A stretch of 64,000 nt of DNA from Cinnamomum chago (Eukaryota; Streptophyta; Magnoliopsida; Laurales; Lauraceae). The position numbers were made by a program, and so were the translations under genes. The notes under the pieces were generated by a model. The model saw only the letters and a program-made list of their open reading frames with translations, was not told where the DNA came from and did no database searches. Where the stretch lies: NCBI GenBank assembly GCA_038049695.1, contig CP142452.1, positions 66,283,501 to 66,347,500 on the forward strand, given 5' to 3'. Shown here in pieces: positions 1 through 64,000 of the stretch. Numbering within the stretch: the first letter of the stretch is position 1; every line of letters starts with the position of its first letter.

Positions 1-960
1 AACTACTTTTAGTATGAATCCTATGTATTCCAATGCAAACAAACAGGACTTAAAGCATTTCCACGAGTCAAATTCAATAAAGGCAATTGAGAGGTAAATC
101 TAGGATGCTTTTACATTGGTCCTAAGTTACACCGGCAAGGAACATCCCACTTGAGATAGGGAATCATCTACGGCAGATTATATTTTGTCTATGATTCTCT
201 TGAGAGAGAACTTCACACATCAATGAAGAGAAAGGAAGGATAAATAAAACCCACTTTTATCTTAAATATTGGGACTTCTGTTGGCCCATCTAGATGAATA
301 ATTAGGATAGGAGGGCAAGGAAGTTCCCACTAAGATAAAAACAAATCACTCTGATCTTATGGTCCTTATATTTTATGTCTTAAGCGCCTGATCAGTGTCA
401 AATTGCGGTGAAAGGAGATTCATGCTTGGTAAGATCAACCATAGGATGACCTGTTTTTTTCTCTCTACAGAGAGAGCATGTGATGGATATGCACAAAGAT
501 AGAGACAAAGGTGCTGTGTGGATTCAGAAGAGAGCACATGATGGATATGCACGAACATGAATAGAGACAATTATGGTGTGTTGATTCAGAAGATAGCACA
601 TTTGTGATAAACACAATGAGATGTTGAACAAACCCAAGGCATACTTCTTGAATCAAAGATAGAAGACACCATTTTAAGTATTCTATACTCGCCAGCCACA
701 TCTGCAATGACTACTTCGAGCATGAAATAGCTTTCTCCATCTCTTATCCAAGAAAAAAAAAACATTCTCCATCTATCTAGTAGACACAGATTGTGCATAT
801 ATTCAAAAGATACACGTTGAGATCAGGAATATCGAGCAAACTCTACAGTAGATAGTAGATGCACATTTTTCTTACAGCATAATAGAACAACTGGAGTCAA
901 CGTATGTTTTGGCTGACAGCACCAGCCACATCTTATTTATTTGACAAACGTAAAAACTGA
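1..960. other. Downstream flank of the USP gene, no gene seen
   Basis: No open frame here resembles a protein. The part nearest 960 presumably holds the 3' untranslated region of the minus-strand universal stress protein gene, whose stop codon is at 961-963. The only internal structure I see is a short tandem repeat at about 468-602. Confidence 0.6.
468..602. repeat. Tandem repeat of about 60 bp, two copies and a bit
   Basis: The unit beginning GAGAGCATGTGATGGATATG (about 471-529) recurs at 530-591 with roughly 80 percent identity, followed by the first bases of a third copy. Each unit ends in GATTCAGAA. It has no coding meaning that I can see. Confidence 0.7.
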
Positions 961-3900
961 TCAATGTTTGGTCTTGGGCTTCTTCACTATCATCACAGTG
1001 CAGTGTGCATGATGGGCACAGTAATCACTTACGCTCCCTAGAACAGCCCTGCAGGAATTTCAGAAAATCTTGTCTTAGTGAAATTGGTGGAATAGATTGA
1101 GTAAAAGGCCCTCTACTCAAGTTACGTGTTATTGCAATCATGCATATTCCTGATTACCTGTAACTAACTGGCTTGTCAAACATCAACATAACAATGACCC
1201 AAGGTAAGTCAGGTTATCGGAAGACATGATCTTTCATTTAGGTGTAAATTAGTCACTCGTGCTCGAGTTTGTAAAGATTCAGACAGGCCCTTAGCTTTCA
1301 GACAGTGGTATAAACAGTTCACCAAAAAGAAGAAAGATGTACAGACCAAAATTCTTTCTCAGGTTCTTTTTGTTCCATTGGAAGGCAAAATCTAATATCA
1401 CAAATGGATCAGAAAGCCGATGGCAATGGGGCAATTGTCACTCCTTACTGGGCTCTTGAAAATGACTTGGTCCAAATATAGTCCATTGGCCTGTATGCAA
1501 ATTTACAAATATAAAGATGCCTATAAATTCTCTGATAGTCGATGCCCACATCTGGACCAACCTGATTTACAGAGTAGGTCATTTACAAGGTGAGCCCAAT
1601 CTAATGTGCAGCTTAACTAGATTCAAATGGGACTGGAGTTTTCACTTCAGAGTCTATGAATGCAGCTTATTTACTTCTGATTGATAACTCTGCATCCCAA
1701 AAAAGAATAGCTTTGAATAAGAACAAAACACTCATGTAATCATGAATTAAAAATGAGGCCAGTTCTCCTAAACTCAAGCTTAGGATGAGGTAAGCTCAAG
1801 TGTGTGGTGGGGCCGACTTGGGGGCTCACATGGGGATGGGGGTGGGGGGATTTCAAGGACTCACTGGGATCTTCCTCTATACAAAAAATTAGCCCCAACC
1901 GTGATTTCTATCATTTCCATATGGGCCCAAAAGTTTTATAATCAATAGTCCATTCGGATCGATACATAGTCGAATCGATCCAACGGTCCTGTAAATTTGG
2001 ATTTGACCAAAACTTGGTGGACATGTGCAATTTAGAGGGGTCATGTATTTGGCCCATTTGGATAGACCAAAGGTTAGCCCTACATGCATGAGCTTACGAG
2101 ATTTTATCCTAAGCTTGAACTTAGGAGAGCCTTGCTCATTAAAAATTATGAACGACAAGTGATTCGTAACGTAACATAAACTAGATTGCTGTTTCTGAAA
2201 CGGTAGTTGTTTATTATCCATGATCTTTATGCTGTTTGAAATTTGATGTGGGTGGTTTTGAAAAAGTTATTTATAATAGGGTATAACTTCACTGAGTAAC
2301 TTCTAGCTTAAAATTCTATTCAAATAACTCTCTAATTTGGAAAACAGGTTCCCTACATTTCAACATTTTATCAATGTTACAGTCATAGGAACAACAGAGA
2401 AGTTGCCCCCCCCCCCCAAAAAAAATAAAAAAAAATCCCCCAAATCCTTAAGTATAATAATACAAATTTTGAGGGGTGGGACAAATGCCTCAGAAAAAGA
2501 GAGTGACATTATACTGATATTATTATTATTATTATGGATGTATCTGATAGTTAAAATTACAGAATGAGGACATGAGCCCTCATTTTGCAACCAAGAAGCA
2601 AGCTTCCAAGAATAATATAAATTCTACCCAATCCACTTGAAATTGTATCTTTAAGAGTTGTTTTACGCATTGTAGTTTATCTTTTTATCTCTCTTTTCCC
2701 CTGTTACTCTGAAGCATCTAGCATCACAGATCAATACCTTTTTATAGCTCCATAACCATGACTGCCCACCACTAGCATGGTTGCCTGGTGTCTCTCTACA
2801 GCCTCGCAAAGAACATTTCTTGCATCACCTTCCACCACTTCCACCAAAACATCTGTCACCTGCACATCAATTGAAATATCTATATATCTATCAACTGAGA
2901 GAAGCTTGAAACAGCCTTCCTAGAAACCACAACTCTTCAAAGATCCCTGATATTAATTAAGAAACTAGGAAATTACCCATTGCAATCACTAATATATAAA
3001 AAAAGTTAATTTCTAACACCCTTACTTTGAAATAATATCAAATCCAGCTGATGTATCAAACCTGCATACAATATAGCTTAATTATGCCGTTCACTAGTGA
3101 ACTGCTCTCGAGCTTTTGGTGTTACTGGTTAATGGGAGGATGATTCAATCAATAATTTGCATCCATGATTCGAATCTTCTCTTCTCAACATAATGCTAAC
3201 AATCATTAAACAGGTATGAATTTTGGGGGTTAAGGCCTATCCAAGAGAGGGCCCAAAGTCATCTAAATTAATACAAACACAATTCAATAACCACTCTATT
3301 CTAGTATTCTAAACAAATGGATGTAAAATTAAGGCAAGAGATTGATGATTATTCCATAGAAGTATTATTATAATACCGATTTGCTGACGCAGAGCTGTTT
3401 CGCTTTTTCAATGACATGGGCAGCAATCTTCCTAAGATCCACCTCCACATAGGGCAGTATATCCACAGCAGCTGCATTTTCATCACAAATTTAACTCAAC
3501 CCCAAACTTAATTAATCAGATACAATCAACACATCAACTCAAAGAAACCTAAATAAGATTTCGTGGACACGACCAACACACAACCTTAATTCATGCACAA
3601 AAGATGAATTCATACAATGGAATTCTTCCATTCTCAAAACTAGCAAAAAAAAAAAAAAAAAGGGAATATAAAGGAAATCTCAATTAAAACCGAATTGAAT
3701 TCCTCAATCGCAAATGAGAAGTAGGAAATACTTGGATTCTCGAAAAGAAATGGTTTTTTTCTTTTATTTGAGAGAGAGATCATACAAATTGACTAAAAAA
3801 GAGAGCTTGAAAACCGAAATTCCAACTCGAACCGAACGCTAAAATCAAGGAATGGAAAAATGGAAATCATGATTTCCAGATACAGCGGAAAATCGAATCC

Positions 3901-4202
3901 TCAATCAGATCATTTAGTAGAAATAAAAAAAAAAAAAACAGTAACGATTTCGTTCCAGAGAAACCTGTATGTGTATACAAAACAAAACAAAACAAAAACT
4001 ACCGAAAGAAAAAAAAAAAAAAGATGCTAACTCAAACCGAACCACAACTGAAAAAAAAAAAAAAAAGAACTTTTGAAAATTTCATCAAGAGAGAAAAAAA
4101 AAGATTCTAACTCAAACCGAACCACAACTGAAAAAAAAAAAAAAAACTTTTGAAAATCTCGATTTCCAGAAACCGTAGAAAACCAAAATCTTGAAGCCAA
4201 TT

Positions 4203-4245
<43 letters not shown>

Positions 4246-4425
4246 AGGTCCAGAGATTCCGATAGCGGAGGTAGGAGTGGGTTTGGCGTGTACGATAAGG
4301 AGCTTGAAAGGATGATTTGGAGCCAAGGGGACGAAGAAATGATCGAGAGTCCATTCAAGAGCGTAGAATCCCTCTGCACTGTCATCTACTCCCACTAACA
4401 TCATTCCTTTCTCCATAGCAGCCAT
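961..4425 (-). CDS. Universal stress protein A-like (USP domain) protein, 4 exons, 161 aa
   Basis: Small soluble USP-family protein of the plant ATP-binding type, linked in the family to stress and hypoxia responses; the exact role of this copy is unknown. Exons on the minus strand: 4425-4245, 3471-3377, 2859-2738, 1048-961. Phases join cleanly (1, 0, 2) to give 161 residues, the usual plant length. The start is the ATG at 4425, followed by MAAMEKGMMLVGVDDSAEGF, with the conserved early Asp pair at 14-15. The nucleotide-binding signature G-x2-G-x9-G-S is complete (G124, G127, G137, S138) and is split by intron 3. The C-terminus reads TVMIVKKPKTKH. Intron 3 (1.7 kb) carries an inverted-repeat element. 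Intron 1 starts directly in a (CT)n run. The 5' leader has a GAA/CTT trinucleotide run at 4427-4457. The promoter side is cut short by an inserted element at 4551. I see no frameshift or stop, so it is probably functional. Confidence 0.95.
1743..2150. mobile_element. MITE-like inverted-repeat element inside USP intron 3
   Basis: The left arm, from about 1745 (TTAAAAATGAGGCCAGTTCT), and the right arm, ending about 2148, are imperfect inverted repeats of about 70 bp. Both contain CTCAAGCTTAGGAT-like and GTAAGCTCA motifs. The centre has no coding frame. Size and structure fit a non-autonomous TIR element. I could not find a clean target duplication. Confidence 0.6.
4204..4243. repeat. (GA)n microsatellite at the start of USP intron 1
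   Basis: About 20 GA units on the plus strand. On the gene strand they follow the splice donor at 4244-4243 directly, so the intron reads GTCTCTCT and on. Confidence 0.98.
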
Positions 4426-4550
4426 CCTCTTCTTCTTCTTCTTCTTCTTCTTCTTCTACTAGTCTCTATACAATCGATCGCGAGATTTTTACCCCTTCGC
4501 ACTTTGCAGTTTCTCCGTCACTTGACTGAAATGAATCGCGATTTTTATTT
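4426..4550 (-). promoter_or_regulatory. Residual 5' leader and proximal promoter of the USP gene
   Basis: Only about 125 bp separate the start codon from the inserted element at 4551. The stretch contains a GAA-repeat leader (gene strand) at 4427-4457 and an AT-rich part near 4535-4550. No clear TATA box can be assigned, so transcription may start inside or beyond the inserted element. Confidence 0.45.
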
Positions 4551-5573
4551 AAGGCTTTTTGACAAAATGCCCCTGTAGTTTTACAAATTTTTTTTCAGTT
4601 TAGCCCTTAAACTATTAGCTATATCAATTTACCCCTTACATCAATTGATTTTGTAATTAGTTGGCCCCTCCATCTATTAGCCGTTCAAATTGGAAATGGG
4701 ACTTATAGCGCTGTTCAAATATATATCGGCCTGAATTAAACGGAAAATCCTTGTTGACTCCCTTGCTTTCAGAGATCTTCAAGAAAAACCATGCAGGAAA
4801 GTCAAGATACAAGAAAGACAACAAAAATCAACGATGTAGAAGTCATAAACAAGCTCAGATCTATCGATTTGAAGAGCAACATTAACGGAAAATCTCAAAG
4901 AAATGGAAAGAGATTGAGAAAAATGAACCTGGAGGGTTGCGAGGCCGACCATTCCATATGGAAGGAGAAGGATCTACGGAACCCAATCTCTCGTTCCTCT
5001 TCTCCTTGGAGAAATTCTTGCGATTGAAAGGTGAAGGTTCAGAAGGCATGAAATAGCATGGAAGGAAGAGAGAAAGAGAAGGAGAAAAAAAAATGCCCTA
5101 GAATCGACGAAGAAGAAGAGTGCAACGAGAAAAAGAGAAGAGACAGTGAGAGAGAAAAGAAAAGAAAACCTTACAATCAACGAAGAAGAAGAGAACCAGA
5201 TTTCGAACACCCACGTAATGAGATTAAGGTGGAAGAATAGTAGGAGAAAGGAGTGGAGGATGTCATGTGGCATGCCCTAAGATGTGCCATTGATTTGGGG
5301 AGCATGACAAGATCGTAGCCGTCAATTGGAGTTCCTTGCTTTCGATGCTCGTCTCTTTCTTTTTCTCTTTTTCTTATGTAGAAATGGATTCTTGGAGTAT
5401 TGTCTGTTATATATTTGAACGGCGTTATGAATCTCGTTTCCAATTTCAACTGCTAATAGACAAATGGACCAATTAAATATACAAAATCAATTGATATAAG
5501 GGGTAAATTGATGAAGTTAATAGTTTATGGACTAAATTAAAAAAAAATGTAAAACATTCTGGCAAAAAGCCTT
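4551..5573. mobile_element. Non-autonomous TIR element with long arms (MULE-like), 1.0 kb
   Basis: About 170 bp at the left end (AAGGCTTTTTGACAAAATGC and on, to about 4725) is repeated in inverted orientation at the right end (about 5405-5573). Shared internal blocks include ATCAATTTACCCCTTA and CAATTGATTTTGTA. Long TIRs of this kind are typical of Mutator-like elements. The GA-rich centre (about 4750-5390) has short open frames but no recognisable transposase, and could be filler or a captured host fragment. I could not match a 9 bp target duplication. It lies directly upstream of the USP gene. Confidence 0.75.
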
Positions 5574-5741
5574 TATTGATCGAGAGACATGCGGATGCCG
5601 TGGCCGGGCGCCACAGCATAAGGTGCGAACGCTGTTTTCTTTTCTATCCGTCGAGTCATACCATTCCATCCATATCATATCATAAACTTTTTTATAATAT
5701 CTCTCTAGTGGGGACTTGCAGCTTTGAGAATGAGAGGCAAC

Positions 5742-6620
5742 GACAATTCCCTCAAAAGAGTAGGGGTTTAGATGTTTAGATAATTTGCACAGATGTGTTC
5801 ATGCTGAAAATTACTCTCTAAAAGTGACGATTTTATATGTAAACCCTACCTACTATAATGTCGCATGATTTAAAAGTAAAATCGTCAATTTGAGAGAATT
5901 TTTTTTCTATATGAACAGCTTTGCAGGAATTATTTGGATTTCGATAATTTTAGGGTTGTTGTCATGTATAAAGACAACTGTAGGGTCAATATCCCAAAAT
6001 AAAAAGGTAATTGACCGTACACTGCCTTATCGTTGACAATTCCCTTGGAATTGTGGACATTTAGATAATTTTCACAAAGTTGTTCGTACCAGAGATGATG
6101 TTATGAAATTGACAATTTTACCTTTAAACCTTATGATGTTCTAGAGTTGTAGGTGTGATATCCAAGATATTGGATAAAATGCATTTTTTTTTCTTACCCT
6201 CTTCTTTTCTATTAAAGAGTGAAAAAAACGCAGGTTGCTTTCCACTAAAGAGAAGAGAAACTGCAATCAATACCATTTCACTCAGGTTAGGGTGAATATT
6301 ATAAGAGCTTTAACTTTGAAACCCATGGCAAGTAAAAACGATGAAGACGGAATAGAGTTTTGAACTCAAGATGAATTGTGTATTTTGGATTTGGGCTGGA
6401 AGGGGAAATTGTACGATATCGTATTGTTCAATATCCTACAGCACTGGAATATCACATAGTACGATATTTTAGGGTTTAAAGGTTAAATCATCACTTTTAG
6501 AGCATCCTCTCATGTATGTACAGCTCTATGGAAATCATCTAAACTTTTATGATTTTGAGGCAATTGTCAGGTCTAAAGATAGTCATACGATCAATATTCT
6601 ATAAAAATGGTAATGAGAAC
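5742..6620. repeat. Two related MITE-like inverted-repeat units
   Basis: Unit A (5742-5963) starts GACAATTCCC and ends in the inverted match GTTGTTGTC. Its arms share TTTAGATAATTTGCACA-like and TAAAAGTGACGATTTTA-like blocks. Unit B (about 6034-6567) has the same ends around a longer, diverged centre. The roughly 50 bp after each unit (AAAGACAACTGTAGGGTCAA and its counterpart near 6575) also match, so the pair looks like a local duplication including flank. No coding content. Confidence 0.65.
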
Positions 6621-7790
6621 CACGAGAATCAAGATAACCTGAGGTAGGAGACATCCCAGTGTCACTACAGTGCCAAGAGCATAACAAGGAAGTGTTGTGT
6701 AATGTAGATTAGGCTACTTTAGTATTAGGATATATAGTTTGCAATTCCCTAATGTAATAAAAAAATTGGTGATATCATGAATAAAATCTGGATCCTATGA
6801 GGCTTTAACCTAGAGAAGTTATAAAAAAAAAAGAAAAGAGAAGAAAAAATCTTAAAGAGTGTAGCTCTACAGTGGGCCCATATAGTGATTTTCAAACCAT
6901 TCAATACAAATTGTACATCAATCTAAGTTTATTCCACCACTGGATTGACTATTAAATGAAAAACGTGATAAAAGATGCATTACATTGCAGGGGCGGAACT
7001 ATGGGGGCTGGTGCGGGGCAATGTCCCCCATCAATTGTGAAAAACCTCTAAATCTTACATAAAATTTGAATATTTTTACATTGACTACCCCTCCAAAAGA
7101 TTTCTTTTCCTACCCAAAGTATATTAAATGTATTGGTGCGTTGATTGAAGGGTCTAGAAAATTCTGAAACAACCTTCACCAGACACTCTCTCGAGCCACA
7201 CAAATTGCAATCCCATACACAAAGAACACATGTAATGAAAGATGCACAAGGTAGGAAGTGGACTTGAACGCCTTGTATTGATTGAAGACATGGGTCTTTC
7301 CATGGGTTCGATTCGGATAGGGTCCAATTCAGTCCTAAGCCAAATGTGTCATATGAATGCATGTGTGCGGTAAAAAGATTCCACTATAGAAAGGAAAAAT
7401 GTCCTCCATTTTTATGCAACCTGCTATTTCATTATTTGGTGTAACATTTTATCACACAAAAAGAAAAAAATATTTCATTTTTTTCAATAAAGAGAATTTT
7501 GATTTTTCACGAAACAGTTATATAATCTAATCAGGGCCTTTTTCCTAATTTACAGAAACAAAATGGGCAATGTAAATAATTTCACTACCCTAAGAGTCAA
7601 TGCAATTACAACACCACATGTCATCACCACACCATCCACTTTATTCCCATCCTTATCAAGTAACCAGGTCATCCCATTCTCATTTTTTTTATTCCATTTC
7701 ATGACAGGTTATCAGGTCACATGTTAATAAGTCATCAGGTCATCATTCTCCCCCGTATTCCTATACAAGTCAATGCCAGCCTCACTCACA
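6620..7790. other. Intergenic, unassigned repeat-like sequence
   Basis: No gene found. Near 6990 a GCAGGGGCGGAACTA motif resembles the end of many plant hAT-type or other TIR elements, but I did not find the partner end. The short minus-strand frame at 7048-7362 has no recognisable domain. Confidence 0.4.
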
Positions 7791-9010
7791 CCGTTCTGTA
7801 ATAGTGCTCGACGTCTGCAAAGCTGGGTTACTCAGATTGTGGGCCCCACCGATCAACACCTTTGATGGAGCTTACCTCCCATGTCGCCCATGGCCCCACT
7901 AAAAATTCTTTGGTCCGGATCAATCATCAGGTCACATTTCTTGGCCCCACTACATGATTAAGTACATGGAAAGAACCAAGTTCAGAACCCATCTTTCAGA
8001 ACGATGTGGTCCACGCCTACAACAACATGGGAGCTTAGAATGGTGCCCCCCACAGATCACAAGCCCAGATCACTCTCACAAACAACGTCGCCCAGCCATG
8101 CACAACAATATGATTGGGCCGGATTTGTGATCGGATCCCCTAATGGGGTTGCTACTGCATGTTGCCCAACAAAGCTCTCTCCTCAACCTGCAACTTCGCC
8201 CTAGGTTCTTAGAACCAATGGATAGTGGGCCAGATGGGACCCAGTCCGGATGGGTCCACATCCACTAGGGTCGCCCCTGAGCAAGCTATCAGATCCCTGG
8301 AACAAATCTTTGATCGAGTGGCCCACGTGGTCCCGCTACCCAATCCACCACTAAAACTCGGAATCCTCAATTACCGATGCAGGAGCTTTCTGGATTCTGT
8401 TGAGGGCTTGATGGGACCCGTTTCCAGATGAGCCCACCTACACTACGGTCGCCTAGGGGTCTGCTATCAGATCCCTTGGGCTTCATCTGATTTCTTCGTT
8501 AAAAAAAATTCCAACTATAATATCCAGATGATAAAATAATTATAATTTATTACTAATTTGATAAGGAGATCACAGATCTTAGTCGAACCCTAGATCCTCA
8601 TATAGAGAAGGAAATTTCAAGATATGTCAAATACCAGATCTTCATTCCCTGATTCCCTTATTTGGATTATCTACATCATCGATGGAAACACAGAATAACC
8701 CAAATAACCCTTATTTCTCTGTGTACTTGGAAATATCACTCACCTTCTAGTGTAGCAGATCGTGGCACTGTTGATGTGTGGGATCTCGAGTACTGCATCC
8801 ACTAGGTCCTCTGGCCTCTTCCTCCCTGAGATCCTTCTCTGCTGCTTCCAAGAATAGTTCCTCTGTACTTTTTCCTCTCTTCTCATCTTTAACCCAAAAT
8901 GGAACAATCGGAAAGAAATGCAGAAATTAACAAGAGTTCTTAACTTATTTTCGGGGATAAAGTTCAATCTCCACTGCTCCTTGGGTATCAGAACGGAAAC
9001 CCCTTTGAAG
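7790..9010. mobile_element. Relic related to the LTR at 16326-23114
   Basis: Segments such as CCACTAGGGTCGCCC (about 8262) and the phrase around ATCACTCACCTTCTAGTG (about 8736) have diverged counterparts, in the same order, inside the LTR at about 22140-22830. That suggests an older copy of the same LTR family. I found neither end, and there is no coding frame. Confidence 0.45.
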
Positions 9011-9199
9011 GAGATGTCGTTCTAACAACCTAAACATAACAAACGGGGCTTTAATGGATTGGAAGCGGGTTGAGAAAAACCAATTAATGTAACCCAACCC
9101 AACTTAATACCTTAAGGGTCAGGCAAATCTTGGCCTAATCTGGCCCGATACCTAATACCTTATGGGTCAGACGAATCTGGGCCTAATCTGGCCCAGGTT

Positions 9200-9530
9200 A
9201 TTACAATACGTCCAACTCCCACCACCCTTGGCATACCCCTTGAAGCATGCACCATTAACGTTGAATTTTAAAACCCCATAAGGATGGGAGCCCAAGGGAC
9301 GGACCTCCTCTCCTTAAAAGAGTCACACCCCATACAAGCTTTCCAATTAGAAAGAATATCATTTGAGATGAAATTTGAAAGCTTCTTTCTAACCAAAGCC
9401 CATTTTGCAATCCTAAATGTAACCTTGGAAATCAACTTTGCTAATGAAGAATATGAGCCACTAAAGATCCTAATCTATCTGATACCAAAGTATACATTTG
9501 GGCTTGCAAATGATGGGTGTAATTAAATGG
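9200..9530 (-). pseudogene. Degenerate LINE RNase H fragment
   Basis: On the minus strand, a frame carrying FRIAKWALVRKKLSNF passes, after a frameshift near 9270, into LKFNVNGACFKGYAKGGG. The latter resembles the first strand of plant LINE RNase H domains (usual form LKFNVDGA-x-GNPGP-x-GGGG). The first catalytic Asp has become Asn, and key Gly-Asn-Pro residues are lost. Beyond about 9200 the similarity fades. It is a dead, short scrap of a non-LTR element. Confidence 0.6.
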
Positions 9531-9539
9531 ATAAAGATC

Positions 9540-11260
9540 TGTAGACCCACATGACCCGTCTTCCCCTACATTTTCATGATTAGAAACAAAGAAGCTCTCT
9601 CTTTCAATTACATCTACTCAACTCTAAATTAGGATCTAAAAGATAGTTAATGCCACTGCTCTTTTCTTCCGAAACCAGATAATGATAACAAAGAAAAGTT
9701 ACATGTAACTAGTAAAACCACATACCCTACTACCCCAACAGATAATTTGTGAAATTGTTACCAATCGGTATAATTGGGCTCAGGCCCAATAATATTTTCA
9801 TAGACCAAAAAAGCAGGCTCGATCAGGCTTGAACGTTGGCCCGTTTAACAGCGTTTGCAAGCTTGAACTTGAATTTGGAGGTCATTGAGCCAAGTTGAGT
9901 ATCTCGGGTGAGACCGACCAAGTACCCGATTGGGCTCATTCGGACTCAGTTGACTCACTCAGACCAGTTCAGGTCAAACTAGCTATGGACTTGGGATACA
10001 TTGACCTGGAAGAATCTGATCCAACTACCCTGCTGATTAGGTAAGGCTGTCAATAGGCCTACATCCAGCTCGGATCCAGGTCCATCTAGCCAGGCCTTGA
10101 CATGCATATGAACATGCTAGTTAAACAAGATTTAAATGGAAGACTCAGGTCTGATCACTTTCTAATCAGGTGGACTTAGATCGGCGCTCTTGTCTATGTA
10201 TTGGACCCAGGCCCAGACTATGATGACTCAATTGTTAATGGTTTGGGATGTGGATACAGATCAGTCAAGTCCAAATCTGACCCGCTGACCCACCTAAGAC
10301 AAACATTGGCATTTAGGGCTGTCAATAGGCCAGGCCCTACTTTAAGTTTTAGAAAACCAAAACTTAAATAGGCCCGGCCCAAGAGAGCACCACAAACATA
10401 AAAGACATACAGTACCTAATTAAGAGGAGATGCCAATCTTAATTCAAATCCCTCCACCACCATTTGCTGGATCTCATTCTCAACCTACTTGCTTTTATCT
10501 AAAGCAAAATTTATTTAAAAGTTAGAAACAAGTGTCCCACAAGGTACCAAGGAATAAAAGCCACATCAAATGAGTTCTTGGTGGGCCCACCCTAAGATCC
10601 ATTCTAAGCATCATTTCAGTTATTGGAGCACAAAACTACCAATGCCAGCTTGAAAAACAAGCATTTGACAAATGTCAATTCGCCCTAGACAAGTTCCAAA
10701 CATGCAACCAAATGGAGAAAAGGGAGAAAATGTACAAAATGCCAAACACATAAACCATATAGTTATTTAATTCTGCTACTTCCAAGTCTTGTTTAGGTAA
10801 AATCAAGGCTCTCATGGGAAGTTATGTACATCACGATCCATGGTTTTGGGAGTAACTGCTGAGGATTTCTAGAGAGGGTTTGGATTTTCTTAAGCATATT
10901 GGTATTGTATATTGGCTGAGGGGACCTACCAAGTCAATTGTGGACATGATATTATTTAAATTATTAGGCTTCAAATGCCATTTTGTTTTAATGAAATTCA
11001 ATGAGGAGGAATTTGGATCATTAAAGAGGTGAGGGGAAAATGATTGGAGGAATATGGTGGATAAGTGGATGGGATCATGCTTCCCTAAGATTTGAATTAC
11101 AAGGATGGTGATGGTAGAGTACTTAGTTCGCACCTCTCTTTGTCTATCTTTAGTTAAAGGGAGTTTCTTTTTATTTTTATTTTTTTACTATTTTTTAGGT
11201 GAGTGAGTGATGCAATCTTTCAGTGATAACCTACCCACAAGCGATCAATCTTAAGTGACC
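9540..11260. other. Intergenic, unassigned
   Basis: No gene seen. Two direct copies of GGCTGTCAATAGGCC occur near 10045 and 10317, which may be ends of a small TIR element, but neither has a convincing inverted partner. Open frames here (for example 10831-11133 minus) show no domain. Confidence 0.4.
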
Positions 11261-11264
11261 ATGT

Positions 11265-11591
11265 GGGATGAGACCATAGTTATCAATTTCGCTTTGTTTC
11301 AACTGAAATTTGTTGTTTTGCCATAAAGCCAAAACGAAGTGTATGTTGTAACTATTTGGTTTGACTTTTGGCCAGCTAAAAATATGGATTTTAGCCAAAA
11401 TTGACCGAAATTTCTGAAATGATCGAAATGTTGCAGGGAATGTGTCTAAACTTCAATATTAAAAGTTGTAAACTTTTATTTTTATAAAAACTGCGTTTAA
11501 ACTTAATTATAGTAAGGAATTTGCTTAAATTTTATACTTGTATCTTATAATATTATTTTATTTATAATAAATTAAATGCATAAGTTCTATT

Positions 11592-11650
<59 letters not shown>

Positions 11651-11990
11651 TTATCATATATGTATTTTTAGATTTATTCATTTCTCCAAAACATAACTCC
11701 CAAACGTTTCACAGAAATTTCAAATCGGCCAAAACATTTCATTTTGGAGGCCCGATCAAAATGGGTCCGAAAAGAAATTAACAATTATGGATGAGGCACC
11801 CTTAACCACTGGATGTCTTGTGTTTCTCATAAAAAAGGGATATTATTTTATGATGTTTTTAGAAAGTGCTTTTCAAATATGGAATTCTTACACATAACAA
11901 TATGGAATTTCTTATCCATGCCAATATGCCATCCTCAAGAGTGGGACCCTCTAAATTAAAGGCATGGACTTGAATTCCTATAATGCAACC
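11265..11990 (-). repeat. Dispersed repeat, copy 1 (partner at 31750-32365, opposite orientation)
   Basis: The whole stretch matches the reverse complement of 31750-32365 at moderate identity. Shared blocks include TTAACAATTATGGATGAGGC, AACATAACTCCCAAACGTTT and the 'fff' of AAA/TTT-rich sequence around TTTATAAAAACTGCGTTTAAA. A long (ATT)n tract at 11593-11650 sits where the partner has only AT-rich sequence. No protein is encoded. Confidence 0.75.
11593..11650. repeat. (ATT)n microsatellite
   Basis: About 19 uninterrupted ATT units. It expanded in this copy only; the related copy near 32080 lacks it. Confidence 0.97.
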
Positions 11991-12736
11991 CTGCGGGGGA
12001 CTTCTTCAATTATAATATATAAATCTTGGAAATTATTTGCATTGAATTTTTGTGAAACAAAAGGGCACGACATGCTTAAGGGTGGGAATCATTTGATCGG
12101 AATAGTGTTGCATAGAAACCAACTATTCTGCTAGTATGTCCATCACCTTCTTTTTTGATTCTCATGCATCAAGTAACCCCACACAGGGTGGGAAATTTTT
12201 GGGGCACTGTTTAATCATACAATGTTAGATTTGAACTAGTTCTTTTGAAGAAATAAGATAAGGTTACATTAACTACTTTCTTACCAAATCATATCCATCC
12301 AACCAAAGAGTATTTGATGATGGAATGTAAGTCTAATTACATATCATAAGCCCATAATTGGTTCCAATGAAGATACCAATATTCTCACTCACTCCAACCC
12401 GAAATTAAGATTTTGCATCCAAATTGCATTTTGGGTTGAGTCCGTATTTCTAGTTGTGCCAAGTATTCAAATTTATGAGTTTGGTTTTGCTTTTAAATAA
12501 TATAAAGTCTTCTAGAAAATATTTCTCTACAATATTGTATCACTTTCTAAAAAATTATATATGTCAGAGAGCTTCTTAGAGATGAATGACCAAATTACAA
12601 AAGCGGAATTTTGGGCATTTAAAATCAAACATATTAGTTTTAAATATGAAATACAATCATTTTGGAATGTCGTCCCATGTTCTTATTTTGAATATCACTT
12701 ACCCCATGTTTGGCATCTCTATTTTTAACCTCTACT
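11991..12736. other. Intergenic, AT-rich, nothing recognised
   Basis: I see no gene, no clear repeat ends and no RNA gene in this stretch. Confidence 0.5.
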
Positions 12737-14910
12737 AGATGTGCACTAAACACACAGTTTTACTAAGAATTTTTTTTTAAAAATTAAAATTTTAAAAAAA
12801 TTCAGTAGAAACTTCAATACATTTAAAAATAAAATTTCAACAGAAAATGAGTGATTGTAAATTGCAAAGCCCATGCAATGTCCAAATACAGCTGACACTA
12901 CTTTTTTCATATATATTTGAAAACAATAAAATAATGATCATAGTGAGAAAAATGAGATCTCAAAAGACAATCGATAAGGAATTTATATAACTTTTTGAGG
13001 ATATAAATCACATATTTCTAGATATTCTATCATGAATGTGTACAAAGAAATTTCAATTTACTTTATTTAACCTGTCAGGCCGACTTATCAATTTCCTAAT
13101 AGACTAAAGCTGGAGTCCAGTCGAAAACATAGTCAAATTGATAACCTGCAATTTTATAAAAAATAAAAATAAAAAGTAAGAACCCGATGAGCTTACTGTT
13201 CTAATCAATTATCCTGAACATTATATGTTCACTACAAAATCAAATTCTACTAAGGAAAAAAATTAATTGTATCCTACCTAAGGACATCAGAATAACAAAA
13301 CTGAGATGATGGTTTTAGTCTTAACTTACAAAGAAGAATAATATCTCACACCGACCGTCAAGAATAATGAAGTAATTAATCCGGCTTGTCCTCAAGCGAC
13401 ATGGATCAACAATGGTGGAACTATGATATGAATTCTGACTGGTAAGATTTGTAGAGCACCTGTTGATCAATATTAGTATTTAACATGTGCTTTGTTTTAT
13501 TTTATAAGACGGACCATTATCAGGTAAAAAGAGGTAATACCTCTCCAAGAGTCAGCATCTTCTTTTGCTTGATACAAAGTGTTATATTTTAGACCATGTA
13601 AGAAAATGATAATACAAAGTAATTATAAAAGTTCAGTTAAATGGAAGCTCACAAATAAAGATATCAATAGGGGAAAAAATACCACAAAAAAGGACTACAA
13701 ATACAAATATGCCAAAAGAATTGGACATTCCTCTTAAGAAATACATAAGAATGTAACCTAGGTATTCTAGATCAACTCTTCTGCTCTGTTCTGTATAGAG
13801 GAAGGGAGTGTTGATCAAAGTAAGAAAAGTTCGAAATGAACAAAGACAAACTGAATTTGTTACAGCCCGGCATCAAATACTTATTTTAGTTGTTTACACT
13901 TAAAACGATCACTTCATTCACTGACTCTGAAGTTAGTAGTAACGTTAGCAAAACAAGTAATTTCTATGAGATTCTCGTTTTCCCTTTAAGGAAAGGTGTG
14001 ACGTTTCAGTGAAATATATGAAAGGAAGAAGAAGAAGCTTGTAATCTTGTAATGATGAAAGAAATAAATGTATTAGAAAATGATTAAAGTTTCTCAATTT
14101 AAACCTCATGAGTAGGAGCAATAATAAATAAATATATTCATGCCCTTGAAATGCCCTTTTATAATAAAAAAATTTTACGAAAGTTGTATGTTAAGAAACT
14201 AAAAATTGTACAGAACAATAACAATTTTACAATAGTAATGTATAAGACCTACCACTAAATTGCAGTTATGAAATTATCTTTAGCAATCACTAATATCAGA
14301 AGAGAACCAATATTTAGTAGTACTTATCACATTATCCAACTTGTGATTATTCTTCCAACAAGGGTATAAATCAAGATCAATACAACTATTATATCAGATT
14401 AAAAACTCAATTATTCTAACTAAATAAAATTCAAAGACATGAAGCAAAAGGGAAGAGAGTATTTAATTTTTTTAATGGTAACTTTCATTAAAAGAGAGAA
14501 AAAAACAGGGTGGACATAAAATGAGTTTAAGTTTATACATTTGACTTTCTTATTTATGATATTTTGTCAGTTGTTACTTTTTTTTCCAAAAAAGAAAAGG
14601 AAAAACTAAATATAAAACAATAATGCAAACGGAGTGCCTGTATATATGGGATGTGCTTATGAGTTTTGGAGGTCCCTATACCTTTTTGAAAGGCCATAAT
14701 AAATAATATACAATGGAAGGAACATCAAATTACAAATATTTAAGGTACTGTACAAAAGATTAAAGGGTTAATATTTAAAAAATCATAACAAAGAGTTACA
14801 TCCGTACAAAGAACATAATCTCATATCTTCTGGAAACCTACCGGAGCCCTCTGATATTCTGAACTCTCAAATTTTAAATACAAATACCACTCAAGTATCT
14901 TTTAATTCCA
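12737..14910. repeat. 2.2 kb direct duplication, copy A
   Basis: This block is repeated in the same orientation at 15294-16325 plus 23115-24262, roughly 90 percent identical by eye. Landmarks include CGGCTTGTCCTCAAGCGACA (13382 and 15932), AAGAGTCAGCATCTTCTTTT and TTAAAGGTACTGTACAAAAG-like sequence near the end. It holds many stops and no recognisable domain, so the nature of the duplicated DNA is unknown. Copy A is uninterrupted and therefore shows the state before insertion of the element at 16326. Confidence 0.9.
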
Positions 14911-15109
14911 CCAAAATGTGGATTAGTGAATTCCACCAGCCAATTTAAAAAATAGCATGTACACTATTAGGAATATAGAAATTTCAAAGAGAACTATTGA
15001 ATGCAAAGCAGAGTATGAGACAAAATCCATTCGCCCCATGGTTTAGTAACCATATTATCAAAGAATCACCAAAAATCCTTTTCTTTCCCATAGGTGTGTA
15101 GTGAAAAAT

Positions 15110-15293
15110 GTGTGTAAAGAAACAAGTACTACAATAAGGGTGATTTTTATTATTTTTATAAGGGTGGGCCTCACAAAGGTGGGCCTAGGTGTGAAACCAA
15201 ATGACATTATAAAAGTGGGCCCAGGTGTGTAATGAAACCAAATGTTTATAAGAGTATATATATATATACACACACACTAGTGGAGCCTTGCAC
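15110..15293. repeat. Short-unit repeat with GTGGGCCCAGGTGTGTA motif
   Basis: Between the two 2.2 kb copies lie two to three partial units with AAAGTGGGCCCAGGTGTGTA and GTGAAACCAAATG. Related units recur at about 26370-26560. It may be a MITE-like family or a degenerate minisatellite. Confidence 0.5.
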
Positions 15294-16325
15294 GTGCACC
15301 TAACACAAAGTTTTAGAAAGAAAATCTTAAAAAAATAAAGTTTTTAAAAAATTCAGTAAAAGTTTCAATACATTTAAAAATAAAATTTCAACAGAAAATG
15401 AGTGATTGTAAATTGCAAGGCCAGTGAAATGTCCAAATACAGCTGACACTACTTTTTTTCTATACATTTGGAAACAATAAAATACTGATATAGTGAAAAA
15501 AATGAGATCTCAAAAGACAATCGATATGGAATTTATATAACTTTTTGAGGATATAAATCGCATATTTCTAGATATTCTATCATGAATGTGTACAAAGAAA
15601 CTTCAATTTACTTTATTTAATTTATCAGATCGACTTATCAGTTTCCTTGTAGACTTGACCTGCTAAAGTTGGAGTCCAGTCGAAAACATAATCAAATTGA
15701 TAACATGCAGTTTTATAAAAATAAAAATAAAAATTAAGAACCAGATGAGCCTGTTCTAACCAATTACCATGAACATTATATGTTCACTACAAAATCAGAT
15801 TCTATTAAGGAAAAATAATAATTATATCTTACCTAAGGACATTAGAATAACAAAACTGAGATGGTGGTTTTAGTCTTAACTTATAAAGAAGAATTACATC
15901 TCAAACCGACGGTCAAGAATAATGAAGTAATCCGGCTTGTCCTCAAGCGACATAGATCAATAATGGTGGAACTATGATAATGATATGAACTTTGACGGGT
16001 AAGATTTGCATAGCACCTGTTGATCAATATTAGTATTTAACATGTGTTTTGTTTTATTTTATAAGACAGACCACTATCAGGTAAAAAGAGACAATACCTC
16101 TCCAAGAGTCAGCATCTTCTTTTGCTTGATACAAAGTGCTATATTTTAAACTCTGTAAGAAAAGGATAATACAAAGTAATTATAGAAGTTCAGTTAAATG
16201 GAAGCTCACAAATAGAGATATCAATAGGGAAAAAATACAAAAAAAAAAAAAAAACTACAAATACAAATCTGCCAAAAGAATTAGACATTCATCTTAAGAA
16301 TTACATAATAATGTAACCTAGGTAT
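15294..16325. repeat. 2.2 kb direct duplication, copy B, left part
   Basis: Matches 12737-13767 of copy A. It stops abruptly at GGTAT (16321-16325), where an LTR element is inserted; the similarity to copy A resumes at 23115. Confidence 0.9.
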
Positions 16326-17579
16326 TGTCACGACCTAAATTCTGGGGCCCTATCAGATATCCGGATCGTGGTTAGTTAGCAACATTCACCATTCATTCAT
16401 CAAATAAGTTTCACAAGGAATCGGGCATTTAGTTCAAAATATATTTCCTAGGGGTGTAACGGTTTGGTTAACTGGTCAATTTGGAAAAACCGTTAACCGA
16501 ACCGTAACCGCGGTTTTCTATCTTTTAAAACCGTAACCGTATCCACAAAAACCATGGAAAACCGTAACCGCGGTTAACCGTATTAAACTGTTCAATTACG
16601 ATTAATAGCCGTGTAATGCCTTCCTCACATAAGGGGATAAATGTGAATGAAGGTAAAATAACACATAATAAGCAATTGAATAAAAATCCCATTGATTGGT
16701 AATCTATACCCTACTAAATGAAATCCAACAAAACCGAATATCACAATTCAACACCTTGAACATTTCAATCTTACCACATTGATAATACTTGCAGAACCCT
16801 AAAATCCTCTTGCAGAGAGAAACTCCCTCGTGCAAATAATCACCACCAAAGAGGGGGAAAAGTAGAATGCATCAGTCTTAACTATGCATAAAAAAATACA
16901 TATACAAATAAAATAAAATAAACATAGATCAGCACTCCAGATTGGACTTGTCAAGCCAACTGGAATTGTACATAAAGACGAGGAAAGAAAAATAATATGA
17001 TATGACACAAGGAACAAAAACATGCACTGCTGAAATCCTTTCAATACAATATGTGTATCATCTGATTTTTTTTCTCTGTAATGAAAAGGCAATCATATGT
17101 AAGTCTGTATTTATCTACAGGATCTTAGACATGGAGAATGTTAAGGAAATGGACGGCAAAAGAATGTACAATCCAGGAGTATGTCTAAGGGGGGAAAAAG
17201 AAAATCAGAAAATGCAGCAAATTCTCTACATTAAAATTTAAAGAGAATTAGCTCAAGCTCATGCAGGCAGGTGAGCTCAACTATCCACTAAACTTAAACC
17301 CCAACTATCCACATTTAAGTTGCTCCTGTAAACCACTAGCTGATAAATGAAATGTCTAAAGGTCTACCAGGCAGGATTTTGTTTATGATGGAAAATCACA
17401 ACTCTTCCTGCTCACCATCCAGTGACCAGTCCATAATGCATCGGATCTCTAGGGATCAAGGATGGTGGAAATTGGTCTTAACGGCAATCAGCAGCCACTT
17501 GTTCCCTTCCATTCCCCATCTTGCAACAAATGGAACGCCAGGAAAACCTCAAGATTCTACCCACATTTCTCTTCTTCGC

Positions 17580-19972
17580 TGTTACATTCCATTTCGAGTT
17601 AATCAAGATTAACTCTAATTAATTGAGATTAACATGGTTTAAACGAACGTGAATAATCAACTTAAGAGTGATTAATGACTAAGATGGATCAAATTAGTCT
17701 TGAATAAGGTAAATTAAGCATAATGAGAGAGTTTGGGAGAGATTAGTTTACTTGAGTTGGTTTTAGACTCGAATTAATGGCATTAAGGATTTTTCCATAA
17801 ATACGAAATTTAGTGTATTTCATTGAATACGGTAAAACTTGATACCATCGTGTGCATCTCGATGAGTACAACATTTTTCATAATACACACATTGTCATGT
17901 GGCTTAACATGAATCAAATGGATCTTGAATTGACTTAAATTAGAATTAAGCAAAATGTATGGGATTCATATGCAAAATGCCTATGATATGTGTCAATAAA
18001 CCCAACCTTCATGTAATGAAGTGTCTTCATCCCAGCAAGTTTGAGGAAAAGGAAAAAAAATAGCAGCTTAGGTTTTCTTCTTTGTTCTTGGCTATCAAGT
18101 GATTGAATCAAGGAGTTGTCAAAGGAATTTGATAAGGAAAGTGATTTTCATCTTCTCCATCACCTTCTCCATCAAGTGGGTTGTTTGTTTTCTTAGAAGT
18201 TGGTGATTTTGACTCAACTAGAGGTGGAAACAAAAGGTTTGTGTTGAATCACAGCAAAAAGACAAGTATAAACACTTGTTTATGATTATATGTTATTTGT
18301 TTGAGAGTTTATGTGAGTTTGATTGTTAGAAATAGATGTTGGTTGATTTGTTTTGATGAAATCATTAATTGAATCAGTTGAATGATGTTTATAATGGTTG
18401 CATGATGGAATAGAAGTGTTGTATATGTTGTATGAAGTAAGGATTGAGGTGGGAACAGGAGGTTCCAATTTTTGTTACAGGTTTTGGGCTGAAAAACAGA
18501 ATTCTGTAGCAGTTCTGGATGTAGCTCGGTCAACCGGCCAAATAGAATTTTGCTCTCTGGAAACCTGAGCAAAACATTGTTCCGGATTTCTGGTTACAAC
18601 TGTCGGTCGACCGAGTATACATGGAGTGGGTCGACTTGGCCTTCGCAAGTCGACCGAGCTCCTAGTTGACGGGGTCGACCGACCAAGGCCTCGGTTGACC
18701 GGGTCTTCTGAGAAATTAAGAGTTCATCTAATTTCGCAAATGTAATTTTGAGGTTCATTAGACTGCGATCAATGGATAATGAGGTTATTATAATTTCCAT
18801 AAAATGTTGTCTTTGGATTGTCATCCAAAGTAAATTATCTGTTAACCAAATGTTAACTAAAGTTAATCGTAATTCAATGATAAATTCCAAAGCTAATTCG
18901 TAATGCATTGATAGATTGTACGAATTCAGCAGTAATTCAGAATTTAATTTTGAGTGTTAGAGGATTAAGCCTATTGAGTGTTTCAAGGCTGTTTATGTTC
19001 TTTATACCTCCATTGGTGTTGATTCAGGGGACTTCAATGTACAAAATCCACATATAGTGTAATGTTCATCGAGAATAACACGTACATTGAACAACTGAAG
19101 AGTACACTTGAATGGATGATATTAGTTACTTATTTAATTGTTTATCGAATTGTATCCATTTAATTGAAATGTAACGGTATTGAAATGAAATGATAATTGA
19201 ACTGTTCATTGAGTCTGGCACTACATGGTGATTTCTATTAGCTCGTTTGAGTTGATTTTACTGCAGCAGATTATTTGGGGGCGTTCCGGAGCTCCGTGGT
19301 GATATCAGTTGTCCCTTGCCCGGACTCTGATAAGTCCCACAATATATATAAATTCTTTCTGTTTAGGAAGATGCAATCCTCTCCTTTGAGGGAGATGGAA
19401 ATGGAATTGAATTGAATTGAAATATGCTATTGTAGTTGCCAAGTTAAAAGACTCTTATTAATTATGAATTGGAATTGGAATTGAACTAGTCTAACGATAA
19501 GTTAGATGAACTGAATGTATCATTAGCATGTTTAATCATATTATTATTTATACATTGTTGAATTGTGAAATTCATAGTGTTATTGATGGCATTACAGGCA
19601 CAGCTGCCCATGCCGGTCCTTCTGAGACCACAGCGCCACCGGAGACGTCCGGTACGGTTCCTCCAGGAGGACTAGTAGAATGGAAATGAGAGAGAAACAA
19701 TGAGAGTAGAAAGAACACTTTCTTTTGGAATTGGAATGGAACTTTTATACTTTTAATCATTGCCTTGTAATTAAATAGGCAAGTGATTAGTTTGTATATA
19801 GTGTAAATCAATTTTGGTTTTATTCAAACAATGTATATTTGTGAAGATTTCCACATAATATATATTTGATATCCGTTGTGAATTTTAATGCGTTGAGATT
19901 CACGGGAGTAATTATGCGACGCGACTCGGGATTATCTCGGATTAGTCCTAATCTCGGGCTCGGGTCGTGTCA
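17580..19972. mobile_element. Probable solo LTR inside the hAT element
   Basis: Starts TGTTACATTCC and ends CGGGTCGTGTCA. The flanks TTCGC (17575-17579) and TTTGC (19973-19977) match at 4 of 5 positions, fitting an aged target duplication. Interior marks include a cluster of TCGACCG palindromes at about 18530-18710 and a GC-rich block near 19600-19670. No coding frame, 2393 bp. The ends are my inference, because no second copy is available for comparison. Confidence 0.6.
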
Positions 19973-20019
19973 TTTGCACCCAAACGGAATCAATCTTTCC
20001 TTTTTTCAAAGAAAAGCAA

Positions 20020-20650
20020 ATCGAGAGAGAGAGAGAGAGAGAGAATAAGTGGGCAAGGGAAGAGAGTGGGCAGGGAGAAGCAGGGTGCGGACGGCTGGGC
20101 AGAGGGTGAACGCAGGGAGAGAAGGGAAGGAGAGGGAGAGAAGAGAGAGGGATAGCAGGGAGGGGGGAGGAGATAAGAGGCGAGCGGGGAGAGTGGAAGA
20201 GGCTAGTGCGCAGTGGGTGCGACGATGTTGCAAAGAGGGAAGGGGAGTGTACCTGCTACAGGGGAGGCATCGCGTGAGGCGGAGGAGGAAGGTGAAGGCA
20301 CTGCGGGAGTTCGGGGGGCTGCTGCATGTGTGCGTCCGGCAAAAAGATGAAGATGGAGGTCCGTCTAGCGGAGGAATATGAAGATGGCGGTGCGTGAGAT
20401 GGGTTGCAGGGAGAGGCGAGATTGGTTGCGCAGGATGATGAGCTTCGCGTGATGGAGGAGGGGAGATGGAGATGGAGGCAAATGGAGCAGGAGATAGAGA
20501 GGGTGGTGGGCGATGGAGAGGTCTGATGGAGAGGCTGAAAGGGAGAGATAAGAGATGTTGGTGGTGATGTCGTGTGAGGGAGATGGAGATGGGAAGCCAG
20601 CTGGGAGTTGGGAGATAAAGGCGTGAAAGAGTGAAAAGGGCTAGGGTTTG
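20020..20650. repeat. GA-rich segment of the hAT interior
   Basis: Begins with (GA)11 at 20023-20044 and continues as low-complexity purine-rich DNA, giving long but compositionally biased open frames (Arg/Glu/Gly one way, Ser/Leu/Pro the other). On the minus strand it looks like a CT-rich plant 5' leader, so a captured host promoter and leader is possible, but I cannot identify a source. Confidence 0.5.
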
Positions 20651-22892
20651 GTTTTGCTTCTTATGAATAAGGTAAGAAATATTTCATTCAACCCCCTTAT
20701 TTTTTCTTTTATTTGTAAACGGTACGGTTAACCGAACCGTATAATATGGTTTGGTTCGGTTAATAATTGTGATTTATTACGGAAAACCGTAACTGAACCG
20801 AATCGTGCGGTTTTTGGATTTCATTAATCGTAAGCGTAACTGAACCGTGAAATACGGTTATAACCGCAGTTCGGTTTGGTTCAGTTAGACAGTTTTCCGG
20901 TTTTTTTTTTTACACCCCTAATATTTCCATTTATAAATATCCAAAAATCTCTGAGTAATGAAACTTATTATATCCTGTCTCAAATCAATACTGTGCTTTA
21001 AACATTAAATAACTTCTCCTAAACAAGGACTAATAATTCTATCAACTATTTAAGTTTTCTCGTTCTCTCCCTTCAGCCATGCATGCCAAAATCTACGTGC
21101 TAATCATCATTCCACTCTAGCCCACCCGCAATATGATTACCTAAAGGGGGCAACACAACATCAGTATTAATGATGAATGAATTTTCCTAATTACACAGGC
21201 TGCATATAACATAATATCACATAATCAACAAATCTGAATCAATAAATCAAATATCATTAAAAGTACATCCATATGCAATTCCGTGCCCATGCACATTACC
21301 ATGCCTCAAAGGCCCATCATATACATGTATACCGGTCACCATGACCATGTCTCATCAGACACATCCACTAAGGACCAGCCTATACAAAGGCCATCAACCA
21401 TCCGGACACAAGTCCAACATCCCACGTCTGGGGACCTAGTGCACAATATTTCACAATTACACATCAATCATAACTCAGCATTATTAATGATTTATATAAA
21501 CAATAGTATGGATCCAATCCCTTCACAATTTACTAGCTACTGCTCCACTTCCGGTCATAATTGGTATTGAATGGTGTAGGGTGGCCCGCACTATTTTATA
21601 ACACAACATCACACAATATTAATCACAATCCACATAGTCAATATTAGTTCAGTAATCACAACTATACAGTTAATCACATAAACTTCAAGAAGTCTGACAA
21701 GTCCAGATCTGTCCCCAATTTATACACTATCCGTCCCCCTCTACATGCATAGAATGAAGAAAAACCATGGTTTATGCCTGAAGACTTGTTAATGAAAATC
21801 CAGTGGGTCCCACTTGGACAATCCATGATCAGACCCAACTTAGATGGTCGCCCAAGACTACAGTATCATATCCTTTGATCTAATTTATTATCAGACCATT
21901 CTCTGGGGCCCACTGATCCAAAACAATTTCCAAAAAGCTCCCAGAATAAGTCATGTCTGGGTTAATTTCATCCACAAAACAGTGGCTACCCACTGTTCCA
22001 GTACCCCAGATAGCCTTGATCTCTAAGGTTGCCCAGTAGTCCCTCACATTATGACTGGAGATGATTTCTAATCTAGTGGCCAGATGGGCCCTACTAAGGC
22101 TTGTCGACATGAAGCGCCAAACTTGACATCAATCGTCTCCTTTGTATTACAGCAATTGGATGAGGGCCCAGATGGGGTCCACTCCTCATCGGTCCAAGTT
22201 TACTAGGGTCGACCAAGGGTCCCTTACCAGATATGTGGTCTTGATCATTGATCAGGTCAATCGATGGGTCCCACAACTACAAACGACCAATCCTCTAATT
22301 TTTTATTCACTCACAATTTTGGAATTCTGGATACATGGATGGTGGGCCAAACAGAATTCAATCTTTGTAGGACCAACTCCTCCATGGTCGCCTATGGGCC
22401 CTCTTCAAGGTCCATGGTTCAGATTTATCATGTAGTGGCCCAGGGGGGTCCCACAACCCCTGACATGAGAAAACTCTCTTCATGTGGAAGAGGAATAATA
22501 GTGTAGTTCTGCACAGATTTTTCATTTGATCTTCTTCTTCCCACATAAATCATTATCATAAAGCCAAAACAATAATAGAATCCAATCCTTCCTATTCTAC
22601 CATGAAATTAACTCTTTCTTTCCACAACCTAGAGTCTGGGTGCATCGATGGCCATAACAGTCCCATCAAAACTGTATTCCTCAAGCATCTAATGTACCAT
22701 TTAAAGCATGAATTAGAATCATCTAGGAAGATCCACTCACCTTTGATAAACGATCATCACCTTTGCAACATGTGGATGCGAATAGGAAATCCGTCAGCCT
22801 TCTTCTCCTTCTCCTTCTCCTTCTCCTAAATTGCAATTCACAAGACTTTCTCTCAGAAGAAAAGATACCATCATAATGGTTGTTGGTTTGCT

Positions 22893-22915
22893 TTATATAT
22901 ATATATATATATATA
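22893..22915. repeat. (TA)n microsatellite
   Basis: About 11 TA units inside the LTR 3' part. A (CTTCTC)n-like run precedes it at 22800-22829. Confidence 0.95.
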
Positions 22916-23114
22916 AGGATGGGGTATAAACCTCCTAATTCTAGTCCTTCTCTTATATTTCCTCTTTTAGAGTTGTTAAACAACTCCAATCCCAAAAATG
23001 TACGACACTTCCCAATTTCATAATAAGTAATACTTATAATTCCATAATAAGAAATCAACTAAGGTACTACCTGGGCCACACTAATCCTTGGCCCAGGTAA
23101 CTCATGATATTACA

Positions 23115-24262
23115 GGTATTCTAGATCAACTCTTTTGCTTTGTTCTGTATAGAGGATGAGAGTGCTGATCAATGTAAAAAAAATTCAAAATGAATAAAGA
23201 CAAACTGAATTTGTTGCAACTCAGCATCAAATATTTATTTTAGTTGTTTACACTTAAAACGACCACTTCATTCATTGACTCTGAAGTTAGTAGTGACGCT
23301 AGCATAACAAGCAGTTTCTATGAGGTTCTCGTTTTCCCTTTAAGGAAAGGCATGGCATTTCATTGAAACATATGAGATGAAGAAGAAGAAGCTTGCAATG
23401 ATGAAAGATATAAATGTGTTAGAAAATGATCGAAGTTTTTCAATTTAAGCCTCATGAGTAAGAGCAATAATAAATAAATATATTCATGCCCTTGAAATGC
23501 CCTTTTATAATAAAAGAAAATTCACAAAAGTTGTATGTTAAGAAACTAAAAATTGTACTGAACAACACCAATTTTATGATAGCAATCTATAAGACCTGCC
23601 ACTAAATTGCATTTATGGAATTATCTTTAGCAATTATTAATATCAGAAGAGAACCAATATTTAGTAGTAGTTATCACATTATCCAACTTGGGATTACTCT
23701 TCTAATAGGGGTATAAATCAAGATCAATACAACTATTATGTCAGATTAAAAACTCAATTATTTTAATTACTAAATAAAATACAAACACATGAAGCAAAAT
23801 GGAAAAGAATATTTAAATTTTTTTAATGGTAACTTTCATTAAAAGAGAGAAAAAAACAGGGCGGACATAAAATGAGTTTAAGTTTGTACATTTCACTTTT
23901 TTATTTATGATATTTTCTTAGTTGCTACTTTTTTCTAAAAAAGAAAAAGAAAAAACTAAACATAAAACAATAATGCAAACGAAGTACTTGTATATATGGG
24001 ATGTGCTTATAAGTTTTGGAGGTTCCTATACCTTTTTTAAAGTCCATAATAAATAATATGCAACTGAAGGAACATCAAATTACAAATATTTAAGGTTAGT
24101 GTACAAAAGATTAAAGGATTAATATTTAAAAAATAATAACAAAGGGTTACATCCGTGCAAAGAAAATAATCTCATATCTTTTGAAAACCTCCCGGAGCCC
24201 TCTGATGTTCTTAACTCTCAAATTTCAAATACAAATACCACTCAAGTATTTTTTAGTTCCAC
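23115..24262. repeat. 2.2 kb direct duplication, copy B, right part
   Basis: Resumes the match to copy A (13765-14910) exactly after the second GGTAT. Landmarks: CTAGATCAACTCTTTTGCTT, ATTGACTCTGAAGTTAGTAG and CCCGGAGCCCTCTGATGTTC. The match ends near CTCAAGTATTTTTTAGTTCC. Confidence 0.9.
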
Positions 24263-26800
24263 AAAAAAAATAAAAAAAATAAACAAATAGAAACTATTTG
24301 CACAATTAGCATTGTTTCAGGTTAAAAAAAAAAGAGAATGTTAATTCTCTCGTGTGTAGTCAATTTGGTATTTGAATTATACTACAACCACCAATTGGCC
24401 ACCAACAACAATAACAAAAGTAGGAACCTAGTTTTAATACCTTTTATCGCGACTTTTAAACATATGACAAAGTATTTAAAGTGCCCACAAAATAGTAAGT
24501 ATTGAACTCCAAAAGGTAGTAAGTAAAATACACTTGATTCCTTTTCTTTTGATCCATTATAAAATACACTATTCATTTTCTTTTTTATTTTCATCCCGTC
24601 TTAGTTCAAGGTTTATTATTGGAAAAGCACATGACATTTAAGTTTTCAGAGTTAAAAGGCAGTATGTACACCATGAACCATATAATGGAGTAAATAATGC
24701 ATAGTTAAAATCTTTTGTTTTTCTCACATTGGCTTAGTTTATTAACCGAGGTGGACAAAATAGTGCCAAGAAAGACTAAAAAAACTTTTTGAATGATAAA
24801 ATCTGAAATATTTTTCCTTTGAAATGATTCTTTAATTGCACTATATCTCACAATTAATTTTACAAAGGACAAAAAAAAATTGAATAGAAATTTGGAAATT
24901 AGTGAACAAAATGGTTCAATGAGAACACGAATGAATGCTTATTGGTCCTATCCCAGTCGTGAGGGGTTTGGAGGGAGACGATTAAAGAGGCCTTGGTCTA
25001 AAGTGTAAGAATTTAACTAACATAAACTAAAACAAGAAAAATAAAAAAAATAAAATGTCAGATTCTTATACAAATATGGATTATGTTTTTGGCATTTTGA
25101 ATATTAACACCTGTACTGCTTAAAAAAAAGTCATTCCCCTTTGACTCTATGGAGAAGGAAAATAGATTATGACAGATAATGGAAAGCTTTTACATGCCTC
25201 ATAGCATCGTCCTTTTAGTTATTGTCTACTTTGCATTTCTCAACCAGGACACTTTCTGTTTGAGTTTTCTATTTTCCTATCTCACATAACAAAACAGTAT
25301 CAATTTTACATTTTAAATGCTATGTACAAATTCATATTCCAAACATAGAGTGAGAACTAAATACAAAGTTCTATCATAAGGAAACACGAAACACGCACAA
25401 TTTGAAAGCTTGCAGTTAAGATTCAAGAAATAAAACAGACATATAATTAAAATTATCAGAGCACGAAGGCTATCAATGGGCCTAACTTTGACCCAAACAG
25501 GAATGAGAAAGAAAAAACCAACTCTTCATCATCATTTTCTTAACTCTGGTTGCACCCATTTTTCTTATAATGAAGTTTTTATTTCAACATTAAAAAAAAT
25601 TTGAAGAAGAAGACATAATCAAACAATAATAATTACAGTAGATAGTGCTCACTTACATGTATGAAAACTTCATTCATTCCAAAAGAAGCTAAGAGTTAAT
25701 GAAGAATCTGTTAAAATATTATGTTCTTCCTTACACAATTACTCACAGAGGAAAAACCTCATACCCACAAAATTCCCTACATTGAAAACTTGTAGTATCT
25801 AAATAAGAAGAATGTTAAAAGAAAATTAAAAAAAGAAGAGGGAAAAAACAACATTTGAGATATTGATTTGAGATAGATTCTAATATTATCGACATTTTCA
25901 TTTTCTTTTCTCCACCACCTTAAAAAAATTTTACTTGATTTATTGGAATGTATTAAAAATGAGATTTTATTACGTTTAAAATATCAGCATCTACTCAATA
26001 TAAGAGATTAAAAAAATTACTAGGATTGTGTGTGCTAAGTTTGGTTTGGATCCGGGTTCATTTGGGTTAAATTATTAGGATCGTGTGTACCAAGTTTGGT
26101 CTGGATTTGGGTATAGTAGGGGGTAGTTAGCGATTTTCCAGAGAATTTAGGGGGCTTTTTTGTAATTTTAGATTTTTGAGATTATGGTACCGTTGGGTAG
26201 ATATTTTTTATTCCTAAACTTTAGTCTGCTAGATCATCTTGATCTGGATCCTTAAAACCCCACCAAATCCAAGCTTGACGCAAAGTCTATTTTAGACGAA
26301 TTGGAAAATTTCCATTATGTCCCCATATTTATCCATATATAAAATACATATACATAATAAATATATAAAAGGGTGGGCCCCACAACTTACATTTCATTGA
26401 CTATGTGTGTAGTGAAAAAAGTAGATCATCTTTCTCTCTTTTATAAGAGTAGATATAGATATATATATATATATATATATTATAAAAGTGGGCCCAGGAA
26501 CCCAAATGACATTATAAAAGTGGGCCAAAGTGTGTAGTGAAACCAAATGTCATTTTGTTCTCTTTTATGAGAGTAGAAGATAGATAGATAGATGTGTCTC
26601 AATGTCCAAAGGGGATAGAGGTTTAGAAAATAAGAATATTTGGCACACATATATACCCTCTACCTACTTTAGAGAAGTAGAGGCAAACCCTCTAAAAACT
26701 AATTGCCTCAATTTTGGGCGATTGAAAATGAGAGGCAAAAAAGTAAAAGCGGGTGGACAGTACCTTGGACGTCCTCCTGACCTAGTCCGTTCTTTTAAAT
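24263..26800. other. Intergenic, AT-rich, no gene seen
   Basis: No domain in any frame. The part 26370-26590 holds units related to 15110-15293 and a (TA)n run at about 26457-26482. Two similar phrases ending CCAAGTTTGGTCTGGATTTG occur near 26035 and 26090. Confidence 0.5.
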
Positions 26801-26812
26801 TCTAAGAGAGTA

Positions 26813-27425
26813 AATCAAGATCCAAATTGTTGGATAGAATCAAAAGGTCAAATACCACTATGGGTCCAAATTTCAACCGTTGGATCATTGTATATATTTT
26901 TGAGATATTTGTAAAATACTCCAAAAACTTAGATCTATTTTTTTTTTACATCTGTGGGCCCCAAACACATGATTCGAACTATTACTCCTCTTGGGAATGA
27001 TAAATATGGCTATGGGGTCAAGTTTCAAGGCTTGATTCCTCATAGACCTCGAGAAAATCGCGAAAAACTTTAAACCATTGAATGTAAACCTTTGGGTCGT
27101 TGATGTGTCTATAGGTAGTACGATTTTCTCCCTTAAATTCTGGAACCATAAATTATGATCCAACCCGTTGAATAGATTAAGAAGGACAAACATTGCTAAG
27201 GGTACAGATTTTATCCAATGGATCATCATATATATATATATATTGAGATATTTGCAAAAAAAATCCTGATATTTATATCTTTTTTTACATCTATGGGCTC
27301 CAAAAGTAAGATCCGAACTTTTACTTCTCTTTATAAGGCTAAAAACGAATATGGGGTCAAATTTCAAAGCTTTATTCTATGTGTATCTCGAGAGATTTGT
27401 GAAAAAATTTTCAGCCACTAATTTA
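26813..27425. repeat. Two tandem copies of a module of about 310 bp
   Basis: Module 1 (about 26813-27120) and module 2 (about 27125-27425) share, in the same order, a CCGTTGGAT-like phrase, GAGATATTTG, TTTTTACATCTGTGGGCCCC or TTTTTACATCTATGGGCTCC, and ATGGGGTCAA-TTTCAA. A further diverged copy lies at about 29085-29275 inside the hAT. The 160-codon open frame across this block is a consequence of the repeat and has no recognisable domain. Confidence 0.75.
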
Positions 27426-28676
27426 AAAAAGTCTATTTCAATCAAATTATGCTGTGGCATCAAACAGACTATTAGGGTTTGGTAACTTCACTTTACTAGT
27501 GAAGTGAGGTGAATGGTTAATTAAAGAGAGAGAAAAAAAGAAAAATGGTCAAATAATAAAGTACCAAATAAAAAAAACTTTTTTTACAAAAAAAAGAAGA
27601 AGTAAAAAGTTACTTTCTCATACCACGAAATGAAAAAAAGTCTTATTTAAAAAAAAAAAAGTCAAAACGCTACATTCTCATGTCAAACATACCCTTATTA
27701 TCATTAAACATTTTTTATTTATCATAAATAGATTGTTTTCAAGTAATTTTTATGTAGATACCCATATTAATTATTTTTTTTAAATCTGTACATACTCATT
27801 TCAGTTTTACAGTAGTAATAATATTCAGTGTATAATAAATAGTTGCACATATGAGAAAATGATGGGATTACTGGATTAACTACAATAGTAATCTAAACTA
27901 CCTTACGGGACCTGCCTTAGCTACCTTTATGCATGGTTGGATATAAATGGATTCATTAAAATCTTGCATCTGATTAAAATAAATGCATTCATTGATAATT
28001 GTAACCATGTAATGTATGAATGACCCGAACAATTATGTCTAATTACTCATTTTACTGCCCCCTGACCCAATAGTTGTGATTATCAATTTGAGATGGAATT
28101 TTGATCAATCAACATTAAAGCATTGCTAACCAACCATCCGTACTATACATTAGGTGGGGTCAGTGGGTGCAATGAGGCTCTTAAGGTGAGATGGTCAGCA
28201 TGTAGAAAAACTGCTTGGACTCAGTTTACTAAACACACTAGCTGCTCATTTTAAAAATAATCTACAATTGTCATGGGTTGTTGGGCTGTGGCCCTTTCTT
28301 TAATGGATAGGCCAAGCTTTCCATAGAAGTAAAGTAAAAAATGATTTTGTGTGGGATTATTTGCTGATCCAAGCCATTTGTTAGTTTGCACAGTGGTAGA
28401 CCTACATGTTACCATGCGGGTGCGAACGCACCAGTGAGCTTCGAGAAATTTATTAAATGACACCTTAGAATTTATTATTTTATTATTTAACTTCTTAATT
28501 TGTCCATTGTCCGCACCACTCAAATGGAAATTTTGAGTCCGCCATTGCGCATGCCCCCACACGTTTTAGGTATTAACCCAAATTTCACTTCATGGGAAAT
28601 GATGCACACTGTGGGACTTAATAGTTTAACTGCATGGTTAATCTTGTAGGTTGGTAAAGGGGGACAGCATGGAAGG
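27426..28676. other. Intergenic, unassigned
   Basis: No gene seen. 28388-28555 starts CAGTGGTAGACC and ends GGTCCGCC-like in inverted sense, which could be a small hAT-type element, but I found no matching target duplication. Confidence 0.4.
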
Positions 28677-30568
28677 TAGGGATGTCAAATGGGGCAGGCC
28701 GAGGCTGGAGTGGGCCAGGGAAAAACCCTGGCACGGCACGGCCTGCCATGGGCCGGGCTGGAGCGGGCCTGTTCATTTTTTTTTCTTTCTATTTTTTATA
28801 TTAATAGGAGTTTAATTGGGCTTGCATCCTACTGACTAATTGTTGGGTTAGTATATTAGACATTAACTCCTTATAGATCTCGAGAAATCTCTAAAAAACT
28901 ATGAGCCGTTGATGTATATATATGTATAATGGTTGGGTTCTGACATGTAGTGGTTGTGTTCTCACATGATTGAGTTCCAGCCCTTTTTTTTTTCTTTTTT
29001 ATTGAGTTGTGGGCTAGATAACATAGATCTGAACCATTGGGGCTTTTATAACCTCAAGTATGTCCACTGAGTTTAAATTGAAGCCGTTGATCTGTCAAAA
29101 ATCTCAAGTTATTTGAGAAACGTCCAAAATTAGAAACATGTATTTTTAGATTTTTTGTGGGCTCCAAGATTAAGATCCAAGCCATTGATCCTCTTTAAAC
29201 CACTATAAACAACTAAGAGTTCAATTTTGTACCATTAATTCCTTGTGCATCTATAGGATTTTGTGAAAAAAAATCTATATTGTTGGATTCAAAAAAGCCT
29301 ATTTCAAATTATCTTTTCAACATACCAAACGGTCTATTTATCTAAACATATATTTTATGTAGATTTATTCCATACAGATCTGTTCTATACAGATCTATTT
29401 TATATAGATAAGATTTGCCAAACAGGGTCTAAATGGATGGGCCGGGCTGAGACCTGTCTAGTGATGTGATCCCATTGGTATGTGTTTGGTACTTCATATC
29501 AACTGGCCACCACCTGTGTAGTTTGGGGGACATGGATTAGAACCACTCATCCAAAGGATCAACTTTCAGTGTAGGGTTTTTTTTTTTTTTTTTTGATAAA
29601 ATGATAATCTCATTCAACACAAAGATCAAACAAATACACCAAAGAGCAAACAACTACGCGACTTCCTCTTGTCCCAGTCAACACAAGTTTTAGGAAACTA
29701 TGGCATTTTAGAAAAAATTGTCACATACCCAACTATGTTGGAGTGTCAATTCCAAAGAGGTCTCTTTAAGGCTCCTAATTATCTCTCCTTTGTCAATTCC
29801 TATTCCTTTAATTCAATTTACTTCAATTTACCATACATCCAAACACACACGTCAAGTTTGACTTACACCTTTCAGTGTAGTTGATGAGCAATTCTGAACC
29901 ATCATCTCATTGGACGATTGCCTTTTACACATGCAACTAAGCATAAAGTTTATTTAAAAGTCGTTATCAGATAAATATTTACCAATTAAGTTAATTTTTG
30001 TCTGATAGGTAATTCATTGTCTAAAAGCATCAAATTTTTTTATGAGATACTAAGAAAAGTCCGAGTTACCAAGATTGTTATATACCAGTCGGATAACCAC
30101 AATGATCAATACCAAACAAATTCTATGATTCTATTTTTCAAAACCTAGATCTACTTGAATTATTATCCAAATTTACATAATCAAATATCTAGATCATTAA
30201 GGAGTTAAGGTGGGAATATGATAATAAGATTAAGGGCTTGAAATATTCGAGGGTTAGAGTAATATAAATAACACTAATAAATTTAGAAAACGAATAGGAG
30301 GGTTAGAGTATTATAAACTTTATAAAATTGAAAAGGACACAAAATATCCCTTATATGACTGTTTTATCGTTGCTTTGGGGGGGGCGTTAAAATGGATATT
30401 TTTTTAAAAAACAACCACTTTTGGGCGGGCCAGGCGGGCCGTGCCTGGCGGGACATAGAGGGCAGCCCATGTGCCAGGTAGGCCAGGGCCAACGGGCCCA
30501 TGCTCCTCGGCCCACGGCCCAAGCCACGACCCGTTGATTGGCCCGGCCCGGCCCGTTTGACATCCCTA
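28677..30568. mobile_element. Non-autonomous hAT element, 1.9 kb
   Basis: Terminal inverted repeats TAGGGATGTCAAATGGG / CCCGTTTGACATCCCTA (one mismatch), flanked by the exact 8 bp duplication ATGGAAGG (28669-28676 and 30569-30576). The subterminal regions are rich in GGGCCGGGC/GCCCGGCCC motifs. There is no transposase frame. Inside are a module shared with 26813-27425, and a poly-T tract followed by LINE-tail-like sequence at about 29576-29690. Confidence 0.95.
29576..29690 (-). mobile_element. Possible 5'-truncated LINE tail
   Basis: A run of about 20 T at 29576-29596 is followed by GATAAAATGATAATCTCATT. On the minus strand this reads as a LINE-like 3' end running into poly-A. The extent and the family are uncertain. 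Confidence 0.4.
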
Positions 30569-30576
30569 ATGGAAGG

Positions 30577-31749
30577 TAGTATTTCTAGGAAACAATTAGG
30601 ATTATTATGTGGGATTACTTCCTTTCTCTGCCCTAATTCTGAATGAGACCTTTTTATGTTCTGCCTTTGTTAACATGCATGTAGGTGGACCAGCCACAAG
30701 GCTTGTATGCAAATGTAATATTTTCTTTTAATGGCATATGCTTGGCGAAAAGGGTCATGTTTATGACAACTCCATCCATAGTCAGTCATTGGCCTACAGG
30801 TTAATGCTTTAGAATGAAAATGGTCCTTGCTTAATACTAAAAGATGCGTAGGTAGAGATGCAACTTGGGTAAATTAGATAAGGTATTAGTCAAAATCGAG
30901 AAACTTGTGGAAATGGTCGAGACAAGATGTTTTGCTGTGAACACAATAATCAATTTACACATCTTCTGGGAGTAAACACTGATGTGGGTTAGGAGAGGCG
31001 TCTACACAAGGTTTTCACTTTCCATTGAAGAATTCGTAATTGGACCAAACAATACCAATTCATCGAGGAAAGAAAACCATACTAAACATGTATAATAAAC
31101 CATATACCAACCTAAAAACTTAAGTTCATAGGTGGAAGGTCCAAACATGTATTATATATGAAGCCTTGCTAACGGCATTACTTAGGCGATGTGGGATATG
31201 TGGCTTTACTTTACCCACACTCCCCCCTCACATGCATGCATGCCCAACATATTTCATGGATGAGCCTATCACATGGGCTACACAAGAACAATGAGATTGG
31301 AACCCGTTCTAATACCATGTAATAAACCATATATCAATCTAAAAACTCAAGCGTATAAGTAGAAGGCCCAAACAGGTATTAACTTAGAAATTCCACGAAA
31401 CTCCTTTTTCATGGTATCCATTTACCATGGACTTTGCTGACTATGGGAGGTGGCCAGCGGAGATAGGTGTCGAAGACAAGATCTCACTAGTTCTTATGTA
31501 AGAAGTCCTTGCCCAATCAAGCTACCGCTCATTGTTTCACTTTCTCCTTAGTATTATTATATAGGCAAGTAGTTTTCCTACAAGAAGCCAAAATAATAAT
31601 CCATTCAAGTTCTACAGTAAAATAGAGGTTTTACCAAGAGCGGGTAGTTTTTCATTAGATAACTAATCAGGAGAAGAAAAACGTGGTTCCTCTTTGGGCT
31701 CAACGTAAATTGCGCCCTTTGCCTAGGCATTGCACCCAACAGTTTCTCT
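30577..31749. other. Intergenic with a 62 bp direct repeat pair
   Basis: No gene seen. Two direct copies of a 62 bp phrase starting TAATAAACCATATA occur at about 31092-31153 and 31320-31381, spaced 228 bp, enclosing GCGATGTGGGATATGTGG. They may be parts of an old LTR-type element. Confidence 0.5.
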
Positions 31750-32365
31750 TAGCTCACTTGGAAGAGATAGGAATTCAAGACCATATCTTTAATTTAGAGG
31801 GTCCCACTCTTGTGGATGGCATGGATAATAAATTCCATATTGTTATGTGTCAGAATTCCATATTAAAAAAAGCACTTTCTAAAAACATCATAAAATAACA
31901 TCCCTTTTCAATGAGAAACACAAGATACCCTAGTGATTAAGAGTGTCTCATCCATAGCTGTTAATTTCTTTTCGGACCTATTTGGATCAGGCCATCAAAA
32001 CAAAATGTTTCGTTGGATTCAAGATTTCGTGAACGTTTGGAAGTTATTTTTTTGGAGAAATAAATAAATCTAAATATACATATATGCTATAATAATAAAA
32101 AAAACCAAATATAATTTATGCATTTAACTCATTATAATAAAACAAATATTATACGGTACAAGTATAAAATTTAAGCAAAATCCCTTACTATAATAAAGTT
32201 TAAACATAGTATTTATAAAAATAAAAGTTTACAACTTTTAATATTAAAGGCTAGACACATTCCTGACAGCATTTCAGCCGTTTCATGAATTTTGGTGGTC
32301 AATTTCAGCTAAAATCCATATTTTCACGTCAATATCAAATTTGGCGAAATTCATTGTCATAAAAT
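31750..32365 (+). repeat. Dispersed repeat, copy 2, with a tRNA-like head
   Basis: Reverse-complement relative of 11265-11990. Its left end has TTAGCTCACTTGG (fits the RNA polymerase III A box TRGYNNANNNG) and, 20 bp on, AATTCAAGACC (one mismatch from a B box). That arrangement would fit a SINE head, although no foldable tRNA is present. The rest is AT-rich and non-coding. It ends about 230 bp before the presumed KIN13A transcription start. Confidence 0.6.
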
Positions 32366-32893
32366 CAATATTTAGGTGATTGTCAAATTAAGATCAGTGC
32401 TAATTAATTCAGGACAGCGGGTATTCATCAAGTGGGCCCCACTAAAAAAATGCCAATTAAAAAGAAATAAAAGTGAGGACAGATGCATGGTGGTTCTGGA
32501 CAAATGGCCTTTGTTTAGTTTAAAAAAAAAAATCATTACCAAATTAATTGAGATTATATATGAGGACGTACTCCCGCGTGCAGGCGATGCCCTCCCATCA
32601 TTTCAAAGCATTTCTCCTGCTGCAAAGACCGACCGACCGACCGACCGACCCACCCCCCTCCACCGCGGCCGAATTAGGGTTTTCTTCTCCTCTTCCTCCT
32701 ATTTCTCAGATCTGCTTCGATTTCGAAAGGATCCGAATACCAGATCTCTAAACCTATTTCGATCGAACAGAACAATCTCATCCTCTTGATTCAAACACGG
32801 TAATTTCTCGATTAGGTTTCTCACCGATTTCTCCAGATTCGGCATGGTTCTCGATCCCAATCGCTGCATTCTAGAATCTTCTGACGATCTAAG
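32366..32893 (+). promoter_or_regulatory. KIN13A promoter and first leader exon
   Basis: From about 32570 the sequence turns C/T-rich, as in plant 5' leaders, and includes a six-unit CCGA/GACC tetranucleotide run at 32627-32652. A good donor (AAG/GTTAGT) after 32893 pairs with an acceptor at 33110 (TTGGCAG), which would give a 217 bp intron in the leader. The transcription start itself is not determinable. Confidence 0.55.
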
Positions 32894-33166
32894 GTTAGTT
32901 TCATGCTTTTATCGTAATCGTTCATGATTTCATCAATTTCGATCTGTTTTCGCAGACTCGAGGGCTCTGAATCGCGATCCGTGGAGGGAAATTGATGTTC
33001 TGCTCGGTCTCTGACTTTCCGCCTCTTCGTGAGTTGTTCTTTGTGTTGTTTTCGGTTGATTTAGGGTTTCGATCTGTGAATTGTTGAGGTTTTTTTTTTT
33101 GCGTTGGCAGTGGTTTTCTTTGAAGCTTGAAAATTGGCTCCGCAAAGGCGGGCGCAGCAGCGCCAC

Positions 33167-53018
<19,852 letters not shown>

Positions 53019-53530
53019 TTGGCCATGGGTTTCACACTTGCCCTTTTCAAGTTGCTATTATCATTTTGTTAGCAGCTTTTTTGTTCCAGATGGTGCATCC
53101 ACCTGTTATCTTTTCATTTCTTATGTTGCTTCTCACCAGTCTGTCATTAAAATATGATTTATATACACAATTGAGAGAGAATCAGATTTTCAAAAGGTTT
53201 CAATGTCATCGAAGTCGGTGCTTCTCCACAACAATATGCTGCTTATGGAAGATGAGTGTGAGCTTGAGTTGACCGCAGAGGCTGTTGTTTCTTAAATGAG
53301 ATGGTCTCTTCCATTATTTGTACGAGGGTTCTGGGTTTTTAGTTGTACCCTGTACCCTGGAAGTCTGTTTTAATTTGTATGCATTGCTTCACTCGTGAAT
53401 TGGGTTGTATTTTCTCGAAAGCTGCTGATGAACGAGGATGTAACTGGATAACAAATATCCCATCGTTTGTTCATGTATAATGTAAAATGAACTTTGCAGG
53501 TGTTTTACATTCAGTTTTATTACTATCATG
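53019..53530 (+). other. KIN13A 3' untranslated region and termination area
   Basis: T-rich sequence follows the stop at 53016-53018. No perfect AATAAA is present; AT-rich stretches such as ATTAAAATATGA (about 53145) and TATAATGTAAAATGA (about 53476) could serve as plant-type poly-A signals. The end point is an estimate. Confidence 0.45.
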
Positions 53531-54867
53531 TTCAACATAAGTTTGTACGAGTTTAAAGAAAGTACTGTGTATTGGTTCGGCAGTCATTAAGAGTCCTTTG
53601 GATTCTTGCTTAATCCACTTCACTGAGTAGAAACTGTATGATTCAATGGGGGGGAAATACAACAGTTAATTACTTTTTCTTGGGTAAGTTCTCTACAAGT
53701 ATACACTGAAATACGCTTCAATCTGAACTCATCCTTTACTACTAAAGGTATGTTGATTGGACTAATCTTAAATTCATCTATGTTTTACCGAAATTCCCGT
53801 TTGCCTGCACTTAATATTAAACTAATAGAAATATGTAACAATGAGTGAGATCAAAGACTTTATTGAGGTACTCAGTAAGGATTTAACGTGGAGATAAAGA
53901 AGAGACACTCGTGAATTGATTCACCAAGGCAGTGGTGGTTATAATGATTTCTTATCAAAGGGAGAGACTATTTGATGATGTCACCTCCACCCCAGTTTTC
54001 TTTCTTTTTGATAGGGAAGGCATTGCTTCAGAATCCTGAAAATTCAATGCTGAATTGCGAGTGGGGCCTCGGTTAGAAGAATCACTGTAACTAATTTCCA
54101 CTTCATTTTGTAAGTTGGCTTCTTTTAGTGATACATGCAGTTGTCATTGCCCTATTCCCGTTTCTGGTGCAAGGCCAGTTAAGGTTTTGATAGAATAAAA
54201 ATAAAAAAAATAATAAAAATTGCATGTATCAGTGGCCTGCACACAAGCTCATTGCTTGTTAAGGCCTAGTTCTGTATCAGGTGGTCTTAGGAAGCCAACC
54301 AATGGTCTGCAAGATGACCCACAATGCAAAAAAATGCGGGCCATTGTGCACATCAGTCTTAAGTGATCAAACATGGCATTGCACTACTTCTTTCAACAGC
54401 TGCTTGACATTGTTCTCATTATATTTGATGGGCGAGTGTTCCACACCAATGCCCTGGATCCATTCAGGTTACCTTAGTTTATCTATGCAGGACTATAACT
54501 AATTTTGCAAGGATCTCCTGAATTCTAAGAAATATGTTATCTGCAGGGAAAGGTGATGAGAGAACTGGGTTGGTTTTTGGGTCAAGTCTTCTGTCGCAGG
54601 TACACTTGATGCATGCTTGGGCACCTGCATATGTTTACTGCATCCCATACATCTGGCAAAAGCCTGAAGCCGTGCAAAAGAACCTCATATCTTGAAGTGA
54701 AACAGAGCAAGGGCTAATAAATCATATTATATATAATCTGAATGCACACAAATGGGATCTAACCTAAATATCTCAACAATAACCTAAATATCTCAACAAT
54801 AAATTCCAGCCCTCTGATAGTTGTCCTGTGAACATATACATGGATCTTCCAATGTCAGAAACTCTAT
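53531..54867. other. Intergenic between KIN13A and NOP16, left part
   Basis: No recognisable gene. A 21 bp phrase AACCTAAATATCTCAACAAT is doubled at about 54762-54802. Short frames here show no domain. Confidence 0.45.
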
Positions 54868-55141
54868 GGGCATTCATTCCGGTCATTGGACAAGCACCAT
54901 ACAAAGCTGAATTACTTTTCAACACAACAGGATTTTATTACCAATACAAGACACTACAAATGATTCCAAAGTACACACTACAAATCATCTAGCATACTCT
55001 TGTGGGCATTCATTCCGGTCATTGGACAAGTACCATACAAAGCTGAAATTACTTTTCAACACAACAGGATTTTATTACCAATACAAGACACTACAAATGA
55101 TTCCAAAGTACACACTACAAATCATCTAGCATACTCTTGTG
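54868..55141. repeat. 136 bp tandem duplication, nearly exact
   Basis: Two copies (54868-55003 and 55004-55141) run from GGGCATTCATTCCGGTCATT to CTAGCATACTCTTGTG with about two differences. On the minus strand each copy has TTGGTAATAAAATCCTGTTG, which looks like a poly-A signal context of a transcript. Confidence 0.95.
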
Positions 55142-56335
55142 TGTGTCCGCAGGGAGATCCCTGCCTGAAATGCAACCTTGGCCCCTGCAGTAACAGCTAA
55201 TTTCACACATGGTGCTCATTATGGATTCCCGTGGTAGAGAATCTCCCCACCACCTGAATATGTAATGAAATGGGAGGAGGTTTGGAAAGATCTAATTGAC
55301 ACCTGCCGGTTTGTTTGCATTAGAATACACGAGAATTAAATACACAACATTTCATGCCACAAGCGGTTAAACATGAAGATTAAATGTGAATTTCAAAAAA
55401 AAGAAAAGAAAAGAAAAGAAAAGAAAAGAAAAAAGAGAGCATCAAATAACCTTTCTTTTTATGGAAATAGAATCAAGGTAAGATGAGAAATAAATACCTG
55501 ACCATCACCATGGTAATTCAATACATAGGAAAGGGAAGGTCCTAACTACATCTCCGCCTTATATCCTTGACCTCTCACATCATGTCTTTCATCCCTCACC
55601 TCTTTAATTATCCTTCGGGGGAGTTATTTCATCATAGACTGCTATGTATTCAATACATGTGTCCATCTTAATGCAAACAAACAGGCCTAGGCCTGTCTAG
55701 GTCTTCATAAAGTTTTATGGCTTTAAAGGTGCTGATGTTTTGAGTTTCCAATCTACCGGTGAGTAATGGTTGGATGAGTGCTGAATAGGGGTACATACCA
55801 ATTTACACGCTGTGAAAGCAAGTGAAGAGGGCTGATAGATCATAGGTGGGTGTAGAAAGAAAATGGAAGGTTCCCACCTAAGGTCCAAACCATCACTGTA
55901 GACCAAAATTAAGTTCACATAACACAGACTGCATTAAGTACAAGATAAATATTCAAAGGATTCAATCAGCTTGGCAGCTCAACAGATTTGCATGTTGCCC
56001 ATTGTACCAAGTAAAGTCACAAGGGAACTCAATGTTTCTTCACTAAGGTGGAAAAAAAAAAAAAAAAAACCAACAAAACAAGAAGAAGAGAAGGTACTGG
56101 CATTCTGAGTCCAAAAATGTTTATAAATGGTTCTTGATAGTAACAGCCCACTTCTATTTCAAAACTGATTGCCCCACATCTGTTTCCATACTAAATGTCA
56201 CATACAAAGCATAATTTCACAGCAGATCAATAAAAAGGAGTGAATCGCTAGGATGTCAAACACTCACACCTTTCTCTATTCAATTGGATGAAATCTCTGG
56301 AAAATTGTTGTTCAGCAAAACTTGTCTTCAAGTCA
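55142..56335. other. Intergenic, possible 3' end of an unidentified minus-strand transcript
   Basis: Reading minus from about 55260, a possible acceptor (CATATTCAG) is followed by a short frame GGEILYHGNP and stop, then about 100 bp and the AATAAA-bearing tandem repeat. I cannot assign it to any family, and no upstream exons are visible. A (GAAAA)n run lies at 55400-55432 and a poly-A tract at 56052-56069. Confidence 0.3.
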
Positions 56336-57702
56336 TCAAGAATGACTTACAAGCTCATTACGACCTAGGTGATACCTCTTGCAAAGCTTCTCCAGGTTTG
56401 CGATTGAGTGCTGCATTGCATTCAACTTTATATCCATGAACATAGCCTGCAAGCATCCAGAATGTATAGGAATATATTATAATACCAAGAAGCAAAGAGA
56501 AGGGACCGCCTCCCTCAATATGACCTATAAAAGAAGCCCATACCTGATAATCATCACCATACTTCTTAACCAAACGTCCAATGTAAACCCTCTGCATTGT
56601 AGTCAATGGTTGCAAGGGGGCATTTTTTCCATCCTTACGCTTCTTCCCAAGTGCAGATTTCAGATCTAAAGATGGCAAAACACAACATCTAAACAAATTA
56701 GCTAGAGCATTAGGAATCAATAATTTTATAAGATCCCTAGATTCATGTCCACATGTAGTCTGCCATGGAGGGCATCACAGTCAACCAAAAATAATTGATA
56801 TATCACAATGACACACAGCAGTTTGCAATAGCGACATAGTTTTGGCCCATGACTCTACCAGATTCCAATAGCGGAAAGGTTCATGCAAGCTTACAACTGA
56901 ATGGGAATGATACCTAGAGAGTTACGAAATGATATATCTGTCATGACCAATATACAGTTTGTCTGATGTTTTGAACCATGAGTTTAAGGGCCCCTTTTGT
57001 TTGAATGAAATTGAATTCCTAGGAATTAATTGTAAAATGGGATGCAACAAAGGATTATCAAAGAGGTGACTGGTGAAGGATATAAGATGGAGGATTTGAC
57101 TTAATAGGGAGATGGCTGAATTGAGTATCTATTTTCCATTTCCCCTCAATTCATTTCCATTAAAGGTGAGATAGTATGATGGACATTTATGAATCTTTCC
57201 TTTTGTTTTTCCCATTTTAGCCACTCATAGGAATACATTTCTTAGAACTCAACTCCTATGAATTCTACTCTATGCAAACAAAAGGGACCCATAAATATCT
57301 AAAACACCATTTGTTCAACATATTCTTAAAAGCAAATAATCCAAACTCATCAAAAATCTTTGTATGAGCATTATGAAAACTGGGTCTGAACACTAGCCAT
57401 CAAAACACAGGTTTTGGCCACAATCATCACCTATTGTCAGTGAGAATTGGAAAATGGAAGAGAGAAGAGAGCGAGTCACCATCTTCTTCGAGATCGCTGC
57501 CCGGGTCGTCTAGCACGGACGAGTCGGGCTGAGTCGAGCGTGGGACCTGGAGCGAGTCGGTCTCGATGATGTGCGGCGTGCGGGAGCGAACGCTGAGGAG
57601 ATTAGGGTTGGAGACAACACCGAGAGACTTGTAGTTGCTAAGAACGCTGGCCTTCTCGTCCCATTCCTTGTCTCTGCAAAAAGCACCACAGGGAATCACG
57701 AA

Positions 57703-57764
<62 letters not shown>

Positions 57765-57896
57765 TACGTACGAGATGAGAGAACGGAGCTTTGCAGGGAG
57801 GGTGAAAGCTGGCTTGAAGATGTTGGGGTGCTTCTTTGGGAGGCCCACCCGAACCTTCGGTCGTGATTTCTTGGATTTCCGTCGTGATCCAGCCAT
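56336..57896 (-). CDS. NOP16: Nucleolar protein 16 (NOP16), ribosome biogenesis, 4 exons, 183 aa
   Basis: Small basic nucleolar protein that, in yeast, joins early 60S pre-ribosomal particles; plant copies are taken to have the same role. Exons on minus: 57896-57772, 57673-57480, 56665-56544, 56446-56336. Phases 2, 1 and 0 join cleanly to 183 residues, the usual family size. The N-terminus MAGSRRKSKKSRPKVRVGLP is the basic NOP16 signature. Next comes DKEWDEKASVLSNYKSLGVV (43-62), also a family hallmark, then an acidic stretch (DDPGSDLEED, about 97-106). Then come GKKRKDGKNAPLQPLT and Y-IGRLVKKYGDDYQ-AMFMDIKLNAMQHS (spanning intron 3). It ends in KLCKRYHLGRNELVSHS. Intron 1 begins GTACGTACAT and runs straight into a (CT)n tract. 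Convergent with KIN13A, about 3.3 kb from its stop. No defects seen. Confidence 0.96.
57705..57762. repeat. (GA)n microsatellite in NOP16 intron 1
   Basis: 29 GA units, starting on the gene strand only about 9 bases after the splice donor of intron 1. It fills about two thirds of this 98 bp intron. Confidence 0.98.
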
Positions 57897-58327
57897 CTCT
57901 CTATTCTCCTTCCTCTCTGGTTATCGCTCTGGCTCTCTCTCTCCTAGGTCTGGCTGCTCTTTTGAAATGGAAGAAGTTGGTGGATTGGATATGAAGGTCA
58001 GTAGTTAATTAGAAGAGGATGGGTGTTATGTGTTATTGCTATTTTTGTTTGTTGATATGGAAAAAAAAATCATAATTTACAAGTTTCAATGACTAAAAAT
58101 TTACTCACACTTAAAATGTTCGTGCAATTTGGAAGTCTAGTTTTAATTTAGAGGTCCTACTTTCAAAACTCTTAAGGCATTACACGATGCGTAGGGTTAG
58201 TGGGCGGTTCTATGTATCCGTAAGTTTACCTATGATCAACCAAAGGGAAGTCGGCGGGTTCCCATGTTACAAAAATAAAATAAAATAATAATAATAAATT
58301 AAAAAATTAAAAATTTAACTTTAGAGT
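57897..58327 (-). promoter_or_regulatory. NOP16 upstream region
   Basis: Directly before the ATG is a CT/TC-rich leader on plus (AG-rich on the gene strand), 57897-57960. Further up the sequence becomes AT-rich. A TATA box cannot be placed with confidence; the inserted inverted-repeat element begins about 430 bp upstream. Confidence 0.45.
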
Positions 58328-60333
58328 GTTTTTGTATATACCCCCCTAAGGTTTCCATGACTTGTAAATAGGCCCATGTGGTTTCAGTATTTATAATTAA
58401 ACCCTTACTTTTTAATTTCAATACCTTTCATGTCTTCAAAATCAGTATTTATATTGAAAATGAAAACCTGCCATGAGATTTGTATTAAACTTTTATAAAA
58501 ATGACACATTTGCGCTAATATCCATTAAATAAAGATGAGTATATTATTATCTACAAAAATATCATTATTTACCCCAAGCTCCAATGGTCTTTCTCAATAA
58601 CTCTTTAATGCATATGAAGCCTAATCATATATTTTAAAACTTTCACCAATTTAACGGTGGGTCATGCATGGATTGAATCAATTATAATTAATTAGAAACA
58701 CAGGCGTTGATTATCATTATGATCTATTTGGATTTAATAAAATAGACCCTATATTGATAAAAAAAAATGATTTACATATGGTTATTCTCTCCCACTAAAT
58801 GTAATTATTAATATTACAAGCTTTGAAAAGAATAGGTTCAAACTTTTGAATCTATGCACATGGGGATAAAGAAATGGGCAAAATTGTCATTTCACTCTAA
58901 AGACTTTTGGTGGTTGGAAGGGTAGGACACGAAAGGTAATAAAATGTAAAAGCAGGGGCCTATTTACAAATACTAAAATTATAGGAGCCTATTTGTTAGG
59001 AATTTTGTAGATTGCAATTTGATGGATGCATTAACATTTTAGCATCATTTGATTTACACACATATGCATTGATTTAAAAAATTTTGAAATCTTGATTTAT
59101 ACATGCATTGGTTTTTAGACTTGAAGAAATATTGATTTATGCATGTTTTGTTTTTAATCTTGGATGCATTTGTTTTTGAAAATGAAGTTTTAGAAATCAA
59201 GCAAGTCTATGGTTTAAATCTTTCAAATCATTTTAGGCTTTTTGTGTTTCATGTTTTTAAACCACTTAGTTTGATTTAAAACATGTTTCCAAACTTGGTT
59301 TAATAGCCCAAAAATCCCTACCAAGAAATACTTTGAAATATGCTAATTTTGGGAATTTTGGTCCCAGGGGGTCGACCTGCAGTGTGCCAGGTCGACCGGC
59401 CCAACTAAAGGCCAGGTCGACCGGGTAAAGAGCCGTTGGCTCCTGAAATGGTAGTTTTATGACCGTTGTGAAGGCCAGGTCGACTCGGGGGTCATGGGGT
59501 CGACTGGGGACTAGTCGTTGGGCAGTTTTGAGCTATAAAATGAAGTTCATTTCTTTGTCAAAGTTGGAGATTTTTAAGCCTTCTTTGAGGTATTTGGAGA
59601 CAAGACAAAGGAGATGAACTAAAAGAGACCAAGGGATCATTTGGAGAGCTAAAGCTTGGATTAATAAAGTTAAATCTCTAAGTAAGCTCTACCTTCCTTA
59701 ATCATATGTTATATGCTTTGTTTAAATTATTGGTAAATGAATTTTAGCATTATAACTATGATGTGTTGAATCCATTCTTCTCTTAATCTTTGATCTAATT
59801 AAGATTGGATTCTTCACTTTGATTTCAAACTAAGTTTTGTTTTAAAATCTTCATTAATCATGCTTAGCCTAAATCTTTGATTTCTTTTATAGCATGATTC
59901 ATTTTCTTGGTTGAATTCTTATTTGTTGTTTTCATTCATTTAAACCTTAGTGAAATTTATTTTGTTTTGAAAACAACATTACACATGCATCACATGTTAG
60001 GTTAGTTAATTTCATACAACTTGTGAACCTTTGATTTTCATATCATTAACAAGTTTGTATCTATACATGTGATTTGCATTTTACTTCAATCAAATCTTTT
60101 ATGTGCCTTAAACTTTTAAATGCTTTGAGCATATATTCATTGAGCTTTCTTTTTGAACTTAATTGAAGTTATCACACACACACATCATGAGCATACATCT
60201 TTGCATTCATTTAGTGTTTGTGTGAGTTGGTTTTTCACTTTCATATCCGCCTATTTTAGAGGCAAATTTATTGAGCTTAAATTGTATCTCTTTGAGTGTT
60301 TTTGTAGACACTTCTTTAAGAGAAATCTTTTTC

Positions 60334-60475
60334 TTGTAAAGGTTATTGCTTAGCCTAATAAAAGCATTGTGTAAAGGTTATTGCTTAGCCTAGAAAAGCA
60401 TCTTGTAAAGGTTGTTGTTTAGCCTAAAAAAACAACATTGTAAAGGTTATTGCTTAGCCTATTGAAAAGCATAGA
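60334..60475. repeat. Minisatellite of about 35 bp, four copies
   Basis: GTAAAGGTTATTGCTTAGCC followed by an A-rich GC-containing spacer, repeated four times with small changes, within the solo LTR. Confidence 0.93.
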
Positions 60476-60689
60476 TAGTGGAAATCCGGTGGGGTGATTA
60501 GATCACAAGCCGGTAGTGGATGTGGGCATTGAGGCCGAACCACTATAAATCTTTGTGTAGTGGTGTTTGCTTGTAGTGATTGTTTTATTAGCTTCCGCAT
60601 TTTGTTTGTTTATCATCACTTGTGACTAGTTTATTTTAAGAAGTTAAAATTTGTCATAATTGGTTACATATTGTAGCTCACCCTATTCA

Positions 60690-60703
60690 CCCCCCCCCCC
60701 CCC
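60690..60703. repeat. Poly-C run
   Basis: Fourteen C in a row near the 3' end of the solo LTR, a site where the assembly length could be unreliable. Confidence 0.9.
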
Positions 60704-60904
60704 TTTAGGGTTAGGATCCCAGGACTTTCACTATTTACAAATCATAGAAATCCTAGAGGGGTATATGCAAAAAGCTTTTAACTTTACCATGCAAAAAGCT
60801 CTTAACTTTACCATGTTTGGTGGGTTAGAGTAAACTCCCAATGGCAAAAAAGATTTTTTTTTATTTTACTAGCCACTAGAAACTTTGCTCCATCTAACAT
60901 AAGT

Positions 60905-61758
60905 CAGTGGCGGCTCCAGAAATTCAAGTCAGTGGGGGTCAACAAAAGACTTATCTTCTGCAAATCGAATAAACTTATTTTTCTCTTTATCAACATTTGT
61001 CATCTACTTTTGATAATTCAACAAATATAATATAAAATTCTTAAATAATCTATTTCCGATAACCCGACAAAGATAATATTGAATTCTAAAAAAAACTATA
61101 AATTTTAATACATCGTTACCAATAGTTCTTAATCCAAAATGAAAATCCAAAAACATAAGCTCCTACAGCTACCCTCAACAAGTTTTCATGTGTTGAAATC
61201 GTTGCATAATAGTTTCATTATCAACACTAGTAACTAACATCCTTTTCAATATTTAACCAAATAGTCATTCATCCATTGATTTCTCATTCGGTTACGCAAT
61301 CTGTTATTTACGTATTTCATTGTTGAAAAAGCTCTTTCTACCGTCGCAGTCGCTACTGGTAAAATCAACACCAATTTTAGAAGCGAATAAATCAATTGGT
61401 ATATAATGTCCTTCTTTGTCTTCACTAATTTTCTAGCAATACCACCAATTCCTTTAAGTTCTAAAAACTCCATGTTAGAGCGCATATTAGAAATGTGGGC
61501 CCATTAATTTTTTTTATATTTTGGTAGACACTTTCCCATTAACTTAGGTGGTCGGTATTTTATGGTGACTTTTGTTCACTGCCACAGCAACAAAGAAAAT
61601 GTGTAAAGTTAGCTAATGCTGGGGTGAAACTCTTAAATTGAGTGGGGTCAAACTCAAAAGTTTATGTGGAGTCAAACTCAAAATTTCAATTCATGAGATA
61701 AATTTTTTTATTTTTAAATATTTTTTCAAATCCTGAGATCAGTGTGTCGTCGCCCATG
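60905..61758 (-). mobile_element. Short hAT element with transposase C-terminal remnant
   Basis: Starts CAGTGGCGGCTCC; the inverted right end is CATGGGCGACGAC, so the termini match only in part. They are flanked by the exact 8 bp duplication ACATAAGT (60897-60904 and 61759-61766). On the minus strand 61485-61246 encodes a hAT dimerisation region (hATC): LLKLVLILPVATATVERAFS followed by MKYVNNRLRNRM-NQWMNDYL. The catalytic core and BED zinc finger are missing, so it is an internally deleted, immobile copy. Confidence 0.92.
61246..61485 (-). pseudogene. hAT transposase dimerisation (hATC) fragment
   Basis: About 79 codons open. The L-P-V-x-T-A-T-x-E-R-A-F-S core and the R-L-R-N-R-M turn are well kept, typical of the zinc-finger MYM/TTF-type hAT proteins of plants. 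The upstream transposase is gone and the fragment ends in a normal-looking C-terminus. Confidence 0.9.
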
Positions 61759-61766
61759 ACATAAGT

Positions 61767-62400
61767 GGTTACTTTATTACTTGTTTACTTCTCATTCCAC
61801 TTCAAATTACCTTGAACTTTTTTTTTTTTGAACTTCAATGTATAATCCTACTTCTCCTCTACAAAATGATTTAGGTTTCTATTTACAAAAAGTCTATCGA
61901 GCCTGATAATGGAGCCCGAATGGGAGCCCGATCCGGGCTGGAGGTCCAGCTGGAGGTCACTCTGTAAATTTGAAAAGGGCTGAACGTTTGCTCATCTCTT
62001 CTTCTCTCTCAATCTCGTGCGCAACAGCTTTCTTTCTCTCTCTCGATTGCGATTCTCCTCCCTCCCCATTGCTGCGCGTCCAGATCCACACCATGGAAGA
62101 GGCGCTGCAAATCTCATAGGGCTGAACGTCCTTTATCTCTTCCTCTCTCTCAATCTCGGGTGCGGTAGCTCTCTTCCTCTCTCTCGATCGCGATTCTCCT
62201 CCCCACCGCTGCGCGTCCAGACCCACGGCTCCGCCTCCACTAGCAGCATCAAACTGTCTCCCTCTTACCGCGCCTCCCTTCCTCCCTCATCGCAGCAGTG
62301 TCCCTCCCCATCGCAGCAGCGTCCCCCTCTCAGAAAGGTACCCCCATCGCAGTAAGAACCCTCTAAATCCTTTTGGTTTTTTTTTCTTCTGCATTTTGTT
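61767..62400 (+). other. CT-rich, duplicated leader-like sequence
   Basis: A block of about 110 bp starting GGGCTGAACG is present twice (61977-62095 and 62119-62226, period 142), both with CTCTCTCAATCTCG and CGCTGCGCGTCCAGA. After the second copy the sequence is C-rich and has a possible donor (AAAG/GTACCC) at about 62337. It resembles the 5' leader of a plant transcript or of an autonomous transposon. The open frames across it are compositionally biased and not convincing. Confidence 0.5.
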
Positions 62401-64000
62401 GCTTTCAACCTGCTATGATGGGTCCTCTGTATTGCCGAGTTTGTAGAATTTTGGACGTTTTGTGCTATTGCTTGTAGAATTTTTGCAAACTACCTTTGTT
62501 GATTTAAATTGAATGGATTTGTTTTGGTTGTTTTAGGGCAGATGCCAGATTCTTTTGTGCCCTTTTTGTATGCATTGTCTGATCAAATAATGGTTTTCTG
62601 CTCATTAGGGTCTGATTATTTTGGCCTCAGTTTGATGATTCATGAGTTTATAACGCATTTGATATGGGTGAAAGACTTTGTATAAGTGAATAGAATGAAT
62701 CCATGCTTGAATGGGTTGGTTGTGTTTGTAGGTTACCTGAAAATTTATGTGAGCGAGGAATGATTGGACACAGGCGATACTTCAAACTTTTGTGGCTTTG
62801 AATTGTCCCACTGCTACTTCAAACTTGTTATCTTATTTTCTTTTGAGAAGAGAGATTTTGGTCATTTACAACATAATAGGCTGCTGACTTGGAAGGAAAA
62901 TTTTTTATTGATCTTGCTTCAGCCAAGGAACTCAGTTTCATTTCATCTATGTTGCATAGGGACAGGTACGAGCGTCAGAATTCAATAGTGTGACGCTTGC
63001 CTAACCACTAAGACGAATAATACTGTTTCCATCATTTTGTTAATGCATCACCGAAACCTTATGTTATTATGAGTTCTCTCACCTGTTTTTGTATAAACAT
63101 TTTTAGCAGATTGTAAAATCACATCTAATGTTTATGTGTGCATAACAGTTTTTTTTTTTCGCATGTACATGTTTCTGTGGATATGCTTGTGATTTTTCCA
63201 TGCTGACCTAAGTTTGAAGTTATTTTTCTTTTCAAAATGTTCTTTGTTGCTGTAATAAAAAAAAATGGTCTCTGTTGCATTGGGAAAAAAAACTGCCTGT
63301 GTATTAATAAAAGAATCCTAAGTGATGAAAGTGAGCCAGTTTACTAAAAGATGACTGGAAGCTTTGTTTTTTTTTTTTTGGGACTGCGAATTGAAGTGAT
63401 TCGAAGCTGCTTATGAATTTTGGAAATCATGTTGAAAATTATGCTGATGAACTTACCATTTAAAATAATATGTTGGTGAACTTCAAATATAATGTTTACT
63501 AAACTATTACCAAGTTGGGCCATTCAATTTACATGAGGGTTCATGCATTTGGTTGGCTAGAGTTACCTGAAAGTTTGTAGTTGTTATGTCAATCTAGCAT
63601 AATCAATTGTAGGTAAAACAAGGCTCTAAGCAATTGCTTTCTCATTTTGGTGGCTATGTGCATTATGATTTCTAAAGTGGAATTTATGGTTACCTATTGT
63701 GGGTTAGGAAATACCATATAGATTGGAACTTGGATTTGATTTTTTTTTTCTCTTTTGTTATTATTGCTATTACTCTTGTTGTTCACAAGATTAAAACTTG
63801 GACTTCATTTTCATTTCGTAGAATTGTCTTTCCCCCTTTCATTTTCCAGGATTGTGGGGTACTTGAATGATCTTACAAGATTAAAACTTGGACATCATTT
63901 ATTTATTATTCTAAGTTTAATTTGAGTGATCTTGTTTTTCTGGCTATTAACTTTGTTGTAAGATGCCTTTGAAAAAGAATATCACTGCTGCTAATGAAAC
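62401..64000 (+). other. Unassigned right edge, possible start of a gene or transposon
   Basis: T-rich, intron-like sequence. At 63963 an ATG begins MPLKKNITAANE and runs off the window. With a CT-rich leader 1.6 kb upstream it could be the first coding exon after a leader intron. No domain can be recognised in 12 residues. Confidence 0.3.

Follow-up and report, generated by a model that had tools for sequence, protein, structure and literature searches.

Nested transposon insertions in one of two abutting Helitron-like elements of Cinnamomum chago

Two similar stretches of DNA lie side by side at positions 12737-24262 of the window analysed here, 64,000 nucleotides of Cinnamomum chago contig CP142452.1, and the second of them is broken up by further inserts. 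This raises the question of which events built the locus, and how much of their order can be read from the nesting. An earlier note had proposed that a duplication, an LTR, a hAT and an inner LTR followed one another, an order said to follow from the nesting. The layered insertions are real and all of known kinds, running from the outside in as Helitron-like copy B, outer LTR, hAT and inner LTR. Uninterrupted sites were found for all three insertions (in 20 Helitron copies, 7 LTR copies and, for the inner insert, 2 loci), and these relatives of every layer support the nested order of host segment, LTR, hAT and inner LTR. The last three steps of the proposed order thus stand; the duplication as first layer does not. 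Our reading of the full history, with a probability of about 0.88, is that separate Helitrons A and B were followed by an LTR retrotransposon, a Pack-type hAT and a second LTR retrotransposon, with both LTR elements reduced to solo LTRs. Genome searches covered three of the six insert ends (outer LTR left, hAT right, inner LTR right), 40 matches being scored per search, and copies of both LTRs and of the hAT agree at these ends with the limits first drawn. For the right end of the outer LTR and the left end of the inner one, the limits are set by the point at which flanking sequence resumes. Rfam and tRNA scans of the window gave no matches.

The outer LTR occupies 16326-23114 on the minus strand, with its 3' end on the left, and measures approximately 2.3 kb without the hAT. 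It has TG...CA ends (termini TGTCACGACC...ATATTACA) and is flanked by GGTAT at 16321-16325 and 23115-23119, confirming that copy B is split at this word with an exact 5-bp duplication. An LTR retrotransposon would have entered B at GGTAT. The same site lies at 13761 in copy A and is uninterrupted in 20/20 other fetched Helitron copies, which were picked from unbroken matches and so demonstrate that empty copies exist, not how frequent they are. Copy A is therefore usable as an empty-site control, as had been suggested, but is one empty site among many. At the left end, all 39 other matches scored (from 524 first-look candidates) begin at query base 1-3, corresponding to 16325-16327. Beside this same LTR end, 2 of 7 copies (L002 and L006) carry a PBS-like sequence, TGGTATCAGAGC, that does not follow the LTR end at this locus and that we presume to match a tRNA. 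No terminal direct repeat was found inside the insert, the one shared 11-base word being a chance match. The outer insert is a solo LTR, as indicated by the TG...CA ends, the 5-bp duplication, the lack of an internal region and the relatives with a PBS.

The inner LTR (17580-19972; 2393 bp; TGTTACATTCC...GGGTCGTGTCA) is probably on the plus strand, its right end resembling the outer LTR at the end facing the PBS. Its flanks, TTCGC at 17575-17579 and TTTGC at 19973-19977, bear out the near 5-bp duplication described previously; the right copy differs from the empty sites by a C to T change at a CpG. The right end is shared by 36 of the 39 other matches scored, which end at query 153/154 (19972/19973), while the remaining three end at 145, 151 and 157. 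Two loci, L051 and L052, both read TTCTTCGCACCC, which equals the two flanks of the insert in the window joined by one TTCGC. Here too no terminal direct repeat was detected inside the insert. Seven same-strand pairs of matches, 6.9-10.5 kb apart, point by their spacing to two-LTR relatives. With its TG...CA ends and 5-bp duplication the inner insert is likewise a solo LTR.

Plant solo LTRs consist of a single LTR with TG...CA ends and a 5-bp duplication. Both inserts are alike in this respect, with relatives that carry a PBS or occur as paired matches, and no tested feature differs. Their interpretation as miniature two-LTR elements was rejected for lack of terminal direct repeats. The outer element would have become solo at some later point through recombination between its own two LTRs; the second LTR retrotransposon would have entered the hAT at TTCGC and been reduced likewise. 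As both inserts are solo, a later recombination is concealed in each layer. The nesting does not tell whether it preceded or followed the next insertion, and so does not date the formation of the solo LTRs.

Inside the outer LTR, and itself holding the inner one, lies an element of approximately 2.07 kb (inner LTR excluded) at 16449-20920, bounded by exact 11-bp terminal inverted repeats (TAGGGGTGTAA). The target-site duplication ATATTTCC is present at 16441-16448 and again at 20921-20928, as expected from the claim that a hAT sits inside the outer LTR with an exact 8-bp duplication. All 39 other matches scored at the right end stop at query 160-167 (161 being 20920). The left end reads TAGGGGTG in 8/9 fetched copies, and an exact 8-bp duplication flanks 8/9, L047 being the exception. 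Three-frame translation of the window hAT gave no Pfam match, to transposase or otherwise; the inverted repeats and the duplication class it as a putative non-autonomous hAT.

Much of this hAT appears to be of host origin. The stretch 16615-20670 (again excluding the inner LTR) is low-copy, matches L050, L051 and L052 piecewise, and was probably captured by the hAT. One fragment, 16871-17526, shares 92% identity with L050 immediately 3' of a reading frame with an AP2 domain, and by this match would be gene-flanking rather than coding. We infer that the window hAT captured host gene-associated sequence between its terminal inverted repeats, making it a candidate Pack-type element, which would have entered the outer LTR at ATATTTCC with this DNA already on board.

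The hAT family also includes MITEs of approximately 500 bp, seen in a sample of 39 other places scored from 947 first-look candidates, 9 of which were examined. The window element has an extra 1.6 kb, flanked by a 7-bp TGAATAA repeat at 16677-16683 and 20664-20670, and the MITEs are joined at this point by TAAATAA in 7/9 copies and by TGAATAA in 2/9. On these sequences, the MITEs may be deletion derivatives of the long hAT form. Tentatively, and at somewhat below even odds, the window hAT could be a surviving undeleted relative of the MITE founder: a single deletion between the two TGAATAA repeats would have given the short form, which then spread while retaining approximately 70 bp of captured host DNA (16615-16683). 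The converse, that the extra 1.6 kb was inserted into a ready-made 500-bp MITE and is not the parent state, is unlikely but deserves serious weight. The flanking TGAATAA repeat could then be read as a target duplication, and the predominance of TAAATAA at the join, with TGAATAA in only two copies, is in keeping with it. However, in L052, where no hAT end word was found, the MITE segment 16615-16683 runs without a break into the extra DNA (CAATTGAATAAAAATCCC), just as it does in the window, and inspection of the extra DNA by eye showed no terminal inverted repeats and no TG...CA ends.

The deletion scenario can be set beside published Pack-TYPE elements. In PMC8903248, Pack-TYPE hATs with 8-bp duplications, terminal inverted repeats and captured low-copy DNA are described alongside hAT MITEs of approximately 500 bp, and the window hAT shares each of these features, including the coexistence with MITEs. 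It differs in the join near TGAATAA, which suggests that the MITEs arose from the capturing element via internal deletion. Acquisition through neighbouring insertions, as we understand it from PMC8903248, would place an entire MITE on either side, whereas the two sides here hold complementary halves.

Nesting orders events in a sequence lineage, and by itself is no evidence that the present locus is where the hAT landed. Nesting alone would be compatible with a hAT already within the outer LTR element before its insertion here. This we consider improbable, as 7/7 fetched LTR copies lack the hAT, running from 16441-16448 directly into 20920-20954 with no insert. These copies are 7 of 39 listed matches from the 524 first-look candidates, and were not chosen for absence of the hAT, since the LTR query stopped short of the hAT site. 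Terminal branches were 0.061 for the outer LTR (approximately 580 bp), 0.067 for the hAT and 0.040 for B; neither the LTR nor the hAT has a shorter branch than B, and branch lengths therefore lend no independent support to the order.

The outermost layer is itself mobile DNA. Copy A (12735-15276, minus strand) is a short form of approximately 2.5 kb, with a 3' CTAG at 12735-12738 preceded by A and a 3' hairpin that is not intact. Its right limit (~15276) is uncertain owing to a (TA)n/(CA)n run; L028 is collinear with A over 12741-15268 at 89%. Copy B (15277-26592, minus strand) is a long form of approximately 4.5 kb without the insert, with a 3' CTAG at 15277-15280, a shortened hairpin and a 5' TC-type end near 26592, inside a GATA run; L019, L024 and L025 are collinear with it from ~23114 to 26042 or beyond. 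Family similarity thus continues to ~15268 for A and ~26592 for B, past outer limits that had been drawn too short. B abuts A head to tail, although the 5' terminus of A is not clean and the junction position is blurred.

Helitron-type termini recur across the family. CTAG|T marks the 3' end of A, B and 15/20 fetched copies, the exact form being missing in the other 5. Upstream, the stem CACGTGC-NNN-GCACGTG is exact in 8/20 copies, carries one substitution in 3/20 and is found in neither form in 9/20; 12/20 thus lack the exact hairpin, as do A and B, in which it has been shortened or lost. Taken as a family, the copies nonetheless show the hairpin that Helitrons carry 10-15 nt before the 3' end. 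The 5'-end word TACTCTTATAA occurs downstream in 16/20 copies and is lacking in 4/20, and A|TCTATCTACTCTTATAA in L021 and L032 is readable as a 5' TC end preceded by A, its exact start blurred by a (TATC)n run. No Pfam match, to Rep/helicase or otherwise, was obtained in three frames of B, and A and B are best described as putative non-autonomous Helitron-like elements.

Aligning A with B gave 203 differences over 2155 positions (9.4%; 90.6% identity) and a K2P distance of 0.102 (left part 0.092, right part 0.111), against a median of 0.097 among the 20 other copies. At least 2,000 of 2,211 bases are matched at 35 other places in the genome. A tree of 22 copies (A, B and the 20 fetched) joins A to a copy on C2 that lies 61 Mb away (100/99) and B to two other copies (100/96), while an A+B clade appears in 0% of 200 bootstrap trees. 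A and B are therefore members of a dispersed family and separate copies, rather than the 2.2 kb direct duplication of the earlier note.

It is very improbable that rolling-circle read-through of a single Helitron produced A and B together as a head-to-tail concatemer. Their head-to-tail order, common strand and abutting ends would fit, and PMC5876387 reports head-to-tail junctions and tandem arrays in plant and bat genomes. However, the units should be near-identical sisters, and the tree disfavours this, with A and B in separate supported subclades and of different forms. That a 2.2 kb unit was duplicated locally, as a segment, before the LTR, hAT and LTR insertions is scarcely credible and was rejected on copy number and tree: the copies are adjacent, direct and 90.6% identical, their shared orientation side by side is also what tandem origin predicts, and A is nearer to B than to 16/20 other copies, but 2,000 bases or more are matched at those 35 places, the A-B distance is no smaller than the median, B is nearer to 18/20 fetched copies than to A, the right parts differ (short form in A, long form in B), and the tree, with the two in different supported clades, speaks against it unless gene conversion erased their relation.

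The preferred reading is that A and B, related elements on the minus strand, would have arrived in separate insertions and come to lie head to tail. Their order does not follow from the nesting; B probably arrived after A, at the 5' end of A. A published abutting Helitron pair is similar in having a 3' CTAG against a 5' end, consecutive insertion having been argued there from the differing sequences. In the case described here, A and B come from different subclades of one family, and a microsatellite blurs the 5' end where they meet.

Each insertion at this locus has an uninterrupted relative, so that its layers form a record that can be checked. It also urges caution, in that a similar neighbouring sequence should not be taken for a duplication before a search of the remaining genome. 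In the hAT, the origin of a MITE family from an element that captured gene sequence, through internal deletion, could be followed base by base.

In the window (C2:66283501-66347500), the breakpoints of the nested insertions proposed in the earlier note proved exact. GGTAT stands at 13761 in the short copy A, and at both 16321 and 23115 in the split copy B, where it flanks an LTR insert (16326-23114; ends TGTCACGACC...ATATTACA). This outer LTR contains a hAT element at 16449-20920, which has ATATTTCC on both sides and exact TIRs (TAGGGGTGTAA), and the hAT in turn contains an inner LTR at 17580-19972 with the near-identical flanks TTCGC and TTTGC. A search of the genome (1.06 Gb, 14 contigs) returned copies with the same ends: 39/39 other matches to the left end of the outer LTR (best 39 of 524 candidates) start at most one base from 16326, all 39 other matches listed for the right end of the hAT finish at query 160-167 (161 being 20920), and 36 of the 39 others listed for the right end of the inner LTR stop at 19972/19973.

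The earlier note had taken A and B, which show 203 differences across their 2155 aligned positions, for a 2.2 kb direct duplication. The first layer is instead a Helitron family. At least 35 other places match 2,000 or more of 2,211 bases of A at 87-89% identity (genome search; best 40 of 593 candidates scored, split copy B absent from the rows), and 20 of these were fetched with their flanks. A minus-strand CTAG terminus followed by T is present in A, B and 15/20 copies. The upstream stem CACGTGC-NNN-GCACGTG is exact in eight of the 20 and carries one substitution in three more; it is shortened or lost in nine, as well as in both A and B. The opposite end of the family can be read as TC(TATC)nTACTCTTATAAAAGAG, with the 5'-end word TACTCTTATAA downstream in 16/20 copies. 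The same termini are set out for Helitrons in one account, namely TC, CTAG, a hairpin 10-15 bp from the 3' end, and flanking A and T (PMC2267711). The GGTAT site is uninterrupted in all 20 copies, a set that was picked among unbroken matches. The limits first assigned to the locus were too small: similarity of A to L028, a copy from elsewhere in the genome, reaches 15268 and that of B to long-form copies reaches ~26592, and A (12735 to ~15276) and B (15277 to ~26592) therefore abut. The CTAG of B (15277-15280) comes after the 5' end of A, which is blurred by a microsatellite.

A and B inserted separately. A tree of 22 copies places A beside L028 (100/99) and B with L026 and L030 (100/96); 0% of 200 bootstrap trees contain an A+B clade. 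The K2P distance between A and B is 0.102, and the other 20 copies compared among themselves have a median of 0.097; 18 of those copies are nearer to B than A is, and A is nearer to B than to 16 of them. Consecutive insertion is likewise the explanation given for a comparable head-to-tail Helitron pair in maize (PMC2267711); a tandem array, as discussed for plants and bats (PMC5876387), is the alternative. In L030, a Helitron-type CTAG immediately precedes a TACTCTTATAA 5' end near 5975 (family orientation), so the head-to-tail arrangement is seen again in at least one of the 20 loci. Several copies (L024, L034, L035) have repeated 5'-end words, mostly ~150-180 bp apart.

The outer LTR is a solo LTR on the minus strand. 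Immediately past its 16326 end, two of seven fetched copies (L002 and L006) carry minus-strand AGTGGTATCAGAGC, which we take to be the primer-binding site for initiator-Met tRNA and which gives the orientation; it is absent from the other five. In the window, the flank at this end is Helitron sequence, hence the solo assignment. The inner LTR is solo too, as no second LTR was found in the window copy; two-LTR relatives are suggested by seven same-strand pairs of listed matches 6.9-10.5 kb apart, on spacing only. Two genomic sequences uninterrupted at its site, L051 and L052, both read TTCTTCGCACCC. The original duplication was therefore TTCGC, with a C to T change at a CpG in the right copy.

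The order Helitron B, outer LTR, hAT, inner LTR follows from the nesting and is secure for the sequence lineage; this part of the earlier claim stands with the underlying observation, whereas "duplication" and the locus extent do not. Nesting settles neither the order of A and B nor the timing of either solo-LTR formation relative to the next insertion. Nor does it settle whether the hAT was brought in already inside the outer LTR element, against which the hAT is missing from 7/7 fetched LTR copies (window's own excluded; from 39 listed of 524 candidates), whose selection was independent of this site as the query stopped at 16447. Terminal branches (B 0.040, outer LTR 0.061, hAT 0.067) do not decrease with nesting depth and so give no independent support for the order; the alignments are short and element types may differ in rate of change. 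Every component of the locus is of a known kind.

Elsewhere in the window, 11379-11981 and 31767-32324 form an inverted pair of ~0.6 kb (85% identity), perhaps another transposon family. A LINE-like remnant with RVT_1 and zf-RVT frames (44694-46522, minus strand) contains a 138-bp tandem duplication, and a kinesin motor domain fragment lies at 50119-50466. Two-copy tandem duplications occur at 35058-35471 (209 bp), 54867-55141 (137 bp) and 51806-51968 (88 bp), with 92-98% matches.

Eight of nine fetched hAT copies have exact 8-bp duplications and lengths of 490-509 bp (L047 has no exact 8-bp duplication), and all nine join the left half, up to 16683, with the right half from 20671. The window hAT is ~1.6 kb longer, inner LTR excluded. 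Its 16660-17590 stretch is low copy (six first-look candidates in the genome search, window included). Segment 16871-17526 is 92% identical to L050, starting ~50 bp 3' of an AP2-domain frame (E 4.8e-15). L051 matches 17299-17579 and 19970-20691 (by eye clean to 20670), and L052 matches 16615-16876, 17523-17579 and 19970-20036; the TIR words TAGGGGTG and CACCCCTA were found in neither (3.3 kb each). The window hAT holds a patchwork of low-copy DNA, part of it from beside the AP2-domain frame.

L052 reads CAATTGAATAAAAATCCC as in the window, where the right junction of the extra DNA is CTTATGAATAAGGTAAG; the short copies join at TGAATAAGG (2/9) or at TAAATAAGG or TAAATAAGA (7/9). Deletion between two TGAATAA repeats would convert the window form into the short, MITE form, followed by a G to A change in one branch of the short copies. 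Such a deletion is the more likely origin, and insertion of the extra DNA into a ready-made MITE the less likely. The MITEs of this family may be deletion derivatives of a window-type hAT.
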